Origin: an uncultured Reyranella sp. | GTDB taxonomy: Bacteria > Pseudomonadota > Alphaproteobacteria > Reyranellales > Reyranellaceae | NCBI GenBank assembly: GCA_937915145.1 | Contig: CALDNT010000256.1 | Span: 1 to 54,791 of the forward strand | Direction: 5' to 3' | Length of the DNA stretch: 54,791 nucleotides | Shown: positions 1-54,791 of the stretch, piece by piece | Layout of the letters: every line of letters starts with the position of its first letter | Numbering within the stretch: position 1 is the first letter of the stretch | Notes under the pieces: model-generated | Seen by the model: the letters and a program-made list of their open reading frames with translations, nothing else | Database searches by the model: none | What the model was told of the DNA's origin: nothing | Program-made: the position numbers and the translations under genes

Positions 1-186
1 GTGCTGGAGCGGCTGGAGAAGGCCCAGCCGCGCAACGCGCTGGCGCTGTTCTATCTCGGGGCGGCGTCGCTGGCGGCCGGCGACAGGCCGGCGGCACTGC
101 GTCGCTGGCGGACGCTGCTGGCGTTGCTGCCCGCCGACGCGCCGATCCGGCCGATGCTGGAGGAACAGATCAAGGCGGCGGAGTAG
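1..186 (+). CDS. C-terminal end of a TPR protein, CcmI-like (partial)
   Basis: The reading frame is open at the left edge, so only the last 61 residues are visible. They contain one tetratricopeptide-type helix pair (Leu-Phe-Tyr-Leu-Gly-Ala near residue 18, then Ala-Ala-Leu-Arg-Arg-Trp) ending in a short acidic tail. This resembles the C-terminus of CcmI/CycH, the membrane-anchored chaperone that hands apocytochrome c to the haem lyase. The GTG at base 1 is probably internal. Other TPR proteins end similarly, so the family call is tentative. Confidence 0.5.
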   Translation: MLERLEKAQPRNALALFYLGAASLAAGDRPAALRRWRTLLALLPADAPIRPMLEEQIKAAE

Positions 187-192
187 GCCGCC

Positions 193-729
193 TCAGCTCG
201 ATATGCTGAGCGAGTTCATGAACCGCGCCAGCACCGGGCTGTTGCGATCGGCCGCCGGCACGATGGCGACCTGCTCGTAGAGCCGCGCATTGAGATAGTA
301 GATCCGCGCCGCCAGCACCTTCTGCCCGCCGTCGATGGCGAGCACGAAGCCGCGGCCCTGCGCCGGCCCGAGCTGCAGGTCCTTCTGCTCCAGCACCCGG
401 GCGCCCGGCCAGCGCCGCTTGACCAGCGACTCGGCGGCCAGCAGTTGTGAATAGAGATCGTCCGGCGGCCGGTCCTGGTCGTTCTGCTCGTAATCGTAGA
501 TCATCAGCTCCATGGCGAAATTGCCGCCGAGCTCGATCAGGTAGGATTGCCTGGTGCCGCGGCCGGCCTGCGGCACCGTGCGGTGCCGGTATCCCTTCGG
601 CATCTCCAGGCGATAGCGCCCGTTCGGCCCCGCGACCTCTTCCCAGGTGAGCGATTGCGCCCGCGCCGGACCGGCCACGAGACCCACGCCGCCGATGGCC
701 GCCCATGCCATGAGATCGCGCCGCTTCAT
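193..729 (-). CDS. Exported hypothetical protein with Tat-like signal
   Basis: A 178-residue protein. The start at 729 is chosen over an in-frame ATG 57 bases upstream because GGAGAGG lies just ahead of it and the new N-terminus is a clean signal: Met-Lys-Arg-Arg-Asp, a hydrophobic Ala/Gly/Val run and Ala-Arg-Ala before a probable cleavage site near residue 25. The twin arginine suggests Tat export. The mature part is mixed alpha/beta without a motif I recognise. It ends 7 bases from the stop of the convergent TPR gene. Function unknown. Confidence 0.72.
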   Translation of the reverse strand: MKRRDLMAWAAIGGVGLVAGPARAQSLTWEEVAGPNGRYRLEMPKGYRHRTVPQAGRGTRQSYLIELGGNFAMELMIYDYEQNDQDRPPDDLYSQLLAAESLVKRRWPGARVLEQKDLQLGPAQGRGFVLAIDGGQKVLAARIYYLNARLYEQVAIVPAADRNSPVLARFMNSLSISS

Positions 730-819
730 GCTGCCTCTCCATCTTTCCGCATGGTGAGTGTAGATGAATGTCGGACGCGAATGCAACCGGCCGACGCAGC
801 AGCGGATCAGGTCGGCGCA

Positions 820-1008
820 TCAAGTCGGTGGAACGGGCCGCCGCACTTCCTCGGCCATCAGCTTGCCGGTGGCCGGATTGACCAGATGGACGGCCCGGCA
901 GGCGAGGCAGTTCTGCGAGACATAGGTCGGCAATGGCTGGCCGCCGCTGTCGTGCGTGCCCTGCACATTGTAGCCCGTCGCCGGGCAGCGAAAGATGAAG
1001 TTCCGCAT
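820..1008 (-). CDS. Small hypothetical protein with three cysteines
   Basis: A 62-residue protein beginning Met-Arg-Asn-Phe-Ile-Phe-Arg-Cys-Pro, with Cys8 and a Cys-Leu-Ala-Cys pair near residues 34-37. The Cys-Pro and Cys-x2-Cys pattern is what a small metal-binding knuckle would look like, but one half has a single cysteine. Short proteins of this kind are common in soil alphaproteobacteria. It lies between two unrelated reading frames with no operon partner. Function unknown. Confidence 0.55.
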   Translation of the reverse strand: MRNFIFRCPATGYNVQGTHDSGGQPLPTYVSQNCLACRAVHLVNPATGKLMAEEVRRPVPPT

Positions 1009-1180
1009 CGTGCCTCAGCAAAACCGCCCCGGTCTCCCGGCGCCTTGATCTGGCGCAAGGCTGGCGCAAGTCCGGCGCGTGCGGGGGGGGGCCGATTGTC
1101 CTTGGTGAACCGCCGGCGAAGGCCCATCTAACGGATACCGGCCGGCCATCCCCCATCGGCTGCACGGAGGCCTCCGCCAA

Positions 1181-1714
1181 ATGACCCTGCGACCGGAATA
1201 TTCCCTCGGCCATTCCGCCTACAACGGCTTCCTCCATGCCGAAGTGGGCGAGGAGGCCAACGGCATCATGCTCACGGTGCTGACCGCGCTCACCCGCCTC
1301 GGCATCGACCCGTGGCAGGAGGCCGCCCGCCTCGCCGACCTGCCGCGCGACGTCGCCGTCACCGCGCTCGCCGCCGCCCTCGCCCGCCTGCCCGCCATGT
1401 CACCGGGCGGCAACTGGAAGGCCGCCGACGCCGAGGCGATCGCCACGCGCCTGGCCGGCCTGTTGCCCGGCCACAGCTCGGCTCCCCTCCAGCAGCCGGC
1501 CGCGCGCCCCGCCGCCGCGCGCTCCGCCGCCGACTCCGGCGCCGACTCCAGCGCTGCCCCGGGCGCCGCTGCCGGACCGGCCAGGAAGGCCACGCTCTCG
1601 ACCTGGCTGCTGTGGGGCGTGGCTGCCCTGATCCTCTATTTCCTGTTCCTGCAGTTCCAGCCCGACAACAATCTCGAGCCGCCGAGCGACCCGGACTCGA
1701 CCACGCAGCGGTAA
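1181..1714 (+). CDS. Hypothetical protein with one C-terminal membrane helix
   Basis: 177 residues. The first ~95 form an alpha-helical domain rich in Ala and Leu; residues ~98-135 are a low-complexity Ala/Pro/Ser linker; a hydrophobic segment follows (Leu-Leu-Trp-Gly-Val-Ala-Ala-Leu-Ile-Leu, about 145-163), then a short polar tail. This is the layout of a tail-anchored protein with a cytoplasmic domain. It converges on the gene ending at 1801, with a hairpin cluster between them. No function recognised. Confidence 0.65.
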   Translation: MTLRPEYSLGHSAYNGFLHAEVGEEANGIMLTVLTALTRLGIDPWQEAARLADLPRDVAVTALAAALARLPAMSPGGNWKAADAEAIATRLAGLLPGHSSAPLQQPAARPAAARSAADSGADSSAAPGAAAGPARKATLSTWLLWGVAALILYFLFLQFQPDNNLEPPSDPDSTTQR

Positions 1715-1736
1715 CGCACGCAATCGTCCTTCTCCT

Positions 1737-1797
1737 CCTCCCCCGTCTCGGGGGAGGTGCCGCGTCTCACGCGGCGGAGGGGGTCAGAACACCTCCG
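1737..1797. repeat. Cluster of GC-rich hairpins between convergent genes
   Basis: Three inverted repeats follow in tandem: CCTCCCCCG/CGGGGGAGG with a 3-base loop (1737-1757), GCCGCGT/ACGCGGC with a 3-base loop (1759-1775), and CGGAGG/CCTCCG (1775-1797). They fill the gap between two convergent genes, so a bidirectional terminator or a dispersed REP-like element is likely. There is no T-run, and no second copy was noticed in the window. Confidence 0.6.
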
Positions 1798-1800
1798 CCC

Positions 1801-2109
1801 CTAATCCCTGAACACCGCGATATGAAACGGCCGCTTCGCCGGCGCGGCCCTAGGATCGTAGGTATGGACCTGCATCTGGTGCGGATCCTTCGCCAGCCCG
1901 ACGGTGATCAGGCCCGGCGCCACGGCCTCATCGAGGCTGCTGCCGATGGTGCCGGCGAAATTGGTCTTCGCCTCGCCCTGCAGCGCCACCTTCCAGGTGA
2001 TGAGGTAGCGGTTCTCGCCCTGCAGCTCGCAGCGCTCGATCATGTAGCCCCGGGCGATCGTGCCGTCGGCATTGATGACGCACGCCAGTCGCTTCTCGAA
2101 TTCGGCCAT
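1801..2109 (-). CDS. Hypothetical protein, small beta-rich
   Basis: A 102-residue protein without signal or membrane segment. The sequence alternates hydrophobic and polar residues as in a small beta-barrel or sandwich (Tyr-Leu-Ile-Thr-Trp-Lys-Val-Ala-Leu near the middle). A GGAGGAcccc stretch lies just upstream of the ATG. It is divergent from the SnoaL-like gene at 2279. I do not recognise the family. Confidence 0.6.
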   Translation of the reverse strand: MAEFEKRLACVINADGTIARGYMIERCELQGENRYLITWKVALQGEAKTNFAGTIGSSLDEAVAPGLITVGLAKDPHQMQVHTYDPRAAPAKRPFHIAVFRD

Positions 2110-2278
2110 GGGGTCCTCCGCTGTTCGATTGTGAGGAAGGCGAAGACCCTAGGCGCGAGACGAACAGGGCCGCAAGAACCAATGAACGCATAACGCCCTC
2201 ATTACCTCCCAGACAATCGCCTCCCGCCCCCGTCCCGCGCTTTCCTCCACATGGGTCAACCATCCGCAGGAGGAAGCC

Positions 2279-2683
2279 ATGTCCACGCAAACCGCCGCCA
2301 CGCCTGAAGCCGTCACCGCCGCCCCCTCGCCGGAGGCGATCGCCGATACCTACGTCGCCACCTGGAACGAGACCGATCCCGCCCGCCGCCGCGCCGGCAT
2401 CGCCGTGGCCTGGGCCGGGGCGGGCACCTACCGCGATCCGGTGATGGCGAGCGACGGCCCCGCCGGGATCGATGCCATGCTGGCGGGCGTGCAGGCCAAA
2501 TTCCCGGGCTTCGTGCTCAAGCGCACTTCTAAGGTCGATGCCCACAACGGCGCCTTGCGCTTCACCTGGTCGCTCGGCCCCGCCTCGGGTCCGACGGTCA
2601 TCGAGGGCGTCGATTTCTGCACCCTGGCGCCGGATGGGCGGCTGGCATCGGTGGTCGGGTTCATCGACAAGATGCCGGGCTGA
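2279..2683 (+). CDS. SnoaL-like / NTF2-fold protein
   Basis: 134 residues with the features of the NTF2-like SnoaL superfamily: an N-terminal helix with Tyr-Val-Ala-Thr-Trp-Asn-Glu-Thr-Asp, a segment reading Tyr-Arg-Asp-Pro-Val-Met about residue 44, and a strand Leu-Arg-Phe-Thr-Trp-Ser-Leu-Gly followed by Glu-Gly-Val-Asp-Phe. Members are small isomerases, cyclases or ligand binders; the substrate cannot be read from the sequence. AGGAGG directly precedes the ATG. The first 20 residues are an Ala/Thr/Pro-rich extension. Confidence 0.75.
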   Translation: MSTQTAATPEAVTAAPSPEAIADTYVATWNETDPARRRAGIAVAWAGAGTYRDPVMASDGPAGIDAMLAGVQAKFPGFVLKRTSKVDAHNGALRFTWSLGPASGPTVIEGVDFCTLAPDGRLASVVGFIDKMPG

Positions 2684-2727
2684 AGAAGCACGTGTAGGTT
2701 GCTTTACTTATGGGTATAGCAATCCAC

Positions 2728-2770
2728 TATCCATCTGATGGGTACTTGAATAACCCATCAGATGGGTTAT
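2728..2770. promoter_or_regulatory. Two palindromic operators upstream of DUF4160/DUF2442
   Basis: A perfect 21-base palindrome, ATAACCCATC-A-GATGGGTTAT, spans 2750-2770 and ends five bases before the ATG at 2775. A second, weaker copy, TATCCATC-T-GATGGGTA, lies at 2728-2744, with centres 24 bases apart. A loose half-site (ATGGGTAT) is at about 2710-2717. Two copies of one palindrome over the initiation region are typical of an autoregulated antitoxin-type promoter. The site covers the place where a ribosome binding site would be. Confidence 0.75.
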
Positions 2771-2774
2771 GTTC

Positions 2775-3035
2775 ATGCCGACTGTCCATTATGCCGGGAG
2801 CCTGCGTTTCATGATCTATCTCGAGGATCACGGACCGCCTCATGTTCACGTCTTCTCGGCGGGCGCCGAGGCGAAGATTCTGCTCGGGCCCTCGGGTGGA
2901 TTGCCTTTACTCAGCTGGGCTCGCGGTTTCGATCGCGCGAGTTTGCGGTGGGCGGTGCTGGAGACGCGGGCGCGGCACGCCAAGCTGTTGGCGGCCTGGC
3001 GTCGCATTCACGGTTCGGAGGATCGCCGTGGCTAA
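2775..3035 (+). CDS. DUF4160 domain protein
   Basis: 86 residues from the ATG at 2775 (another ATG six bases upstream overlaps the operator). The N-terminus Met-Pro-Thr-Val-His-Tyr-Ala-Gly-Ser-Leu-Arg-Phe-Met-Ile-Tyr followed by Asp-His-Gly-Pro-Pro-His-Val-His-Val is the DUF4160 signature. The conserved histidines suggest metal binding or catalysis, unproven. Its stop overlaps the next start by eight bases, so the two genes are translationally coupled. DUF4160 and DUF2442 genes are commonly neighbours, and the operators make a toxin-antitoxin-like role plausible but unproven. Confidence 0.8.
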   Translation: MPTVHYAGSLRFMIYLEDHGPPHVHVFSAGAEAKILLGPSGGLPLLSWARGFDRASLRWAVLETRARHAKLLAAWRRIHGSEDRRG

Positions 3036-3492
3036 TAAGGGTGGAATGGCTAAGCCCGGGGCGAGGGCCGAGATTGATCGTCAAATCGAGCGCGACATCG
3101 ATCGCGCCCTGGCGAGGGGCCGGCGTCGTGCGGCCACCGAGCCACAGGCCAGCAGCGCCCGCTACGATCGGCGCACCGGCCGCGTCGTGGTCGAACTGAC
3201 CAACGGCTGCAGCTTCGTTTTTCCGGCGCGCTCGCTGCAGGGAATGGCGCGGGCGAGCGACGCCGAGTTGGCCGATATCGAGATCATGGGGATAGGCTAC
3301 GGCTTGCACTGGCCCGCGCTCGACGCCGATTTCACCGTGCCCGGCCTGCTGATGGGCATCTTCGGCACGCGCGCCTGGATGGCCGCGGAGCTGGCCCGCC
3401 GCGCCGGCCAGGCGACCTCGCCCGCCAAGGCTGCCGCCGCCCGCGCCAACGGCCGCAAGGGCGGCCGGCCGCGCAAGCGCGTCGCGGGCTGA
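3028..3492 (+). CDS. DUF2442 domain protein with basic C-terminal tail
   Basis: 154 residues from GTG 3028, which has GGAG seven bases upstream; ATG 3046 is an alternative. The DUF2442 core is at about residues 43-112: a Tyr-Asp-x-x-Thr-Gly-x-Val strand, Asn-Gly-Cys-Ser-Phe-x-Phe-Pro, and Gly-Tyr-Gly-Leu-His-Trp-Pro-x-Leu-Asp-x-Asp. The last 30 residues are Arg/Lys-rich (Gly-Arg-Lys-Gly-Gly-Arg-Pro-Arg-Lys) and could bind DNA or RNA. It would be the natural antitoxin or repressor candidate for the operators at 2728-2770; this is inference. Confidence 0.8.
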   Translation: MANKGGMAKPGARAEIDRQIERDIDRALARGRRRAATEPQASSARYDRRTGRVVVELTNGCSFVFPARSLQGMARASDAELADIEIMGIGYGLHWPALDADFTVPGLLMGIFGTRAWMAAELARRAGQATSPAKAAAARANGRKGGRPRKRVAG

Positions 3493-3505
3493 AACGCCGC
3501 TGCGT

Positions 3506-3637
3506 TCAGCCGACGATCTGGCTGAGCGCGGTGCGGACCGCCTTGATTTCGCCGGCGGCCGGCCGCCGCTCGCGGACCGGTCGGTCGGTGTAGGGAAACG
3601 GCACCGAGACGATGTCGAGGCCTTCAAAGGTCGGCAT
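3506..3637 (-). pseudogene. MazF/PemK-type toxin remnant, internally deleted
   Basis: A 43-residue frame starting at 3637. Residues 1-26 read like the start of a MazF/PemK endoribonuclease: Met-Pro-Thr-Phe-Glu, then Val-Pro-Phe-Pro-Tyr-Thr-Asp-Arg-Pro-Val-Arg-Glu-Arg-Arg-Pro-Ala. The rest, Glu-Ile-Lys-Ala-Val-Arg-Thr-Ala-Leu-Ser-Gln-Ile-Val-Gly, reads like the last helix of the same family. Full-length members have about 110-150 residues, so some 80-100 central residues are missing in a clean in-frame deletion. The product should be inactive. Its start overlaps the antitoxin stop by 14 bases, the usual layout of such modules. Confidence 0.7.
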
Positions 3638-3813
3638 AGCCGGCGCGGTCCGCCGCCGAGGCCCATTCGGTGAAGCAGGCGAATGGGTCGCAGCCGTCGG
3701 ACGGGGCGCGGATCACCCGCACGTCGTCGCCCCGGATCGCGAAGGCGAAAGTATCGCCGGGCGCGAGGCCCAGCGCTTCGCGGGCTTCCTTGGGCAACAC
3801 GACCCGCGGGCAT
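3624..3813 (-). pseudogene. AbrB/MazE-type antitoxin remnant, frameshifted at the N-terminus
   Basis: The frame ending at 3624 reads Arg-Val-Val-Leu-Pro-Lys-Glu-Ala-Arg-Glu-Ala-Leu-Gly-Leu-Ala-Pro-Gly-Asp, a swapped-hairpin AbrB DNA-binding core, then a C-terminal toxin-binding tail with Phe-Thr-Glu-Trp-Ala-Ser-Ala-Ala-Asp. No start codon suits this frame. The only ATG with a good ribosome site (GTAGGAG, ATG at 3813) is one base out of frame with the core, so a small indel just after the start has probably broken the gene. It sits directly before the deleted toxin. Confidence 0.65.
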
Positions 3814-3927
3814 GGCGAAACTCCTACGTCAAACCGCAGGAATATGGGGAGCGGGCGATGCGGGCAATCTGTGCAGACACTGCCAGCAGCCCGGCGAAAG
3901 GCGCACGACAGGTCTGCGATAGGAGAT

Positions 3928-3957
3928 TTGCAACTTTAGCCGGATTCGTCCTATATT
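3928..3957 (+). promoter_or_regulatory. Sigma-70-like promoter without an obvious gene
   Basis: TTGCAA (3928-3933), an 18-base spacer and TATATT (3952-3957, five of six matches to TATAAT) face right. Transcription would begin near 3964 in a stretch with no convincing coding frame. Such matches occur by chance, but -10 matches this good are uncommon in DNA of this base composition. Confidence 0.4.
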
Positions 3958-4218
3958 TCCGCTATCATTGCATTTGGTCTGTCCAAAAGACCTGAACTTT
4001 TGGCCATGCCCCGGCCGCACCGGTGGCCGGCCGGGCAAACGGTTGGAGTCAATTTTCAGACAGTCCCGCGATTTGGGCCGTCGTCGGCGGTCGGCGGATT
4101 CGCCTGCCGCTTCAAAGGCCTGGGCCGGATCGGTCGGACAGATTCCGGACACTTCGTGTCTGAAAAAGCCGCCCTTTTTGGCCGCTGGCGGAGTCACGCC
4201 GGGTCGCGTCTCCGTCGC
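3958..4218 (+). other. Unassigned stretch with several hairpins; possible small RNA
   Basis: No reading frame here looks like protein. It holds CCAAAAG/CTTTTGG with a 7-base loop (3983-4003), a GC-rich CCGGCC/GGCCGG pair near 4010-4035, GGACAC-TTC-GTGTCT near 4148-4162 and AAAAAG-CCGCC-CTTTTT near 4165-4181. With the promoter at 3928 this could be a structured RNA of about 200 bases. The last hairpin could instead end the patatin transcript arriving from the right. Evidence is weak. Confidence 0.25.
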
Positions 4219-5307
4219 CTAGTTCCAGAACGCCTTCATCCCGGCGAGGTCGGCGGCGCCGCGCTCGCGGCCGTACTTGAGCATCGGCGTGATCCATTTG
4301 GGATCCATGATGCTGTCGATACTGTCGACCCCGGGCGGCAGGCCCACCACCACCAGCCGGGTCCGGGTGCCGCCGGCTTCCAGGTCGCGCACCTCCTGCT
4401 GCAGCGTGTTGGGCATGCCCGAGGTCCTGAGCCCCTGCGTCACCGCCTGCGGCCCGCCGTCGGACAGCGAGATCACCAGCGCGCGCCTGGTGCCCGCCAC
4501 CACGTCGCAATGGGTGCTGGTCTGGCAGATGCCGCCGTCCATGCAGAGCCTGTCCTTCAGCCAGGTCGGGCCCATCGAGCCCGGCAGCGACGAGCTGGCG
4601 GCGCACGCCGTTTCGATGGCGATGCCGGCGCTCTGGCTCACCACCAGCCGCTCGCCGCTGTAGCAATCGTTGGCGGTGGTGTGCAGCTTGGGCGAGGGCC
4701 AGCCGCCGTTGCCGATCAGGTGGCCGATCGTCGTGGCATAGCCGGCGGCACCGTCGGGATTATGCGACGCCATCGCCGCACGGCCGATGGCGCGGATGGT
4801 GGCGGGCTCGGCATCGCTTGCATCGACGGCCATGCGGCGCGCCCGTTGCTGGCTTTCGTTGGCCTGCAGTGCCGGCACCAGCTCGGCGAAAATCTTCGGG
4901 AAGTCGCCGAGCAGGTCGAGCTCGCCGGTCAGCCGCCACAGCCGGCCGCCGGCCAGCATCGCCCCGGCCATCGAACCGGCCGAGGTGCCGACGATGATGT
5001 CGGCGGTCGCCAGATCGACGCCGCCCTGCTTCAGCGTGTGGAAATAACCCATCATCCACGACAGCAGGTAGACGCCGCCGCCGCCCAGCGCGAGGCCGCG
5101 CTCCTTCCCGGCGCCGGGCGGCGGCGTGTAGGGGATGGGATGCGCCAGCCCGTCGTTCCAGCCGGCGGGCGTCGCACCGGTCGGGGTCGTGGCGGTTGGT
5201 GGCGTTGTCTGGGCGCGTGCCGTTGCGGCGGCACCCAGCGCCAGGGCTGTGGCAGCACCGGTGGCCAGGAGATGGCGGCGGGTCTTGGTCGGCGGGGTGT
5301 CGGTCAT
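4219..5307 (-). CDS. Patatin-like phospholipase, Tat-exported
   Basis: 362 residues. The N-terminus has a twin-arginine signal (Thr-Arg-Arg-His-Leu-Leu at 9-14, Ala-rich core, Ala-Arg-Ala near 32), then a Thr/Pro-rich linker. The patatin core shows the oxyanion loop Gly-Gly-Gly-Gly-Val (75-79), nucleophile elbow Gly-Thr-Ser-Ala-Gly with Ser109, and catalytic Asp257 in Asp-Gly-Gly, giving the Ser-Asp dyad of acyl hydrolases. It probably hydrolyses lipid acyl esters in the periplasm. It stands alone on the minus strand and is only distantly similar to the second patatin at 21411. Confidence 0.85.
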   Translation of the reverse strand: MTDTPPTKTRRHLLATGAATALALGAAATARAQTTPPTATTPTGATPAGWNDGLAHPIPYTPPPGAGKERGLALGGGGVYLLSWMMGYFHTLKQGGVDLATADIIVGTSAGSMAGAMLAGGRLWRLTGELDLLGDFPKIFAELVPALQANESQQRARRMAVDASDAEPATIRAIGRAAMASHNPDGAAGYATTIGHLIGNGGWPSPKLHTTANDCYSGERLVVSQSAGIAIETACAASSSLPGSMGPTWLKDRLCMDGGICQTSTHCDVVAGTRRALVISLSDGGPQAVTQGLRTSGMPNTLQQEVRDLEAGGTRTRLVVVGLPPGVDSIDSIMDPKWITPMLKYGRERGAADLAGMKAFWN

Positions 5308-5452
5308 CCCGAAGGATAGGCGCCGAGACGCGGCACCACCACCACCGATGACAATAGCGGCCGGCCATCGACTCGATAGGGCATCGGCATTTCAGCCGCG
5401 CCCGCCGCCCCTGCATGGTCCGGCCATCGTCATTTCATCCCAGGAGAAACCC

Positions 5453-5947
5453 ATGTCGAACTGCTTCACCCAGCTCTGCGCCGCGGCGCTGCTCGCCTTT
5501 TCGCTCGCCCTCGGCGGCACCGCCCAGGCCGAGACGTCGCCGGCCGGCGTCATCGTCGTGCCCTCGGCCTACGGCATGGTCGAGACGGTCGAGCGGCTGA
5601 AGAAGGATATCGCCGCCAAGGGCATCACCTTCTTCGCCGAGATCGACCAGGGTGCGCTCGCCGCGGTGGCCGGCGTGCCCAACGTGCGGCCCTCGGTGCT
5701 GCTGCTGTTCGGCAATCCGCCGCTCGGCACCCAGTTTCTGCTGGCCAACCAGCAGGCCGGGCTCGACTGGCCGGTGCGCATGCTGGTCTACCAGGACGAG
5801 AAGACCCGCGGCATCATGGTCGCCTGGACCGATTTCGCCTGGATCGCCAAGCGCCACGGCATCGCCAGCCAGCCGGCGCAGTTCAAGATGGCCACGGAAG
5901 TGGCCGCCTCGATCGCCTCGGCGGCTACGGCCGCTGTTCCCCGCTGA
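5453..5947 (+). CDS. DUF302 family exported protein
   Basis: 164 residues from ATG 5453, preceded by CAGGAG. A classic signal peptide covers residues 1-25 (hydrophobic Ala/Leu core, Ala-Gln-Ala-Glu). The mature domain fits DUF302: Thr-Val-Glu-Arg-Leu-Lys then Lys-Gly-Ile-Thr-Phe-Phe-Ala-Glu-Ile-Asp, and Leu-Leu-Phe-Gly-Asn-Pro followed by Gly-Thr-Gln. DUF302 proteins form a small alpha/beta fold of unknown function and occur singly in many proteobacteria. Its last 23 bases overlap the convergent gene at 5925. Confidence 0.82.
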   Translation: MSNCFTQLCAAALLAFSLALGGTAQAETSPAGVIVVPSAYGMVETVERLKKDIAAKGITFFAEIDQGALAAVAGVPNVRPSVLLLFGNPPLGTQFLLANQQAGLDWPVRMLVYQDEKTRGIMVAWTDFAWIAKRHGIASQPAQFKMATEVAASIASAATAAVPR

Positions 5948-6212
5948 ACGGCGAGTGCGCTGCCATCCAGCCCGATCCCATGCGGTCGAGGGCGAGGCCG
6001 CCCACGACCAGCACGGCGACCAGCATCACGGTCGCCAATACGTAAAAGGTTCCGCTGCCGGCGGCCCGTGGCGCGCGCTCGACAACCGGCGCCCGCAGCG
6101 GTTCGGGGCGGGCCGCCCGCGGCGGCATGGTATCGGGCCGTGCACTGAGGCGCGGCTCGGAAATGCGTGGAATAGACCGGCGCGGAACTGGGCGCGAATC
6201 CTGGACAGTCAT
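5925..6212 (-). CDS. Small membrane-anchored hypothetical protein
   Basis: 95 residues from ATG 6212, chosen because AGGAGGG lies just upstream; an in-frame ATG further out adds 24 residues without a ribosome site. The first ~55 residues are Pro/Arg-rich and basic, followed by one hydrophobic segment (Tyr-Val-Leu-Ala-Thr-Val-Met-Leu-Val, about 58-76) and a short outside tail. Likely a single-pass inner-membrane protein. Function unknown. The 158 bases between it and metY show no gene. Confidence 0.55.
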   Translation of the reverse strand: MTVQDSRPVPRRSIPRISEPRLSARPDTMPPRAARPEPLRAPVVERAPRAAGSGTFYVLATVMLVAVLVVGGLALDRMGSGWMAAHSPFSGEQRP

Positions 6213-6370
6213 GACACCCTCCTGCTGTTGCGGACCAACTGGCTGCGGGGACGTCGTCTGCTTCATGGGGGGCCCGTGCCGCATGGAGGTGCTGCACGGG
6301 CCTCGATATTTATGTGGTTTTCATTCCGGGAAATTCCACCTCTTTTTGCCCGGTTTATCGCCCGGTCGCC

Positions 6371-7663
6371 CTAGGCGGCAGCCAGCGCCTGGTCGAGATC
6401 GGCCAGGATGTCCTCGATATGTTCCAGTCCGATCGACAGCCGGACATAGCCTGGCGTCACGCCGGTCTGGGCCTGCTCCTCGGCCGATAGCTGCGAATGG
6501 GTGGTCGAGGCGGGGTGGATGGCGAGGCTGCGGGCGTCGCCGATATTGGCCACGTGATAGAACATTTTCAGGCCATCGATGAACTTGCGGCCGGCCTCGG
6601 CGCCGCCCTTGAGCTCGAAGCCCAGCAGCCCGCCATAGCCGCGCGACAGATGCTGGTCGGCGCGCTTCTTCGCCTCGCCTTTCATCAGCGACGGATGGAT
6701 CACCTTGGCGATCTTCTTGTTGGCGGCGAGATGCTTGGCCACGGCGATGGCGTTGTCGCAATGCACCCGCATGCGCAGCGGCAGGGTCTCCAGTCCCTGG
6801 ATGAACATGAAGGCGTTAAAAGGGCTCATCGGCGCGCCGACGTCGCGCAGCAGCGTGACGCGGGCCTTGATGATGTAGGCCACCGGTCCCATCGGCTTGG
6901 TGGCCTCGGTCCATACCGCGCCGTGGTAGCTGGGGTCGGGCGTGTTCAGCATCGGGAAGCGGTCCTTGTGCTTGGCCCAGTCGAAGTTGCCGCCGTCGAC
7001 CAGGATGCCGCCGATCGAGGTGCCGTGGCCGCCGATGTATTTCGTCGTCGAATGCAGCACGATCGCCGCACCATGGTCGAACGGCCGGCACAGCACCGGC
7101 GCCGCCGTGTTGTCCATGATCAGCGGCACGCCCAGCTCGCGGCCGATGCGCGCCACCTGGGCGATCGGGAACACTGCCAGCTTCGGGTTGGGCAGGGTCT
7201 CGGCGTAGTAGCAGCGGGTCTTGGCGTCGGTGGCGCGACGGAAATTCTCCGGATCGGCCGGATCGACGAAGCGGCACTCGATGCCCATGGTCTTCATGGT
7301 GTTGGCGAACAGATTCCAGGTACCGCCGTAGAGGTCGGTGGAAGCGACGAAATTATCGCCGGCGTGGCAGATGTTCTGGACTGCGAACAGCGAGGCCGCC
7401 TGGCCCGAGCCCAGCGCCAGGGCCGCGACCCCGCCTTCGAGGGCGGCGATGCGCTGTTCCAGCACGTCGTTGGTCGGGTTCATGATGCGGCTATAAATGT
7501 TGCCCATCTCGGCCAGGCCAAACAGGTTCTGGGCGTGCTGGGTGTCGCGGAACTGGAAGCTGGTGGTCTGGTAGATCGGTACCGCCACGGCGGTGGTCGC
7601 GGGATCGCTGCGGTAGCCGGCGTGCAGCACGACGGTCTCGGGATGCTTGCTGTTGGTCGCCAT
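6371..7663 (-). CDS. metY: O-acetylhomoserine aminocarboxypropyltransferase (sulfhydrylase)
   Basis: 430 residues, the usual length for this PLP enzyme, starting at 7663 behind CAGGAGGA. It makes homocysteine (or methionine from methanethiol) from O-acetylhomoserine. Seen: the N-terminal segment Glu-Thr-Val-Val-Leu-His-Ala-Gly-Tyr, Tyr-Ser-Arg at 57-59 for phosphate binding, Asp184 in Ile-Met-Asp-Asn-Thr for the PLP nitrogen, and the Schiff-base lysine Lys208 in Ser-Thr-Thr-Lys-Tyr-Ile-Gly-Gly. It is divergent from the PPOX operon 90 bases away. That operon carries a MetX-like hydrolase, so a functional link is possible. Methionine gamma-lyase is the main alternative. Confidence 0.9.
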   Translation of the reverse strand: MATNSKHPETVVLHAGYRSDPATTAVAVPIYQTTSFQFRDTQHAQNLFGLAEMGNIYSRIMNPTNDVLEQRIAALEGGVAALALGSGQAASLFAVQNICHAGDNFVASTDLYGGTWNLFANTMKTMGIECRFVDPADPENFRRATDAKTRCYYAETLPNPKLAVFPIAQVARIGRELGVPLIMDNTAAPVLCRPFDHGAAIVLHSTTKYIGGHGTSIGGILVDGGNFDWAKHKDRFPMLNTPDPSYHGAVWTEATKPMGPVAYIIKARVTLLRDVGAPMSPFNAFMFIQGLETLPLRMRVHCDNAIAVAKHLAANKKIAKVIHPSLMKGEAKKRADQHLSRGYGGLLGFELKGGAEAGRKFIDGLKMFYHVANIGDARSLAIHPASTTHSQLSAEEQAQTGVTPGYVRLSIGLEHIEDILADLDQALAAA

Positions 7664-7753
7664 GGTGTTCCTCCTGCGGGAAGGTCCCGTAACCCCGGTT
7701 GGCCCGGCCTGATTCATGCTACGATTTCGACATCTTTCCGCGAGGTCAACCCC

Positions 7754-8416
7754 ATGCCCGACTCGATATTGCCCCGTGCCCCGGCCCTGCTCGATGCCGC
7801 CGGTGCCGCCGCCCTCGTCGCCTCCTACAAGCCGGTCTCGAAAGGCGCGGCGCTAAAAGACATCGGCCGCATCGATCCGCACATGGCGCGGTTCATCGGC
7901 CTGTCGCCGATCTGTCTGATCGCCACCGCCGATGCTGCGGGAAAGCAGGATGTGACGCCGCGCGGCGATCCGCCGGGTTCGTTCAAGGTGCTGGACGAAC
8001 ACACCGTGGCGCTGGCCGACCGGCCGGGCAACAACCGGCTCGATACATTGCGAAACCTGCTCGAGAATCCGGAGATCGCGCTCATTTTCCTGCTGCCCGG
8101 CACCAACGAGACGGTGCGGCTGGCCGGCACCGCGCGGCTGTCGGTCGATCCCGAATTGCTGGCGTCGATGGCGGTGCAGGGCAAGGAACCGCATTGCGCC
8201 GTCGTGGTGCAGGTACGCCAGGCCTATCTCCATTGCGCCAAGGCGCTGCTGCGCTCGCGGCTGTGGACCGGCGACTATGTGCAGCCCAAGGGCACCTTCC
8301 CCTCGATCGGCCGCATGATCGGCGACCAGCTCGGCATGAGCGAAGAGGAGAAACAGCAGCGCGAGGCCACCACCGAGATCGCCTACAGGGACGGACTATG
8401 GGCGCCTATCAAGTAA
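7754..8416 (+). CDS. PPOX-class FMN-dependent flavoprotein
   Basis: 220 residues. The split-barrel flavin fold is shown by Cys-Leu-Ile-Ala-Thr-Ala-Asp (about 56-62), Asp-Val-Thr-Pro-Arg-Gly-Asp (67-73), Asp-Arg-Pro-Gly-Asn-Asn-Arg (near 93-99) and Leu-Ile-Phe-Leu-Leu-Pro-Gly-Thr-Asn-Glu-Thr. This matches the pyridoxamine-phosphate-oxidase-like subgroup resembling mycobacterial MSMEG_1061, which binds FMN or F420; the substrate is unknown. It is the first gene of a tight five-gene run and overlaps the desaturase by 19 bases. Confidence 0.85.
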   Translation: MPDSILPRAPALLDAAGAAALVASYKPVSKGAALKDIGRIDPHMARFIGLSPICLIATADAAGKQDVTPRGDPPGSFKVLDEHTVALADRPGNNRLDTLRNLLENPEIALIFLLPGTNETVRLAGTARLSVDPELLASMAVQGKEPHCAVVVQVRQAYLHCAKALLRSRLWTGDYVQPKGTFPSIGRMIGDQLGMSEEEKQQREATTEIAYRDGLWAPIK

Positions 8417-9321
8417 CCGGACAGCGCGCCCGCCAGATGCGGGCGGTGCCGGCCCCGGTTCTGAAACGGCTCTATGGCCGTTCCGACATCAAGGGGCTGG
8501 TGCAGACCAGCGCGCATCTGTTGCTGCTGGCGGCCGGCGGTTGGCTGGTGCTTGCGACGCGCGACAGCTGGTGGGTGGTGCCGGCGTTGCTACTGCAGGG
8601 CGTACTGGTGAACGCGCTGTTCGGCGCGCTACATGAATCGGTGCATTACGGCACGTTCCGGACGCGCTGGCCGAACGACGTGCTGGCGTTCTTCGCTGGC
8701 GCCGCGATCCTGAACAACGCCGCCTTCTACCGGCACTATCACTACGCCCATCATCGTTACACCCAGGATCCGGCGCGCGATCCCGAACTCCTCAGCGCGG
8801 TCGTGCCGCGGACCTGGGGCCAGTATCTGTTCCGTGCGAGCGCTATTCCCTTCGTGATGATCCGCCTGCGCGACATCTTCGTCTTCCCCCTCGGCCGTCG
8901 CGGCGACGTCGATTACATCGACGAGGCCGGCTGGCCCGAGGTCCATCGCTGGGGCCGGTTGCTGCTCGCGCTTTATGTCGCCCTGATCGTGGGTTCGGTC
9001 GTGTTCGCGACCGACGTCGTGCTGTGGGCCTGGTTCCTGCCGTTGCTGGTCGGATTGCCGCTGCTGCGACTCTATCTTCTGTGCGAGCACACGCTCTGTC
9101 CCGAGAGTGACGACGGCTTCGCCAACACCCGCACGACGCTGTCCAACCAGGTGGTGCGGTTCCTGATGTGGAACCTGCCCTACCATGCCGAGCATCATCT
9201 TTTTCCCAGCATTCCGTTCCATCATCTGCCGGAGGCGCACCGCCATCTGCGGCCGCATCTGAAATACGTGGCGCGGAGCTACACCCAGGTGCACCGCGAG
9301 ATCATCCGGGGCTTTGCGTGA
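8398..9321 (+). CDS. Membrane fatty acid desaturase-like protein
   Basis: 307 residues from ATG 8398 inside the end of the PPOX gene. Three histidine boxes are present: His-Glu-Ser-Val-His (79-83), His-Tyr-His-Tyr-Ala-His-His (113-119) and His-Ala-Glu-His-His (263-267), the eight-histidine di-iron set of membrane desaturases and hydroxylases. Hydrophobic segments near 40-55, 60-80, 185-205 and 208-230 fit two membrane hairpins. Activity could be acyl desaturation or hydroxylation of another lipid-soluble substrate. Its stop overlaps the next gene in a GTGA. Confidence 0.88.
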   Translation: MGAYQVTGQRARQMRAVPAPVLKRLYGRSDIKGLVQTSAHLLLLAAGGWLVLATRDSWWVVPALLLQGVLVNALFGALHESVHYGTFRTRWPNDVLAFFAGAAILNNAAFYRHYHYAHHRYTQDPARDPELLSAVVPRTWGQYLFRASAIPFVMIRLRDIFVFPLGRRGDVDYIDEAGWPEVHRWGRLLLALYVALIVGSVVFATDVVLWAWFLPLLVGLPLLRLYLLCEHTLCPESDDGFANTRTTLSNQVVRFLMWNLPYHAEHHLFPSIPFHHLPEAHRHLRPHLKYVARSYTQVHREIIRGFA

Positions 9322-10301
9322 AGACCGGCGAAGGCGTGTTCGACTGCGGCGACCTCGCGCTGCAGCGCGGCGGCACGCTCAAGGCGGCGCGCATCGTCTA
9401 CAAGACCTACGGCACGCTTTCGCCCGGGCGCGACAACGTCATTGTCTATCCCACCAGCTACTCGGCCCATCATACCGACATCGAATGGCTGGTCGGCGTC
9501 GAACACGCGCTCGACCCCAGTCGCTACTTCATCGTCATTCCCAACATGTTCACCAACGGCCTGTCGTCGTCGCCGTCCAACGCGCCCGGGGGTACACCTG
9601 ATTTTCCTCAGGTGACGACCTACGACAACGTCATGCAGCAGCGGCGGCTGGTGGCCGAACTGTTCGGCGTCGACCGCGTGAAGATGGTCTACGGCTGGTC
9701 GATGGGCGCGCAGCAGGCCTATCACTGGGCCGCCCTGTTCGGCGATTCGGTCGAACGCATCGTGGTCAACTGCGGCTCGGCCCGCACGGCGCCGCACAAT
9801 TTCGTCTTCCTCGAAGGCGTCCGGGCGACACTGCAGGCCGCTGCCACGCCCGAGCAGGGCCTGCGCGCCATGGGCCGCATCTATGCCGGCTGGGCGCTCA
9901 GCCAGACTTTCTATCGTCGCGAGCTGTGGCGCGGCCTGGGCTTCGCCAGCCTGGAGGATTTCCTGGTGCGTTCGTGGGAAGCCAGCTTCGTGCGCCGCGA
10001 CCGGGCCGATCTTCTGGCCCAGCTTTGGACCTGGCAGCATGGCGATATCTCGGCCAACGATCTTTACCGCGGCGACCTGCAGATGGCGCTCAGTGGCATC
10101 ACGGCCAAGGTGCTGCTGATGCCGTCGGCCACCGATCTCTATTTCCAGACCGACGACAACCGCGCCGAGCTGCCTCATCTCAGGAACGCCAGGCTGGTGG
10201 AAATTCCCTCGGTATGGGGCCATCGTGCCGGCAACCCGCTGACAAACCCCGAGGACGCGGCGTTCATTGACGCCCAGGTAGAGGCACTGCTCGATGCATG
10301 A
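9318..10301 (+). CDS. MetX-like alpha/beta hydrolase
   Basis: 327 residues from GTG 9318. The start Gly-Asp-Leu-Ala-Leu-Gln-Arg-Gly-Gly-Thr-Leu then Ala-Arg-Ile-Val-Tyr-Lys-Thr-Tyr-Gly-Thr-Leu is the homoserine O-acetyltransferase (MetX) pattern. The nucleophile is Ser128 in Gly-Trp-Ser-Met-Gly; an Asp in Ala-Thr-Asp-Leu-Tyr and a His in Trp-Gly-His-Arg-Ala-Gly near the C-terminus complete the triad. It is shorter than true MetX (about 370-400) and sits in the selenoprotein operon, so the acyl acceptor may not be homoserine. The divergent metY keeps a methionine link open. Confidence 0.85.
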   Translation: MKTGEGVFDCGDLALQRGGTLKAARIVYKTYGTLSPGRDNVIVYPTSYSAHHTDIEWLVGVEHALDPSRYFIVIPNMFTNGLSSSPSNAPGGTPDFPQVTTYDNVMQQRRLVAELFGVDRVKMVYGWSMGAQQAYHWAALFGDSVERIVVNCGSARTAPHNFVFLEGVRATLQAAATPEQGLRAMGRIYAGWALSQTFYRRELWRGLGFASLEDFLVRSWEASFVRRDRADLLAQLWTWQHGDISANDLYRGDLQMALSGITAKVLLMPSATDLYFQTDDNRAELPHLRNARLVEIPSVWGHRAGNPLTNPEDAAFIDAQVEALLDA

Positions 10302-11736
10302 AGGTCTTCCCAGCGACGGTCTGGTGATCGTCGCCAAGCGCGACTGTCCGACCTGTGTCCTGATCGAGCCGGTGATGCAGAGCCTCGATCGTGCCGGTCC
10401 TCTCGCCGTCATCAGCCAGGACGATCCGGTATTTCCGTCGGGTATCGGGCGCGTGATCGACGACCACGATCTGCAGCGTTCCTTCCGGCTCGGCATCGAA
10501 ACCGTGCCCACCCTGATCCGCCTGAAAGGCGGCCGCGAAGTCGAACGCACCGTGGGCTGGGATCGCGCCGAATGGATCCGCGTCGCCGGCGCGGCCGCCG
10601 CAGGCGATGGCCTGCCGGCATGGCAGCCGGGCTGCGGCTCCAAAAGCGTCGAGCCCGGCGTGCATGAAACCCTGGTTGCGCGCTACGGCGATCCCGGCCT
10701 CGGGTCGCGCGAGATCGCGGTCGGCGAATGGGACGATCCGATCGAGGCCTGCTTCGAGCGCGGCTGGAGCGACGGGCTGCCCGTCGTGCCGCCAACCACC
10801 GACCGCATTCTGCGCATGCTGGGCGGCACTGAGCGCAAGCCGGATGAGATCGTGGGTCTGATTCCGCCCAACCTCGCACCCTGCACGGTCGAGAAGGTGG
10901 CGATCAACGCCGTAATGGCCGGCTGCAAGCCGGAATACATGCCGGTGGTTCTGGGTGTCCTCGAAGCGGCGCTCGATCCGCTGTTCGTCCTGCACGGCCT
11001 GCTGTGCACCACGCATTTCTCGGGGCCGCTGGTCATCATCAACGGACCCGCCGCCAAGGCAATCGGCATGAACAGTGGCGTCAATGCGCTGGGCCAGGGC
11101 AATCGCGCCAACGCCACCATCGGCCGCGCACTGCAGCTCATCGTGCGCAACGTCGGCGGCGGCCTGCCGGGCGGCATGGACCGCGCCACGCTGGGCAATC
11201 CCGGCAAGTTCACCTTCTGCTTCGCCGAAGATGAATCCGATCCCGACTGGGAGCCGCTGGCGCAACGCCGCGGGATTGCCGCAGGCAAGAGCGCCGTCAC
11301 TTTATTTCATGGCGAGGGCGTGAACGGCTTCATCGACCAGAAGTCGCGGACGCCGGAGGAACTCGTGCGTTCGCTGGCGATGGGCCTGTTCGGCGTCGGT
11401 CATCCCAAGCTCTGCCTTGCCGGCAACGCCGTGCTGGTGCTGGCGCCCGAGCACTACAGGATTTTCAAGGACGGCGGTTTTGACCGCCGGCGCATCGAGG
11501 ATGAGCTTTACAAGGCCTTGAAGCGGCCGGGCAGCGAGCTTGTCCGCGGTGCCCAGAATGTCGCCGAGGGCATGCCGCCGTCGTTTGCCGACAAGATGGT
11601 CGACAAATTCCAGCCCGACGGGCTTCTGATCGTTCGCGCCGGCGGTGAAGCCGGGCTATTCTCGGCCATCATCGGCGGCTGGCCCGGCCAGTCGGTACGC
11701 GATGAGTGCCAGGCCGTGACACAGGAAATTCGCTGA
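10294..11736 (+). CDS. Thioredoxin-domain protein fused to UGSC-associated domain
   Basis: 480 residues, overlapping the hydrolase by 8 bases. Residues ~8-105 are a thioredoxin fold with redox pair Cys18-Pro-Thr-Cys21 and a cis-Pro loop (Thr-Val-Pro-Thr-Leu). Residues ~145-480 are a separate domain with Gly-Trp-Ser-Asp-Gly-Leu-Pro-Val-Val-Pro-Pro-Thr, then Ala-Gly-Cys-Lys-Pro-Glu-Tyr and Asn-Ala-Leu-Gly-Gln-Gly-Asn-Arg-Ala-Asn-Ala-Thr. From memory, such proteins travel with UGSC proteins; their reaction is unknown. The layout suggests the thioredoxin part reduces a selenenyl or disulfide intermediate of the next gene product. That is inference. Confidence 0.8.
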   Translation: MHEGLPSDGLVIVAKRDCPTCVLIEPVMQSLDRAGPLAVISQDDPVFPSGIGRVIDDHDLQRSFRLGIETVPTLIRLKGGREVERTVGWDRAEWIRVAGAAAAGDGLPAWQPGCGSKSVEPGVHETLVARYGDPGLGSREIAVGEWDDPIEACFERGWSDGLPVVPPTTDRILRMLGGTERKPDEIVGLIPPNLAPCTVEKVAINAVMAGCKPEYMPVVLGVLEAALDPLFVLHGLLCTTHFSGPLVIINGPAAKAIGMNSGVNALGQGNRANATIGRALQLIVRNVGGGLPGGMDRATLGNPGKFTFCFAEDESDPDWEPLAQRRGIAAGKSAVTLFHGEGVNGFIDQKSRTPEELVRSLAMGLFGVGHPKLCLAGNAVLVLAPEHYRIFKDGGFDRRRIEDELYKALKRPGSELVRGAQNVAEGMPPSFADKMVDKFQPDGLLIVRAGGEAGLFSAIIGGWPGQSVRDECQAVTQEIR

Positions 11737-11749
11737 GGGAGATACGTCC

Positions 11750-12274
11750 ATGAACGTCGTAACCAAGCTGCGCGATCCGACGGCCGAGACCTCGCCCGTC
11801 CGCCGTTCCCGCCTGGCGCCACCGCTCTCGCTCGAGGGCAAGAGCGTCGCGCTGATGGATATCGGCAAGGCGCGTGGGTCGGAATTCATCGATCGGCTCG
11901 AAGGTCACTTCAGGAAAGCCGGTGTCACCACCCGGCGCTACCGCAAACCCACGAACACCAAGGTGGCGCCGACCGATCTGCTGCAGAAGATCGCGGCGGA
12001 AAACCAGCTTGCGGTGATCGCGCTGAGCGATTGAGGCTCCTGCACATCGTGCAGTCTGCACGACCTTCACAGCCTCGACGGACGCGGCCTTCCCGGCGTC
12101 AACATCGTCACCACCCACTTTGCCCAGGGCGTCGAAGCGCAAAGCGACGCGCTGGGATTTGAACCGGGCGTGGTCTACGTGCCGCACCCGATCCAGAACC
12201 GCACCACGGCCGAGATCGAGGCCTACGCCGACCAGGCGTTTGAAAAAGTGATGGCGCTGCTGAAGGCCACCTAG
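11750..12274 (+). CDS. UGSC-motif selenoprotein (in-frame TGA = Sec95)
   Basis: Read through the TGA at 12032-12034, the frame gives 174 residues ending in TAG at 12272. Residues 88-100 read Val-Ile-Ala-Leu-Ser-Asp-(Ala/Ser region) into Sec-Gly-Ser-Cys-Thr-Ser-Cys, the motif that names the UGSC family. The part after TGA is clearly protein (Gly-Val-Asn-Ile-Val-Thr-Thr-His-Phe, Tyr-Val-Pro-His-Pro-Ile-Gln-Asn-Arg), so TGA is not the true end. GGGAGA precedes the ATG. The Sec and two following cysteines suggest redox catalysis; the reaction is unknown. Last gene of the five-gene run; its TAG overlaps the convergent stop in CTAG. Confidence 0.88.
12032..12063 (+). promoter_or_regulatory. Bacterial SECIS hairpin of the UGSC gene
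   Basis: Directly after the TGA, TCGTGCA (12047-12053) pairs perfectly with TGCACGA (12057-12063) around the loop GTC. Counting the T of TGA as 1, the loop G and U are at 23 and 24, the same places as the SelB-contacted G23-U24 of Escherichia coli fdhF, whose apical part (GCAGGUCUGC) is nearly the same. An alternative hairpin, CTGCAC/GTGCAG (12040-12054), competes with it. Confidence 0.8.
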
Positions 12275-13335
12275 TCCTTTTCGGGAATCACGGCTGGCTG
12301 CACGACAGTGGGATCGGTCGCGGCGGGTTCCGGTGGTGCGGGCGGTGGCACGATGGGCGGCGGAGCAGGCGCCGGTATCGTGGCCAGGAACGCGGCCACA
12401 GCGGCGGCTGTCGCCCCGGGGTCTTCTTCCATTGGATTATGGCCGAGCTTCTCGAAGATCTCGAGTTGGGCGCCCTTGATATCGCGCTGGAAGCGGAACG
12501 CATCGGCAACCGGTATCCAGCGGTCCTTTGCGCCCCAAAGGATCAAAGTCGGTACCTTCAGGCGCTTGAGTGGCGTGGGATCGAGCGGTTCCTGGGCGCG
12601 GGCGCGCTGCAAGGTGGCTTCGCGGTTGCCGGGGAAGCGCTGTAGTTCATCGTAGCGACGGACGCGCTCGGGCGTCACCATCGCGGGATCGGCATAGACC
12701 TCGGTGAGCGAACGCCGCGCCAGGCGCTCGGGCCGGAAGTAGACGCCGACGTCGCCCAACCCCGTCAACCGGGCGAGCCGGGTTGGCCACGGCGTTTCGC
12801 CCTGGCGCGGATAGCCGGCGGAGTCGATCAGAATAAGCGCACTTACCCGGTCGGGCCGGGTGGCGGCGAAGCTCCAGGCTACGGCACCTCCCATCGAGTG
12901 TCCGGCCATCGCGAAGCGCTCGAGGCGCAGGGTATCGACCAGCACTTCGACGAAATCGGTGTAGGCCTCGAGGGTATATTCGTCGCGCGGCCAGGCACCG
13001 GTCAGGCCATGCCCGGGCAGGTCGACCGAGATGACGCGGACCTGGCGGCCGAGATCGCGCGCCCAATCCTCCCACACATGCAACGATTCTTGTGCGCCGT
13101 GGATCAACACCAGCGGCCTTGCATCAGGGTCGCCCTGATCCCTCACATGGGTACGCACGCCGCCGATGTCGATGAACTTCGAGCGGTCGTCCGAATAGCG
13201 GGCGATCAGCATTTCCGGCGGCAGTGTCGGTGCGTAGGCCCACAGTACGACGCCCATCAAGGCGCCGGCGGCGAACAGCAGGTAGAGCGACCAGCGCCGG
13301 CGCGGCGCGTCAGATCTTCGGCGGCGGGGTGCCAT
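12271..13335 (-). CDS. Membrane-anchored alpha/beta hydrolase
   Basis: 354 residues. After a basic start, one hydrophobic segment (about 15-33) anchors the protein; the hydrolase fold follows. Visible are His-Gly-Ala (oxyanion loop), nucleophile Ser in Gly-His-Ser-Met-Gly-Gly near 146, acid Asp in Gly-Ala-Lys-Asp-Arg-Trp, and His in Leu-Gly-His-Asn-Pro-Met-Glu. A Pro/Ala-rich tail of about 40 residues ends the protein. It overlaps the MscS gene upstream by 26 bases, so the two are probably cotranscribed. Substrate unknown. Confidence 0.85.
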   Translation of the reverse strand: MAPRRRRSDAPRRRWSLYLLFAAGALMGVVLWAYAPTLPPEMLIARYSDDRSKFIDIGGVRTHVRDQGDPDARPLVLIHGAQESLHVWEDWARDLGRQVRVISVDLPGHGLTGAWPRDEYTLEAYTDFVEVLVDTLRLERFAMAGHSMGGAVAWSFAATRPDRVSALILIDSAGYPRQGETPWPTRLARLTGLGDVGVYFRPERLARRSLTEVYADPAMVTPERVRRYDELQRFPGNREATLQRARAQEPLDPTPLKRLKVPTLILWGAKDRWIPVADAFRFQRDIKGAQLEIFEKLGHNPMEEDPGATAAAVAAFLATIPAPAPPPIVPPPAPPEPAATDPTVVQPAVIPEKD

Positions 13336-15775
13336 CGCCGATCTCCCTTGTCTTGTTCTCGCCGGCCGAGCTCATCGCCGTCGCGCTGCGAATGGCTTCA
13401 ACCAGTGCTTCGATGCCGCGCAAGTGAACATCGACTGTCCGGAACGGAATGTTGATCTCTGCCTCGCGAAATTTCTCGAGAATGGCCCGGTTCAATTCGT
13501 TTCCAACGACAAGCCGATCCTCGAGCCGGGAAACAAAGGCGAAGAGATCAAACTCCAGCCCATCGGAGCCGAGGCGGTTGAAGCGGACGATGGACGCCGG
13601 CACACGCAGCACGCGGGGATGCCCGAGTGCGGCCTCGCGCAGGATCGCCTCGACCTTCGCGACATCGCTGCCGTAATCCACGGTGACCGCGATTTCGACC
13701 CGGCTCGAGGTATCGGCATAGGTCCGGTTGATGACGGCGCTCTGCAGAAACATGCTGTTCGGTATGATCACCGACGCACGCTGAAATGTCTCGATTTCGG
13801 TGGCGCGGATGTTTATTCGCCGGACGAAGCCTTCATGACCGTCGACAACCACCCAGTCGCCAGCCTTGATCGGCCGTTCCATGAGAAGGATCACGCCTGA
13901 GATTACGTTGTTGGCGATGTTCTGCAGACCAAGGCCGATGCCGACCGACAGGGCGCCGATCACGATGGCGAGGTTGGTGAAGTCGATGCCGAGGGATCCG
14001 ACGCCGACCAGAATCGCGATGATGACCCCGGCATAGTTGAGCCCGGCGTCGATCGACTGGCGTAGCGGCACCGATGCATCGACAGTGGGCATCACGCGAT
14101 CGCGTACGATGCTGCGCACCAGTCGTGCGAGCAGCATGCAGACGCCGAAAGCGATGATTGCCGTGCCGACATTGCCGAGCGAGATCGTGATGCCGCCCAG
14201 CGTCACGCCATGCATCAGTTGGCTGAAACCTTGCAGGATAGCGTCGATGTCGACGCCCCAAGCCGTCGGGATGGCAATCGCCAACAGCACGACCAGGACG
14301 GTGTCGAACAGCAGAAGGACGAGATAGTGGCCGCGCAGCGCCGAATCGGGCGCAAGGCCGAGGTGCTGTCGAACCCAGATCCCCGAGGACGTCTCGGGCG
14401 CGGCTGCGACTTCGAACAAGTCGGCCGCCAGGCGGTGCAACAGGAGTGCGGCCACGATCAGGAAGCAGGTGATGAAAATTGCCGCATGGAGATGGGCTGC
14501 GAGAGTTGCGTACCCCGCCAGGGCGAAACCGATGGACGACACGATCACCAGGCTCAGTACCGCCCGCCCTATCGACCACCAGATGCCGCCGATCAGGGGC
14601 GGACGTTCCGCTCCCGATGCCGCCGCCTGCCAGGCGCGATTGCCGAACGTCGGCAGGGCAAGCACCGCAAATACTGTTGTCAGCACCAGCGCGCCAAAGG
14701 CCGTAACGGCGGGCGTGTCACTGCCGCGACTGAGGGTGAGGTAGACGACATCGACGGCGACGACGATCAGCATCAGGCGGCGCAGCGCCTGGGATAGATG
14801 ATGCGCGCTCGCGTCGGTGAACGGCAGGACACGCCACGCCGGCCGCCTGGGCGCCAGGGCGGTGGAAGTCAGGCCGAGTATCAGCAGCAGGACGATGACG
14901 CGCACGACGATTTCCGGCACGAGCGAGGCGAGCGGCGGCGGCGGCGAACTCGCGGCCAGGAGCCGGCCGATCAGCCAGACCGCGAGGACCGGCACCAGGA
15001 CCAGGCCGACGCCATCGATTGCCGCAGCAAACGTGCGGTCGCGCTGGCCAGGTTCGATCGCATCGCCCCGGCCAAACCGCCGGCGCAGCGTTCCGCCGGC
15101 CCACCACAGGGCGAGCGTGAACACGGCCCAGATGCCAAGGATGGCAAGGCCGCGCGTGTCCGAAGCCAGTGTCGCCGCGCCGTTTTGGCGCCAGGCGGCC
15201 ACGGCTGTCGACAGCGACTGTACCGACGCGGTCAGTTCGGGCCCTAGCCTGGGCCATACCTCGGCCGATAGTGGCGGGACGCTTCGGTGCAGCAGGGTCT
15301 GCAGGACGACCTCGCCGCGCAGCTTCGTCATGCGTTCGAGAAGTTGATCGGCGCGTGCGATCACCACTTCGCCCTGCTTGACGCGGCCCTCGCTGACGGT
15401 GGCCTGTTCGGCCAACTGTTGCCGCTCGAGTTTCACCGCCTCCGACTCGACGGGCGCGTCGGCACCGGGCCGGATCTCCAGAGGCGCCAGAAGTTTTTTG
15501 GTGTCGGCAAGATCTCTGCGCGCCAGGGCCACGGCGGCCACCGCGGCGTCGCGCACGCCGACGGTCTGGTCACGCAAGGCATCGATCTCGGCGGGCAGGA
15601 GACTGGCCTCCGCGACGCGGACGGCGATGCGGTCGAGCTGGCGTGTCCAAAGTTCGACGAGCGTGCGAAAAGGTCGCTGTGGTTCCGTCGCCGGCTGGGC
15701 GAATGCGGCGGTGCCGGCGGCCAGCAGCGTGATCCACACGACGAGAGGCCACGCGAGGCGGGCGGAAATTCGCAT
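13310..15775 (-). CDS. MscS-family mechanosensitive channel with DUF3772 domain
   Basis: 821 residues from the ATG at 15775, where a signal peptide begins (hydrophobic core, Ala-Phe-Ala-Gln near 27); an in-frame ATG 120 bases upstream would put 40 polar residues ahead of it. Order: periplasmic coiled-coil and DUF3772-type region (about 35-190), roughly eight to ten membrane segments (200-600), then the MscS pore helix and beta domain (Val-Gly-Ile-Gly-Leu-Gly-Leu-Gln-Asn-Ile-Ala-Asn-Asn, then Gly-Asp-Trp-Val-Val-Val-Asp-Gly). It should release osmolytes on hypo-osmotic shock. Downstream gene: membrane-anchored hydrolase. Confidence 0.88.
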   Translation of the reverse strand: MRISARLAWPLVVWITLLAAGTAAFAQPATEPQRPFRTLVELWTRQLDRIAVRVAEASLLPAEIDALRDQTVGVRDAAVAAVALARRDLADTKKLLAPLEIRPGADAPVESEAVKLERQQLAEQATVSEGRVKQGEVVIARADQLLERMTKLRGEVVLQTLLHRSVPPLSAEVWPRLGPELTASVQSLSTAVAAWRQNGAATLASDTRGLAILGIWAVFTLALWWAGGTLRRRFGRGDAIEPGQRDRTFAAAIDGVGLVLVPVLAVWLIGRLLAASSPPPPLASLVPEIVVRVIVLLLILGLTSTALAPRRPAWRVLPFTDASAHHLSQALRRLMLIVVAVDVVYLTLSRGSDTPAVTAFGALVLTTVFAVLALPTFGNRAWQAAASGAERPPLIGGIWWSIGRAVLSLVIVSSIGFALAGYATLAAHLHAAIFITCFLIVAALLLHRLAADLFEVAAAPETSSGIWVRQHLGLAPDSALRGHYLVLLLFDTVLVVLLAIAIPTAWGVDIDAILQGFSQLMHGVTLGGITISLGNVGTAIIAFGVCMLLARLVRSIVRDRVMPTVDASVPLRQSIDAGLNYAGVIIAILVGVGSLGIDFTNLAIVIGALSVGIGLGLQNIANNVISGVILLMERPIKAGDWVVVDGHEGFVRRINIRATEIETFQRASVIIPNSMFLQSAVINRTYADTSSRVEIAVTVDYGSDVAKVEAILREAALGHPRVLRVPASIVRFNRLGSDGLEFDLFAFVSRLEDRLVVGNELNRAILEKFREAEINIPFRTVDVHLRGIEALVEAIRSATAMSSAGENKTREIGDGTPPPKI

Positions 15776-15990
15776 GCGGGTGCCGGTTCCTGATGACGCA
15801 GTCTGATCCGCGCCTTCAGTACCACGGCCCACCCGGATCGGGCCATCGCCGAGCATGGACCCGCCTCGCCAAGGCGCCGAATTTGGGGCATTCATCGTGC
15901 GGCTGATATGCCCCCGCGGTTCGCCGTTGACAGAACGGGACCGACGCGGAACCTTGCGCGCCGAAAACGGGAATTTTGGGGAGCGAAAGC

Positions 15991-17094
15991 ATGGCCGATA
16001 AGCAAGGGGCGGTGGGCGAGGTGCGGATCAAGCCCGATCGCTTGCATGCGTTCGCGATGGCGATTTGCCGGGCTGACGGCAGTTCGGAACAGGAAGCCAA
16101 GCTGATCGCCGACCATCTCGTGCTTGCCAACCTGTTTGGCCACGACAGCCACGGCGTCGGCATGATGCCGCATTACATCCAGAACACCGCCAACGGCGCC
16201 TGCGTGCGCAACCATCATGCGAAGATCGCCCGCGACAATGGCGCGGTGATCGTGATCGACGGCGGCGCCGGCTACGGGCAGGTCGTCGCCAAGGAGGCGA
16301 TGGACATCGGCATCGAGCGCGCGAAGAAGCACGGCGTCTGCGTCGTCGGCCTGATCAACGCCCATCACATCGGCCGCATCGGCCATTGGGGCGAGCAGTG
16401 CGCGCGCGCCGGCATGGTGAGCACACACTGGGTGAACGTGCATGGCCACAAGTCTCTGGTGGCGCCGTTCGGTGCCGCCGAGGCCCGTTTCACGACCAAT
16501 CCCTACTGCACGGCGGTGCCGCGCAAGGGCAAGGAGCCGATCGTCCTCGACTTCGCCACCAGCCAGGTGGCGGCGGGCAAGGTCCGCGTCGCCAACAACA
16601 AGCAGGTGCAGATGGAGTCCGGCCTGTTGATTGACGCCGCCGGCAACGCGACCACCGACCCCGGTGTCCTGTACAACGCGCCCTATGGCGCCATCCTGCC
16701 GTTCGGCCTGCACAAGGGCGGTGGCCTGGCGGTGATCTGCGACCTTCTGGCGGGCGCGCTCACCGGCGGCAAGACGCATTCGCCTCGGACCATCAAGAAG
16801 GACGGTACCGACATCATCAACAACATGCTGTCGATCATCATCGATCCTGAATCGATGGGCGGGACGGCCGCTTTCGAGGACGAAGTGGAGAATTTCATCG
16901 GCTGGGTGAAATCGGCAAAGCCGCAGCCGGGCGTTGCCGAGGTCCTGACCCCCGGCGAGCCCGAACGCGCCCGCCGCGTCGATCGCGAGAAGAACGGCGT
17001 GCCGATCGACTCCACGACCTGGCAGCAGCTCATCGATACGGCCCGCAAGGTGCGCCTCAACGACGTCGACATTCCCCAAATGGCCAGCGTCTGA
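15991..17094 (+). CDS. Malate/L-lactate dehydrogenase family (Ldh/ComC-type) oxidoreductase
   Basis: 367 residues from ATG 15991, behind GGGGAG. The family is the non-Rossmann Ldh_2 group: Phe-Gly-His-Asp-Ser-His-Gly-Val-Gly-Met (near 47-56), a catalytic-region His in Asn-Ala-His-His-Ile-Gly-Arg (about 114-120), and the conserved Pro-Phe-Gly-Leu-His-Lys-Gly-Gly-Gly-Leu-Ala segment. These enzymes reduce 2-keto acids or related compounds (malate, ureidoglycolate, 2,3-diketogulonate) with NAD(P)H. The next gene, a GST, follows after 26 bases. The exact substrate cannot be assigned. Confidence 0.87.
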   Translation: MADKQGAVGEVRIKPDRLHAFAMAICRADGSSEQEAKLIADHLVLANLFGHDSHGVGMMPHYIQNTANGACVRNHHAKIARDNGAVIVIDGGAGYGQVVAKEAMDIGIERAKKHGVCVVGLINAHHIGRIGHWGEQCARAGMVSTHWVNVHGHKSLVAPFGAAEARFTTNPYCTAVPRKGKEPIVLDFATSQVAAGKVRVANNKQVQMESGLLIDAAGNATTDPGVLYNAPYGAILPFGLHKGGGLAVICDLLAGALTGGKTHSPRTIKKDGTDIINNMLSIIIDPESMGGTAAFEDEVENFIGWVKSAKPQPGVAEVLTPGEPERARRVDREKNGVPIDSTTWQQLIDTARKVRLNDVDIPQMASV

Positions 17095-17120
17095 CGCGAC
17101 TGGCAGACAGGAGACCGATC

Positions 17121-17741
17121 ATGGCCAGGATGAAGCTCTACTATTCGCCCTCGTCACCCTATGCCCGCAAGGTGCGGGCGCTGGCGCTGCTTACCGGCCT
17201 CGACAAGAAGATGGAGATGGTGAATGTCGCGCTGACGCCGGTGGCGTCCAATGCCGACGTCGACAAGCACAATCCCATCGGCAAGATTCCGGCCCTGTCG
17301 GTGAAGGGCATGGATCTCTTCGACTCGCCGGTGATCTGCGAATATCTCGACAGCCAGCACAAGGGCCGCAAGCTGTTCCCGCGCAAGGGCCGCGCGCGCT
17401 GGGTGGCACTGCGGCAGCAGGCGATGGGCGATGGCCTGCTCGATGCCGCGTTGCTGGTACGTTACGAAGGTTTCCTGCGCCCCGAGGACCGGCGCTGGCC
17501 CGACTGGACCAAGGGCCAGATGAAGAAGATCAACGGCGTGCTCGACCAGCTCGAGGCCGAGTCAAAGTCGCTCAAGGGCAGGCCGACCATCGGCACCATC
17601 ACCATTGCCTGCGCGCTCGGCTACCTCGACTTCCGCTTCGCCAGCCACGATTGGCGTGGCAAGCGCTCGAAGCTCGCCAAGTGGTTCGCTACATTCTCGA
17701 AGATGCCGGCGATGAAGACGACAGTCCCGCCGCCGGCATGA
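17121..17741 (+). CDS. Glutathione S-transferase family protein
   Basis: 206 residues. The thioredoxin-like N-terminal domain begins Met-Lys-Leu-Tyr-Tyr-Ser-Pro-Ser-Ser-Pro-Tyr-Ala-Arg-Lys-Val-Arg, with the Ser-Pro-Tyr segment placed as the catalytic Ser/Tyr of this group. Ile-Pro-Ala-Leu carries the cis-Pro and Asp-Ser-Pro-Val-Ile-Cys-Glu-Tyr-Leu is the gamma-glutamyl contact. The helical C-terminal domain has the N-capping Gly-x3-Ile-Ala-Cys-Ala-Leu-Gly-Tyr-Leu-Asp pattern. It stands between the Ldh-type gene and a cupin gene it overlaps by four bases, so a shared transcript is likely. Confidence 0.88.
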   Translation: MARMKLYYSPSSPYARKVRALALLTGLDKKMEMVNVALTPVASNADVDKHNPIGKIPALSVKGMDLFDSPVICEYLDSQHKGRKLFPRKGRARWVALRQQAMGDGLLDAALLVRYEGFLRPEDRRWPDWTKGQMKKINGVLDQLEAESKSLKGRPTIGTITIACALGYLDFRFASHDWRGKRSKLAKWFATFSKMPAMKTTVPPPA

Positions 17742-18166
17742 AACCGGCCGCGATGAATGGCGACGAGATCATTGCCCGCCTCGGGTTGCAGCCGCACCCC
17801 GAGGGCGGGCATTTCCGCGAGACCTTTCGGGCGCCGGGCGAGGGACGCAGCGCCAGCACGGCGATCTTCTTCCTGCTCAAGGCCGGCGAACGCTCGCACT
17901 GGCACCGGGTCGATGCCGACGAGGTCTGGCATCATTATGCCGGCGCGCCGCTCGAACTTGCGGTAAGCGAAGACGGACGCACTGTCCGCCGCGCCCGTCT
18001 GGGCACCGATTTCGGATTGGGCGAGACGCCTCAGATCGTGGTGCCGCGGCAGGCCTGGTTCGGCGCCCATTCGCTCGGTGCCTGGACCCTGGTCGGCTGC
18101 ACGGTCGCACCGGGATTCGAATTTTCAGGCTTCGAACTGGCACCTCCGGACTGGCAGCCCGGCTAA
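17738..18166 (+). CDS. DUF985-type cupin
   Basis: 142 residues from ATG 17738, which overlaps the GST stop as ATGA; ATG 17753 is an alternative. The motif pattern is that of DUF985 cupins: Leu-Gly-Leu-Gln-Pro-His-Pro-Glu-Gly-Gly-His-Phe-Arg-Glu-Thr near the start, Ser-Thr-Ala-Ile-Phe-Phe-Leu-Leu, then Ser-His-Trp-His-Arg-Val-Asp-Ala-Asp-Glu-Val-Trp-His-His-Tyr. The histidines line the barrel and may bind metal. The family's reaction is unsettled. It ends four bases into the convergent EamA gene. Confidence 0.85.
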   Translation: MKPAAMNGDEIIARLGLQPHPEGGHFRETFRAPGEGRSASTAIFFLLKAGERSHWHRVDADEVWHHYAGAPLELAVSEDGRTVRRARLGTDFGLGETPQIVVPRQAWFGAHSLGAWTLVGCTVAPGFEFSGFELAPPDWQPG

Positions 18167-19044
18167 CGGCGCCACAACTCGCGCGAGGCGAGCACGGCGC
18201 CGGCCGTGACCAGCGCAGCGGCCAGCAGCAGGGACACCGTCGGTTCGGCAAGGCCGCAGGCGACAAGCAGGGCCGTCGAGAGGATCGGCGTGGCGTAGCT
18301 GAGCGCGCCCAAAGCGCGGATGTCGCCCCGCTTGACGGCGTGATCCCAGAAATAGAACGCGGCACCCGCCGGCCCGAGGCCGAGCGCCAGCACGGCCAGC
18401 CACGCGGCGGCCGACGTGGGCAAGGCGGTGCGTTCGAAGGCGATATGGCACAGCAGCGACAAGGCGGCGGAGGCGGCGCAAAAGGCGGCGATGGCGTCGG
18501 TGGGGGTTTCGCCGAACCGGCGCGACAGCACGGAATAGAACGCCCAGATGACGGCGCAACCCAGTGCCAACGCATATCCAAGGGCATGGTCGCCGGCGAA
18601 ATGAAGCCCGCGGCCGAAGGCGAGCAGGGCCACCCCGGCAAAACCCAACGTCGCCCCCACCAGATGCGGCCAGCCCAGCCGTTCGCCGGCCAGCGGTGCC
18701 GACAGCAGCACGATCAGGAGCGGCCAGAGATAGTTGATGAGGTTGGCTTCGGCCGGGGGTGCCAGCTGCAGGGCGGCAAAATAGAACGCGTGGTAGCCGA
18801 AAAGGCCGCCGATCCCGAGCAGCCAGACGCGTGCCGGCCAGGCCACGAGCCCGGCCCACCCGACCCCGCGGCGCAGGGCGCGGGCAATGCCGATCGCCGC
18901 ACCAATGGTGAACGTCATGGCAACCATCTGGAACGGTGGAATGGCGCCGGCCGTTACCGACAGCGCCGCCAGGGCGCCCCACAGGGCGATGGCGGCCATA
19001 CCGGCGGCCATCGCCCGGCGGCGGCCGGTATCTCGGATCTCCAT
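18163..19044 (-). CDS. EamA/DMT-family transporter
   Basis: 293 residues from ATG 19044; an ATG 60 bases upstream would add a polar leader and neither has a strong ribosome site. Ten hydrophobic segments form two EamA repeats. Typical residues are Trp-Gly-Ala near the first helix, the Asn-Tyr-Leu-Trp-Pro-Leu segment in helix 3-4, and Gly-Pro-Ala-Gly-Ala-Ala-Phe-Tyr-Phe-Trp-Asp in the second half. The group exports amino acids, metabolites or drugs across the inner membrane. The gene stands alone, so the substrate is open. Confidence 0.85.
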   Translation of the reverse strand: MEIRDTGRRRAMAAGMAAIALWGALAALSVTAGAIPPFQMVAMTFTIGAAIGIARALRRGVGWAGLVAWPARVWLLGIGGLFGYHAFYFAALQLAPPAEANLINYLWPLLIVLLSAPLAGERLGWPHLVGATLGFAGVALLAFGRGLHFAGDHALGYALALGCAVIWAFYSVLSRRFGETPTDAIAAFCAASAALSLLCHIAFERTALPTSAAAWLAVLALGLGPAGAAFYFWDHAVKRGDIRALGALSYATPILSTALLVACGLAEPTVSLLLAAALVTAGAVLASRELWRR

Positions 19045-19147
19045 AGCCGGCGCATAAAGAGCGCCGCCGCGATTGTCGAGCGGCCGTTTGCCGGGCGGAT
19101 GCATGGTTTGCGTTTAGCCGTTACGATGCCGCCACAGCGGAGACGGC

Positions 19148-19900
19148 ATGTTCGTTCGACCGACCAATCCAATAAGCCATCGCCTGGCTCGCATGGCATT
19201 CATCGCGGCCTGCATGTCGGCCTTGATCGTCACCGTCGCCGGACCGCTGCACCGTTATCTTGGCGTCGACATCGAAGCGGCGATCGCGGTCTTTCGCTAC
19301 GGCTTCTACGTCGCCGTCGCCGGCATCGCGTTGGGGCTGGCGACCATCGTGCCGACGCGGCCCGGCGACCGGCGGCGCGGGTTCGTGGCGGCACTGCTGG
19401 CGATCGTGATCGGCGCGGCCGGCGCCTGGGTGCCGGTGAGCTGGTTCCTGCATGCCCAGCAATTGCCGGTGATCAACGACATCTCGACCGATACCGCCAA
19501 TCCGCCGGCCCTGGTCGCGACCCTGCCGCTCCGCCGGGGTGCCGCCAACCCGCCAGCCTATCCCGGCGCCGCCGCCGCGGCGCTTCAGCGCGCCGCCTAT
19601 CCCGACATCGTGACCGTCGTTCTGCCGGTTCCGCCGGCCGAGGCCTTCAAGCGCGTCGACCGGGTGGCGACGGCGCTCGACTGGGACGTTGTCGCGCGCG
19701 CGCCGGCGGATGGCCGCCTCGAGGCCGTCGAGACCAGCGAATGGTTCGGCTTTCGCGACGACATCGTCGTGCGCATCCGTGCCGAGGGCGCCGGCAGCAA
19801 GATCGATATCCGCTCGAAGAGCCGGGCCGGCGAGTCCGACCTCGGCGTCAATGCGCGGCGCATTCGCGATTTCATCGCCCGTCTCAAGGCCGAGCGCTGA
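19148..19900 (+). CDS. DUF1499 family protein with membrane N-terminus
   Basis: 250 residues. Three hydrophobic segments (about 17-35, 45-65, 77-97) are followed by a soluble domain with Asp-Ile-Ser-Thr-Asp-Thr (near 117-122), Pro-Pro-Ala, Tyr-Pro-Gly and Phe-Arg-Asp-Asp-Ile-Val-Val-Arg-Ile-Arg, then Ser-Arg-Ala-Gly-Glu-Ser-Asp-Leu-Gly-Val-Asn-Ala-Arg-Arg-Ile, a strong DUF1499 pattern. Function is unknown for the family. It is convergent with the histidine kinase 9 bases away. Confidence 0.85.
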   Translation: MFVRPTNPISHRLARMAFIAACMSALIVTVAGPLHRYLGVDIEAAIAVFRYGFYVAVAGIALGLATIVPTRPGDRRRGFVAALLAIVIGAAGAWVPVSWFLHAQQLPVINDISTDTANPPALVATLPLRRGAANPPAYPGAAAAALQRAAYPDIVTVVLPVPPAEAFKRVDRVATALDWDVVARAPADGRLEAVETSEWFGFRDDIVVRIRAEGAGSKIDIRSKSRAGESDLGVNARRIRDFIARLKAER

Positions 19901-19909
19901 CCGTCGCGC

Positions 19910-21346
19910 TCAGTTGTCGCCAAGCGGCAGGGTGAAGCGAAAGTTCGTGCCCGAGGCGCCGGTCTGCGTGAGGGCGATGTCGCCGCCGTGCGCGCGCACC
20001 AGATCGCGGGCGATGGCCAACCCCAGGCCCGCGCCGCCGGCGCGGCCGCCGGTGGCGAACGGCTGGAAGAGCTGTGTCGCCACCGCCGGCGGCACGCCGG
20101 GGCCGTTGTCGGTGACATCGATCAGCAGATAGGCGCCGCCTGCCTGAGATCGCACGGTAACGGTCGAGGCGCCGGCCTCGAAGGCGTTGCGGCCGAGATT
20201 GACGAACACGCGGTAGAGCAGATCGCGGTCGGCAAGGATCGACTGGCCTTCGCCGACTTCGTTCAGCCACGCGCGGACAAGGTTGGGATTGCTGTCCTCG
20301 CCCTGTTCCTGCAGGGCGATGCCGGCCTCGTCGATCAGATCGGCGAGATCGACTTTGGACAATCGCGGCGGCGGTTGATCGCGGACATATTCAATGGCAT
20401 CGCTGGCCAGCCGTGCCGCCCGGTCGATGGTGTTCAGGATGGTCGGCGCCAGGACCCGCGTGCGCTCGTCGCCGCTGCGTGCCAGCCGGTCCGACAGTAG
20501 CCGCGCCGTCGACAGCATGTTGCGCAGGTCGTGGTTGATCTTGTTGGTCGCCGCGCCGATTTCGGCGAGGCGGGATTTCTGCCGAAGCGAGGCGCGGAGC
20601 TCGCGCTGCAGGTTCTGGAATTCGCGATCGACCACTCCGATCTCATCGTTGCGCCGGGTCGCCGGGCGTCCGGTCCCGACGGCTTCCGGCGCGCGGCGAA
20701 ACGCCGTCATGTCGGTCGACAGGCCCTGTAGCGGCCGGATTACCAGCCAGCGCAGCCCGAGATAGAGCAGCACCGCCGTGAACACGGCGATGATGACCGA
20801 CAGCACCAGGATGCGCACGGCGTAGCCATACATGGCGATCCGCATCGGCAGTTCGTCGGCGACGATCCAGACCATGGCCGAGGGCAGGCGCATCGAATAG
20901 CCGCCGACGCGGATATAGCGCGAGCCGTCGTAGGTCATGGCCGACAGGGCGTCCCAGATCAGGCCGACGGCGCTGCGTTCCATCAGATTGAATCCCGGCA
21001 TGTCGTGGCGGGGTTCGACGTTCATCAGGGCGCGCTTGGGCTTGTCGCGCTCGACCAGCACCACGGCGTCGACGCGGGCATTGTTGAGCAGCGTGCGCTT
21101 GACCTCGTCGGTCACCATGTTGTCCGGCGTGGCGTCGAGCGCCAGCGCGGCCAGGGTGCCGCTTTCGACGAGCTGTTCGAGATAGACCACCCGGAAGCGG
21201 GCGATCGACGGCAGGAAGATCAGGATCTCGGCCGTCATCACCGCCGTCACGACGAGTGCCAGAATCCGCCACGACAAGCCGAAGCCCGCCCTTCGAGGGC
21301 GTGCGGGCCGGACAGATTCGGCCGGAACGGTGATTTCGGTGGTCAT
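19910..21346 (-). CDS. Sensor histidine kinase, no adjacent response regulator
   Basis: 478 residues. Two membrane segments (about 27-48 and 178-200) flank a periplasmic sensor domain; HAMP-like Pro-Leu-Gln-Gly-Leu-Ser follows. The phospho-acceptor His is in Asn-His-Asp-Leu-Arg-Asn (near 278), which is the HPK variant with Asp-Leu-Arg-Asn. The ATPase has Asn-Leu-Gly-Arg-Asn-Ala-Phe-Glu (N box), Asp-Asn-Gly-Pro-Gly (G1) and Gly-Ala-Gly-Leu-Gly-Leu-Ala-Ile-Ala (G2). It autophosphorylates and signals to a regulator encoded elsewhere: neither neighbour is one, so it is an orphan. Confidence 0.9.
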   Translation of the reverse strand: MTTEITVPAESVRPARPRRAGFGLSWRILALVVTAVMTAEILIFLPSIARFRVVYLEQLVESGTLAALALDATPDNMVTDEVKRTLLNNARVDAVVLVERDKPKRALMNVEPRHDMPGFNLMERSAVGLIWDALSAMTYDGSRYIRVGGYSMRLPSAMVWIVADELPMRIAMYGYAVRILVLSVIIAVFTAVLLYLGLRWLVIRPLQGLSTDMTAFRRAPEAVGTGRPATRRNDEIGVVDREFQNLQRELRASLRQKSRLAEIGAATNKINHDLRNMLSTARLLSDRLARSGDERTRVLAPTILNTIDRAARLASDAIEYVRDQPPPRLSKVDLADLIDEAGIALQEQGEDSNPNLVRAWLNEVGEGQSILADRDLLYRVFVNLGRNAFEAGASTVTVRSQAGGAYLLIDVTDNGPGVPPAVATQLFQPFATGGRAGGAGLGLAIARDLVRAHGGDIALTQTGASGTNFRFTLPLGDN

Positions 21347-21410
21347 CGCCGGCCGAGTCTATCGAAGTCCATCGTTCCGGCCTAGGTGCGGGCCCTTCAA
21401 CTCTTCAGGA

Positions 21411-22424
21411 TCACAGGAACTTCTCCTTGATGTTGATGGTCGAACGCTGGCCGATCGCATCGAAGTGGGCAGCGATCCATTGGTCGGCGACCTGGCGCCC
21501 GATCGTCTTGAGGTGAAGCAGGAAGTCCATGCGGGCGTTCAGCTTGCTCGAAACGCCGAGGCCCTTCATCTGCTGCTCGGCCTCGATCCAGTGCACGTTG
21601 ATGCGCTTGTAGGTGCCGGCGTCGAGTTTTCCCTCGTCGACGAGGTCGGTGACGAAGGAGATCGCCCGCATTTCGCGCATCAGCGACGAGTTGAAACTGA
21701 TCTCGTTGACCCGGTTCATGATCTCGGTCGCGGTGGTCGGTACGCGATCGCAGCCCAGCGGGTTGATCTGGACGATGACCACGTCCTGGGTGTCGGTGCC
21801 GTAGATCAACGGAAAGATCGCCGGATTGCCCATGTAGCCGCCATCCCAGTACGGCTCGCCGTCGACGGTGACGGCCTGGAACAGGAAGGGCAGGCAGGCC
21901 GACGCCAACAGCACGTCGGGCGTGATCTCGCCCGACTTGAAGACGCGGACCTTGCCGGTCCTGACGTTGGTCGCGCTGATGAAGAGCTTGACCTTGCGGC
22001 ATCCCGACAGCCGTTCGAAGTCGACCGACTTCTCCAGCGCGCCGCGCAGCGGGTTGAGGTTCATCGGATTGAGCTGATAGGGCGACAGCATGCGCGTCAG
22101 CATGTCGAAGGCGACGAAGGCGGCGGAATGGTCGAGATTCCAGCCGCTCGACATCTGGTCGAACGGCGACGGCTGCAGCGGCCCGGTCTGTGCCGCCTGG
22201 CTGATGTTGCCCCAGAAGGCATCGAGCGCCCGCTTGGCCTCGTCGCGGCCGCCGCGGCCCAGCCCGTCGGCGAACACCGCCGCATTCATGGCGCCGGCCG
22301 ACGTCCCGGAGATCGCCTCGACTTCGATGCGTTCGTCCTCGAGCAGGCGGTCGAGGACGCCCCAGGTATAGGCACCGTGGGCGCCGCCGCCCTGCAACGC
22401 GAGGTTGATGCGCTTGACGTGCAT
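21411..22424 (-). CDS. Patatin-like phospholipase, cytoplasmic
   Basis: 337 residues without signal peptide. Oxyanion loop Gly-Gly-Gly-Ala-His-Gly (12-17), nucleophile Ser42 in Gly-Thr-Ser-Ala-Gly, and catalytic Asp194 in Tyr-Trp-Asp-Gly-Gly-Tyr. It starts 10 bases after the stop of the 3-hydroxybutyrate dehydrogenase gene on the same strand, so the two form an operon. That pairing suggests a role in mobilising stored polyhydroxybutyrate or related acyl esters, with the dehydrogenase taking the monomer; this is inference, as the motif alone supports only an acyl hydrolase. Confidence 0.88.
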   Translation of the reverse strand: MHVKRINLALQGGGAHGAYTWGVLDRLLEDERIEVEAISGTSAGAMNAAVFADGLGRGGRDEAKRALDAFWGNISQAAQTGPLQPSPFDQMSSGWNLDHSAAFVAFDMLTRMLSPYQLNPMNLNPLRGALEKSVDFERLSGCRKVKLFISATNVRTGKVRVFKSGEITPDVLLASACLPFLFQAVTVDGEPYWDGGYMGNPAIFPLIYGTDTQDVVIVQINPLGCDRVPTTATEIMNRVNEISFNSSLMREMRAISFVTDLVDEGKLDAGTYKRINVHWIEAEQQMKGLGVSSKLNARMDFLLHLKTIGRQVADQWIAAHFDAIGQRSTINIKEKFL

Positions 22425-22434
22425 GTCCGGCTCC

Positions 22435-23217
22435 TCACTGCGCCGTCCAGCCGCCGTCCATGGGCAGCGCCACGCCGGTCACCGACGCGCCGTTGTCGGT
22501 GCAGAGGAAAAGAGCCAGGGCGGCGAGTTCGGCGACCTCGACGAAACGCTTGTTCGGCTGCTTCTTCAGCAGGACATCGGTGATGACCTTGTCGCGCGAG
22601 ATGCCGTGCGCCCTGGCCTGATCGTCGATCTGCTGTTCGACCAGCGGTGTGCGGACATAGCCGGGGCAAATGGCGTTGCAGGTGATGCCGTCTTCGGCGG
22701 TCTCCAGCGCCGTCACCTTGGTGAGGCCGAGCACGCCGTGCTTGGCGGCGACGTACGCTGCCTTGTAGGGCGAGGCGATGAGGGCGTGCGCCGAGGCGAC
22801 GTTGATGACGCGGCCCCAGCCCTTGGCGCGCATCGGCGGCAACACCAGCTTGGTGGCATGGAAGGCCGACGACAGATTGATGGCGAGGATGGCGTCCCAC
22901 TTCTCTTCGGGGAATTCCTCGATCGGCGCCACATGCTGGATGCCGGCGTTGTTCACCATGATGTCGACGGCGCCGAAGGCATCGATGGTCTGGCGCACCA
23001 TCTGTTCGATCGCCTTGGGCTTGCTCATGTCGGCCGGCGAATAGACGATCTTGGCGTTGGTCCGCTGCGCCAGTTCCGACCGCGTCTTCTCGATCTGCAT
23101 GGTGTCGCCGAAGCCGTTCAGCACGACATTGGCGCCGCTGCGGGCGAAGGCCTCGGCGATGCCGAGCCCGATGCCGCTGGTGGAGCCGGTGACGATGGCG
23201 GTCTTGCCCTGAAGCAT
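22435..23217 (-). CDS. bdhA: 3-hydroxybutyrate dehydrogenase
   Basis: 260 residues, the usual size. Short-chain dehydrogenase features: cofactor loop Thr-Gly-Ser-Thr-Ser-Gly-Ile-Gly (10-17), Asn-Asn-Ala-Gly (89-92), catalytic Ser142, Tyr155 and Lys159. The segment Val-Leu-Asn-Gly-Phe-Gly-Asp and the C-terminal Leu-Lys-Lys-Gln-Pro-Asn-Lys-Arg-Phe match BdhA enzymes, which oxidise D-3-hydroxybutyrate to acetoacetate with NAD. GGAGAACTC precedes the ATG. It is the first gene of an operon with the patatin. Confidence 0.92.
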   Translation of the reverse strand: MLQGKTAIVTGSTSGIGLGIAEAFARSGANVVLNGFGDTMQIEKTRSELAQRTNAKIVYSPADMSKPKAIEQMVRQTIDAFGAVDIMVNNAGIQHVAPIEEFPEEKWDAILAINLSSAFHATKLVLPPMRAKGWGRVINVASAHALIASPYKAAYVAAKHGVLGLTKVTALETAEDGITCNAICPGYVRTPLVEQQIDDQARAHGISRDKVITDVLLKKQPNKRFVEVAELAALALFLCTDNGASVTGVALPMDGGWTAQ

Positions 23218-23286
23218 GTGAGTTCTCCTGGTTGCTGGATGAACCCACCTTGCGCGTTGCCTCGAACGACCTGAAATGCCGAATGC

Positions 23287-23958
23287 CTACCGATTCAATA
23301 GCGCGTGGGCATCGCGCAATTCCTGAAGCGAAGCCAGCAAGGCCTCGGGATCGGGCCAGCGCGACGGATCGACGTCGGCGAAGGCGAAGGCCACGCGGGC
23401 GCTCGGTTCGACCACGAACACCGCGGGCACCGGCAGGCGCCAGGTCGAATCGCCGTGCTGGGCGGGCAGGTCGCGGCCGCGTTCGCGATGCATGCGGATG
23501 TAGCCGGGCGAGAGGTCGTAGGCCAGTCCACAGGTGCGGGCAAAGGCATTGGCCGGATCGCTGAGCAGCAGGTAGCCGATGCCGTGCCGGGCCGCCGTTC
23601 GGGTCACGTGTTCGCGCTGGTCCGGCATCACGCCCACGGCCGTGGCCCCCAGGGCTTCGATCGCCGGCCGCGCCTCCTTGAGGGCGGCCATGGTGAGGTT
23701 GCAATAGGGACACCAGTCGCCGCGGAAGAGTGCCAGCACCAGCGGGCCCCGGTCGAGCAGCTCGCTCGATGTCCAGGTCCGGCCGGAGCCGTCCTTGAGC
23801 GCGAAATCCGGCAGATAGTCGCCGACTCCGAGCCCCTCCTCGGCGACGCGCATCATCCGCAGCCGATCGAGTTCGTCCTCGAAATCTGCCCGGTCATGTG
23901 GAGAAAGCGCCGCCGTGTGGTGACGGCTCAACTCCAGGAGCGTCTCGGTCAGGGTCAT
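23287..23958 (-). CDS. Peroxiredoxin-like (AhpC/TSA) redoxin
   Basis: 223 residues from ATG 23958. After a helical N-terminal extension, the thioredoxin fold begins Gly-Asp-Tyr-Leu-Pro-Asp-Phe-Ala-Leu (47-55). The active site is Phe-Arg-Gly-Asp-Trp-Cys83-Pro-Tyr-Cys86, a CxxC rather than the usual Thr-x-x-Cys, so it may act as a thiol reductase as well as a peroxidase. Divergent from a LysR gene whose likely binding sites lie in the shared 117-base gap, which suggests induction by peroxide or another reactive signal. Confidence 0.85.
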   Translation of the reverse strand: MTLTETLLELSRHHTAALSPHDRADFEDELDRLRMMRVAEEGLGVGDYLPDFALKDGSGRTWTSSELLDRGPLVLALFRGDWCPYCNLTMAALKEARPAIEALGATAVGVMPDQREHVTRTAARHGIGYLLLSDPANAFARTCGLAYDLSPGYIRMHRERGRDLPAQHGDSTWRLPVPAVFVVEPSARVAFAFADVDPSRWPDPEALLASLQELRDAHALLNR

Positions 23959-23995
23959 GTAACGCCAATGTGCGCGGCATTGCAGTCCTGGAGAA

Positions 23996-24032
23996 ATACC
24001 TTCCGGTATGAAGGACGATAGCCGCAGGCTAT
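23996..24032. promoter_or_regulatory. Two LysR-type palindromes in the divergent promoter
   Basis: ATACC-N4-GGTAT (23996-24009) and ATAGCC-N3-GGCTAT (24018-24032) lie with centres about 22-23 bases apart, two helical turns. The second contains T-N11-A and also ATAG-N7-CTAT, one half of the OxyR consensus. They sit between the LysR gene and the divergent peroxiredoxin gene, the place for a regulator controlling itself and its neighbour. Confidence 0.65.
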
Positions 24033-24075
24033 GGTTCTTTGGGGTATCGTTCGCGCGCCTTTGGGGGCCGACGCC

Positions 24076-24963
24076 GTGGAAATGCATCAGATTCGTTACT
24101 TTCTGGCGGTTTGCGAGACGCTGAATTTCACGCGCGCCGCCGAGTCGTGTCACGTCTCACAACCGTCGCTGACGCGCGCCATCAAGGGCCTCGAGGACGA
24201 GCTGGGTGGGCCGTTGTTCCGCCGCGAGCGCAACAACACCCATCTGACCGGCCTGGGCGAGATGATGCGCCCTCACCTGTCGCAGGTCCTGGTCGAGACC
24301 GACGCCGCCAAGGAGCGCGCCAAGAATTTTTCCCGCCTGGAAGATGTCGAGCTGAAGCTCGGCATGATGTGCACCATCGGCCCGCGCCGCTTCGTGCCCT
24401 TCCTGCAGGCCTTCCGCGAACGCCATCCCAAGGTGAGGCTGGTCGTGAAGGACGGATCGAATCAGGAGCTCCAGAACAGCCTCGCGCAGGGCGAGCTCGA
24501 CATTGCGGTCTATGGCCAGCCGGAGGAAATCGACGACCGGTTTCATGCGCGGCGACTTTATGACGAACGCTTCGTCATCGGCGTCGGGCCAGGCCATCCC
24601 TTCGACCAGCAGAACGTCGTGTCCGCCCAGGATCTCGACGGCCAACACTATATCAATCGGCTGCAGTGCGAGTTTTTCGACCACGCCCGCAAACTGTTTC
24701 GCGAAAGAGGCGCCAAGACCGTCATCGTCTTCCGCAGCGACCGCGACGACTGGGTGCAAAGCATGGTGATGGCGGGACTGGGGTTCACCTTCATTCCCGA
24801 ATATGCTGTTACGGTGCCCGGCCTGCGCGTACGCCCTCTGATCGATCCGGAGATCACCCGCACAATCCAGATCGTCACCGTGCGTGGTAGACCGCACGCG
24901 CCTGCCGTGGGCACATTCGTTCGCGAAATTCTGGCCTTTCCCTGGGCAAACGCCGGTTCCTAG
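24076..24963 (+). CDS. LysR-family transcriptional regulator
   Basis: 295 residues from GTG 24076, which gives the usual start Met-Glu-Met-His-Gln-Ile-Arg-Tyr-Phe-Leu-Ala-Val-Cys-Glu-Thr-Leu-Asn-Phe-Thr. The winged helix-turn-helix spans about 1-65 (Ala-Ala-Glu-Ser-Cys-His-Val-Ser-Gln-Pro-Ser-Leu-Thr), then the linker helix and an effector domain. It is close to OxyR-like and other LysR groups; no clear peroxidatic Cys pair was identified. Sixteen bases separate it from the selenoprotein gene downstream, so it is probably in the same transcript; it also faces the peroxiredoxin gene. Confidence 0.88.
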   Translation: MEMHQIRYFLAVCETLNFTRAAESCHVSQPSLTRAIKGLEDELGGPLFRRERNNTHLTGLGEMMRPHLSQVLVETDAAKERAKNFSRLEDVELKLGMMCTIGPRRFVPFLQAFRERHPKVRLVVKDGSNQELQNSLAQGELDIAVYGQPEEIDDRFHARRLYDERFVIGVGPGHPFDQQNVVSAQDLDGQHYINRLQCEFFDHARKLFRERGAKTVIVFRSDRDDWVQSMVMAGLGFTFIPEYAVTVPGLRVRPLIDPEITRTIQIVTVRGRPHAPAVGTFVREILAFPWANAGS

Positions 24964-24979
24964 TCGGAGATTTTCAGTC

Positions 24980-26146
24980 ATGGTCAAGCGTCTGAGCGAC
25001 CTGCCCGAGGTCGAAGCCCATCACCTCGCCAACATCAAATGTCCGACCTACGACGACACGCCGCCGCTTGCCGGCAAGCCGTTGCAGCAGCGCCGCGTCG
25101 TGCTGATCTCGACGGCGGGCCTGCACAAGCGCGGCGACCGGCCGTTCCAGCCGGGCGACGGCAGCTACCGTGTCATTCCGGCCGACACTGCGGCCAGTGA
25201 GCTGGTGATGAGCCACATCTCGGTCAATTTCGACCGCACCGGCTTTCAGCAGGATCTGAACGTGTCCTTCCCGATCGACCGGTTGCGCGAACTGGCGGCC
25301 GATGGCGTCGTGGGGTCGATGGCGGCGATGCACTATTCCTTCATGGGGGCTTTTCCGCCCGAAGCAGCCGAGCCGCACGCCCGGCATCTGGCGGGGCTGC
25401 TGAAGAACGATCAGGTCGACGCCGCCATCCTCGTTCCGGTTTGACCCGCCTGTACGCGCGCCGTGGGCGCGCTGGGCCACTTTCTGGAGCGCGAAGGCAT
25501 TGCCACCGTCGGCATCAGCCTGGTGCGCGAGCACACTGAAACCATCCGTCCGCCCCGCGCGCTGTGGGTGACGTTCGAACTCGGCCGGCCGCTGGGTGTG
25601 CCGGACGACGCGCCTTTCCAGCGCCGCGTGCTGCATGCCGCTGCCCGCCTGCTGGAACGCACCGACGGTCCGGTGATCGCCGACTATCCCGAGCATGTCA
25701 CCGAGGAGACCGATCTCACCGGCTGGGCCTGCCCGATCAATCTGGCCCCCGGACGGACCGATACGCTGGCGGCGGAGATCGACCGGCTGGGCGTCTGGTA
25801 CGACCGGGCCGTCGCGGCCCAGGGCCGGACCACGGTCGGTGTCTCGGGCCTCGACATGCGGGCGGCGGGCGACCTCGTGACCGCGGCGCTCGACGAGGCG
25901 TTGCCGGCGCCGCAGTTGCTCAAGCAGGCGATTGACGATCTGAAGGCCTACTACCTCGAGGCGGCCTCGGCGTTCCCCGACCCCGGCTCGTCGCGAACGC
26001 GCAAGGCGTGGCTGTGGGACGAGACGATCCTGGCGAGATCGCTGCTTGCATTGCAGCCGAAGCTGGCCGCCAGCGCCGATGCCCAGCATCGGATCCTGGG
26101 CAATCTGACCCTGATCCCGGCAACCGAGCGGCACCGCCTCGGCTAG
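24980..26146 (+). CDS. GrdB-like selenoprotein (glycine/sarcosine/betaine/proline reductase B family), Sec155
   Basis: One frame of 388 residues containing TGA at 25442-25444. The N-terminal half ends Ala-Ala-Ile-Leu-Val-Pro-Val; the TGA is followed by Pro-Ala-Cys-Thr-Arg, giving Sec-x-x-Cys at 155-158, the place of the catalytic Sec in GrdB/PrdB (Sec-x-x-Cys-Thr/Thr-Arg). Sequence on both sides reads as one fold, and the C-terminal half has no start signal of its own. Clostridial GrdB cleaves the C-N bond of the bound amino acid. No GrdA, GrdC or GrdD gene is nearby, so the partner and substrate are unknown. Between a LysR gene and a Rieske oxygenase gene. Confidence 0.88.
25442..25472 (+). 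promoter_or_regulatory. Bacterial SECIS hairpin of the GrdB-like gene
   Basis: GCGCGCC (25456-25462) pairs perfectly with GGCGCGC (25466-25472) around the loop GTG. With the T of TGA as 1, loop G and U are at 22 and 23, one base closer than in fdhF. The stem could be displaced by one or two bases because the sequence is GC-rich. Together with the Sec-x-x-Cys context it supports recoding. Confidence 0.72.
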
Positions 26147-26223
26147 CGCATGGAGTTGAGCCACGGTCGGGGCTGGACGGCGATCTCGGCGGGCGTATGC
26201 TTTGCCGGCATCAGGAGGCGCGA

Positions 26224-27558
26224 ATGACGACCGCAACCGAAGGCGCGGAACTCACCCAGGTCGGCCCCGGCACCGCAATGGGCCAGCTCATGCGTGAATA
26301 CTGGATGCCGGCGCTCAAATCCTCCGAACTCGAACGCGACGGCGCGCCGGTCCGCCTGATGCTGCTCGGCGAGAAGCTGATCGCATTTCGCGACAGCACC
26401 GGCCAGGTCGGGGTCATGGATCACCGTTGTCCGCACCGCTGCGCCTCGCTGTTCCTGGGGCGCAACGAGGAAGGCGGCATCCGTTGCCTCTATCACGGCT
26501 GGAAATTCGACACCTCGGGACAGTGCGTCGACATGCCGAGCGTACCGCCGCAACAGGATTTCAAGCACAAGGTGAAGGCCAAGGCCTACCGGACGCTCGA
26601 ACGCGCCGGGCTGGTCTGGGTCTACATGGGGTCGCGCACCGAAGCACCGCCGCTGCCAGCACTGCAGATCCTCGATGCGCCCGACGGCGAGATCAACATC
26701 AGCATGGTCCAGCGCGATTGCAACTACCTGCAGGCGATCGAGGGCGAGATCGACACCGCACATTTCGGCTACCTGCACGGCGGTCATGTCGATCCCGGCA
26801 GGCTGGCGGAGGACGAGCCGCTCTATCACACGGTCGCGATCCGGGCGCCGCAGTATCAGGTGGCCGACGTTCCGTGGGGCACGCAATACGGCGCTCACCG
26901 CTCGGCCGGCGCCGGCCGCACCTATTGGCGTTTCGCCAATTTCCTTTTTCCCTTCTGGACGCAGGCGCCGAACGGCGAATTCGACAGCCATGCCCATGGC
27001 CGCGCCTGGGTGCCGCTCGACGATCATCACACGATGTACGTCTTCATCTGGTGGAAGCGCGCGACCTCGGCGATGTCGCTGCCCCAGCCGACCTATCGCG
27101 ACGGCACGCCGATCGGCGGCACCGGCCGCGGCAACAAGCTGCTGCCCAACACCACCGACTGGCTCGGGCGCTGGCGCATGGCGGACAACGAAGGCAACGA
27201 CTGGGGCATGGATCGCGACGCCCAGCGCCGTAACGCGATCTACAGCGGCATCGACGGCATCCATCTCCAGGACCAGGCAGTCACCGAAAGCATGGGCCCG
27301 ATCGTCGATCACACCTTCGAGCATCTCGGACCATCGGACCAGATGATCACCCGCACGCGACGCCGGCTGCTGATGGCTGCCCGCGCGCTGCGTGACGACG
27401 GTACCCTGCCGCCCGGCGTCGAAGACGGCGGCATCTACCGGGGCGCCCGCAGCGGCTATTTCGTCAGCGACGACCGGGGCGCGTGGCGCGATGTCTACGA
27501 CCGGCGGCTGGCCGCCGCCCTGCACCCGACGTCCACGCCGGCACGCGCCGCCGAATAG
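26224..27558 (+). CDS. Rieske non-haem iron oxygenase, alpha subunit
   Basis: 444 residues from ATG 26224 (CAGGAGG upstream). The Rieske cluster ligands are Cys69-Pro-His71 and Cys88-Leu-Tyr-His91, and the mononuclear iron site lies in Glu-Gly-Glu-Ile-Asp-Thr-Ala-His-Phe-Gly-Tyr-Leu-His near 178-190. The layout resembles phthalate 4,5-dioxygenase and related demethylase-type oxygenases, which act as homotrimers with a separate reductase. No reductase gene lies next to it. 77 bases separate it from the selenoprotein gene, so cotranscription is possible. Confidence 0.88.
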   Translation: MTTATEGAELTQVGPGTAMGQLMREYWMPALKSSELERDGAPVRLMLLGEKLIAFRDSTGQVGVMDHRCPHRCASLFLGRNEEGGIRCLYHGWKFDTSGQCVDMPSVPPQQDFKHKVKAKAYRTLERAGLVWVYMGSRTEAPPLPALQILDAPDGEINISMVQRDCNYLQAIEGEIDTAHFGYLHGGHVDPGRLAEDEPLYHTVAIRAPQYQVADVPWGTQYGAHRSAGAGRTYWRFANFLFPFWTQAPNGEFDSHAHGRAWVPLDDHHTMYVFIWWKRATSAMSLPQPTYRDGTPIGGTGRGNKLLPNTTDWLGRWRMADNEGNDWGMDRDAQRRNAIYSGIDGIHLQDQAVTESMGPIVDHTFEHLGPSDQMITRTRRRLLMAARALRDDGTLPPGVEDGGIYRGARSGYFVSDDRGAWRDVYDRRLAAALHPTSTPARAAE

Positions 27559-28082
27559 GCCGGCGGAGGGACAAGCCCATGCGTCTGTGGCGACCCAGCG
27601 TTGCAGAAACAATATTGACAATTCAGCAGAATTTGGCCTACTGTTCCGGTAGATTGGCGCTTGGCATGTCTGCGGGCGCCAGATCCTTCTTTCCGGCAAA
27701 GACCTGCCCGCGGCCGTCCGCGGGTTCGCGTCCCAGAACGCAGGGTCGCCGCTGCGGGTCCTGACCCGTGGGCAGACACAACAACAAGCCCCGCCTCTCC
27801 GACGGCCGTCGGACAGGCCTTGCCATGACGCTCGATCAACGCAGCGCAGCGGGGCACGCTCAGTCGAACGGCCGACGGTTTTGCTGTCTCCTGCTGGCGC
27901 CCGCTTCCTGCGTCGGGGACAGCTCCGGGCCCACATAGGGGCCCAACAGTCCCGTCGTTCAGGTGGGCCTGCCGGATGGGCAAAAATCCCGTGCTTATTG
28001 GCTCTCCGGCGGTTGGGGAGCCGAATTTTCAGGTCTCGAATTGGGCCCTTTTCTCAAAGTTGGGCCAAGCCGCAGGGCCCGG
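27559..28082. other. 524-base intergenic stretch without a recognised gene
   Basis: No frame here looks like a known protein. It holds a sigma-70-like promoter (27615-27644), a 32-codon frame just after it (27666-27764) and palindromes: CCCGCGG/CCGCGGG near 27706-27723, CGGGTC/GACCCG near 27756-27769, and a 16-base perfect palindrome TCCGACGG/CCGTCGGA at 27798-27813. The 27640-27830 part could be a structured RNA or a decayed gene; I could not tell. Checks for tmRNA, SRP RNA and RNase P signatures were negative. Confidence 0.4.
27615..27644 (+). promoter_or_regulatory. Promoter-like sequence in a gene-free gap
   Basis: Perfect -35 hexamer TTGACA (27615-27620), an 18-base spacer and TACTGT (27639-27644), in a locally A/T-rich patch. 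It faces right, away from the Rieske gene and into an unassigned stretch. The -10 element is only moderately good. Confidence 0.4.
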
Positions 28083-29333
28083 TCAGTTCGAGCCGGAGCC
28101 GGTGATCAGTCGGGCGCCGGATTGGAAGGTCACATAGGACCACAGCCAGTCCACCATCACGATCAGGCGGTTCCGGAATCCGATCAGGAGCATGACGTGG
28201 ATCATGCCCCACAGCAGCCAGGCCAGCGTGCCGTCGAGGCGCAGCCAGCCGAAATCGGCCACGGCGGCACGCCGGCCGATCGTGGTCATAGTGCCGAGGT
28301 TGCGATAGTGGAACGGCGGCGGCGCTGGCCGTCCGGCCAGGCGGGCGCGCAGCACGCGGGCCACGTAGGCGCCCTGCTGCTTGGCCACCGGTGCCAGGCC
28401 CGGCAAGGGTGTGCCGTCCTTGCCCAACGCATGGGCGGTATCGCCGATGACGAAGATCTCGGGGTGGTCCGGCACAGCCAGATCGGGGCCGACCACGACT
28501 CGGCCGACGCGATCCGGTTTGGCGTCCAGCCACTGGGCGGCCGCGGAAGCGGCCACGCCGGCTGCCCACATGATGGTCGCCGCGGGAAGGTGCTCGTCTC
28601 CGATGGTCACGCCATTCTCGTCGCACTTGGAAACCGGCACACCCAGCCGAACTTCTACACGCAGCCGCTCGAGCGAGACCTGGGCGGCGGTGCTGAGGAC
28701 CGGCGGAAAGGCCGCCAGCACGCGCGGCCCGGCCTCAACCAGCACGATGCGTGCGTCGCGGGGATCGATGTTGCGGAAGTCGTGGCGCAGGCCGATGTGC
28801 GCCAGTTCGGCGATGGCGCCCGCCATCTCGACGCCGGTCGGGCCGGCGCCGACAACCACGAAGGTAAGGAAGCGCTGGCGCTCCTCGGCCGTGATCGCCT
28901 GCTCGGCGCGTTCGAACGCCGTCAGGATGCGGCGGCGCATGTCGGTAGCATCGTCGATCTTCTTGAGGCCGGGCGCTGCGTCCGCCCATTCCTCATGGCC
29001 GAAATAGGCATGCCGCGAGCCGGTCGCGAGGACCAGATGGTCGTATTCGATCTCGCGGTCGTCGAGCTTCACGACGTGGCGTTGCCGATCGACTCCCGAC
29101 ACCGAGCCCAGGATCACCTTGATGTTGGCGGCGTGGCGCAGGATGGCGCGGATCGGCGAGGCGACCTGCGCCGGCGACAGCCCGGCGGTTGCCACCTGGT
29201 AGAGCAGCGGCTGGAACAGATGGTAGTTGCGCTGATCGACGACGGTAACGTCGGCTTCCGCGCCGCCCAGCGCGTGTGCGGCGCTCAGTCCACCAAAGCC
29301 CGCGCCGACAATGACGATGCGTGGTCGGGCCAT
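28083..29333 (-). CDS. ndh: Type II NADH dehydrogenase (NDH-2)
   Basis: 416 residues from ATG 29333. Dinucleotide-binding Val-Gly-Ala-Gly-Phe-Gly-Gly-Leu-Ser-Ala (8-17) holds FAD, and Val-Val-Gly-Ala-Gly-Pro-Thr-Gly-Val-Glu (about 160-169) holds NADH. Tyr-Gln-Val-Ala-Thr-Ala-Gly-Leu-Ser-Pro and the C-terminal amphipathic helix (Leu-Ala-Trp-Leu-Leu-Trp-Gly-Met-Ile-His) are usual in NDH-2, a peripheral membrane enzyme passing NADH electrons to quinone without pumping protons. It follows doxX by 13 bases, in one operon with the bufferin-like gene. Confidence 0.85.
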   Translation of the reverse strand: MARPRIVIVGAGFGGLSAAHALGGAEADVTVVDQRNYHLFQPLLYQVATAGLSPAQVASPIRAILRHAANIKVILGSVSGVDRQRHVVKLDDREIEYDHLVLATGSRHAYFGHEEWADAAPGLKKIDDATDMRRRILTAFERAEQAITAEERQRFLTFVVVGAGPTGVEMAGAIAELAHIGLRHDFRNIDPRDARIVLVEAGPRVLAAFPPVLSTAAQVSLERLRVEVRLGVPVSKCDENGVTIGDEHLPAATIMWAAGVAASAAAQWLDAKPDRVGRVVVGPDLAVPDHPEIFVIGDTAHALGKDGTPLPGLAPVAKQQGAYVARVLRARLAGRPAPPPFHYRNLGTMTTIGRRAAVADFGWLRLDGTLAWLLWGMIHVMLLIGFRNRLIVMVDWLWSYVTFQSGARLITGSGSN

Positions 29334-29346
29334 GGTGGCGCTCCCT

Positions 29347-29820
29347 TCAGGCTCGTCCGAACAGGTTGAAGGCAACGATGCGGTCTATCGAGAGTGCACC
29401 GGGGCCACGGCTCACCACATAGGCAAGGATCGAGCCCCACATCAAGTGTTCTGGCCAGTTGCCGGGGTAGACGAGAAACTGGATCGTGAGTGTCATGGCC
29501 AGCAATGCCGCGGCACCGAAGCGGGCAAACAGCCCGAACACGAGCAGAACCGGCGCGGCAAGTTCGACCGCAGTGCCCAGGTAGGCGGCGATTTCGGGTG
29601 GCAGCAACGGCAGACGATATTCCTCGCGGAACAATTCTATCGCGGTGTCGAAGCTCTGGGCCTTGTTCATACCCGACTTGAAGAAGGTGGCACCGACGGC
29701 GATGCGCATGCCGAGTTCGAGCACGGAGAGCGGAAAGCGGCCGGCGGCCGCGCGCCACGCGGCGAGGCGGGCGACGAAGTCTGAAGCGTGTGGATCGCGC
29801 GAGTATGTGGTGGTTGTCAT
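29347..29820 (-). CDS. DoxX-family membrane protein
   Basis: 157 residues from ATG 29820. Four hydrophobic segments and the DoxX pattern: Leu-Arg/Met-Arg-Ile-Ala-Val-Gly-Ala-Thr-Phe-Phe-Lys-Ser-Gly near the first helix, Glu-Leu-Ala-Ala-Pro-Val-Leu-Leu-Val-Phe-Gly-Leu-Phe-Ala-Arg in the third, and Trp-Pro-Glu-His-Leu-Met-Trp. DoxX-like proteins belong to quinone-linked and redox systems, and one is often part of bufferin loci. It lies between the bufferin-like gene (146 bases upstream) and ndh (13 bases downstream). Confidence 0.85.
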   Translation of the reverse strand: MTTTTYSRDPHASDFVARLAAWRAAAGRFPLSVLELGMRIAVGATFFKSGMNKAQSFDTAIELFREEYRLPLLPPEIAAYLGTAVELAAPVLLVFGLFARFGAAALLAMTLTIQFLVYPGNWPEHLMWGSILAYVVSRGPGALSIDRIVAFNLFGRA

Positions 29821-29966
29821 GGCGTGATGCTCCGGAAAGGTTCGGACGCCGACCCCGGCATCGTCCGGAAATCCGGATGAACCGACGTCGATTGGGGCGG
29901 GGAGGCGCCGGCGTGATGCCGGGGTACGGCGTCCGATGGCGGGTGACGTGGACCTGGGGCGGGGGA

Positions 29967-30215
29967 TCAGCCCTTGGCGCCCGCCAGCTTGCCGCCGACG
30001 ATCTTCTCGCAGGTGCCCTTGGGGACGCTCAGCCAGGCATCGTTCTGCGCGTCCTTCTTGGACGTGCCGGCGCACGACGAGGTCGCGGTCTGGCAGTCGT
30101 TTTTGCCGGCCTTCGACACGCCGTAGCACTTCTCGATGTTGCCCTGGGCCTGGGCCGCGGCGCCGAGCAGAAGTGCGGTGCTGAGGGCAGCGGCGATGGT
30201 GAGTGAAGTCTTCAT
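29967..30215 (-). CDS. BufA1-type (DUF2282) bufferin-like precursor
   Basis: 82 residues. A signal peptide (Lys3, Ala/Leu core, Ala-Gln-Ala-Gln near 21-24) is followed by four cysteines, Cys30, Cys41, Cys48 and Cys69, in the order Glu-Lys-Cys-Tyr-Gly, Asn-Asp-Cys, Ser-Cys-Ala-Gly and Gly-Thr-Cys-Glu-Lys. This is the DUF2282 family, recently described as precursors of periplasmic copper-binding metallophores whose cysteines are modified by BufB (DUF692) with BufC. Neither is present next to this gene; DoxX and ndh follow instead. The peptide may be unmodified or modified by enzymes encoded elsewhere. Confidence 0.82.
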   Translation of the reverse strand: MKTSLTIAAALSTALLLGAAAQAQGNIEKCYGVSKAGKNDCQTATSSCAGTSKKDAQNDAWLSVPKGTCEKIVGGKLAGAKG

Positions 30216-30334
30216 GACGGATCTCCTTGATCGGTATGGTGTCCCTTGCGGGTGGCGGCACCATGCCGGGAGCGCGTCGCGATCTGAAATATCGTGTCCC
30301 TATGGGATCAATGTTCGCGGGCTATCGCCTGTCG

Positions 30335-31759
30335 TCACCAGACCGGCAGACGGGCGAGCAGGCGGACCAGCCAGCGTGTCCGGGGTCCGAACAGGGTTTC
30401 GGTGTAATAGCTGCCGGCGGCGCGTTTGCTGGCCTCGCCCAGGGTCGGATAGGGTGGCACGAAACTCGCCATCGCCGCGATCTTCAGGCGCCGGGAGATC
30501 GCCAGGCACCAGGGCTGGATGAGGTCGCCGGCGTGGGGACCGACGATGGCGGCGCCGAGAATGCGGCCGCGCGAATCGGTTATGACCTTCACCAGCCCGT
30601 CGGTTTCGCGTTCGGCCTGGGCGCGGTCGTTCTCGGCCAGCTTCCAGCGCAGCACCCGGATCGCCTCGCCATGCGTCTTACGTGCCTCGCTTTCGCTAAC
30701 GCCGACCTGCGCCAGCTCGGGGTCGGTGTAGGTCGCCCACGGCACGATCGACGGATCGAGCCGCGCCGGCGCGCGGAACAACGCGCCGCGGATGAACAGC
30801 GAGGCCTCGTAGCCGGCCATGTGCGTGAACGCATAGAGGCCGTTGCAGTCGCCGATCGCCCAGACGTTCCGGTTGGAGGTCCGCAGCGATCCATCGACCG
30901 AGATCCCTCGCCTGGTATGAAGGACGCCCGCCTTCTCGAGATCGAGACCTTCGATGTTCGGCGCCCGGCCGGCGGCGACCAGCAGGTGCGAGCCTTCCAG
31001 GCGCTCGCCGCCGTCCAACAACACCGCGATCCCCGCCGCCGCGCGTTCGACTCCGGAAATCTTCACGCCGCCGCGCAGAGCGACGCCCTCTTCCCGCAGC
31101 CGGTCGACAACGACCGCCGACAGCTCGGGGTCGTCCTTGGCCAGGAAGTCGAACGCCTCCAGCACCGTGACGCGGGCACCGAGACGGCGGTGCGCCTGCG
31201 CCATTTCGAGGCCGATCGGGCCGCCGCCGATCACGATCAGATGGCCCGGCAGCGTACGGTTGGCGAACACCGTCTCGTTGGTGAAATGGGGAACGTCGGC
31301 GAGACCGGGAATGGGCGGCGTGGTCGGCCGTGAGCCGGTCGCCAGAACGATCCGCCGGCTGCTGACGCAGTGTGGCCCGGCCTGCAACGTGGTGCGACCG
31401 ACGAAACGGGCCTCTTCCTTGAGGACGCGCACGCCCAGCTTCTCGAAGCGCTCGACCGAATCGTTGGGTGCGATGGCTGCAATCACGCCGGCGACATGAT
31501 CCATGACTTTGGCGAAATCCACGTTCGGCTCGACCGGCGCGATGCCGAACGCTGCTCCGCTGCGCTGCGCCTGGGCGGCCTTGGCGGCGGCGATCAGTGC
31601 CTTGGACGGCACGCAGCCGAAATTGAGGCAGTCGCCGCCCATCAGGCCGCGCTCGATCAGGATGACGTCGAGGCCGAGTTGAGCGGCGCCGGCGGCGGCC
31701 ACGAGGCCGGCCGAGCCACCGCCCACGATGCAGACGTCGGGTATGAGCTCGGCGCTCAT
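30335..31759 (-). CDS. FAD-dependent disulfide oxidoreductase, mercuric-reductase-like
   Basis: 474 residues from ATG 31759. Pyridine nucleotide-disulfide oxidoreductase class I: FAD loop Val-Gly-Gly-Gly-Ser-Ala-Gly (12-18), redox pair Cys44-Leu-Asn-Phe-Gly-Cys49, NAD(P) loop Ile-Gly-Gly-Gly-Pro-Ile-Gly-Leu-Glu (about 175-183), Asp in Ala-Ile-Gly-Asp-Cys-Asn. The class-I base His-Pro-Thr is replaced by Pro-Pro-Tyr-Pro-Thr-Leu near the end, so it is not lipoamide dehydrogenase. It begins one base after the TVP38 gene stop, and pairs of TVP38 protein and such reductase are known from other bacteria. Substrate unknown. Confidence 0.87.
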   Translation of the reverse strand: MSAELIPDVCIVGGGSAGLVAAAGAAQLGLDVILIERGLMGGDCLNFGCVPSKALIAAAKAAQAQRSGAAFGIAPVEPNVDFAKVMDHVAGVIAAIAPNDSVERFEKLGVRVLKEEARFVGRTTLQAGPHCVSSRRIVLATGSRPTTPPIPGLADVPHFTNETVFANRTLPGHLIVIGGGPIGLEMAQAHRRLGARVTVLEAFDFLAKDDPELSAVVVDRLREEGVALRGGVKISGVERAAAGIAVLLDGGERLEGSHLLVAAGRAPNIEGLDLEKAGVLHTRRGISVDGSLRTSNRNVWAIGDCNGLYAFTHMAGYEASLFIRGALFRAPARLDPSIVPWATYTDPELAQVGVSESEARKTHGEAIRVLRWKLAENDRAQAERETDGLVKVITDSRGRILGAAIVGPHAGDLIQPWCLAISRRLKIAAMASFVPPYPTLGEASKRAAGSYYTETLFGPRTRWLVRLLARLPVW

Positions 31760-31760
31760 G

Positions 31761-32483
31761 TCAGGGCGCCGTCTTGTTGCCGCGCAGGCGGGTGTAGAGG
31801 ACGGGCAACAAAGACAGCGCCGCCAACCCCAGCAGTGGCAGCAGAATGCGCCATTCGAAGATGACGCTGAAATCGGGCCGTTCGCCGCGCTCGATGAGCA
31901 TGCCGAAACTCGCACCGACACTGGCATAGACGACTGCGCCGGGAATGATGCCGATCAGGGTGGCCAGCGAATAGGGACCAAGCTTCATGCCGAGCAGCGC
32001 CGGCACGATGTTGACTAGCCAGAAAGGAAATACCGGCACCAGCCGGAGGACCAAAAGGTAGTTGAAGCTGTCGCGGCGAAAGCCCTCCTCGAGGCGGGCC
32101 AACGTCGCCCCGGCGCGCGCCTGAAAAATGTCGTGGAACGCCGATCGGGCGGCCAGGAACACGGCCACGGAGCCCAGCGTCGCGCCGATCACCGACAGCA
32201 GCGAGCCCAGCCAGACGCCGAACAGGAAGCCACCCACCGGCGTGATCACCACCGCGATTGGCAACGAGAACGCGACCGCGAGCGCATAGGCCAGCACGAA
32301 GATCACCGCCGCCGCGGCGGCGTGGGCGGCAACCCACGACGTGAGTTCGGCATGGTGACGGCTCAGCATCTCGAAGGAGAAGTACCGATCGAGACCGAAC
32401 AGGAGGAAAAGCGCCAGCCCCAGCAGCAGGATCGCCACGGGAAGCAGCCGGCGCAACAATGGCGGGGTCATATGGCTCTTCAT
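31761..32483 (-). CDS. TVP38/TMEM64 (DedA-superfamily) membrane protein
   Basis: 240 residues with five or six hydrophobic segments. Typical SNARE-assoc/DedA motif parts are Val-Ile-Thr-Pro-Val-Gly-Gly-Phe-Leu-Phe-Gly (about 78-88), Leu-Arg-Leu-Val-Pro-Val-Phe-Pro-Phe (near 146-154) with the conserved Arg, and Gly-Ile-Ile-Pro-Gly-Ala-Val. The family is linked to membrane lipid scrambling or transport. It is followed after one base by the disulfide oxidoreductase and starts 53 bases from the GST gene. ATGs at 32483 and 32471 are both possible starts. Confidence 0.88.
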   Translation of the reverse strand: MKSHMTPPLLRRLLPVAILLLGLALFLLFGLDRYFSFEMLSRHHAELTSWVAAHAAAAAVIFVLAYALAVAFSLPIAVVITPVGGFLFGVWLGSLLSVIGATLGSVAVFLAARSAFHDIFQARAGATLARLEEGFRRDSFNYLLVLRLVPVFPFWLVNIVPALLGMKLGPYSLATLIGIIPGAVVYASVGASFGMLIERGERPDFSVIFEWRILLPLLGLAALSLLPVLYTRLRGNKTAP

Positions 32484-32536
32484 GTCGGGCAGGATCGATA
32501 TTGACGCTCATCGGGCCCGCCACAAAGCAATCTCGC

Positions 32537-33193
32537 TCACACCTGGGTGACCGGCAGGCCCGGCTCTGTCGCCGCAAACGACGACCGAACGTGCAAGGCA
32601 TCCCACCAGCCGGAGAGCTTTGGATAGGTTTTCAGCATCGCAGCGCCTTCAGGTGTGGCGGCGAAGTAGGCGATCATCGCGCCGAGATGAAGGTCGGCGA
32701 GCGAAATGTCAGGGCCGGCCACGAAGGGCTCGAAGCGGCCGAGCGCCTCCAGGGCGGCCAGAACCTTTGCGGCTCCAGCCAAACCGCTTGCCAGTTCGCC
32801 GGCGTCGCATTCGCCGCCGATGTGCTTGCGAAACACGCCGTGGACATACACCTGACGCACGAAAGGCCAATAGGCATAGGAGTCGACGACACTGATGATC
32901 TGGTCCATCCGGGCGAGGGCACGCGCGTCGTCCGGCTGCAACGGCACCCCGGGGAACACGCGGTCGATGTAGCGGGTAATGGCGCCGGTTTCGTAGATGG
33001 CAAAGCCATCATGGACGAGCGTGGGCACGCGGCCGAACGGATGGAGTGCGAGATAGGCTGCAGGAACATCCGGGCTGAAGGGGTTCACTTCGACCCGCTC
33101 GTAGGCCAGTCCTTTTTCTTCGAGGACGAGACGGGCGATCCGGACGTAGACACTGTAACGATAGCCGTGCAGGACAATGGACATGGATGCCAT
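32537..33193 (-). CDS. Glutathione S-transferase family protein
   Basis: 218 residues (or 215 from ATG 33184). Starts Ser-Ile-Val-Leu-His-Gly-Tyr-Arg-Tyr-Ser-Val-Tyr-Val-Arg-Ile-Ala-Arg. The cis-Pro loop Arg-Val-Pro-Thr-Leu and Tyr-Glu-Thr-Gly-Ala-Ile-Thr-Arg-Tyr-Ile are the glutathione contacts; the C-terminal helical domain has the N-cap Gly-Pro-Asp-Ile-Ser-Leu-Ala-Asp-Leu. It is transcribed away from the rpmH promoter. Physiological substrate unknown. Confidence 0.88.
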   Translation of the reverse strand: MASMSIVLHGYRYSVYVRIARLVLEEKGLAYERVEVNPFSPDVPAAYLALHPFGRVPTLVHDGFAIYETGAITRYIDRVFPGVPLQPDDARALARMDQIISVVDSYAYWPFVRQVYVHGVFRKHIGGECDAGELASGLAGAAKVLAALEALGRFEPFVAGPDISLADLHLGAMIAYFAATPEGAAMLKTYPKLSGWWDALHVRSSFAATEPGLPVTQV

Positions 33194-33235
33194 TGTTCAG
33201 GGCTTTAGGGGTTGGCGGCAAGGCTTCGCCAAACG

Positions 33236-33264
33236 TTGACTCTGGAAGGTCAGCCGCTTATTAC
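33236..33264 (+). promoter_or_regulatory. Promoter of the rpmH operon
   Basis: TTGACT (33236-33241), a 17-base spacer and TATTAC (33259-33264) lie 65 bases ahead of the rpmH ATG. The spacing is ideal and -35 is five of six. It is expected to start the rpmH-rnpA-yidD-yidC-yihA transcript at about 33271. Confidence 0.65.
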
Positions 33265-33281
33265 CCTCGCCCACGGAATTC

Positions 33282-33305
33282 GCCCCCGCCGCTCCGCGCG
33301 GGGGC
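33282..33305 (+). other. Hairpin in the rpmH leader
   Basis: GCCCCCGC (33282-33289) pairs with GCGGGGGC (33298-33305), leaving an 8-base loop. It lies within the predicted 58-base leader and ends 24 bases before the ATG. It could stabilise the message or act in autoregulation; no evidence separates these. Confidence 0.4.
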
Positions 33306-33328
33306 CTTGTATTTGAAGGAGTTGCGTG

Positions 33329-33463
33329 ATGAAACGCACCTATCAGCCGAGCAAGCTGGTGCGCAAGCGCCGGCACGGCTTTCGGTCTCGGATGGCAACT
33401 GTTGGCGGCCGCAAGGTTATTGCCAGCCGCCGCAGGTCGGGCCGCAAGCGCCTGTCGGCCTAG
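33329..33463 (+). CDS. rpmH: 50S ribosomal protein L34
   Basis: 44 residues, the standard length, with the diagnostic Met-Lys-Arg-Thr-Tyr-Gln-Pro-Ser start, His-Gly-Phe-Arg-Ser-Arg-Met-Ala-Thr in the middle and Lys-Arg-Leu-Ser-Ala at the end. Highly basic. GAAGGAG lies upstream. First gene of the conserved rpmH-rnpA-yidD-yidC-yihA block. Confidence 0.97.
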
Positions 33464-33468
33464 TAGAA

Positions 33469-33834
33469 TTGGCCACGGCACGCCTCGGGCGTTTGCCGGA
33501 TCGCCGCGATTTTTTGCGCGTTCAGGCCGGGCGGCGCTGCGCTATGCCCGGATTCGTTCTCCAGATTGCTCCGGCGCCACCCGTGCCGTCCCAACCGCTG
33601 GTACGGGTAGGCTTCACTGTCAGTCGCAAGGTCGGCAATGCGGTTGCCCGCAACCGCGTCCGCCGCCGGCTGCGGGAAATCGCCCGGATGGTCATTCCGG
33701 GCGAGGCCCGTTCCGATCTCGACTATGTGATGGTCGGACGCCAGGGGGCCCTTACCCGCGATTTCGCCGATCTGCGCCGCGAACTGCAGGAAGCGCTGAA
33801 GCGGCTCAAGGCCCTCTCCGTCGCGACGCCATGA
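33469..33834 (+). CDS. rnpA: Ribonuclease P protein component
   Basis: 121 residues from TTG 33469, five bases after rpmH. The start is inferred: it gives Leu-Gly-Arg-Leu-Pro-Asp-Arg-Arg-Asp-Phe-Leu-Arg-Val, the usual N-terminal pattern, and no ATG or GTG fits. The RNR motif reads Gly-Asn-Ala-Val-Ala-Arg-Asn-Arg-Val-Arg-Arg-Arg-Leu-Arg-Glu, which binds P RNA and matures tRNA 5' ends. Phe-Thr-Val-Ser-Arg-Lys-Val precedes it. Confidence 0.93.
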   Translation: MATARLGRLPDRRDFLRVQAGRRCAMPGFVLQIAPAPPVPSQPLVRVGFTVSRKVGNAVARNRVRRRLREIARMVIPGEARSDLDYVMVGRQGALTRDFADLRRELQEALKRLKALSVATP

Positions 33835-33886
33835 CCTGCAGGGACGGCTTGCGCCGGCCTCGGCAAATCGCCAGTTTCCGGGCCGC

Positions 33887-34147
33887 ATGATGTCTTTGCT
33901 GCTGCGCGGCGCGATCCGCTTCTACCAACTGACGCTCGCCTACTTTTTCGTCGGCGCTTGCCGCTACGAACCGTCGTGCTCGCGCTATGCGGTCGAGGCG
34001 GTGAGTCGTCACGGCGCCTTGAAGGGCGGCTGGCTGGCCGCTCATCGCCTGTGCCGCTGCGGTCCGTGGGGCTCCGGCGGCTACGATCCGGTTCCGCCCG
34101 CTGCCGCCCGCCGGCCGCTGTCCTGCCATCCCGCCGAGCGCATCTGA
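33887..34147 (+). CDS. yidD: Membrane protein insertion efficiency factor
   Basis: 86 residues. The family pattern is complete: Leu-Leu-Arg-Gly-Ala-Ile-Arg-Phe-Tyr-Gln-Leu near the start, then Cys-Arg-Tyr-Glu-Pro-Ser-Cys-Ser-Arg-Tyr-Ala, Gly-Ala-Leu-Lys-Gly-Gly-Trp-Leu and Arg-Cys-Gly-Pro-Trp-Gly-Ser-Gly-Gly-Tyr-Asp-Pro-Val-Pro. A short hydrophobic helix binds the inner membrane; it assists YidC. It lies 52 bases after rnpA and 23 bases before yidC. Confidence 0.95.
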   Translation: MMSLLLRGAIRFYQLTLAYFFVGACRYEPSCSRYAVEAVSRHGALKGGWLAAHRLCRCGPWGSGGYDPVPPAAARRPLSCHPAERI

Positions 34148-34170
34148 CGCGTCACGAGAGTTTGCCTCAA

Positions 34171-36024
34171 ATGGACCAGAAGAATTTCATTGTCGCCATC
34201 GTTCTCTCGGTGCTGATCATCGTGGGATGGCAGGCGGCCTTTCCGCCGGCTAAGCCGACGGTCACGCCGCAGCAGCAGGCCGCCACTCAGTCCAGCGCGC
34301 CCGGCGCGCCGGGCACCCCCGCGGCGCCGACCGGCCAACCTGTTGCCCCCGGTGTGCAGCCAGGCGGCGTGGCCGCGCCCGCGTCTCAGATCCTCAGCCG
34401 CAACGAAGCCCTCGCCCGCACGCCGCGCGTGACCTTCAGCACGCCTGAACTGCTCGGCTCGATCTCGCTCAAGGGCGCGCGTATCGACGACGTCCAGCTC
34501 GTCAAGTATCGCGAGACGATCGACCCCAAGAGTCCGCCGGTGCCGGTGCTGTCGCCGGTCGGCAGCATTCATCCCTATTACGCCGAGTTTGGCTGGTCGG
34601 CTTCCGACCCTGCGGTCAAGGTGCCCGGGCCGGACACGATGTGGACCGCCGACAGGACGATGGTAGCGCCGGGCAAGCCGGTGCGGCTCACCTGGGACAA
34701 CGGCGATGGACTGGTGTTCGCGCTCGATGTCGCGCTCGACGAGTTCTTCATGTTCGACGTCAAGCAAAGCGTCGAGAACAAGTCCGACAAGCCGGTCACG
34801 GTGTTTCCCTGGAGCCTTGTCGTGCGCTACGGCACGCCGCCGGCCGAGGGCATCTATATCCTGCATGAGGGCCCCTACGGCGTCTTCAACGGCAGCCTGA
34901 AGGAGTTCGGCTACTCCGACTTCAAGGACAACAAGCAGCAGAAATTCAGTACCACCGGCGGCTGGGTCGGTATCACCGACAAGTACTGGATGGCGACATT
35001 GGTGCCTGACCAGAAGTCCAAGGTCGACGTGACGATCAAGGGCAGCGGCACGGGCGACGGCGCCAAGTACCAGATCGACTATGTCGGCGGCGGTGAAACG
35101 ATCGCACCGGGCGCCACCGGCCGCACCGAGGCCCGCCTGTTTGCGGGCGCCAAGATCGTGCGCATCATCGATTCCTATACCGAGAAGTACGGGATCGAGA
35201 AGTTCGACCTCACCATCGACTGGGGTTGGTTCTGGTTCTTCACCAAGCCGTTGTTCTGGTTGCTGGAATGGCTGTACGTCCATCTCGGCAATTTCGGCCT
35301 GTCGATTCTTGTGCTGACGGTGATCGTTAAGGCCGTGTTCTTCCCGCTCGCCAACAAGTCCTATGCGGCGATGAGCAAGATGAAGCGGCTCCAGCCGGAG
35401 ATGGAGAAGCTCAAGGAGCGCTATGGCGAGGATCGCCAGCGCATGAACCAGGAGCTGATGCAGCTCTATCGCCGCGAGAAGGTCAACCCGGCCGCAGGTT
35501 GCCTGCCCATCGTCGTCCAGATTCCGGTGTTCTTCGCCCTCTACAAGGTGCTCTACACCACGATCGAAATGCGCCATCAGCCGTTCTACGGTTGGATCAA
35601 GGATCTTGCCGCGCCCGATCCGCTGACCATCCTCACCGGGTTTGGCCTAGTCCAGTGGGATGTCCCGCAGTACCTGCATTTCTTCAACATTGGCCTGTGG
35701 CCCATCATCATGGGCGTGACGATGTTCCTGCAGCAGAAGCTGAACCCGCAGCCGACCGATCCGATACAGGCGCGCGTGTTCCAGTTCCTGCCGATTCTCT
35801 TCACCTTCATGCTGGCGCCGTTCTCGGCTGGCCTCGTGATCTACTGGGCGTGGAGCAACACACTGTCGATCGCGCAGCAGTACACGATCATGCGTCGTCA
35901 CGGCACACCGATCGGCGGCGGCAAGGCCAAGCCTCCGGCCACTCCGGCAGCGGTCCCCGCAGCGACCAACGGCAACAGCAACGGCAACAAGAAGGGCGGC
36001 AAGGGCTCCGGCAAGAAGGGCTGA
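34171..36024 (+). CDS. yidC: Membrane protein insertase YidC
   Basis: 617 residues, usual for the Gram-negative type. One N-terminal membrane helix (about 6-24) is followed by a Pro/Ala/Gln-rich linker, a large periplasmic beta domain (65-370), then the conserved insertase core with five helices. Key segments are Phe-Phe-Pro-Leu-Ala-Asn-Lys-Ser-Tyr and Lys-Met-Lys-Arg-Leu-Gln-Pro-Glu (C1 coiled coil) and Arg-Glu-Lys-Val-Asn-Pro-Ala-Ala-Gly-Cys-Leu-Pro. The tail is Lys/Gly/Asn-rich, suited to ribosome contact. Its TGA shares bases with the yihA start (TGATG). Confidence 0.96.
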   Translation: MDQKNFIVAIVLSVLIIVGWQAAFPPAKPTVTPQQQAATQSSAPGAPGTPAAPTGQPVAPGVQPGGVAAPASQILSRNEALARTPRVTFSTPELLGSISLKGARIDDVQLVKYRETIDPKSPPVPVLSPVGSIHPYYAEFGWSASDPAVKVPGPDTMWTADRTMVAPGKPVRLTWDNGDGLVFALDVALDEFFMFDVKQSVENKSDKPVTVFPWSLVVRYGTPPAEGIYILHEGPYGVFNGSLKEFGYSDFKDNKQQKFSTTGGWVGITDKYWMATLVPDQKSKVDVTIKGSGTGDGAKYQIDYVGGGETIAPGATGRTEARLFAGAKIVRIIDSYTEKYGIEKFDLTIDWGWFWFFTKPLFWLLEWLYVHLGNFGLSILVLTVIVKAVFFPLANKSYAAMSKMKRLQPEMEKLKERYGEDRQRMNQELMQLYRREKVNPAAGCLPIVVQIPVFFALYKVLYTTIEMRHQPFYGWIKDLAAPDPLTILTGFGLVQWDVPQYLHFFNIGLWPIIMGVTMFLQQKLNPQPTDPIQARVFQFLPILFTFMLAPFSAGLVIYWAWSNTLSIAQQYTIMRRHGTPIGGGKAKPPATPAAVPAATNGNSNGNKKGGKGSGKKG

Positions 36025-36659
36025 TGGCAGAGCGCACGCCCGAGGACCTCGAGGCGGCGCGCAAGCTGTTCGCGGGACCTTGCGAGTTCATTTCCGGGGC
36101 GGCCTCGGTCGAATCGCTGCCGCCCGTGGCACTGCCGGAAGTAGCTTTCGCCGGCCGCTCCAATGTCGGCAAATCGAGTTTGGTCAATGCGCTGACCGGC
36201 CGCCGTACGCTTGCCCGCGTTTCGGCCCGGCCGGGCCACACGCGACAGATCAATTTCTTCGATCTCGTCAACCGTCTTTACCTTGTCGACTTGCCCGGCT
36301 ACGGCTTTGCCCAGGTCTCCAAGTCCATGAAGGAGACCTGGCAGGATCTCGCGTCGGCGTATCTGCGCGGCCGCCCGACCCTGAAGCGTGTCTGCCTGCT
36401 GATCGATTCGAGGCACGGCGTGAAGGACAGCGACCACGAGACCATGAAGAATCTCGACCGCGCCGCAGTGTCCTACCAGCTCATCCTGACCAAGACGGAC
36501 CAACTCCGGCAGGCCGAGATCCCGCGGGCCATCGTCGCCGCCGAGGCCGCCGCGCGCCAACACGGTGCCGCGCATCCCGAAGTCTTGCCGACCAGCAGCG
36601 AGACCAAGTTCGGCATTCCCGAACTCAGGGCGGAGATCGCCGCCGTTGCCGCGGGCTGA
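36024..36659 (+). CDS. yihA: Ribosome biogenesis GTPase YihA/EngB
   Basis: 211 residues. P loop Gly-Arg-Ser-Asn-Val-Gly-Lys-Ser (44-51), switch I Arg-Pro-Gly-His-Thr-Arg-Gln, G3 Asp-Leu-Pro-Gly-Tyr-Gly-Phe-Ala (the EngB Tyr-Gly form), and G4 Thr-Lys-Thr-Asp (about 152-155). It assists 50S subunit assembly. Translationally coupled to yidC. Its last 35 bases overlap the convergent soxR end. Confidence 0.95.
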   Translation: MAERTPEDLEAARKLFAGPCEFISGAASVESLPPVALPEVAFAGRSNVGKSSLVNALTGRRTLARVSARPGHTRQINFFDLVNRLYLVDLPGYGFAQVSKSMKETWQDLASAYLRGRPTLKRVCLLIDSRHGVKDSDHETMKNLDRAAVSYQLILTKTDQLRQAEIPRAIVAAEAAARQHGAAHPEVLPTSSETKFGIPELRAEIAAVAAG

Positions 36660-37146
36660 CACGCGGGTCTGCCGATGGGCGCCGGTCATCGTCGAAGTCC
36701 TGCGGCCGGTCGCCCAGCAGGAAGCGCGGCCCGGCGCCGGCCCTGGCGGCCCGGTCATCCCGGTTGTAGAGGGCGCACCGATCGAGCGACAGGCAGCCGC
36801 AACCGATGCAGCCATCCAGCAGGTCGCGGGTCTTCTCCAGCATCTCGATCTTCGCCTGAAGGGCCGTCCTTATCTGCCTGCTGATGGCCTGCCAATCGCG
36901 TCGCGTCGGCGGCCGTCCTTGCGGCAGCGTGGCAAGCGCGGTCTCGATTTCCGTGAGCTTCAGCCCCAGTTGCTGGGCAATCAGCGCGAAGGAAAGGCGC
37001 CGGATATCCGCGCGCATGAAGCGCCGCTGATTGCCGCGGGTGCGGATGGCCTGTACCAGGCCCCGCGCCTCGTAGAAACGGATCGCCGAAACGGATATCC
37101 CGGTCCGGCGGGAGAGCTCACCAATCGACAACAGTGACGCCGGCAT
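36625..37146 (-). CDS. soxR: Redox-sensitive MerR-family regulator SoxR
   Basis: 173 residues from ATG 37146. Winged helix at 1-70 (Ser-Ile-Gly-Glu-Leu-Ser-Arg-Arg-Thr-Gly-Ile-Ser-Val-Ser-Ala-Ile-Arg-Phe-Tyr-Glu), then a dimerisation helix and the [2Fe-2S] ligands Cys113-x2-Cys116-x-Cys118-x5-Cys124, the SoxR pattern. It activates when redox-cycling compounds oxidise the cluster. The C-terminal ~45 residues, which overlap yihA, are longer than in most SoxR. It is divergent from a VOC gene, with a SoxR box between them. Confidence 0.93.
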   Translation of the reverse strand: MPASLLSIGELSRRTGISVSAIRFYEARGLVQAIRTRGNQRRFMRADIRRLSFALIAQQLGLKLTEIETALATLPQGRPPTRRDWQAISRQIRTALQAKIEMLEKTRDLLDGCIGCGCLSLDRCALYNRDDRAARAGAGPRFLLGDRPQDFDDDRRPSADPRVSPRQRRRSPP

Positions 37147-37167
37147 CAAACGATCTCCACGACAAGC

Positions 37168-37198
37168 TTGACCTCTAGTTAACTTGAGGTCGTAGCGT
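37168..37198 (+). promoter_or_regulatory. SoxR-controlled promoter with SoxR box
   Basis: CCTCTAGTTAACTTGAGG (37172-37189) matches the 18-base SoxR box with one mismatch (T37176), and pairing extends to a 22-base near-palindrome (37170-37191). It lies between TTGACC (37168-37173) and TAGCGT (37193-37198), a 19-base spacer of the kind MerR-type activators correct by DNA distortion. The promoter faces the VOC gene at 37244; soxR is on the other side. Confidence 0.85.
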
Positions 37199-37243
37199 CG
37201 GCAAGCAAGTGCAATCCTGCACTTTCCATGGGAGCAAATCGCG

Positions 37244-37633
37244 ATGTCGAAGCCGCGCATAGAGCATGTGAATGTCACCGTTACGGACCCGGAGCGCACG
37301 GCCAACCTGGTGATGGGTCTGTTCGATTGGCATGTACGTTGGCGCGGTCCGGCGCGGGACGGCGGCCACACGATCCATGTCGGATCCGACGAACACTACG
37401 TTGCGCTCTACACCGGCCGCGGTGCCAGCTACACGCAGGACAATTTCACCAAGGGCCGGCCCCTCAACCATATCGGCGTGGAAGTCGACGATCTCGATGC
37501 CGTCGAAGCTCGCGTCGTGGCGGCTGGCCTCAAGCCGTTTGGCCATGACGACTATGATCCCGGGCGCCGGTTCTATTTCCTCGATCCCGACGGAATCGAG
37601 TACGAGGTCGTCAGCTACCGCCGGGATCACTGA
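37244..37633 (+). CDS. VOC-superfamily (glyoxalase/dioxygenase fold) protein, SoxR target
   Basis: 129 residues. Pattern of a single vicinal-oxygen-chelate module pair: His8-Val-Asn-Val-Thr-Val near the start, Leu-Asn-His-Ile-Gly-Val-Glu-Val-Asp-Asp in the middle (second His), and Arg-Phe-Tyr-Phe-Leu-Asp-Pro-Asp-Gly-Ile-Glu-Tyr-Glu-Val-Val near the end (Glu ligand). Metal-binding lyase, dioxygenase or resistance protein are all possible. The SoxR box upstream suggests a part in defence against redox-active compounds or their products. Confidence 0.87.
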   Translation: MSKPRIEHVNVTVTDPERTANLVMGLFDWHVRWRGPARDGGHTIHVGSDEHYVALYTGRGASYTQDNFTKGRPLNHIGVEVDDLDAVEARVVAAGLKPFGHDDYDPGRRFYFLDPDGIEYEVVSYRRDH

Positions 37634-37646
37634 GATCGGGAAAGGG

Positions 37647-38318
37647 CTACGCGGCGTCGTGGAAGATGATGCCCAGCGTGAAGCGCTCGCCGTCGCGCAG
37701 GCTTGAAACGCCATGGCGCATCGCGGTGCGGTGGAAGCCGCGCGTTCCCGTCACCGGCCGCTCGTTGACGGCGAAGACCACAGCATCGCCTTGCTTCAGC
37801 GGGACCACCTCGCCACGCGACTGCATGCGGGGTCGCTGCTCGACCAGCATGAACTCGCCGCCGCTGAAGTCCCGGGCAGGGTTGCTCAGGAGAATGGTCG
37901 CCTGCAGCGGAAATACCAGATCACCATAAAGATCCCGGTGCAGGCAGTTGTAGTCACCGGGGCCGTAGCGCAGCAGCAGCGGCGTCGGGCGCTTCTGGCC
38001 GCCGGCATGGCACTCGCGCAGCCAGGCCTTCAGGGTCGGCGGAAAGTGCTTGTCCCGGCCCAGTTGCCCGTTCCAGCGGTTGGCGATCTCGGCCAGTGGC
38101 GGGTACAGGGTCTGGCGCAACCGCTCGACCGGTTCGGGCAGCGGATAGGTGAAATACTGGTACTCGCCGCGGCCGTAGCCATGCCGCTGCATGACCACGT
38201 GGCTGCGGAAGTTGGCTTTGTCGGGCCACATCGCGGCCAGAGACTGGCATTCGCCAAGCCTGATCAGACCGGGAATTACGGCAAAACCGCGGAGGGCGAG
38301 AGACTCTGAATCGATCAT
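37647..38318 (-). CDS. 2-oxoglutarate/Fe(II) oxygenase, prolyl-hydroxylase-like
   Basis: 223 residues. Iron ligands His127-x-Asp129 (Leu-His-Arg-Asp-Leu-Tyr-Gly-Asp) and a distal His near 202 followed by Arg at about 212 for 2-oxoglutarate. The surrounding Tyr-Gly-Pro-Gly-Asp-Tyr-Asn-Cys-Leu and Ser-Gly-Gly-Glu-Phe-Met-Leu-Val-Glu fit the prolyl-4-hydroxylase-like subset (2OG-FeII_Oxy). Target unknown. It stands alone, convergent with the VOC gene. Confidence 0.84.
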
Positions 38319-38390
38319 CCGGACATACTGCCGCGTCGAAGGACGCTCTTCTATCCGGCACGCGACTGATATATTGCCTTTCTGACCTTG

Positions 38391-38418
38391 GCCCTCTCCC
38401 GGCGTGGAGAGGGCTTTT
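38391..38418 (+). terminator. Intrinsic terminator-like hairpin in the argB leader
   Basis: GCCCTCTCC (38391-38399) pairs fully with GGAGAGGGC (38406-38414), 6-base loop, followed by TTTT (38415-38418). It lies 19 bases before the chosen argB start and no gene on this strand ends upstream, which suggests attenuation of argB rather than simple termination. Confidence 0.65.
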
Positions 38419-38437
38419 CATGATCGGGGCACAGCAC

Positions 38438-39352
38438 ATGGCCGAGCCGGTTCGGACCGACAAGGAACAGAGGCGGCTCATCCGCATGGCGGAGACCATC
38501 TCCAAGGCGCTGCCCTACATGCGCCGGCACAACGATGCCACCTTCGTGGTGAAGTACGGCGGCCATGCCATGACCGATCCCAAGCTCGGCGACCTGGTCG
38601 CCCGCGACGTCGTGCTGATGAAGCAGGTCGGCATGAATCCCGTCGTGGTCCATGGTGGCGGCCCGCAGATCAACAAGATGCTCGAGCGGGTCGGCATCAA
38701 GAGCACCTTCGTGAACGGGCTCCGCGTCACCGACGCCGCCACCATGGAAATCGTCGAGATGGTTCTGGCCGGCTCGATCAACAAGGCGATCGTGGCCGAC
38801 ATCAACGAATGCGGCGGCATCGCAGTCGGCATCTGCGGCAAGGACGGCAATCTGATCCTGGCGCGCAAGGTGACGGAAATGCGCGACCCCAAGACCGGCG
38901 AACTGCTGAAAGTCGACCTCAAGCAGGTGGGCGAACCCGCCAAGATCAACGTCATGGTGCTGGAGCAATTGCGCCGCGCCGATGTTATCCCCGTCGTGGC
39001 TCCGATCGGTTTCGGCGTCGACGACGAGCTCACCTACAACATCAACGCCGACACCTCGGCCGGGGCCATCGCCGGTGCCATGAGGGCCAAGCGCCTTCTG
39101 TTCCTGACCGACGTGCCGGGGGTTCTCGACAAGGACGGCAAGCTCATCGAGGACATGACGGTCGAGCAGGCTCGCGCCCTGATCGCCGACGGCACGATTT
39201 CCGGCGGCATGATTCCCAAGGTCGAGAACTGCATCGAGGCGGTGAACCGGGGGGTCGAGGCGGCCGTCATCATGGATGGCCGGGTGCCGCATGCGCTGCT
39301 GCTCGAGGTCTTCACCGAGGCCGGGGTCGGCACCATGGTCACCCGGACCTGA
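38438..39352 (+). CDS. argB: Acetylglutamate kinase
   Basis: 304 residues from ATG 38438; ATG 38420 is in frame but has the terminator stem directly upstream and no ribosome site. Phosphorylates N-acetylglutamate, second step of arginine synthesis. Seen: Val-Val-Lys-Tyr-Gly-Gly-His-Ala-Met near the start, His-Gly-Gly-Gly-Pro-Gln-Ile (substrate), Gly-Leu-Arg-Val-Thr-Asp, Asn-Ile-Asn-Ala-Asp, and Leu-Thr-Asp-Val-Pro-Gly-Val, all standard. The terminal Ile-Ser-Gly-Gly-Met-Ile-Pro-Lys segment is present. Confidence 0.94.
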
Positions 39353-39376
39353 GTGCGCCCGTCTGCATTGCAAACC

Positions 39377-39405
39377 TTGAATAGCCCTGATCTCCTGCAT
39401 ATTTA
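39377..39405 (+). promoter_or_regulatory. Promoter of def, possibly for a leaderless message
   Basis: TTGAAT (39377-39382), 17 bases, then TATTTA (39400-39405). Transcription would begin 6-7 bases later, at the def ATG (39412). No Shine-Dalgarno sequence precedes that ATG, which fits a leaderless transcript. The -10 hexamer is only fair. Confidence 0.4.
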
Positions 39406-39411
39406 TCTGCA

Positions 39412-39987
39412 ATGGCCATTCTGCCCATCCTGACCGCGCCCGATCCGCGCCTGAAGAAAAAGTCCCTCCCGGTCGAGACAGTCGATGCGGGCGTGCGTCA
39501 GCTTATGGATGACATGCTGGAGACCATGTACGCGGCCCCCGGCATCGGCCTTGCCGCGCCCCAGGTCGGGGCGTTGAAGCGCGTCATCGTGCTCGATATC
39601 GATCGTGAGGAGACCAAGACCGGGCCGCTGCTCATGGCCAATCCGGAGATCGTCGAGGCGTCGGATGACGACGTGACCTACGAGGAAGGGTGCCTGTCGG
39701 TGCCCGACCACTATTCCGACGTCGTTCGGCCGGCGGAAGTGCGCGTGCGCTACCTTGATCGTGATGGCAACAGCCAGGAGATGACCTGCGAAGGTCTGCT
39801 CGCCACCTGCGTCCAGCACGAGATCGACCATCTCGACGGCATCCTGTTCATCGACCACATCTCGTCGCTGAAGCGCAACATGATCCTCCGCAAGCTCTTG
39901 AAGGCGCGGAAGGAAAAGGAGCGCGACGAGGCCGAAGGTAAACCGCCTGCCAAGGATCAGGCCCAGGATCGGGAGCACGCACTTTAG
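39412..39987 (+). CDS. def: Peptide deformylase
   Basis: 191 residues. The three motifs are complete: Gly-Ile-Gly-Leu-Ala-Ala-Pro-Gln-Val-Gly (44-53), Glu-Gly-Cys-Leu-Ser (92-96, Cys is a metal ligand) and His136-Glu-Ile-Asp-His140. It removes formyl groups from new proteins using Fe2+. A charged C-terminal extension (Lys/Glu-rich, ~25 residues) follows the catalytic domain. No fmt gene follows it here, unlike many bacteria; a globin gene comes next. Confidence 0.96.
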   Translation: MAILPILTAPDPRLKKKSLPVETVDAGVRQLMDDMLETMYAAPGIGLAAPQVGALKRVIVLDIDREETKTGPLLMANPEIVEASDDDVTYEEGCLSVPDHYSDVVRPAEVRVRYLDRDGNSQEMTCEGLLATCVQHEIDHLDGILFIDHISSLKRNMILRKLLKARKEKERDEAEGKPPAKDQAQDREHAL

Positions 39988-40043
39988 GTCACGGCATGGA
40001 ATTTGCGGCGGCTCTTCCGGAACAATCTCGGGGGACTCCTCCG

Positions 40044-40073
40044 ATGACACCGCAGTAGATCGAACTGGTCCAG
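40044..40073 (+). other. Lost N-terminus of the globin gene (in-frame TAG)
   Basis: ATG 40044 opens the frame Met-Thr-Pro-Gln-stop-Ile-Glu-Leu-Val-Gln into the globin at 40074. The residues match the usual globin start Met-Thr-Pro-x-Gln-Ile-Glu-Leu-Val. The TAG at 40056-40058 replaces what should be a Gln or Glu codon, one base from CAG or GAG. Confidence 0.75.
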
Positions 40074-40451
40074 ATGAGCTTCAAGAAGGTCATGCCCATC
40101 GCCGGCACGGCGGCGGACCTGTTCTATGGTCGCCTGTTCGAGATCGCGCCTGAGGTGCGATCCATGTTCCCGCAAGACATGAAGGAGCAGAAGATTAAGC
40201 TGATGAGCATGTTGGGGACCGCCGTCACCAATCTGCACGAGCTCGAGACAATCTTGCCGGCCGTGAAGGCGCTAGGCGATCGGCACAAGGGCTGCGGCGT
40301 GACCGCGGCACACTACGCGCCGGTCGGCGCCGCGCTGCTGTGGACCCTCGAGAAGGGCCTTGGCGCCGATTTCACGCCGGAGGTGAAGGTAGCCTGGACC
40401 GAAACCTACATGGCGCTGGCCGGTGTGATGACCACCGAATGGTCCTATTAA
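40074..40451 (+). CDS. Globin-family haem protein, probably 5'-interrupted
   Basis: 125 residues from ATG 40074, the first in-frame start after an amber codon. Typical features: Phe-Tyr-Gly-Arg-Leu-Phe-Glu-Ile-Ala-Pro-Glu-Val-Arg-Ser-Met-Phe-Pro (CD region) and the proximal His in Leu-Gly-Asp-Arg-His-Lys-Gly-Cys-Gly-Val (about 62-70), with Trp-Thr-Glu-Thr-Tyr near the end. It resembles the haemoglobin domain of flavohaemoglobins and single-domain alphaproteobacterial globins. Loss of the first 10 residues removes part of helix A. No good ribosome site precedes ATG 40074, so expression is doubtful. Confidence 0.75.
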   Translation: MSFKKVMPIAGTAADLFYGRLFEIAPEVRSMFPQDMKEQKIKLMSMLGTAVTNLHELETILPAVKALGDRHKGCGVTAAHYAPVGAALLWTLEKGLGADFTPEVKVAWTETYMALAGVMTTEWSY

Positions 40452-40479
40452 CTCTCTCGTTGCCGTTTGAGGGAGTGCG

Positions 40480-40537
40480 ATCGTGCACAACCTGAGTGGG
40501 AAACTGCCCAAACTTGGCGTTCAGCAAAGTGCACGAT
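40480..40537. repeat. Perfect 9-bp inverted repeat in the low-GC gap
   Basis: ATCGTGCAC (40480-40488) and GTGCACGAT (40529-40537) are exact reverse complements, separated by 40 bases. They flank the promoter region of the small gene pair downstream. Arms this long but far apart suggest a binding site for a regulator that loops or two half-sites, or the ends of a small mobile insertion; not decided. Confidence 0.4.
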
Positions 40538-40581
40538 ATCGCTAATCTGGCGCTCGAATGAATGTGGGCAGGTGCTTCTAA

Positions 40582-40791
40582 ATGGCTAAGAAAGCTAGGC
40601 CATGGAATCTTTACTGGGTCGTGTCTGACGGCATCGAGGACTGTTTCGTGGTTGCCAAAGACGCTCGCAGTGCGTGCCGCGTTGAAATTTGCATGAATGG
40701 CTTTGAAACCCATGAAGTGCGAGCAACAAAGGTCATCACGATTCCAGCAAAAGTCCAACTAGCCTATTCAGACTGCATGGGGGCAGGATGA
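40582..40791 (+). CDS. Small hypothetical protein in a low-GC patch
   Basis: 69 residues beginning Met-Ala-Lys-Lys-Ala-Arg-Pro-Trp-Asn-Leu-Tyr-Trp-Val-Val-Ser-Asp-Gly, a compact domain with alternating strands and helices and two cysteines. AGGTG precedes the ATG. Base composition is visibly lower in G+C than in neighbours, suggesting transfer. It ends five bases before the next start. Function unknown. Confidence 0.5.
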   Translation: MAKKARPWNLYWVVSDGIEDCFVVAKDARSACRVEICMNGFETHEVRATKVITIPAKVQLAYSDCMGAG

Positions 40792-40795
40792 ACTT

Positions 40796-40996
40796 GTGAC
40801 TTTCTTGGCTTTCTTCGACATTCATTCCAGAGTGGTGAAGACGATGTTTCGGGCGGCTTTTCATGCGAGTCTAGATTTCGCGGTCGAAACTTGGGGGCGT
40901 CCCAAGCAGGTTCCCAAGGACTTCCTGTCTAAAAAGCATAAAGAAGAAGCAGGCCTATTTTTTGAGGTGTTTACGCCCAAAAAGGGCGCCATTTGA
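40796..40996 (+). CDS. Small hypothetical protein, coupled to the previous gene
   Basis: 66 residues from GTG 40796, with AGGA inside the end of the previous gene, so the two are likely translationally coupled. Aromatic-rich start (Phe-Leu-Ala-Phe-Phe-Asp-Ile-His-Ser), basic middle, Phe-Phe-Glu-Val-Phe-Thr-Pro-Lys-Lys tail. Low G+C as for its partner. A two-gene accessory unit of unknown role. Confidence 0.45.
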   Translation: MTFLAFFDIHSRVVKTMFRAAFHASLDFAVETWGRPKQVPKDFLSKKHKEEAGLFFEVFTPKKGAI

Positions 40997-41040
40997 CACT
41001 TCTCCTTATCGTCAGACTTCGACGCGGTATCGCACTCTAG

Positions 41041-42405
41041 CTACTGCGCCGCTATCTTCGACGCGGCCGGTGCAAACTCTCGCTCCATCTCTCGCCGCAC
41101 CTTCACCGCCGTCAGCGTCTCGTCCATCGCTACGTCGGCGTAGGTAAGCGACTGGCCGGCCTTGATGGGTTTGAGCAGCTTGACGTTATGCGCAAGGCCG
41201 AGCGGCAGGCTGCCGAGCGACGTCGATTTCTCCGACGGGAACAGCTTGCCGTAGACCGTGTAACCGCCCTCGCCGTCCAGCATCTCGCCGGGCTTTAGGT
41301 CACGCTTGGCAGTGGCGATCACGTCGGCATGGAAGCCGATCGGGCAGCCGGTCGGCTCCTTGCGCAACCCGATTGAGGCGACCGACATGCCGACCTCCAG
41401 CCCGATCAGATGCCAGCGCTTGTACATCACGGAATAGCGGCCGCTGGGGTCGGTGCAGAGCATGTATTCTTCGAAGCAGTTCTTCTGGTACTCGGTGGCG
41501 GCCTCGAACACGACCCACACACCCTTGCGGATCTCGTAGGGGATCGCGCGGCCGTCCTTCTCCAGCGACGAGGCGACCTCGACCTGGCCCTTGTGGTGAA
41601 GCTGACCACCTTCGGAGATCGGCCGCATCACGAACGGCAGGTCGTCGACCGCGCAGGGCGGAAAGGCGAGGCCATCCGGTGCCGGCGTGAGGCCGGTGGC
41701 GTTGGATACCGCCGTGCTCTCGATGGCGGGCTTGGAGCCGTCGAGGAAGGAATTGAACATCTTGGGATTGAGCCCGCCGCGCCTGGCCTGCTCTTCGTTC
41801 AGGCCCCAGTATTTCCACACCGTCTCGGGTGTCGACTGGGCGAAATGCGGCAGCCACTTGTGGCCGCGGCCGGCCGCCGTCACCTCAAAGCCCGAGGTGC
41901 GCGCCCAGTCGACCAGTTCGCAGATCAACGCCGGCTGGTCACCGTAGGCCAGGCTGTAGATCACGCCGGCCTGGGCGGCGCGGCGGGCGAGCAGCGGACC
42001 GCAGAAGGCATCGGCCTCGACCGTCACCATCACCACACTCTTGCCGTGCCTAAAGGCTTCGAGCGCATGCTCGACGGCGGCGATCGGATCGCCCGTCGAT
42101 TCCACGATGATGTCGATCTCGGGATGGCTGACCAGCGCGCGCCAGTCCTCGGTGAGATAGGTGCTGCCGTGCTGGCGCGCCTCGGCGAACGATGTGGCCC
42201 CCGTCACCTCGGGCTTCCAGCCGAGCCGCGCCAGGTTCTCGCGCGCGCGCAGTGGCGAGAGATCGGCGATGCCCAGCAGATGGATGCCTGGCGTCGTCGG
42301 GATCTGCGACAGATACATCGAGCCGAATTTTCCCGCGCCGATCACGCCGATGCGCAGCAGCTTGGCGTCGGCCGCGCGGGCCAGGAGCATGCGATGGAGA
42401 CTCAT
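41041..42405 (-). CDS. NAD(P)-binding oxidoreductase with C-terminal SAF domain
   Basis: 454 residues. Rossmann motif Val-Ile-Gly-Ala-Gly-Lys-Phe-Gly-Ser-Met (about 21-30), followed by a homoserine-dehydrogenase-like region with Glu-Ser-Thr-Gly-Asp and Met-Val-Thr-Val-Glu-Ala-Asp. The last ~100 residues form a SAF-type domain with Leu-Lys-Pro-Gly-Glu-Met-Leu-Asp-Gly-Glu-Gly-Gly-Tyr-Thr-Val-Tyr-Gly. Such enzymes are found in sugar or sugar-acid pathways. It is the last gene of the GntR/PhyH operon. Substrate unknown. Confidence 0.83.
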   Translation of the reverse strand: MSLHRMLLARAADAKLLRIGVIGAGKFGSMYLSQIPTTPGIHLLGIADLSPLRARENLARLGWKPEVTGATSFAEARQHGSTYLTEDWRALVSHPEIDIIVESTGDPIAAVEHALEAFRHGKSVVMVTVEADAFCGPLLARRAAQAGVIYSLAYGDQPALICELVDWARTSGFEVTAAGRGHKWLPHFAQSTPETVWKYWGLNEEQARRGGLNPKMFNSFLDGSKPAIESTAVSNATGLTPAPDGLAFPPCAVDDLPFVMRPISEGGQLHHKGQVEVASSLEKDGRAIPYEIRKGVWVVFEAATEYQKNCFEEYMLCTDPSGRYSVMYKRWHLIGLEVGMSVASIGLRKEPTGCPIGFHADVIATAKRDLKPGEMLDGEGGYTVYGKLFPSEKSTSLGSLPLGLAHNVKLLKPIKAGQSLTYADVAMDETLTAVKVRREMEREFAPAASKIAAQ

Positions 42406-42427
42406 TGATCCCTCCGGAGGTTTTTCG

Positions 42428-43228
42428 TTATTCCGCGGCAGCTTTGCCGCGGGTTACCCGCGTCACGCAATCGTCTTCCCAGGCGTCCAAGGGCGTGAAA
42501 TCGCGGTGCGCGATATAGGCCGGGCGCTTGTAGCGGCGGATGGCGTTCTGCACGGAATTATAGGTCACATAGATGATCTGGCGGTCCCATGGCGACATGT
42601 TGGGCGGGCTGCCGTGCACCAGCGTGCCGTGGAAGAAGATTGCTGAGCCGGCCGGCCCCTTGGGCGCCACGATGCCACCCTGCTTCACCAGCTTGGCGAT
42701 GGTGTCGTTGTCGATCACCCACAGTGGATAGGACGTCGTGGTGAGGTCGTGCCTGGCCTCGATCGCGCCCTTCTTGTGGCTCTTGGGAATGAACCACAGC
42801 GGGCCGTTGAACTCGTTCACCTCGTCCACGAATACCGCGAGGTTCATGGCCCGTGCCTCGGGCATGTCGTCATCGGCCTTCCAGGTGCCATAGTCCTGGT
42901 GCCACTGCCAGACGTCGCCGTCGAAGGCGGCTTTGCCGTTGATCTTGAACTGGTGGATGTAGGTCTTGTCTTTCAGCAGCTGCTCGGCCGGCTCGACGAA
43001 GCGCGGGCTGTGCACCAGCGCCTCGAAGACCGGATGATAGGTGTGCACGGCGAAGGCGGTGCGCACCACGTCGCCGGTCTTCTCGCGTACGTTCTCCTCG
43101 CGGCGCTGCGCGAAAACACCGGGGATCTCCGACTTCAGGATCGCCGTTTCCTCGCGCGAGAAGTAGCTGGGGAAGAAGAGGTAGCCGTCGTCGTCGAACT
43201 GCTTCAGTTGCTGCGGTGTAAGCTTCAT
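42428..43228 (-). CDS. Phytanoyl-CoA dioxygenase-family (PhyH) oxygenase
   Basis: 266 residues. Fe(II) ligands His110-x-Asp112 (Trp-Gln-Trp-His-Gln-Asp-Tyr-Gly-Thr-Trp) and His204 in Leu-Val-His-Gly-Ser-Pro-Pro-Asn-Met, with Arg for 2-oxoglutarate further on. Typical of PhyH enzymes such as ectoine or phytanoyl hydroxylases, which hydroxylate small molecules. Middle gene of an operon between a GntR regulator and the SAF oxidoreductase. GGGAGG precedes the ATG. Substrate unknown. Confidence 0.87.
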   Translation of the reverse strand: MKLTPQQLKQFDDDGYLFFPSYFSREETAILKSEIPGVFAQRREENVREKTGDVVRTAFAVHTYHPVFEALVHSPRFVEPAEQLLKDKTYIHQFKINGKAAFDGDVWQWHQDYGTWKADDDMPEARAMNLAVFVDEVNEFNGPLWFIPKSHKKGAIEARHDLTTTSYPLWVIDNDTIAKLVKQGGIVAPKGPAGSAIFFHGTLVHGSPPNMSPWDRQIIYVTYNSVQNAIRRYKRPAYIAHRDFTPLDAWEDDCVTRVTRGKAAAE

Positions 43229-43254
43229 GGCGGTTCCTCCCTTGCTTGTTTGCG

Positions 43255-43926
43255 TCAGGCCGCTCGCGAGATCACGATCTTCAGCCGTCCGGTGAGAATG
43301 TCGGCCATCTGTTCGGCATGGCCGCGACAGAGCGCCTCGGCCTCGGACGCCTGGCTAGCCTCCAGGGCGCGCAGGATACCCTCATGCTCGTCCCAGACGC
43401 TGACGCGCAGATCGCTTTCGCTGAGAGCCGCGGCCATTACCCGGCGCAGGTGCTGCCAAAGCGGCTGGGCGGTTTCGCCGATTAGGGGGTTGCCCGACGC
43501 TTCATAGATAAAGAGATGAAAATCGATGTCGGCCTCGATGACCGAGGGGACGTGGCCGATCGCGACGGCGCGCCGGCCGACGTCGATAAGCTGGCGGCCC
43601 CGTTGGACAAGCTGCGGCGTGTAGCGTGCCGCTGCCAGCCGCGCCGCCGCGCCATCGAGGGCTCCGCGGACGATGTAGAGATTGCGCGCATGGTCGACGT
43701 CCAGCGGTGCAACGCAAACGCCTTTACGGCCGGCATCGACCAGGAACCCTTCGCGTCGCAGCATCATCATCGCCTGCAGTACCGGTTGCCGCGACACGCC
43801 GAACCGGTGGGCAAGCTCTTCCTGTGTGATCCGGGTTCCGGCCTTGACCTCGCCGGAGCAGATGGCGGTCAGCACCGAATCGTGGATGCGTTCCGAGAGG
43901 TCGGGTTCCGAGGCAAAGGGGCGCAT
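43255..43926 (-). CDS. GntR-family (FadR/FCD subgroup) transcriptional regulator
   Basis: 223 residues. Winged helix with Ile-Cys-Ser-Gly-Glu-Val-Lys-Ala-Gly-Thr-Arg-Ile-Thr-Gln-Glu-Glu-Leu-Ala-His-Arg-Phe-Gly-Val-Ser-Arg-Gln-Pro-Val (about 20-46), then an all-helical FCD effector domain with His and Asp residues for metal and a carboxylate ligand. It is probably the operon's substrate sensor. A FadR-type palindrome lies directly before its start, so it should regulate itself and the PhyH and SAF genes. Confidence 0.9.
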   Translation of the reverse strand: MRPFASEPDLSERIHDSVLTAICSGEVKAGTRITQEELAHRFGVSRQPVLQAMMMLRREGFLVDAGRKGVCVAPLDVDHARNLYIVRGALDGAAARLAAARYTPQLVQRGRQLIDVGRRAVAIGHVPSVIEADIDFHLFIYEASGNPLIGETAQPLWQHLRRVMAAALSESDLRVSVWDEHEGILRALEASQASEAEALCRGHAEQMADILTGRLKIVISRAA

Positions 43927-43931
43927 GGGTA

Positions 43932-43941
43932 TTGTATACAG
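43932..43941. promoter_or_regulatory. FadR/FCD-type operator at the gntR start
   Basis: TTGTATACAG contains the perfect palindrome TGTATACA (43933-43940), matching the FadR-subgroup core (t-GT-nnn-AC-a). It lies 6 bases upstream of the gntR ATG, in the gap to gdpD, so bound regulator would block transcription or translation of its own operon. Confidence 0.55.
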
Positions 43942-43967
43942 AACACAGAGCGCCCAAAGTCAATAGC

Positions 43968-44918
43968 CTAGCGGGATTTGAGGCCTTTCGCGGCCAATAT
44001 CGGCTGCGCGCGGTCAGGATAATCGGTGATCAGGCCATCGACGCCGAACTCGATCAGGCGAGCCATCTCGGCCGGCACGTTCACCGTCCAGGGGACCACC
44101 TTCAGGCCGAGCGCGTGGGCTTCCTTGATGTTCTCGGCAGTGACATTGCGCCAGAACGGCGACCAGGTGGCGCACCCGGCAGCCTTCGCCAGTCGCGGCA
44201 CCGACCCGCCGTGCGCCGCGAGATCAAGGCCTCCCAACCACGGCGATGGGTGTCCGCTGGCGCGGCCAACAGTATCGAAGTTGGTGCTCTCGATGGTGAG
44301 GCAGCCGGTGGCGATTTCCGGTGCCAGTTTCTTCGCCTCGATGAGCCCACGCCAGTCGAAGGACTGAAGCGTGCTGCGGTCGGCCGCCTTGCCCTTGCGG
44401 ATGGCGTCCACGGCGAGGCGCGTGAAACGCGCCGGATCGACCGTGAGGTCGGGCTTGTTCGGGTCGGTCTTGATCTCGATGTTGAAGCGCACTTCACGGC
44501 CACCGAGGGCCAGGACCGCGGCGAGAGTCGGAAAACGCTGGCCGTCGACCGGCTTCTGCTCGGGATACTGCTGGGCGTACTTGCTCGCCGGGTTAAGCCG
44601 CCCGATATCGTACTTCGCGAGGTCGGCCAGGCTGAGCGAGCGAATGGCGGGGCCGGCGGTCGCCAGCCACTGTCCGTCCGGTCCACGCGTCAGGGCAGGA
44701 TTGAGGATCGGATCGTGGCTGATGACGACAGCGTCGTCGCTGGTGATCGCAAGATCCGTCTCGAGGGTGCTGACGCCGAGATCGAGGGCCAGCTTGAACC
44801 CCGCCAGTGTATTCTCCGGCGCCAGGCCGCGCGCGCCGCGATGGCCCTGCAGGTCGAAGGCAGCAGCGACCCCGAGGCTAGCGACCCAGATTGCGCAGGC
44901 GAGCGATGCGATCCGCAA
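43968..44918 (-). CDS. Glycerophosphodiester phosphodiesterase, exported
   Basis: 316 residues from TTG 44918; the frame's only ATG (45002) would lie 125 bases inside htpX and put a polar leader before the signal. With TTG the protein starts with a good signal peptide (Ala/Leu/Val core, Val-Ala-Ala-Ala-Phe). The GDPD core shows His-Arg-Gly-Ala-Arg-Gly-Leu-Ala-Pro-Glu-Asn-Thr-Leu (Gly-His-Arg catalytic), Glu-Thr-Asp-Leu-Ala and Ser-His-Asp-Pro. It releases glycerol-3-phosphate from lipid head groups in the periplasm. Overlaps htpX by 41 bases. Confidence 0.82.
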   Translation of the reverse strand: MRIASLACAIWVASLGVAAAFDLQGHRGARGLAPENTLAGFKLALDLGVSTLETDLAITSDDAVVISHDPILNPALTRGPDGQWLATAGPAIRSLSLADLAKYDIGRLNPASKYAQQYPEQKPVDGQRFPTLAAVLALGGREVRFNIEIKTDPNKPDLTVDPARFTRLAVDAIRKGKAADRSTLQSFDWRGLIEAKKLAPEIATGCLTIESTNFDTVGRASGHPSPWLGGLDLAAHGGSVPRLAKAAGCATWSPFWRNVTAENIKEAHALGLKVVPWTVNVPAEMARLIEFGVDGLITDYPDRAQPILAAKGLKSR

Positions 44919-45837
44919 TATCGGGGTGCGTTGCCAGAAGTGCTGAAGACCTGGTGGTGAAGGTCTGCACGGGATTGACGATGAAGAGATGCTGGGTGGC
45001 ACGACTCACTCCGGGGAAGGGGGCGGCCTTCTCGGCGAGTTTGCCGAGTGCCTGGATCAGGCCGTTGGGATTGCGCGTGAACTGCACCGACGTTGCATCG
45101 GCAAGATACTCGCGCTGGCGCGACACCGCCATCTGGACCGCCTTGGCGGCCAGCGGCGCGAAGATCGCCACCACGATCAGCAGGATGATCAGGATGCCGC
45201 CGCCCGAGCCGCCCTTTTTGTTACTGTTGCCGCTGCTGCGCCCCACCCCACCCCAGGCCATGGACCTCAGCAGCATGTCGCAAACCAGCGCGATCAGCCC
45301 CACGGTGACGCCCACCACGACCATGTAGCGGGTGTCGAGATTGGCGAGATGGGCCATTTCGTGCGCCACCACACCCTGCAGTTCGTCGCGGTTGAGCGTG
45401 TCGATCAGGCCGCGCGTGACGGCGATGGTGCCGCCGCCGACCTTGTTTCCCGTCGCGAAGGCATTGAGGGCGTCGGTCTCCAGCACCATGACCTTGGGCA
45501 TCGGCACGCCCGCGGCGATCGAGATCTCCTCGACCACGTTGTAGAGTTGCGGCGCATCCGCCTTGTCGATCGTCTTGGCGCCCGACATGGCAAGCACCAT
45601 CTTGTCGCCGAGTGCGAGCGACAGCAGACTCCAGCCGACGCTGACGACCGCCATTATTGCCGCCGCCGCCACGCCGGCGTTGCTCACCAGCGGCATGCCG
45701 CCGGAGGCCTGGCCTTCCAGCAAGGCGCCGGCGCCATAGCCCACCGCGGCGGCCAGGACCGTCAGGATGGCCAGCAGCAGGACGGTGTTGCGCCGGTTCT
45801 GCTTCTGGGCGGCGACGAAGTCGGTGGTGGCGCTCAT
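44878..45837 (-). CDS. htpX: M48-family zinc metalloprotease HtpX
   Basis: 319 residues with four membrane helices (two N-terminal, two after the active site). The zinc site is Val-Val-Ala-His-Glu-Met-Ala-His-Leu-Ala-Asn (HExxH, about 135-145), and a Glu in Glu-Tyr-Leu-Ala-Asp supplies the third ligand. HtpX degrades damaged membrane proteins. It follows lemA by 20 bases, the usual LemA-HtpX pairing, and overlaps gdpD. Confidence 0.9.
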   Translation of the reverse strand: MSATTDFVAAQKQNRRNTVLLLAILTVLAAAVGYGAGALLEGQASGGMPLVSNAGVAAAAIMAVVSVGWSLLSLALGDKMVLAMSGAKTIDKADAPQLYNVVEEISIAAGVPMPKVMVLETDALNAFATGNKVGGGTIAVTRGLIDTLNRDELQGVVAHEMAHLANLDTRYMVVVGVTVGLIALVCDMLLRSMAWGGVGRSSGNSNKKGGSGGGILIILLIVVAIFAPLAAKAVQMAVSRQREYLADATSVQFTRNPNGLIQALGKLAEKAAPFPGVSRATQHLFIVNPVQTFTTRSSALLATHPDIADRIARLRNLGR

Positions 45838-45857
45838 GCCCCTTTGCCCGGGCGTCC

Positions 45858-46412
45858 CTAGCGCAGCGCGACCTTGGGTACTTCGCGCTCGGTTTCGGGC
45901 ATGTTGAAGAGTTCAATCGGACCGAAGCCCAGCGAGGCGGCGGCCAGCACGGCCGGGAAGCTCTGCCGGCGGACGTTATAGCTGTTCACCGAGTCGTTAT
46001 AGAACTGGCGCGCGAAGGCGATCTTGTTCTCGGTCGTCGTCAGCTCTTCCTGAAGCTGCATCGCGTTGTCGTTCGCCTTGAGTTGCGGATAGTTCTCCAT
46101 CAGGGCGAACAGGCCCCGCGTGGCCTGTGTGAGCGCTGCTTCGGCCGGTCCCGCCTGCGCGGGGTTGCCGGTTGCGGCGACCGCGTTGTTGCGGGCCTGG
46201 ATCACCTTGGTGAGGGTTTCCTGTTCATAGCCCATGGCGTCCTTCACGACCTGAACCAAGTTGGGAATGAGGTCGTGCCGGCGCTTCAGCTGCACGTCGA
46301 TCTGGCTCCATGCCGTCTGCGCCTGGTTGCGGCCGCCGACCAGACCGTTGTAGAGGGCGACCAGCCACAGGCCGATGGCCACGATTATGCCGAGGACGAT
46401 CCAGAAACTCAT
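45858..46412 (-). CDS. LemA family protein
   Basis: 184 residues. An N-terminal membrane segment (about 5-23), then long helices with Trp-Ser-Gln-Ile-Asp-Val-Gln-Leu-Lys-Arg-Arg-His-Asp-Leu-Ile-Pro-Asn-Leu-Val, the LemA signature, and Tyr-Asn-Asp-Ser-Val-Asn-Ser-Tyr-Asn-Val-Arg-Arg-Gln-Ser-Phe-Pro near the end. LemA proteins act with HtpX-type proteases at the membrane. First gene of lemA-htpX-gdpD. Confidence 0.92.
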   Translation of the reverse strand: MSFWIVLGIIVAIGLWLVALYNGLVGGRNQAQTAWSQIDVQLKRRHDLIPNLVQVVKDAMGYEQETLTKVIQARNNAVAATGNPAQAGPAEAALTQATRGLFALMENYPQLKANDNAMQLQEELTTTENKIAFARQFYNDSVNSYNVRRQSFPAVLAAASLGFGPIELFNMPETEREVPKVALR

Positions 46413-46489
46413 GCAATTGGCTCCTATTCGCTGACTTGGCCGCGGCCGCCAGTTTAGTCATGATTGCGGCAAATCCGGGAGGACTAACG

Positions 46490-46957
46490 ATGGACATCGC
46501 AGCGCTGCTGAAGGCCTTCTGCTCGGCCGTCGAACGCCGTGACGGCAAGGCCTTTGCCGCCTTGTTCACGGCAGATGGCGTCTATCACGACGTGTTCTAT
46601 GGCGCCTTCCAGGGGCCTGAAAAGATCGCCGCGATGATCGACGACTGGTTCCATCGCACCGCCCGCGATTTTCGCTGGGAGATGCACCGGCCGGTGAGCG
46701 ATGGCCGCATGCTTTACGCGTACTACACCTTCAGCTACGTCTCGACCCTTCCGGAGGCGCAGGGCAAGCGCGTGGGCTTCGAGGGCGTGTCGATGATGAC
46801 GCTGTGCGACGGCAAGATCGCCGAATATCGTGAGGTCGCCAACGCCGGGCCGGCCTTCGTCGAGATCGGCTTCGCCCCGGAGCGCATCGCCAAGATTCTC
46901 GCCAAGGAAGGCGCTCATCTGAAGAAACAGCCTGAATGGGCCCGGCACACCGGGTAG
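46490..46957 (+). CDS. SnoaL/NTF2-like protein
   Basis: 155 residues from ATG 46490, GGAGGA upstream. NTF2-fold pattern: Ala-Phe-Cys-Ser-Ala-Val-Glu-Arg-Arg-Asp, Phe-Thr-Ala-Asp-Gly-Val-Tyr-His-Asp-Val-Phe-Tyr-Gly-Ala-Phe, Gly-Pro-Glu-Lys-Ile-Ala-Ala-Met. The cavity residues (His, Asp, Tyr) fit a small-molecule isomerase or binder. Divergent from lemA. Function unknown. Confidence 0.78.
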   Translation: MDIAALLKAFCSAVERRDGKAFAALFTADGVYHDVFYGAFQGPEKIAAMIDDWFHRTARDFRWEMHRPVSDGRMLYAYYTFSYVSTLPEAQGKRVGFEGVSMMTLCDGKIAEYREVANAGPAFVEIGFAPERIAKILAKEGAHLKKQPEWARHTG

Positions 46958-47005
46958 GAAATCTGGCGGGCCGCCGGCTTTCCGGCCGCCCCGGGAGCAA
47001 CGTCT

Positions 47006-47887
47006 TTGACCTTTAGATATTTTCTTGGTGCCACGGTTTCCCGGTACCTCGACGCTGTTCTCCGCTCGAAATACTTTCCTCTGACCCGCGCCTTTCCGCG
47101 TGGTGTTTCCTGGCCCTTCGACATTCAGAGGTTCCTGGGAACCAGATCGCTGGGCGTCCTGTTCGATGTCGGCGCCAATACGGGCCAGACACTGAAGACG
47201 CTGATGGCCTACGCGCCCGATGCCGAGATCTACTGCTTCGAACCGGCAGCCACCACGTTTCGCCGTCTCGAGGCGAAATTCGGAGGCCGCAACAAGATTC
47301 ATCTGTTCAACCTCGCGCTCGGCGCGGAAGCAGGCAGGCTTGCCCTGCAGTTGGGCGACGACTCGGAACTCAACACTCTGGTGTCGCGCGGTCCCGGCGG
47401 TGCTCCGGAGTCAATGCAAATGACCGAAGTCGCGACAGTGGACGCCATCGTCGGCGCCCACGGAATCTCGCACGTGGACATTCTCAAGCTCGACGTCCAG
47501 GGATGGGAAATGGAGGTGATGAAGGGCGCGACGGACCTGATCGCCAATCACAACCTGATTTTCGTGTTCGCCGAAGTGGCATTCCGGTCGGACCAGAACG
47601 AGATGCAGCAGTTCGGCGGACTGCACAGCCATCTCGAAAAATGCGGCTTCGTCCTGTGCGGCTTCTACGACCTCATGCGATACGGGCCGCGCAAGGAATT
47701 CGTCCTGTTCGCCAATGCGCTCTATATCCACCCCGAAGCGCGCCTCAAGTGGACGGACATGCAGGCCGAATGGACCGGATGGCTTTCGCTGCAGAAGCCC
47801 ACGCCCGTCCAGCCTGCGATCTTGGGTGCAGTCCCCGGCTCCGCCTCAGCCGTTGTAGGCGCGCCTCCCGTGGTCGCGCAGCCATAG
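47006..47887 (+). CDS. FkbM-family SAM-dependent methyltransferase
   Basis: 293 residues from TTG 47006 (GGGAGCA upstream). SAM loop Leu-Phe-Asp-Val-Gly-Ala-Asn-Thr-Gly-Gln-Thr (about 51-61), Cys-Phe-Glu-Pro-Ala (post II), and Leu-Lys-Leu-Asp-Val-Gln-Gly-Trp-Glu (near 160-168) are the FkbM pattern. These methylate hydroxyls of sugars or secondary metabolites. The C-terminal 40 residues are Pro/Ala/Val-rich and overlap the convergent TauD gene. Substrate unknown. Confidence 0.86.
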   Translation: MTFRYFLGATVSRYLDAVLRSKYFPLTRAFPRGVSWPFDIQRFLGTRSLGVLFDVGANTGQTLKTLMAYAPDAEIYCFEPAATTFRRLEAKFGGRNKIHLFNLALGAEAGRLALQLGDDSELNTLVSRGPGGAPESMQMTEVATVDAIVGAHGISHVDILKLDVQGWEMEVMKGATDLIANHNLIFVFAEVAFRSDQNEMQQFGGLHSHLEKCGFVLCGFYDLMRYGPRKEFVLFANALYIHPEARLKWTDMQAEWTGWLSLQKPTPVQPAILGAVPGSASAVVGAPPVVAQP

Positions 47888-48817
47888 CCGTATCAGCAGG
47901 CGCTTGCGTTCCGCCTCCGGCCAGTCGCGAAACCCCGAACGCTTGTGGCCCAGTGCGCGGTTGTCGATGATCTGCATCTGTCCGGGTTCGAACTGGAAGC
48001 GCGCGGCGACGCCCGGCGCATTGAGGATCGCCTCGAAGGCGTCGATCGCCGCGGCCCCTTCGGGATCGAGCGCGGCGCCGGCCAGCCTGTAGCCGTTCAT
48101 GACCTGGAAGCGCGACAGCCGCGCGATCAGGCGGCCGTCCTGGCTTTCGAGCATCGGATGATGGGTCGTCATGACATCGTCCGGCGCGTGTTCGCGCTGG
48201 CGGTCGAAGTAGAACGGGCGGTAGAGCCTGGGCAGCAGGTCGGGATGGTACCGGCGCATCTCCTCGTGCGCGGCGGCGAAGCTCACGATGCCACTCACGC
48301 CGCCTTCCATCGCCGTGCGCACGCACAGCAGGCCGACATAGTGCGGCGGCATGAGGTTGTAGCTGTTGTCGGTGTGGAAATTCTGCTCGGCATTGGTGAC
48401 GTCGGGCCGTACGCCGTTGCCCGGCGGCCGGCCGAGATCGGTGACGTCGTAGATCGAGGTGCCGTCCCACTTCTGCGCCACCGGCCGGGCGATCAGCGAG
48501 GCCAGCAGCCACCACACCGCGCGCAGGCCGGTCTCGGACCAGCGCTCGACCGGCAGGCGGTCGATGATGGCGAAGCCAGGTCCGTCGTCGAGGCTGCATT
48601 TCACCTTGCGCATCAAGGCGCGCGACGCATCGAGAGTGAAATCCTCGGGACGCAGCAGCAGCAGCGGCACCGGATCGCGGTCGAGCGACGCAACGAGCCG
48701 GTCGAGCTCATCCTCGACGTCGTGGGAAAGCGCGATCTTGCCGGTGTCGTCAGGCAGGGAGTCGCCGCGCCACAAAAGGCGCTGCGGGATGGCCTGGCGC
48801 GGAAGCGGCTCGGTCAT
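47846..48817 (-). CDS. TauD/TfdA-family 2-oxoglutarate dioxygenase
   Basis: 323 residues. Fe(II) motif His148-Thr-Asp150 in Gln-Asn-Phe-His-Thr-Asp-Asn-Ser, distal His in Asn-Arg-Ala-Leu-Gly-His-Lys-Arg near the end, and a C-terminal Arg for 2-oxoglutarate. The wide spacing between the motifs and Asp-Val-Thr-Asp-Leu-Gly place it in the TauD/clavaminate-synthase group; the natural substrate is not taurine-specific by sequence alone. It starts 10 bases after dapD and overlaps the FkbM gene by 42 bases. Confidence 0.85.
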   Translation of the reverse strand: MTEPLPRQAIPQRLLWRGDSLPDDTGKIALSHDVEDELDRLVASLDRDPVPLLLLRPEDFTLDASRALMRKVKCSLDDGPGFAIIDRLPVERWSETGLRAVWWLLASLIARPVAQKWDGTSIYDVTDLGRPPGNGVRPDVTNAEQNFHTDNSYNLMPPHYVGLLCVRTAMEGGVSGIVSFAAAHEEMRRYHPDLLPRLYRPFYFDRQREHAPDDVMTTHHPMLESQDGRLIARLSRFQVMNGYRLAGAALDPEGAAAIDAFEAILNAPGVAARFQFEPGQMQIIDNRALGHKRSGFRDWPEAERKRLLIRLWLRDHGRRAYNG

Positions 48818-48827
48818 CCCGCCCGGC

Positions 48828-49667
<840 letters not shown>

Positions 49668-49699
49668 TGTTCCCTCGGAATTCTGCCGCGGGACCTTAT

Positions 49700-50167
49700 A
49701 TGCTGGTCCCGATGACCTTCAAGCTTCCTGAATCGGTTCTGGTGGTGGTCCACACGCCGCGGCTGGAGGTGCTGTTGCTGGAACGGGCCGGGGGCGGCGG
49801 TCTGTGGCAATCGGTGACAGGTTCGCGCGAGCCGGACGACCCGAACCTCGAGGCCACGGCGCGGCGCGAGCTTCTGGAGGAGACCGGCCTGTCGGTCGGC
49901 ACGCTCGCCGACTGGCGGCTCACCAACCGCTATGAGATCTGGGCGCAATGGCGGGCGCGCTACGCTGCCGACGTCACGCACAATGTCGAACATGTCTTCA
50001 GCTTCCAGGTGGCCGAACAGACGGTGGCGACCCTGGACTCTGCGGAACACGTGGCGCAGCTCTGGCTGCCCTGGCAGGACGCGATGACGAAGGTGTTTTC
50101 GCCCACAAACCGCGACGCGATCTGGCAATTGCCGAGGCGCATTCTGGGGCATAGTGACGGCAAATGA
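49700..50167 (+). CDS. nudB: Nudix hydrolase, dihydroneopterin triphosphate diphosphatase type
   Basis: 155 residues from ATG 49700, five bases after GGGAC; ATG 49712 is an alternative. Nudix box Gly-x5-Glu-x7-Arg-Glu-Leu-Leu-Glu-Glu-Thr-Gly is complete ([11 protein letters not shown]). The start [13 protein letters not shown] and Trp-Gln-Ser-Val-Thr-Gly match NudB, the folate-pathway enzyme. It overlaps the MFS gene in an ATGA. Confidence 0.88.
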
Positions 50168-51540
50168 CCGAGACACAACGCGAAGCCTCGAAGCTCGGCC
50201 AGTTCAGCTGGGCCCTGTTCGACTGGGCCAACCAGCCGTTCTTCACCATCATCACCACTTTCATCTTCGCGCCCTACTTCGCCAACGTGCTGGTGGGCGA
50301 TCCGGTGCAGGGCCAGTCGGCCTGGGCCTTCACCCAATCGGCGTCGGGCATCCTGATCGCCCTGATGAGCCCCTTTCTCGGCGCCATGGCCGACGCCGGC
50401 GGGCGGCGGAAGCCCTATATCTTCGCCTTCCAGCTCCTGCTGGCGCTGGGCTGCGCCGGCCTGTGGTTTGCCTATCCCAACCGGCCCGACCTGATCTTGC
50501 CGATCAGCTGGGCGGTGATCCTGGCCACGGTCGGCGCCGAGATGTCGATCGTGTTCAACAACGCCCAACTGCCCACCATCGTCCGGCCCGAGCGCATGGG
50601 CCGGCTGAGCGGCTTCGGCTGGGGGCTGGGCTACTGCGGCGGCCTCGTCGCGCTGATTACCGTGCTGGTCGTCAGCATGCCGGCGCTGTTCGGCCTGGCC
50701 GCCAACAACGACACGCCGTTGTTCGGTCTCGACGCCAAGAGCCACGAACTCGAACGCCTGGTCGGTCCGGCCTCGGCCCTGTGGCTCGCCGTGTTCGTCA
50801 TCCCGATGTTCCTGTTCACGCCCGATTCGGCCGGCGCGCGGCGCCAGTCGCTGTGGGTGGCAGCCAAGCAGGGCGGCGCTTCGCTGGTCTCGACGGTGCG
50901 ACGGCTCGGCAGCTTCAGGAACGCGCTCACCTACCTGATTGCCTTCATGCTCTACAACGATGGCCTCGCCGCCATCATTGCCTTCGGCGGTGTCTACGCC
51001 GCCGCGACCTTCGGCTGGAGCACGGTGACACTGGGCATCTTCGGCATCATCCTCACGGTATTCGCCATTCCCGGCGCCTTCCTCGGCGGCCGCCTCGACG
51101 ACTGGATCGGCAGCAAGCGCACGGTCCAGCTCGCCATCGCCGGCGTAATCGTGGCGACGCTCGGCATCGTCGGTGTGACGTCAACGCATGTGCTCTACGT
51201 CATTCCCGCCGATCCCATCAGCCCGACGCGCGGCCTGTTCGGCTCGGTTCAGGAAAAGACCCTGATGGGCTTTGCCCTGCTGCTGGGCTTCTGCATGGGC
51301 CCGATGCAGGCCGCCAGCCGCACGCTGGTCGGCCGTCTGGCGCCGCGCGAGATGTCGGGCGAGTTCTTCGGCCTGTTCGCCCTCTCCGGCCGCGCCACCG
51401 CCTGGATGGCGCCGTTGGCCATCGGCATCGTCACCGCCGCCACCCAATCGACACGGCTCGGCATGGCGTGCGTGCTGATTTTCCTGGTGCTAGGCTTCGT
51501 CCTGCTCTGGCAGGTGCGCGAGGAGCGCGCCCAACTCTGA
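50164..51540 (+). CDS. UMF1-type MFS transporter
   Basis: 458 residues with about 12 hydrophobic segments. The start Ser-Trp-Ala-Leu-Phe-Asp-Trp-Ala-Asn-Gln-Pro-Phe and Phe-Gly-Trp-Gly-Leu-Gly-Tyr-Cys-Gly-Gly-Leu-Val-Ala-Leu are the UMF1/Atg22-like pattern, with Asp-Ala-Gly-Gly-Arg-Arg-Lys-Pro between helices 2 and 3. Substrate unknown; fungal Atg22 exports amino acids from vacuoles. Cotranscribed with nudB, followed 11 bases later by a YdhR-like gene. Confidence 0.87.
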   Translation: MTETQREASKLGQFSWALFDWANQPFFTIITTFIFAPYFANVLVGDPVQGQSAWAFTQSASGILIALMSPFLGAMADAGGRRKPYIFAFQLLLALGCAGLWFAYPNRPDLILPISWAVILATVGAEMSIVFNNAQLPTIVRPERMGRLSGFGWGLGYCGGLVALITVLVVSMPALFGLAANNDTPLFGLDAKSHELERLVGPASALWLAVFVIPMFLFTPDSAGARRQSLWVAAKQGGASLVSTVRRLGSFRNALTYLIAFMLYNDGLAAIIAFGGVYAAATFGWSTVTLGIFGIILTVFAIPGAFLGGRLDDWIGSKRTVQLAIAGVIVATLGIVGVTSTHVLYVIPADPISPTRGLFGSVQEKTLMGFALLLGFCMGPMQAASRTLVGRLAPREMSGEFFGLFALSGRATAWMAPLAIGIVTAATQSTRLGMACVLIFLVLGFVLLWQVREERAQL

Positions 51541-51551
51541 GGGAGGGTCGC

Positions 51552-51869
51552 ATGATCACCGCCATCGTGAACTTCAAGCTGCCGGCCGACATCGACGCCG
51601 CGAAAGCCGCCGAGCTGTTCAAGGGCTCGGCGCCCAAGTACCGCGGCATGAAGGGCCTGGTGCGCAAGTACTACCTGTTCGATGCCGAGAAGCGGATCGG
51701 CGGCGGCGTCTATCTCTGGAAGAGCCGGGCCGATGCCGAAGCCGTCTACACGCCGGCCTGGCAGGCCTATATCGCCGAACGCTACGGCGCGCCGCCCGAC
51801 GTACGCTATTTCGAGACCGCCGTCGTGGTCGACAACGAGACCGACCGGATTCTCGCCGACGCGGCCTAG
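51552..51869 (+). CDS. YdhR-like mono-oxygenase family protein
   Basis: 105 residues. A ferredoxin-like alpha/beta barrel pattern with Ile-Val-Asn-Phe-Lys-Leu-Pro, Gly-Leu-Val-Arg-Lys-Tyr-Tyr-Leu and Gly-Gly-Gly-Val-Tyr-Leu-Trp-Lys-Ser-Arg-Ala-Asp-Ala-Glu, as in YdhR/dabB-domain proteins. Small dimeric proteins of this kind act on quinone-like or reactive substrates; here it is unproven. GGAGGG precedes the ATG. Confidence 0.82.
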   Translation: MITAIVNFKLPADIDAAKAAELFKGSAPKYRGMKGLVRKYYLFDAEKRIGGGVYLWKSRADAEAVYTPAWQAYIAERYGAPPDVRYFETAVVVDNETDRILADAA

Positions 51870-51937
51870 CCCGCGACTTCATTTCTTGCGCTTGAATGGC
51901 CGCCGGTGCGTACCGCCGGCGAAGGCGTCACTGTGCC

Positions 51938-51981
51938 TTGACTCCTATTAAAGGACTAGTTACTACTTTTTTAGTATTAAC
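51938..51981 (+). promoter_or_regulatory. Promoter with palindrome ahead of the GFA gene
   Basis: TTGACT (51938-51943), 17 bases, then TACTAC (51961-51966, weak). Over the -10, GTTACTACT (51959-51967) pairs with AGTATTAAC (51973-51981) with one mismatch and a 5-base spacer. HxlR- and MarR-type sites look alike, and the HxlR gene is 1.3 kb downstream on the same strand, so it is the natural regulator. Confidence 0.55.
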
Positions 51982-51994
51982 CAGGGAGTCATCC

Positions 51995-52405
51995 ATGCAG
52001 GTATCCGGGAAATGTCTCTGCGGCGCCGTGCACTACAGCGGCCAGGCCGAGCCGCAGTTTCAGGTCAAATGCTATTGCACCGACTGCCGCAAGAGCAGTG
52101 CTTCAGGCCATGCCGCCATGATGGGTGTCGCGCGCGAGGCCATCACCATTGGCGGCGAAGTGAAGGAATTCCTCTCCAAGGCTGACAGTGGCACCGAGGT
52201 TACTCGCGCCTTTTGTCCGTCGTGTGGGACGGGGATCTACTCGAAGAACGCGGCGATGCCACACATGATATTTCTCCGGGCGGCGACGTTGGACGATCCG
52301 GAGGCCTTCTCGCCCCAGATGGTCGTCTATGCGTCGCGGGCTCCGGGTTGGGATGCGGTCAACTTTGCCGGCCCCAAATTCGATGAAATGCCGCCGCGCG
52401 GCTGA
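51995..52405 (+). CDS. GFA-family (glutathione-dependent formaldehyde-activating-like) protein
   Basis: 136 residues from ATG 51995, CAGGGAG upstream. Zinc-binding cysteines: Cys-Leu-Cys-Gly-Ala-Val (7-12), Cys-Tyr-Cys-Thr-Asp-Cys-Arg-Lys (26-33) and Phe-Cys-Pro-Ser-Cys-Gly-Thr (near 75-80). The family binds zinc and may bind glutathione-linked substrates. First gene of a run of four with an HxlR regulator. Confidence 0.87.
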   Translation: MQVSGKCLCGAVHYSGQAEPQFQVKCYCTDCRKSSASGHAAMMGVAREAITIGGEVKEFLSKADSGTEVTRAFCPSCGTGIYSKNAAMPHMIFLRAATLDDPEAFSPQMVVYASRAPGWDAVNFAGPKFDEMPPRG

Positions 52406-52454
52406 GCAGCCACGCGACACCGGGAATTTCCGTACCACGAGCAGGATCCGCATT

Positions 52455-52853
52455 ATGCGCCGTTTCTGGCTGGGCGTTGCCGCCTACATTCTGCCGACCT
52501 TTCCCATCGCCTATGCTTGGCACCTGGTTGCCTTTGCGCCGCTCTATCGTGAGCTGGCAATCTATCGGGATGACCTGATCTTCCCGTTTGGCTTCGCGGC
52601 CATGCTGATCCAGGGCGCCGCCTTTTCATGGGTCTATCCGCGCGTCTTTCCCGATCGCGGGCACGCCGTACTGGGAAACGGCCTGATCTACGGCTTCGGG
52701 CTGGCGGCGTTGTCGTGGTCCTTCACCACGCTCGCGGTTGCCGCCAAGAATGTCATGACCTCGGTGCCGACCTATCTGATGCTGGAGACGGGATTTACCT
52801 TGGTTCAGTTCGTGGTTGTCGGACCCCTCATCGCACTGGCGCATCGACGCTGA
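52455..52853 (+). CDS. Small integral membrane protein
   Basis: 132 residues from ATG 52455 with four hydrophobic segments (about 5-25, 47-66, 75-95, 103-125). Trp-His-Leu-Val-Ala-Phe and Tyr-Gly-Phe-Gly-Leu-Ala-Ala-Leu-Ser-Trp-Ser recall DUF1761-like proteins, but I am not sure. It lies between the GFA and YCII genes in the same direction. Function unknown. Confidence 0.65.
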   Translation: MRRFWLGVAAYILPTFPIAYAWHLVAFAPLYRELAIYRDDLIFPFGFAAMLIQGAAFSWVYPRVFPDRGHAVLGNGLIYGFGLAALSWSFTTLAVAAKNVMTSVPTYLMLETGFTLVQFVVVGPLIALAHRR

Positions 52854-52877
52854 GTAAATCGCACAGGGAGAAGTTTC

Positions 52878-53186
52878 ATGCCTGATTTCATGTTCGCTTA
52901 TCACGGTGGAAAGGCGCCCGAGACGCCGCAGCAAGGGGCCGAGCAGATGGCCAAGTGGAAGGCCTGGGTGGCCGGCCTCGGCGACGCCATGGTCAATCCC
53001 GGTACGCCGTTGGGAAAGTCCTGGACCGTGGGTGCCGGCGGCGTTGCGGAAGGCGGCGGGCCGAACCCCCTGATGGGCTACTCCATCGTGAAAGCCGCCA
53101 ACACCGATGCCGCTCTCGCGATGGCCAAGTCATGCCCGTTTCTGGTTTTTGGCACGATCGAAGTCGCGGAAATGAAACAGATGTAG
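52878..53186 (+). CDS. YCII-related domain protein
   Basis: 102 residues. Compact alpha/beta with Phe-Met-Phe-Ala-Tyr-His-Gly-Gly near the start and Gly-Tyr-Ser-Ile-Val-Lys-Ala-Ala-Asn-Thr-Asp-Ala-Ala-Leu as in the YCII dimeric fold, where a His-Asp pair may be catalytic. GGGAG precedes the ATG. Between a membrane protein and HxlR; such small proteins often sit with HxlR or ArsR regulators in stress-response sets. Confidence 0.82.
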   Translation: MPDFMFAYHGGKAPETPQQGAEQMAKWKAWVAGLGDAMVNPGTPLGKSWTVGAGGVAEGGGPNPLMGYSIVKAANTDAALAMAKSCPFLVFGTIEVAEMKQM

Positions 53187-53262
53187 CTGCAGTGGGCCCG
53201 GCCCGGCGTTCGGGTACGCCGCGAATTGACGCCACAGGGTCGGCTCTGACATTGCTTCAACG

Positions 53263-53922
53263 ATGAGCGGACCACGCTATGCCCAGTTCTGCGCCCTCGC
53301 CCGCGCCGCTGAAATCGTCGGCGAGCGCTGGACGCTGCTGGCGATCCGCGAGCTTCTGCTCGGCCCCAAGCGGTTCACCGACCTCAGTGCGCGGCTGAAC
53401 GGCGTCAGCCCGACGGTGCTGACCGCGCGCCTCAATACCCTGATCGAAAGCGGCGTGGTCCGGCGCTCGGCATCCGCCCCGTTCGGCGCCCAGACCTACG
53501 AGCTGACCGAGATCGGCCGCGATCTGCAGCCCGCCATCCGCGAGTTGATCCGCTGGGGCGGGCACTTCCTGTTTCCGATGCATCCCGGCGATGCCTTCGA
53601 ACCCGACTGGGTGCTGCTCGGTCTCGACGCCGTCACCCGCCGCACCCCGACGCCGGCGCGCAAGATCGTGCTGCGCGTGCGGCATGAAGCGCAATCGGCG
53701 AGCTTCGTGGTCCAGGGCGGCCCCGACGGCACCAGCATTGCCAAAGGCGACGGTCCCGGCGGCGCCGCGATCGAAGCCCGGTTCGACACGCTCCTGCGTA
53801 TTCTCTCGACTTCGTTGCCGCTCGACCGCGCGATGGCCGACGGTCTCGCCACTGTCGAAGGTTCGGTCCAGATCGCACGCAGTCTGCCGCGCCTGTTCGA
53901 CCTCAGCGACCGCCACCGATAG
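53263..53922 (+). CDS. HxlR-family winged-helix transcriptional regulator
   Basis: 219 residues. The HxlR pattern is Cys-Ala-Leu-Ala-Arg-Ala-Ala-Glu-Ile-Val-Gly-Glu-Arg-Trp-Thr-Leu-Leu-Ala-Ile-Arg-Glu-Leu (split over helices, about 7-28), Leu-Leu-Gly-Pro-Lys-Arg-Phe and Val-Ser-Pro-Thr-Val-Leu-Thr-Ala-Arg-Leu. Single Cys7 could sense oxidants or electrophiles. The protein is longer than usual because of a C-terminal SCP2-like region (about 110-219). Candidate regulator of the site at 51959. Confidence 0.87.
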   Translation: MSGPRYAQFCALARAAEIVGERWTLLAIRELLLGPKRFTDLSARLNGVSPTVLTARLNTLIESGVVRRSASAPFGAQTYELTEIGRDLQPAIRELIRWGGHFLFPMHPGDAFEPDWVLLGLDAVTRRTPTPARKIVLRVRHEAQSASFVVQGGPDGTSIAKGDGPGGAAIEARFDTLLRILSTSLPLDRAMADGLATVEGSVQIARSLPRLFDLSDRHR

Positions 53923-53932
53923 GCCGCAGTCC

Positions 53933-54649
53933 CTAGACGTCGAGGATCGGCGCGAAGCCGCCGTGGATCATGCGCTTGCCGTCGAACGGCATTTCGAACT
54001 GGCCCGGCTGCATGCGCGGATCGGCCATCACCTTCTTCCAGCCTTCGTCGCGGGCCTGCCTGGATGGCCATTCGATCCAGGCATAGACCACCTTCTCGTC
54101 GGCCGTGGCCTTCACGGCGCCCTTGTAGTCGGTGACCTTGCCGTCGGGCACATGGTCGCCCCAGGCCGAGACCACGCGCGCGGCGCCATGCTCCCTCAGG
54201 ATTGTCGCGTGCCGCATTTCCATCGCGAGATAGGCGTCCTTGTTGCCAGCCGGCACCGGCAGCAGCGCGCCATCGGCATAGCCCATCTTACCCCCGGCGC
54301 CCTCGTCGAGGATCGAGTTGAAGCCACCCACAATCATGCGCTGGCCGTCGAACGGCATCGGGCCCATGTCCTTCATGCGCGGGTCGTTCATGATCTTTTC
54401 GTGGGCGGCGTCGGCCACCGCCTTGCTGGGATACTCCAGCCACGAGAACACGACGACCTCTTCAGGCGTGGCCTTCACCGCGCCCTTGAAGTCGGTAATT
54501 TTGCCGTCGGGCACGTCGTCGCCCCAGGCCTCGACGTGACGGGTGGCGCCGAATTCCTTGAACATCGGCGCGAAATCGGTGGCGAGCCTGGTGTAGGCGT
54601 CCTTGTTCGCGGCCGGCACGGCGACGACGAATCCCTGCACATAAACCAT
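53933..54649 (-). CDS. Two-domain DUF1428 protein
   Basis: 238 residues, twice the length of a single DUF1428 protein. Residues ~1-115 and ~120-238 are two similar modules, each with a strand Val-Pro-Ala-(Ala/Gly)-Asn-Lys-Asp-Ala-Tyr, Val-Glu/Val-Ser-Ala-Trp-Gly-Asp-(Asp/His)-Val-Pro-Asp-Gly-Lys, and Met-Pro-Phe-Asp-Gly-(Gln/Lys)-Arg-Met-Ile-x-Gly-Gly-Phe. So it is a fused tandem duplication of a normally homodimeric fold. Divergent from a MarR-type gene with a palindrome between them. Confidence 0.85.
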   Translation of the reverse strand: MVYVQGFVVAVPAANKDAYTRLATDFAPMFKEFGATRHVEAWGDDVPDGKITDFKGAVKATPEEVVVFSWLEYPSKAVADAAHEKIMNDPRMKDMGPMPFDGQRMIVGGFNSILDEGAGGKMGYADGALLPVPAGNKDAYLAMEMRHATILREHGAARVVSAWGDHVPDGKVTDYKGAVKATADEKVVYAWIEWPSRQARDEGWKKVMADPRMQPGQFEMPFDGKRMIHGGFAPILDV

Positions 54650-54681
54650 GGTTCTTTCTCCGGATTGAGTTGACTTTATGA

Positions 54682-54693
54682 GTTGATATCAAC
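54682..54693. promoter_or_regulatory. MarR-like operator GTTGATATCAAC
   Basis: A perfect 12-base palindrome between divergent genes. It starts 33 bases upstream of the DUF1428 start and ends 11 bases before the MarR ATG. A -35-like TTGACT (54670-54675) lies on its left. TTG-N4-CAA cores are typical of MarR sites. Confidence 0.6.
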
Positions 54694-54704
54694 ATAAATA
54701 AGCT

Positions 54705-54791
54705 ATGTCAAAGCAGCAGATCGTTTCGATCGAAACCGCGGCGCATGTCCGCGACCACTGCCTGTGCCTGGCGGCCCAGCGGACGGCGCGC
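54705..54791 (+). CDS. MarR-family regulator, N-terminus only (runs off the window)
   Basis: 29 residues to the right edge. Ala-Ala-His-Val-Arg-Asp-His-Cys-Leu-Cys-Leu-Ala-Ala-Gln-Arg-Thr-Ala-Arg recalls the first helix of MarR-type regulators with Cys-x-Cys. It is divergent from the DUF1428 gene. Only a partial call is possible. Confidence 0.55.
   Translation, partial: MSKQQIVSIETAAHVRDHCLCLAAQRTAR

Follow-up and report, generated by a model that had tools for sequence, protein, structure and literature searches.

A UGSC-family selenoprotein gene and its thioredoxin-fused partner: candidate subunits of a GrdB-like selenoenzyme

The described systems closest to the locus analysed here are the UGSC selenoproteins, the selenoproteins of the clostridial glycine and proline reductases (protein B and PrdB) and the TAG-encoded selenoproteins of Geodermatophilaceae. 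Protein B has glycine, sarcosine and betaine versions. Selenocysteine (Sec) stands at position 350 of 436 in GrdB and at position 152 of 242 in PrdB, and both proteins are reduced by thioredoxin or PrdC via selenide-sulfide exchange (PMC3091704). The chain of glycine reduction runs from NADPH through thioredoxin reductase, thioredoxin and GrdA to GrdB (PMC3091704). The UGSC family was described no later than 2008 (PF24696, NF041046), and the GOS paper of that year, in its passages on UGSC, suggested a Trx-like fold and reported a UGSC/'Unknown_1' fusion (PMC2398784). In Geodermatophilaceae, Sec in UGSC-motif proteins is reported to be encoded by TAG and read by a CUA tRNA-Sec (PMC5330540).

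We analysed a stretch of 54,791 nucleotides (the window; contig C256) from the genome of an uncultured Reyranella sp. (4.77 Mb, 98% complete). A first-pass annotation had treated a single gene in it, 11750-12274, and had missed the upstream partner with its fused thioredoxin and the distant kinship to GrdB and PrdB.

The selenocysteine codon, its hairpin and the Sec machinery

The gene has the following features.
11750..12274, + strand: UGSC-family selenoprotein gene encoding 174 aa including Sec95, with the stop codon TAG at 12272-12274 (PF24696 match, alignment, AlphaFold2 model with pLDDT 94)
12032..12034, + strand: in-frame TGA, codon 95, predicted to encode Sec95
12047..12063, + strand: bacterial SECIS-like hairpin with a 7-bp stem (12047-12053/12057-12063) and the loop GUC (12054-12056), 19 nt after the UGA

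Translated with TGA as Sec, 11750-12274 is a single reading frame of 174 residues, intact except for this codon as the first-pass annotation had described. The sequence around Sec95 is ...ALSDUGSCTSCSLHD... (motif D-U-G-S-C-T-S-C), which contains the same Gly-Ser-Cys-Thr-Ser-Cys that had been read after the TGA. Under the standard code the product ends after 94 residues, the truncation that had been foreseen. A profile search with the joined 174-residue protein matched the Pfam UGSC model PF24696 over residues 7-172 (4e-32, 112.1 bits against a gathering score of 25), in line with the family assignment made at first pass. With Sec entered as Cys, the protein scored 122.1 bits (1.8e-35) against NCBIfam NF041046, 3 bits short of the equivalog cut-off of 125. 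D-x-G-S-C was invariant in 40 aligned UGSC members, and the third Cys of UGSCTSC varied, being Trp in the C110 copy. On these matches, 11750-12274 is a new member of the already known UGSC family, with which it has in common its sequence, the UGSC motif, the Sec codon and a hairpin of the bacterial SECIS type (PF24696, NF041046; PMC2398784). The family had been called known and its reaction not, which agrees with the passages on it in papers of 2008, 2022 and 2026.

The codon at the Sec position was read in 113 UGSC genes across phyla, taken from 80 GTDB loci found through the partner protein and from 34 loci found with UGSC as the query. The 80 are the best named loci of a partner-protein search of GTDB genomes and come from Proteobacteria, Actinobacteria, Chloroflexi, Acidobacteria and others, the nearest being those of Reyranella and related MAGs. 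TGA was found in 110 genes, TGC (Cys) in two, L049 and L077 (Elioraea rosea), and TAG in one (L087:7656-7658, Candidatus Blastococcus massiliensis), where the hairpin was kept. A further Cys-type gene (TGT) was present in genome G319. The first-pass annotation had held that relatives with a stop and no aligned Cys or Sec at this codon would speak against Sec; the Cys homologues align at the Sec95 position. The Blastococcus gene resembles the TAG-encoded selenoproteins of Geodermatophilaceae in having TAG at the Sec codon, whereas the window gene uses the usual TGA in a genome with a UCA tRNA-Sec (PMC5330540). The source genome has four UGSC genes with exactly one TGA each. Across the order, 75 of 76 genomes had UGSC matches, with exactly one TGA in every match among those listed. 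Together with the Pfam match and the codon counts, this puts the reading frame well outside what chance would give.

The hairpin was present in 103 of 103 distinct TGA sequences, with at least six of seven pairs and a loop beginning with GU. The window hairpin has the guanosine in a small apical loop just downstream of the UGA that is a known bacterial criterion (PMC1088965). Base-pair covariation of the classical kind was considered, but the stem was nearly invariant, and the argument for the hairpin is therefore based on synonymous codon choice. Where the loop residue is serine its codon was AGT (82/82), against a background of 4.9% AGT among serine codons in the partner genes, and where it is Cys the codon was TGT (21/21). 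Both TGC Cys-type genes (L049, L077) had TCG as the loop serine codon. Binomial values for this codon bias take no account of relatedness and give a scale only. In the C110 paralogue, a joint change of Cys to Trp (TGG) and Leu to Phe (TTC) preserved the stem. Judging by these codon choices, the hairpin is under synonymous constraint.

A genome search for sel genes had been set beforehand as a test of the Sec reading, and selA, selB, selD and tRNA-Sec were all found. On contig C277, selA (552.8 bits, cut-off 267.9), selB (447.3 bits, cut-off 242.25) and tRNA-Sec (71.4 bits, cut-off 47; anticodon TCA, i.e. UCA) form one cluster; selD lies on contig C71. Of 289 class genomes, 28 have UGSC, and in 27 of these selA scored above its cut-off; of the 261 others, 14 had such a selA (Fisher p ~1e-26, a value that ignores relatedness). 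The lone UGSC genome without it is 77% complete. In seven loci (L046, L048, L050, L052, L057, L061 and L071) selA lies directly 3' of UGSC and is followed by selB, apparently as one operon.

Because of the codon swaps to Cys and TAG, the constrained hairpin, the sel genes and the 110 homologues with TGA, we read the TGA at 12032-12034 as a predicted Sec codon with near certainty, as the first-pass annotation had proposed. The same evidence bears on the reading of TGA as a true stop, in a pseudogene, through a sequencing error, or between a 94-residue protein and a separately started downstream half. That reading needs the standard code only, but the 110 homologues keep the TGA with both flanks conserved, the equivalent gene pair of other lineages has Cys there, and the genome has sel genes and a hairpin under synonymous constraint; we consider it very improbable. 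Under standard annotation the catalytic half of the UGSC gene goes unseen.

The partner gene and its thioredoxin-like domain

Directly upstream of UGSC lies a gene that we call the partner. Its features, together with one paralogous module, are the following.
10294..11736, + strand: partner gene, 480 aa, with an N-terminal thioredoxin-like domain and an unnamed domain (about residues 146-470) containing the invariant Cys211
10294..10596, + strand: thioredoxin-like domain of the partner, residues 1-101, with CPTC at 18-21 and the cis-Pro motif TVPT
G000:C110, L163:5496-8910, - strand: paralogous module with a thioredoxin-reductase-like gene, a UGSC gene whose third Cys is Trp, and two consecutive partner genes

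A partner homologue was found beside all four UGSC genes of the source genome and beside 34 of 34 UGSC loci read (these four and 30 others). UGSC and the partner were present in exactly the same 28 of the 289 class genomes, with up to eight paralogues per genome. In these genomes a UGSC gene lay within 2.5 kb of 75 of 79 partner places, and a partner lay within 2.5 kb of at least 64 of 74 UGSC places, at most five partner candidates having been scored per genome. Likewise, 79 of the 80 GTDB partner loci contained a UGSC gene, and the contig of the 80th ends 183 bases past the partner. In L170 (G128:C73:14000-17500) UGSC and the partner form one chain across the TGA (motif CUGSC), and a further partner gene, not fused, comes next; L169, L171 and L172 have the same arrangement. 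These fusions probably correspond to the UGSC/'Unknown_1' fusion reported in the UGSC passages of the 2008 paper. The gene pairing and the fusions suggest that UGSC and the partner very probably form an obligate complex.

The C-terminal main domain of the partner gave no family in Pfam or NCBIfam. Cys211 was kept in every aligned partner, fusions included, and is the sole invariant Cys once the fusions are counted. The structural model of the partner (pLDDT 87, pTM 0.73) is less sure than that of UGSC. A likeness to class I (iron-sulfur) fumarase (best Foldseek E 2e-3, TM ~0.2) was rejected as weak. Neither UGSC nor the partner nor a PrdB-like protein of the window gave a useful hit when searched against PDB sequences.

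Residues 1-101 of the partner superposed on thioredoxins and proteins of the TlpA/DsbE type with VIA-align Z scores of up to 9.7 and an rmsd of ~2.1-2.4 over 86-100 residues, and TIGR01068 matched 11 of 24 partner members (best 2e-4). The domain thus has the fold, the CxxC (CPTC) and the cis-Pro loop (TVPT) of a thioredoxin. The fused form was found across the 80 best loci, a set picked for its similarity to the window form. Most paralogues are without the fused thioredoxin, and the reductant may therefore differ between modules. At the C110 locus, a thioredoxin-reductase-like gene (TIGR01292, 2e-52, under the equivalog cut-off) lies on the same strand as UGSC and ends ~20 nt upstream of it. 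We infer an electron path in which thioredoxin is probably the reductant of the UGSC enzyme.

Predicted fold and relationship to GrdB and PrdB

In the AlphaFold2 model of UGSC (pLDDT 94.2, pTM 0.87), strands alternate with helices, and Sec95 is placed at the N-terminal end of the helix that follows strand three. The best structural matches of the model were flavodoxin- and receiver-like alpha/beta folds, and a thioredoxin fold was absent among the matches listed. The predicted fold appears to differ from the Trx-like fold suggested in the 2008 paper's treatment of the family (PMC2398784). One match, to chain 8s7v_H of the MCR activation complex (Z 12.2), was set aside for function, because it stood hardly apart from those to de novo designs and receiver domains.

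TIGR01917 and the GrdF model NF040794 weakly matched 26 and 24 of 40 UGSC members, respectively. In a profile-profile comparison, UGSC scored 38.9 (37.0 in the first run) against PrdB-like/GRDB proteins. No score from 120 column shuffles exceeded 20.2; the reversed profile gave 15.5 and the partner 14.1. The score of UGSC remained at 35.5-36.0 when the UGSC motif was masked, and the motif alone is therefore not its carrier. Sec was aligned to Sec, with UxxC in the matching position; the UGSC match corresponds to GrdB positions 321-401, and the similarity spans only ~80-95 residues. Against the curated GrdB/PrdB models (TIGR01917, NF040794, TIGR04483) the window UGSC reached 17.9 and 20.5 bits, with cut-offs of 602.2 and 800. 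Because every curated cut-off was missed by far, we do not claim membership of the GrdB family. By profile comparison, the kinship of UGSC to the catalytic half of GrdB/PrdB is distant yet significant.

UGSC resembles GrdB/GrdF/GrdH (PF07355) and PrdB, distantly, in the sequence around Sec and in its UxxC Sec motif. It also resembles them in a large companion protein and, under the mechanism proposed below, in paralogues for several substrates and a thioredoxin-linked reduction. Unlike GrdB/GrdF/GrdH, UGSC has only 174 aa and matches the C-terminal half of GrdB only, and no GrdA or GrdC/D was seen within the UGSC module. The partner, with its one invariant Cys, had no match to the pyruvoyl subunits GrdE/PrdA at E 0.1, so that, unlike in the GrdB/PrdB systems, it is not detectably GrdE/PrdA. 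Unlike the clostridial proteins, UGSC occurs in Alphaproteobacteria and many other non-clostridial lineages.

The window contains a second selenoprotein gene, which belongs to the PrdB-like/GRDB family.
24980-26146, + strand: PrdB-like gene (PF07355; TIGR04483 3.7e-29) with TGA at 25442-25444 and the motif VUPAC

It has a hairpin at 25456-25472 with the loop GUG. Standard reading cuts the gene at 25444 and hides its catalytic half as well. Two more GRDB-family proteins lie close together elsewhere (G000:C114, L154:370-990 and 1237-1890, - strand).

The passages on UGSC in the papers of 2008, 2022 and 2026 contained no mention of the one-to-one partner, the thioredoxin fusion or the GrdB/PrdB kinship. 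As far as the open literature shows, these three observations are new. Together they make the function of UGSC concretely testable biochemically.

Proposed chemistry, alternatives and gene neighbours

We propose, with a probability of roughly 0.6, that the locus encodes a thioredoxin-driven, GrdB-like two-protein selenoenzyme, with UGSC as the selenol subunit and the product of 10294-11736 as the other subunit. By analogy with the clostridial glycine and proline reductases, the partner domain would bind and activate the substrate, and the Sec95 selenolate would attack the partner-held substrate. Cys98 of UxxC would then resolve the product, leaving a selenide-sulfide that the fused thioredoxin domain (CPTC) would reopen, restoring the selenol, and NADPH would reduce the thioredoxin domain via thioredoxin reductase. 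Several paralogous modules per genome may each serve different substrates. The locus has elements that match the glycine reduction chain: its Sec subunit is related to GrdB, and its substrate-side subunit includes thioredoxin as a fused domain. That the chemistry itself is GrdB-like, nucleophilic and, as we infer, reductive is a tentative suggestion with odds somewhat below even. To a wider proposal we likewise give rather less than an even chance: UGSC proteins may be the catalytic subunits of widespread two-component, thioredoxin-driven seleno-reductases, distant kin of GrdB/PrdB, in which the partner replaces GrdE/PrdA and several substrates are served per genome.

UGSC could also be a peroxidase or disulfide oxidoreductase that defends against oxidants and transforms no metabolite. 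UxxC selenoproteins are mostly thiol-redox proteins, the partner carries a thioredoxin domain, the GOS paper suggested a Trx-like fold in its UGSC passages (PMC2398784), and the title of a paper cited in PMC3091704 attributes peroxidase activity to GrdB. This reading is nevertheless unlikely, since the confident UGSC model (pLDDT 94) is flavodoxin/receiver-like with no thioredoxin fold among the matches listed, and since an invariable large partner and up to eight paralogues per genome by catabolic genes fit a substrate-specific enzyme better. The invariant Cys211 and the weak Foldseek likeness of the partner to class I fumarase (E 2e-3, TM ~0.2) could instead indicate that Sec is a metal ligand or has a non-redox role in binding or sensing, the partner then being a subunit that contains a metal or cluster. 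We consider this quite improbable, as that likeness is weak, a single Cys is invariant once the UGSC-partner fusions are counted, and the thioredoxin fusion argues for redox turnover.

For the two-protein selenoenzyme, the neighbouring genes were considered as a guide to the substrate. Immediately upstream of the partner lies the following gene.
9168..10301, + strand: MetX-like gene of the alpha/beta-hydrolase fold (NCBIfam PRK07581 2.6e-136), overlapping the partner start by 8 nt

The MetX-like gene adjoins the module in nine loci, the window included, and is conserved only in the close relatives of the window. A gammaproteobacterial group of relatives has thiolase and transporter genes beside the module instead. 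Because the neighbours differ between groups of relatives, no substrate was chosen from them. The paralogues lie beside an FAD monooxygenase gene (C209), enoyl-CoA hydratase and acyl-CoA dehydrogenase genes (C110) and a LysR regulator gene (C20), and these differing neighbours would fit several substrates. An O-acetylhomoserine sulfhydrylase-type gene is located upstream of the module at 6371-7717 (- strand). Together with the MetX-like gene, it suggests a possible connection of the module with the metabolism of sulfur or selenium amino acids.

Follow-up and report, generated by a model that had tools for sequence, protein, structure and literature searches.

The window, by which we mean the whole stretch of 54,791 nucleotides that was analysed, carries on its forward strand a reading frame (positions 11750–12274) that is interrupted by an in-frame TGA at 12032–12034, and a short hairpin lies downstream of this triplet. 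The locus raises the question of whether the TGA is read as selenocysteine under the direction of the hairpin, as the original prediction held, and whether a second hairpin that overlaps the first could switch such recoding off.

When the TGA is taken as selenocysteine, 11750–12274 encodes a protein of 174 amino acids with selenocysteine at residue 95 (U95) in the motif SDUGSCTSCSLHD. The protein matches the Pfam UGSC profile PF24696 with an E value of 4e-32, passing the cut-off by a wide margin, and the match is full-length (residues 7–172 on profile positions 2–171 of 172), spans the TGA and places selenocysteine within UGSC. UGSC is a known selenoprotein family that ranks with the most abundant ones in Global Ocean Sampling sequences (PMC2398784), and a review lists it as well (PMC13188914). 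The site is TGA in each of 45 distinct orthologues and in the four UGSC paralogues of the genome, and it is TGC or TGT in 24 Cys homologues. Against NF041046, the narrower NCBIfam equivalog for UGSC, the protein scores 122.1 bits, 2.9 under the curated cut-off of 125; automatic annotation may thus overlook this selenoprotein subfamily and close the gene at the UGA. Plasmid records held only distant UGSC relatives. The predicted structure of the protein (pLDDT 86) gave only generic alpha/beta matches (flavodoxin-, receiver- and TIR-like) of low TM-score, from which no function was deduced.

The genome has the components for decoding UGA as selenocysteine. The closest named genomes are Reyranella, and the host is a Reyranella-type alphaproteobacterium. 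Its tRNA-Sec scores 71.4 bits and is also found by ARAGORN, and its SelB scores 447 bits and has the SelB winged-helix domains, its best match of solved structure being E. coli SelB (entry 5lzb, a selenocysteine-specific elongation factor). The genes for tRNA-Sec, SelB and SelA are neighbours in a single cluster on contig C277. Four UGSC genes are present in the genome, each with one in-frame TGA and all with a SECIS hairpin. The three other than the window gene, on contigs C20, C110 and C209, are approximately 30% identical to it and share the TGA and the same kind of hairpin; in the C20 paralogue the pair G18-C30 (counted from the U of UGA as position 1) is replaced by the compensatory A-U, and in the C110 paralogue the 21–27 pair is swapped, giving the peptide UGSCSSWSFHD.

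The hairpin itself lies at 12047–12063 on the forward strand. TCGTGCA at 12047–12053 pairs perfectly with TGCACGA at 12057–12063, giving a stem of 7 bp that encloses the loop GTC (12054–12056), and the predicted letters and pairing were thus borne out, although the stem does not follow the TGA directly as had been claimed: 12 nt (12035–12046) intervene. With the U of UGA as position 1, the loop bases at 12054 and 12055 are G23 and U24, in agreement with the predicted numbering, and these are the bases expected to contact SelB. The hairpin has an energy of −8.8 kcal/mol, and it is included in the lowest-energy fold of 12025–12070. For the 39-nt stretch, folding gives a z-score of only −0.85, which is not significant, and 7 of the 1277 TGA triplets on both strands of the window are followed by G23-U24 in a stem of at least 6 bp. 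A scan of the window with Rfam gave no family at its threshold. Given this z-score and the non-negligible number of chance hairpins after TGA, folding alone was dropped as evidence for a SECIS element, and the significance of the hairpin rests on comparison from gene to gene and not on folding energy.

For this comparison 126 distinct Sec-encoding sequences from Reyranella and other alphaproteobacteria were chosen for their match to D[UC]G[SA]C[TS][ST], a peptide filter that leaves bases 22–33 unconstrained. G23 and U24 are unchanged in 126/126, a count of sequences, not of independent events, that is inflated by related sequences. In 99 non-redundant rows, 99% of the cells for the pairs 17–31, 18–30, 19–29, 20–28 and 21–27 hold a standard base pair. 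Three of these pairs (18–30, 19–29 and 21–27) show two-sided changes, two of them with accompanying changes of amino acid. The most striking is the swap of C21-G27 for G21-C27, which entails replacement of Cys by Trp and of Leu by Phe and converts UGSCTSC-SL to UGSCSSW-SF or UGSCTSW-CI; here the RNA pair is preserved at the expense of the amino acids. The other compensatory changes are G18-C30 to A-U and U19-A29 to G-U. Neither the covariation score nor the percentage of pairing was equalled in any of 2000 shuffles, and an independent count concurs. The pair A22-U26 is broken in 24 of the 126 sequences and so is not conserved, and the loop is therefore better drawn as five nucleotides, NGUNN, with an optional closing pair.

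Constraint on the nucleotides is also evident among close relatives and disappears where selenocysteine is absent. Across 40 distinct orthologous sequences, positions 13–33 are identical, wobble positions included, whereas flanking wobble positions vary. Synonymous entropy, computed over 45 orthologues, averages 0.11 bits for the seven codons of the SECIS and 0.63 bits for 100 other conserved codons. The Ser codon in the loop, AGT, is a minority codon that is fixed at the SECIS, which accounts for 45 of the 56 AGT codons used by the orthologues; ACA is similarly concentrated there (43/49). Among the 24 Cys homologues GU is found at 23–24 in none, the helix decays, the wobble sites drift and the peptide reads STHD. 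When a covariance model built from the Sec set was run on the genome, its four UGSC genes all scored E < 1e-10 and no other hit had E < 1.

These observations bear on two other ways of reading the locus. If the TGA were a true stop, the frame downstream of it would be a remnant in decay or a gene of its own, and it is the case that ORF callers close the gene at 12034 and that the NCBIfam score falls just below its cut-off. However, purifying selection acts on both sides of the TGA in the 45 orthologues, all of which keep it, Cys homologues have TGC or TGT in its place, and the genome holds the Sec-decoding set of tRNA-Sec, SelB and SelA; we regard a true stop as extremely improbable. Conservation of the nucleotides might alternatively reflect nothing beyond the conserved peptide TSCSLHD combined with codon bias, in keeping with an unexceptional folding energy and a peptide that is indeed conserved. 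Such an account has next to no chance of being correct, since it is rare codons that are fixed at the site, since wobble sites are free to vary in Cys homologues, whose peptide TSCSTHD is near-identical, and since the 21–27 pair swaps jointly with amino acid changes.

A further possibility is that the two hairpins form a switch, in which pairing of 12040–12045 with 12049–12054 would hide the SECIS and turn recoding off in some condition. The competing hairpin can be drawn as proposed, at 12040–12054 on the forward strand (CTGCAC/ATC/GTGCAG, 6 bp). It cannot form together with the SECIS hairpin, to which it is near in energy (−7.5 kcal/mol for the alternative compared with −8.8 for the SECIS), and in the ensemble of the isolated 39-nt fold the SECIS has a probability of 0.69 and the alternative of about 0.25, the single lowest-energy structure of that fold including the alternative. 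Within Reyranella, pairing of the 5′ arm is kept, G-U pairs included, in 40/40 distinct orthologues, all changes being C to T, which is one observation in favour of the alternative hairpin, and the codon at 12038–12040 is TCC, unusually common there, in 42 of 45 orthologues. Over the family as a whole, however, the alternative hairpin shows no covariation and pairs no better than shuffled columns (241/500), its individual pairs are broken in 21, 24, 14, 51 and 9 of the 126 sequences, and its mean probability is 0.09. The synonymous entropies of its three 5′ codons (0.76, 0.41 and 0.57) are ordinary for a gene with a mean of 0.63. Moreover, the ribosome masks approximately 11 nt of downstream RNA and melts the lower part of the structure (PMC4513850), and the 5′ arm of the alternative hairpin lies largely inside the ribosome during UGA decoding; with 12032–12042 covered, the probability of the SECIS exceeds 0.99, and with 12 nt covered its family mean is 0.99. 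A conserved switch was accordingly rejected: the alternative hairpin showed neither covariation nor synonymous constraint, its pairing did not hold up over the family, and occlusion from the 5′ side spoke against it as well. We consider it very unlikely that the alternative hairpin turns recoding off. It is equally doubtful that in Reyranella it slows recruitment of SelB ahead of the ribosome and in this way tunes or conditionally blocks selenocysteine insertion. The self-complementary TGCA occurs at 12041–12044 and 12050–12053, in both cases a Cys TGC followed by A, and again at 12057–12060 in the 3′ arm of the SECIS. The alternative hairpin most likely stems from these three nearby palindromes, that is, from a coincidence of coding with no shown role.

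We conclude that 12047–12063 is almost certainly a functional bacterial SECIS element, with binding of SelB and insertion of selenocysteine expected by analogy with E. coli. On that model SelB of the host, carrying GTP and Sec-tRNA-Sec, would bind the apical loop through G23-U24, and when the UGA at 12032–12034 occupied the ribosomal A site SelB would deliver selenocysteine in place of termination, giving a UGSC protein of 174 residues with selenocysteine in its U-G-S-C-T-S-C motif. The prediction of a SECIS is strongly supported by a Sec-decoding host, a known selenoprotein family, invariant G23-U24, compensatory changes in the stem and loss of the element in Cys homologues. Counted against it were the unremarkable folding energy, the chance hairpins, the absence of a U17 bulge and the presence of the rival hairpin in the lowest-energy 39-nt fold.

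Directly upstream, at 10294–11736 on the same strand, lies a gene for a protein of 480 amino acids whose N terminus bears a thioredoxin-like CPTC motif and which has no significant match in Pfam. It adjoins UGSC in nearly all loci, whether these hold Sec, Cys or paralogous versions, at 34–98% identity. The two genes are likely to share an operon, and their products probably constitute a two-component redox system. Closer to the UGA, the codon three positions before it (12023–12025) is CTG in the window and the rare Leu codon TTA in 31 of 45 Reyranella orthologues, where it is the sole TTA in the aligned gene segments; this may possibly be tied to pausing of the ribosome before the UGA, or be due to chance.

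How does the element compare with those already known? No difference was found from the consensus for bacterial SECIS elements (bSECISearch; PMC13188914), which allows an apical loop of 3–9 nt with G in the first two positions, mostly followed by G or U, an upper stem of 4–16 bp, 16–37 nt from UGA to apical loop and a minimum free energy no higher than −7.5 kcal/mol (PMC13188914). The loop of 3 nt with G first and then U, the stem of 7 bp, the spacing of 19 nt (12035–12053) and the energy of −8.8 kcal/mol all fall within these limits, and the conserved structure with compensatory changes and a host with SelA, SelB and tRNA-Sec also agree with what is expected of such an element. Three genes of a divergent UGSC subfamily, L215, L217 and L223, fall outside our selection pattern. 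Their motif is GCUGSCTPAVLR or similar, and the hairpin in the corresponding place is built from an unrelated sequence, CCCGC/GCGGG, GU being read by eye at 22–23. Positions 23–24 therefore hold for the main group and not for every UGSC gene.

Likeness to E. coli fdhF, the letters of which were verified against RefSeq E. coli genomes, is partial. As proposed, the two share a hairpin close to the UGA, G23-U24 in its loop, and a loop and 3′ arm that read GUCUGCAC at the identical positions 23–30. The comparison fails at the bulged U17, which is essential in fdhF, where mutation of U17 or of G23 abolishes reading of UGA (PMC8659212). The 5′ arm in the window is displaced by 1 nt and is without this bulge: C12048 occupies position 17 and pairs with G12062, and C17-G31 is present in 126/126 sequences. 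The apical loop is in addition 1 nt shorter than that of fdhF (GUC, or AGUCU with the A-U pair open), and little pairing is expected in the lower stem. By analogy, then, the window element would work like that of fdhF, and it is not of the fdhF subtype.

With the UGSC family (PF24696, NF041046; PMC2398784) the gene shares the UGSCxxC motif encoded with an in-frame UGA, the occurrence of homologues with Cys at that site, and a full-length profile match; it differs in scoring below the NF041046 cut-off, and its Sec versions mostly read SLHD where related Cys versions read STHD. Both the type of element and the protein family have been described before. Ordinary annotation would close the gene at the UGA, and the analysis confirms it as a selenoprotein gene. 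The SECIS documented here lacks a bulge, and its base pairs shape the adjacent residues (Cys-Ser-Leu or Trp-Ser-Phe; mostly SLHD in Sec versions, STHD in related Cys versions). Together with its relatives it offers a useful natural data set on what SelB needs beyond G23-U24.

What the first reader, a model, noticed from the sequence alone, without database searches (positions are those of the whole stretch)
24980..26146. Second selenoprotein: GrdB-like enzyme in an aerobe-like genome
The two halves around TGA 25442 are one frame and one fold, with Sec155-x-x-Cys158. GrdB-type proteins are classic for anaerobic amino acid reduction, yet here there are no GrdA/C/D genes; the neighbours are a LysR regulator and a Rieske oxygenase, an oxygen-using enzyme.
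Basis: partly seen in the sequence, partly recalled or inferred. Interest (0 to 1): 0.88.

Follow-up and report, generated by a model that had tools for sequence, protein, structure and literature searches.

The report
Aerobic PrdB-like selenoprotein with extra domain
The gene is a genuine selenium-containing protein of an oxygen-respiring Reyranella bacterium, built on the core of an anaerobic amino-acid-reductase subunit but lacking that enzyme's essential partners; it carries an extra helical domain and often sits beside peroxide-handling selenoproteins, so it is probably a stand-alone redox enzyme rather than an amino-acid reductase.

Summary
One frame (24980-26146) runs through TGA 25442 and gives 388 residues with Sec155-Pro-Ala-Cys158. 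The host genome encodes SelA, SelB and tRNA-Sec. The TGA is conserved in about 40 Reyranella genomes and in relatives from several phyla; three rare homologues read straight through. A hairpin after the UGA shows compensatory changes, and the next three invariant codons have frozen synonymous sites: a bacterial SECIS.

Residues 33-226 match PrdB best (102 bits) and GrdB less (52), far below both cut-offs. GrdA and the GrdE/PrdA-type subunit (PF09338) are absent from the relatives searched, while the same searches find both in four anaerobes. The Rieske gene is a neighbour only here and in a 98%-identical sister. Recurrent partners are peroxidase-like: a Prx-like UPYC selenoprotein directly upstream in 13 of 37 Reyranella loci, AhpD-like CxxU selenoproteins in Betaproteobacteria and Nitrospinota.

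Residues 252-388 form a confidently predicted helical domain without a detected PDB match, found only in this family. Most likely a partner-independent selenol/thiol reductase in oxidant or electrophile handling; substrate unknown. Aerobic "PrdB" UxxC selenoproteins are known from sea water since 2005, so this is a new variant of a known kind.

The parts
24980..26146 (+). Gene for the 388-aa PrdB-like selenoprotein (TGA 25442 read as Sec), stop TAG included
   Evidence: orthologues in about 40 genomes; alignment A1
25442..25444 (+). UGA codon, Sec155
   Evidence: conserved
25451..25453 (+). Cys158, presumed resolving Cys of the U-P-x-C motif, invariant in alignment A1
25456..25472 (+). SECIS-like hairpin: stem 25456-25461 with 25467-25472, apical loop 25462-25466, invariant G at 25463, loop starting about 18 nt after the UGA
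   Evidence: frozen synonymous codons T159, R160, A161
25076..25657 (+). PrdB/GrdB-superfamily core (residues 33-226), alternating strands and helices in the AlphaFold model
25733..26143 (+). C-terminal helical domain (residues 252-388), found only in this family in the genomes searched
24082..24963 (+). LysR-type regulator directly upstream, possible local regulator; this arrangement is limited to the window's close relatives
23287..23958 (-). AhpC/TSA-family redoxin with CPYC, divergent, about 1 kb upstream; Cys homologue of the UPYC selenoprotein that lies next to the gene in other Reyranella
26224..27558 (+). Rieske oxygenase, downstream neighbour; not conserved next to this gene, probably not part of the system

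Best explanation
The gene encodes a Sec-dependent, partner-independent oxidoreductase built on the PrdB/GrdB selenoprotein core plus a private C-terminal helical domain. SelB decodes UGA 25442 with the hairpin at 25456-25472 (decoding machinery and RNA constraint shown; decoding itself inferred). The Sec155 selenolate attacks an oxidised or electrophilic small substrate; Cys158 resolves the intermediate as a Se-S bridge; thioredoxin or glutaredoxin re-reduces it (all inferred from the UxxC motif and family chemistry). The helical domain probably forms or closes the substrate site in place of the missing GrdE/PrdA-type subunit (inferred). The physiological role is oxidant or electrophile handling alongside peroxidase-like (seleno)proteins, not fermentative amino-acid reduction (inferred from gene neighbours and partner absence).
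For: Sec machinery. TGA conservation. SECIS: codons T159, R160, A161 use one codon in 90-94% of 70 diverse genes, against at most 69% at any of 36 other conserved sites; hairpin 98.6% paired with changes on both sides in 3 of 5 pairs, exceeding shuffles and slides. PrdB/GrdB homology across the UGA. PF09338 absent from the host's order and GrdA from 11 Reyranellaceae, while both are found in 4 anaerobes; 8 of 12 other carriers of the family also lack PF09338. Prx-like UPYC selenoprotein directly upstream in 13 of 37 Reyranella-type loci, CPYC redoxin in the window clade. AhpD-like CHYU directly upstream in 3 Betaproteobacteria, CNYU nearby in 2 Nitrospinota, CEYC near 2 others. A glutaredoxin gene follows short PrdB-like paralogues of the host. 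COX1 present.
Against: No substrate evidence. Most distant loci (about 35 of 43) have no peroxidase-type gene within 1.5 kb, and contexts vary widely: SDRs, flavin reductases, luciferase-like monooxygenases, acyl-CoA genes. Many carriers are anaerobes (Desulfobacterota, Dehalococcoidia). Neighbourhood does not prove function, and no formal test against random loci was run. No structural relative in the PDB.
Confidence: 0.5

Rival explanations
1. A reductase for an N-substituted or cyclic amino-acid-like compound (betaine, sarcosine, D-proline), using the same Sec chemistry as GrdB/PrdB.
For: Sequence homology to PrdB, GrdH and GrdF models. Conserved UxxC core.
Against: The GrdE/PrdA-type subunit that activates the substrate is absent in all 76 genomes of the order although the search finds it elsewhere. 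GrdA absent. Scores far under curated cut-offs. Where GrdB-like genes occur beside PF09338 they carry UGT rather than UPxC.
Confidence: 0.12
2. A catabolic reductive bond-cleaving enzyme (C-halogen, C-N or C-S) for a xenobiotic or carboxylic acid, with acyl-CoA and oxygenase enzymes acting on the product.
For: An acyl-CoA synthetase-type AMP ligase is upstream in several Reyranellaceae genera; acyl-CoA, SDR and luciferase-like genes recur elsewhere; Rieske gene in the window; an ATC-hydrolase gene is directly upstream of a second paralogue in two genomes.
Against: None of these neighbours is conserved across lineages; the Rieske gene is confined to two near-identical strains.
Confidence: 0.22
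3. Organo-arsenic, organomercury or selenium detoxification, since ArsS-like radical SAM and TVP38/MerA-like flavoprotein genes lie near several copies.
For: ArsS-like radical SAM genes near L157, L162, L170, L186, L194 and VTT/flavoprotein genes near L157, L168, L183, L194; similar VTT and flavoprotein genes about 4-6 kb downstream in the window.
Against: Not adjacent in most loci; such clusters may only reflect shared Sec use. The ArsS assignment was by eye, not by a family search.
Confidence: 0.12
4. Sequencing error, pseudogene, or two separate proteins split by a real stop.
For: TGA is a stop in the standard code; the halves can be listed as two ORFs.
Against: TGA conserved over phyla, frozen synonymous codons and a covarying hairpin, Sec machinery, homologues without any stop there.
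Confidence: 0.01

Closest known systems
D-proline reductase selenoprotein PrdB (TIGR04483)
   Same: Homologous over residues 33-226 with Sec in a U-x-x-C motif (motif in PMC1088965)
   Different: 101.8 bits against a cut-off of 300; about 150 extra C-terminal residues; no PF09338-type partner in the genome
GrdB/GrdF/GrdH of glycine, sarcosine and betaine reductase (PF07355, NF040794/5, TIGR01917/8)
   Same: Shared core around Sec (36-52 bits; PF07355 30.6 bits, above its gathering score)
   Different: Only the last 75 of 347 PF07355 positions align; UPxC instead of UGT; no GrdA or PF09338 partner
Marine 'PrdB' UxxC selenoproteins of the Sargasso Sea and GOS surveys (PMC1088965, PMC2398784)
   Same: UxxC PrdB homologues in oxic surface water; the family studied here includes Puniceispirillum and SAR116 genomes
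   Different: Those reports named them by homology to proline reductase; the passages I read describe no C-terminal domain, partner absence or gene pairing
[quoted passage not shown]
   Same: Neighbouring thiol-redox selenoprotein genes, presumed to act in a common redox process
   Different: The PrdB-like gene described here is not named as a member of such operons in that section

Membership tests
Selenoprotein | In-frame UGA conserved among orthologues at a Cys-equivalent site | tested here: met
Selenoprotein | SelA, SelB and tRNA-Sec in the genome | tested here: met
   (SelD not searched)
Selenoprotein | bSECIS stem-loop just after the UGA, with G among the first two loop bases | tested here: met
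   no Rfam gathering-level hit, so this rests on comparative evidence
Selenoprotein | Selenium shown in the protein | not testable with these tools
   needs 75Se labelling or mass spectrometry
D-proline reductase PrdB (TIGR04483) | Score above the equivalog cut-off of 300 bits | tested here: not met
   101.8 bits
D-proline reductase PrdB (TIGR04483) | Pyruvoyl-type PrdA partner (PF09338 superfamily; that PrdA belongs to it is from general knowledge) | tested here: not met
   0 of 76 genomes of the order; the same search is positive in 4 of 12 control genomes
D-proline reductase PrdB (TIGR04483) | Short protein of about 240 residues | tested here: not met
   388 residues against a model length of 238
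GrdB (glycine/betaine/sarcosine reductase) | Match to NCBIfam GrdB-type models above their cut-offs | tested here: not met
   TIGR01918 42.4 of 65.45 bits, the others further below; the PF07355 gathering score is passed, but only over a C-terminal fragment of the model
GrdB (glycine/betaine/sarcosine reductase) | GrdA and GrdE-type partners in the genome | tested here: not met
   GrdA absent from 11 Reyranellaceae genomes, present in 4 control anaerobes; PF09338 absent
PrdB/GrdB superfamily | Homology across the Sec site | tested here: met
   TIGR04483 E 3.7e-29
Marine GOS 'PrdB' UxxC selenoproteins | Sequence membership in that set | tested here: inconclusive
   GOS sequences not available; marine SAR116 relatives found

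The most novel reading that the evidence does not exclude
A widespread family of stand-alone selenoenzymes, filed so far as proline/glycine reductase subunits, in which an undescribed helical domain replaces the pyruvoyl subunit and which acts with Prx-like or AhpD-like selenoproteins in a previously unrecognised Sec-based oxidant or electrophile defence module of aerobic bacteria.
Probability: 0.3. Interest if true: 0.8.

Novelty: new variant of a known kind. Interest (0 to 1): 0.52.

Why it matters
PrdB-like UxxC selenoproteins are among the most abundant selenoproteins in oxic sea water, yet are still named after an anaerobic proline reductase. The data here show that this longer branch is unlikely to work as the textbook complex in its hosts, give it a distinct domain and recurrent redox partners, and point to cultured hosts (Enhydrobacter aerosaccus, Reyranella soli, R. 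aquatilis) in which the function can be tested.

Tried and rejected
Rfam gathering search found no SECIS family in the window. Profile searches of PDB sequences with the full family and with the C-terminal domain found nothing significant. Foldseek and VIA-align on the full model gave only generic Rossmann-like matches, best Z 7.9; on the C-terminal domain nothing above Z 4.7; this does not prove a new fold. Neighbour clustering over 43 distant loci gave no universally conserved partner. The Rieske link was rejected. The ATC-hydrolase neighbour of the second paralogue was not found near the distant relatives. Literature searches for a functional study of aerobic PrdB-like proteins or of Reyranella selenoproteins found none in the open-access library. 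One Prx-like coordinate set was first given in the wrong frame (62 protein 2) and corrected.

Full report
OBSERVATION. The window reads one frame from ATG 24980 to TAG 26144-26146, interrupted only by TGA 25442-25444. With TGA as Sec it gives 388 residues with the motif VPV-U155-P-A-C158-TRAV. Pfam GRDB (PF07355) matches residues 79-152. NCBIfam TIGR04483 (PrdB) matches residues 33-226 across the UGA at 101.8 bits, more than with the first half alone (82.5 bits); GrdH, GrdF and GrdB models give 36-52 bits.

IS THE UGA READ AS SEC? The host assembly (4.77 Mb, 98% complete) has selB and selA side by side and an adjacent tRNA-Sec on contig C277. Of 76 genomes of the order, 74 have a match to the protein, and every full-length copy listed has exactly one in-frame TGA. 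A genome-collection scan found 260 encoded relatives, of which the best 80 were kept: 37 at 76-98% identity, including named Reyranella and Enhydrobacter, and 43 at 46-55% identity from Alpha-, Beta- and Deltaproteobacteria, Nitrospinota, Dehalococcoidia and Actinomycetota, including marine SAR116 and Puniceispirillum. Over 107 loci, 106 carry one TGA and one has Cys; an alphaproteobacterial sample has three near-full-length homologues with no stop at all, and the one inspected carries Cys. A sequencing error or a pair of separate genes is therefore excluded for practical purposes.

RNA ELEMENT. In 70 diverse genes, among 39 conserved degenerate codons, the three with the most uniform codon choice are the three right after U-P-x-C: R160 CGC 94%, A161 GCC 94%, T159 ACG 90%; the next best is 69%. 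A hairpin at window 25456-25472 is kept in 98.6% of cells in 29 chosen distinct sequences, with changes on both sides in three of five pairs; none of 500 shuffles reaches this pairing, and slid versions fall far below. The apical loop starts about 18 nt after the UGA and has an invariant G at its second base, as bacterial SECIS elements require (rule from general knowledge). Local folding energy is lower than for synonymous recodings on average (mean z -1.0 over 103 sequences), a modest signal on its own.

WHAT IT IS NOT. Glycine, betaine, sarcosine and D-proline reductases need a partner of the PF09338 superfamily whose pyruvoyl group activates the substrate, and the glycine-type enzymes need GrdA (general knowledge; GrdA/GrdB roles in PMC13188914). 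PF09338 is absent in 76 of 76 genomes of the order and GrdA in 11 of 11 Reyranellaceae tested. The same searches succeed in four anaerobes that also carry this family, where GrdB-like genes with UGT rather than UPxC lie beside the PF09338 gene. Eight of the twelve other carriers tested lack PF09338 too (those assemblies may be incomplete). So the family does not appear to depend on that partner. The host has haem-copper oxidases.

ANATOMY. AlphaFold2 gives a good full model (mean pLDDT 82). The core of alternating strands and helices gives only generic Rossmann-like PDB matches (best Z 7.9). Residues 252-388, predicted alone from 55 diverse sequences, form a helical domain at pLDDT 94 without a convincing PDB match. 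In 190 alphaproteobacterial genomes this domain was found only at loci of this family, apart from one marginal hit (one search compared). It is a private addition and the main anatomical difference from PrdB.

NEIGHBOURS. The Rieske gene is next door only in the window and its 98% sister. In 27 of 37 Reyranella-type loci a TetR regulator lies within 1.4 kb upstream, often with a DUF1330 gene, and in 13 of 37 the gene directly upstream (tens of bases, same strand) is an AhpC/TSA-family protein that itself has an in-frame TGA, FFRGSW-UPYC. In the window's subclade a LysR gene and a divergent CPYC redoxin take that place. In three Betaproteobacteria an AhpD-like protein with CHYU ends about 20 nt before the start of the gene. 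In two Nitrospinota an AhpD-like CNYU gene lies about 0.7-0.8 kb downstream, and two other loci have a CEYC AhpD-like gene within 0.8 kb upstream. So different peroxidase-type proteins, several of them selenoproteins, recur beside this gene in separate lineages. About 35 of the 43 distant loci, however, have no such neighbour within 1.5 kb, and no universal partner exists. No formal test against random loci was run.

MECHANISM. Best supported: a UxxC selenol/thiol reductase that works without GrdA or GrdE/PrdA, its substrate site probably completed by the helical domain, recycled by Trx or Grx, and used with peroxidase-type proteins against oxidants or electrophiles. Shown: gene structure, Sec decoding capacity, RNA constraint, homology, partner absence, domain, gene pairing. 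Inferred: chemistry, electron donor, substrate class, role.

NOVELTY. Aerobic PrdB-type UxxC selenoproteins are known from sea water (42 in PMC1088965, 235 in PMC2398784). A 2026 review lists the family as D-proline reductase and mentions Prx-like/AhpD-like selenoprotein operons, but the passages read do not mention this pairing. What appears new is the separation of this long subfamily, its private domain, its partner independence and its pairing. I could search only an open-access library, so prior description elsewhere is possible.

Noticed in passing
L014 (host contig C114) 3545-5605; also L057 6340-8400 and L058 772-2756: Two more PrdB-like selenoprotein genes in tandem in the host genome, one with U-P-L-D (no resolving Cys) and one with U-P-V-C, followed by a glutaredoxin gene; same order in two other genomes.
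   Followed up: partly
L015 (host contig C37) 9420-10346: Fourth PrdB-like selenoprotein of the host (UPVCHQTV), beside a gene that looks like a CaiB-type CoA-transferase and transporter-type genes (by eye).
   Followed up: no
L075 8680-9333; L073 10348-11013 (minus strand): Prx-like (AhpC/TSA) selenoprotein with UPYC directly upstream of the PrdB-like gene; second selenoprotein of a Reyranella operon.
   Followed up: partly
L162 6350-6979, L170, L186; L159 5048-5686, L160: AhpD-like selenoproteins (CHYU, CNYU) beside the PrdB-like gene in Betaproteobacteria and Nitrospinota.
   Followed up: partly
L046 10190-10639 and L047 10264-10713: ATC_hydrolase-family gene (PF14196, tested in L046) directly upstream of a second, 53%-identical paralogue in two Reyranella genomes.
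   Followed up: partly
window 30335-32483: Pyridine-nucleotide-disulphide flavoprotein next to a VTT (TVP38-like) membrane protein; similar pairs lie near distant relatives of the selenoprotein (L157, L168, L183, L194).
   Followed up: partly
L016 (host contig C277) 3077-6374: selA, selB and tRNA-Sec in one cluster; the tRNA gene lies just 3' of selB, not nested in it as reported for other Alphaproteobacteria (PMC8124441).
   Followed up: partly
L200, minus strand, read-through frame at offset 5512: In a Desulfobacula genome the GrdB-like match lies in an 854-residue read-through frame that seems to include the PF09338 gene too, possibly a fused or UGA-joined pair.
   Followed up: no
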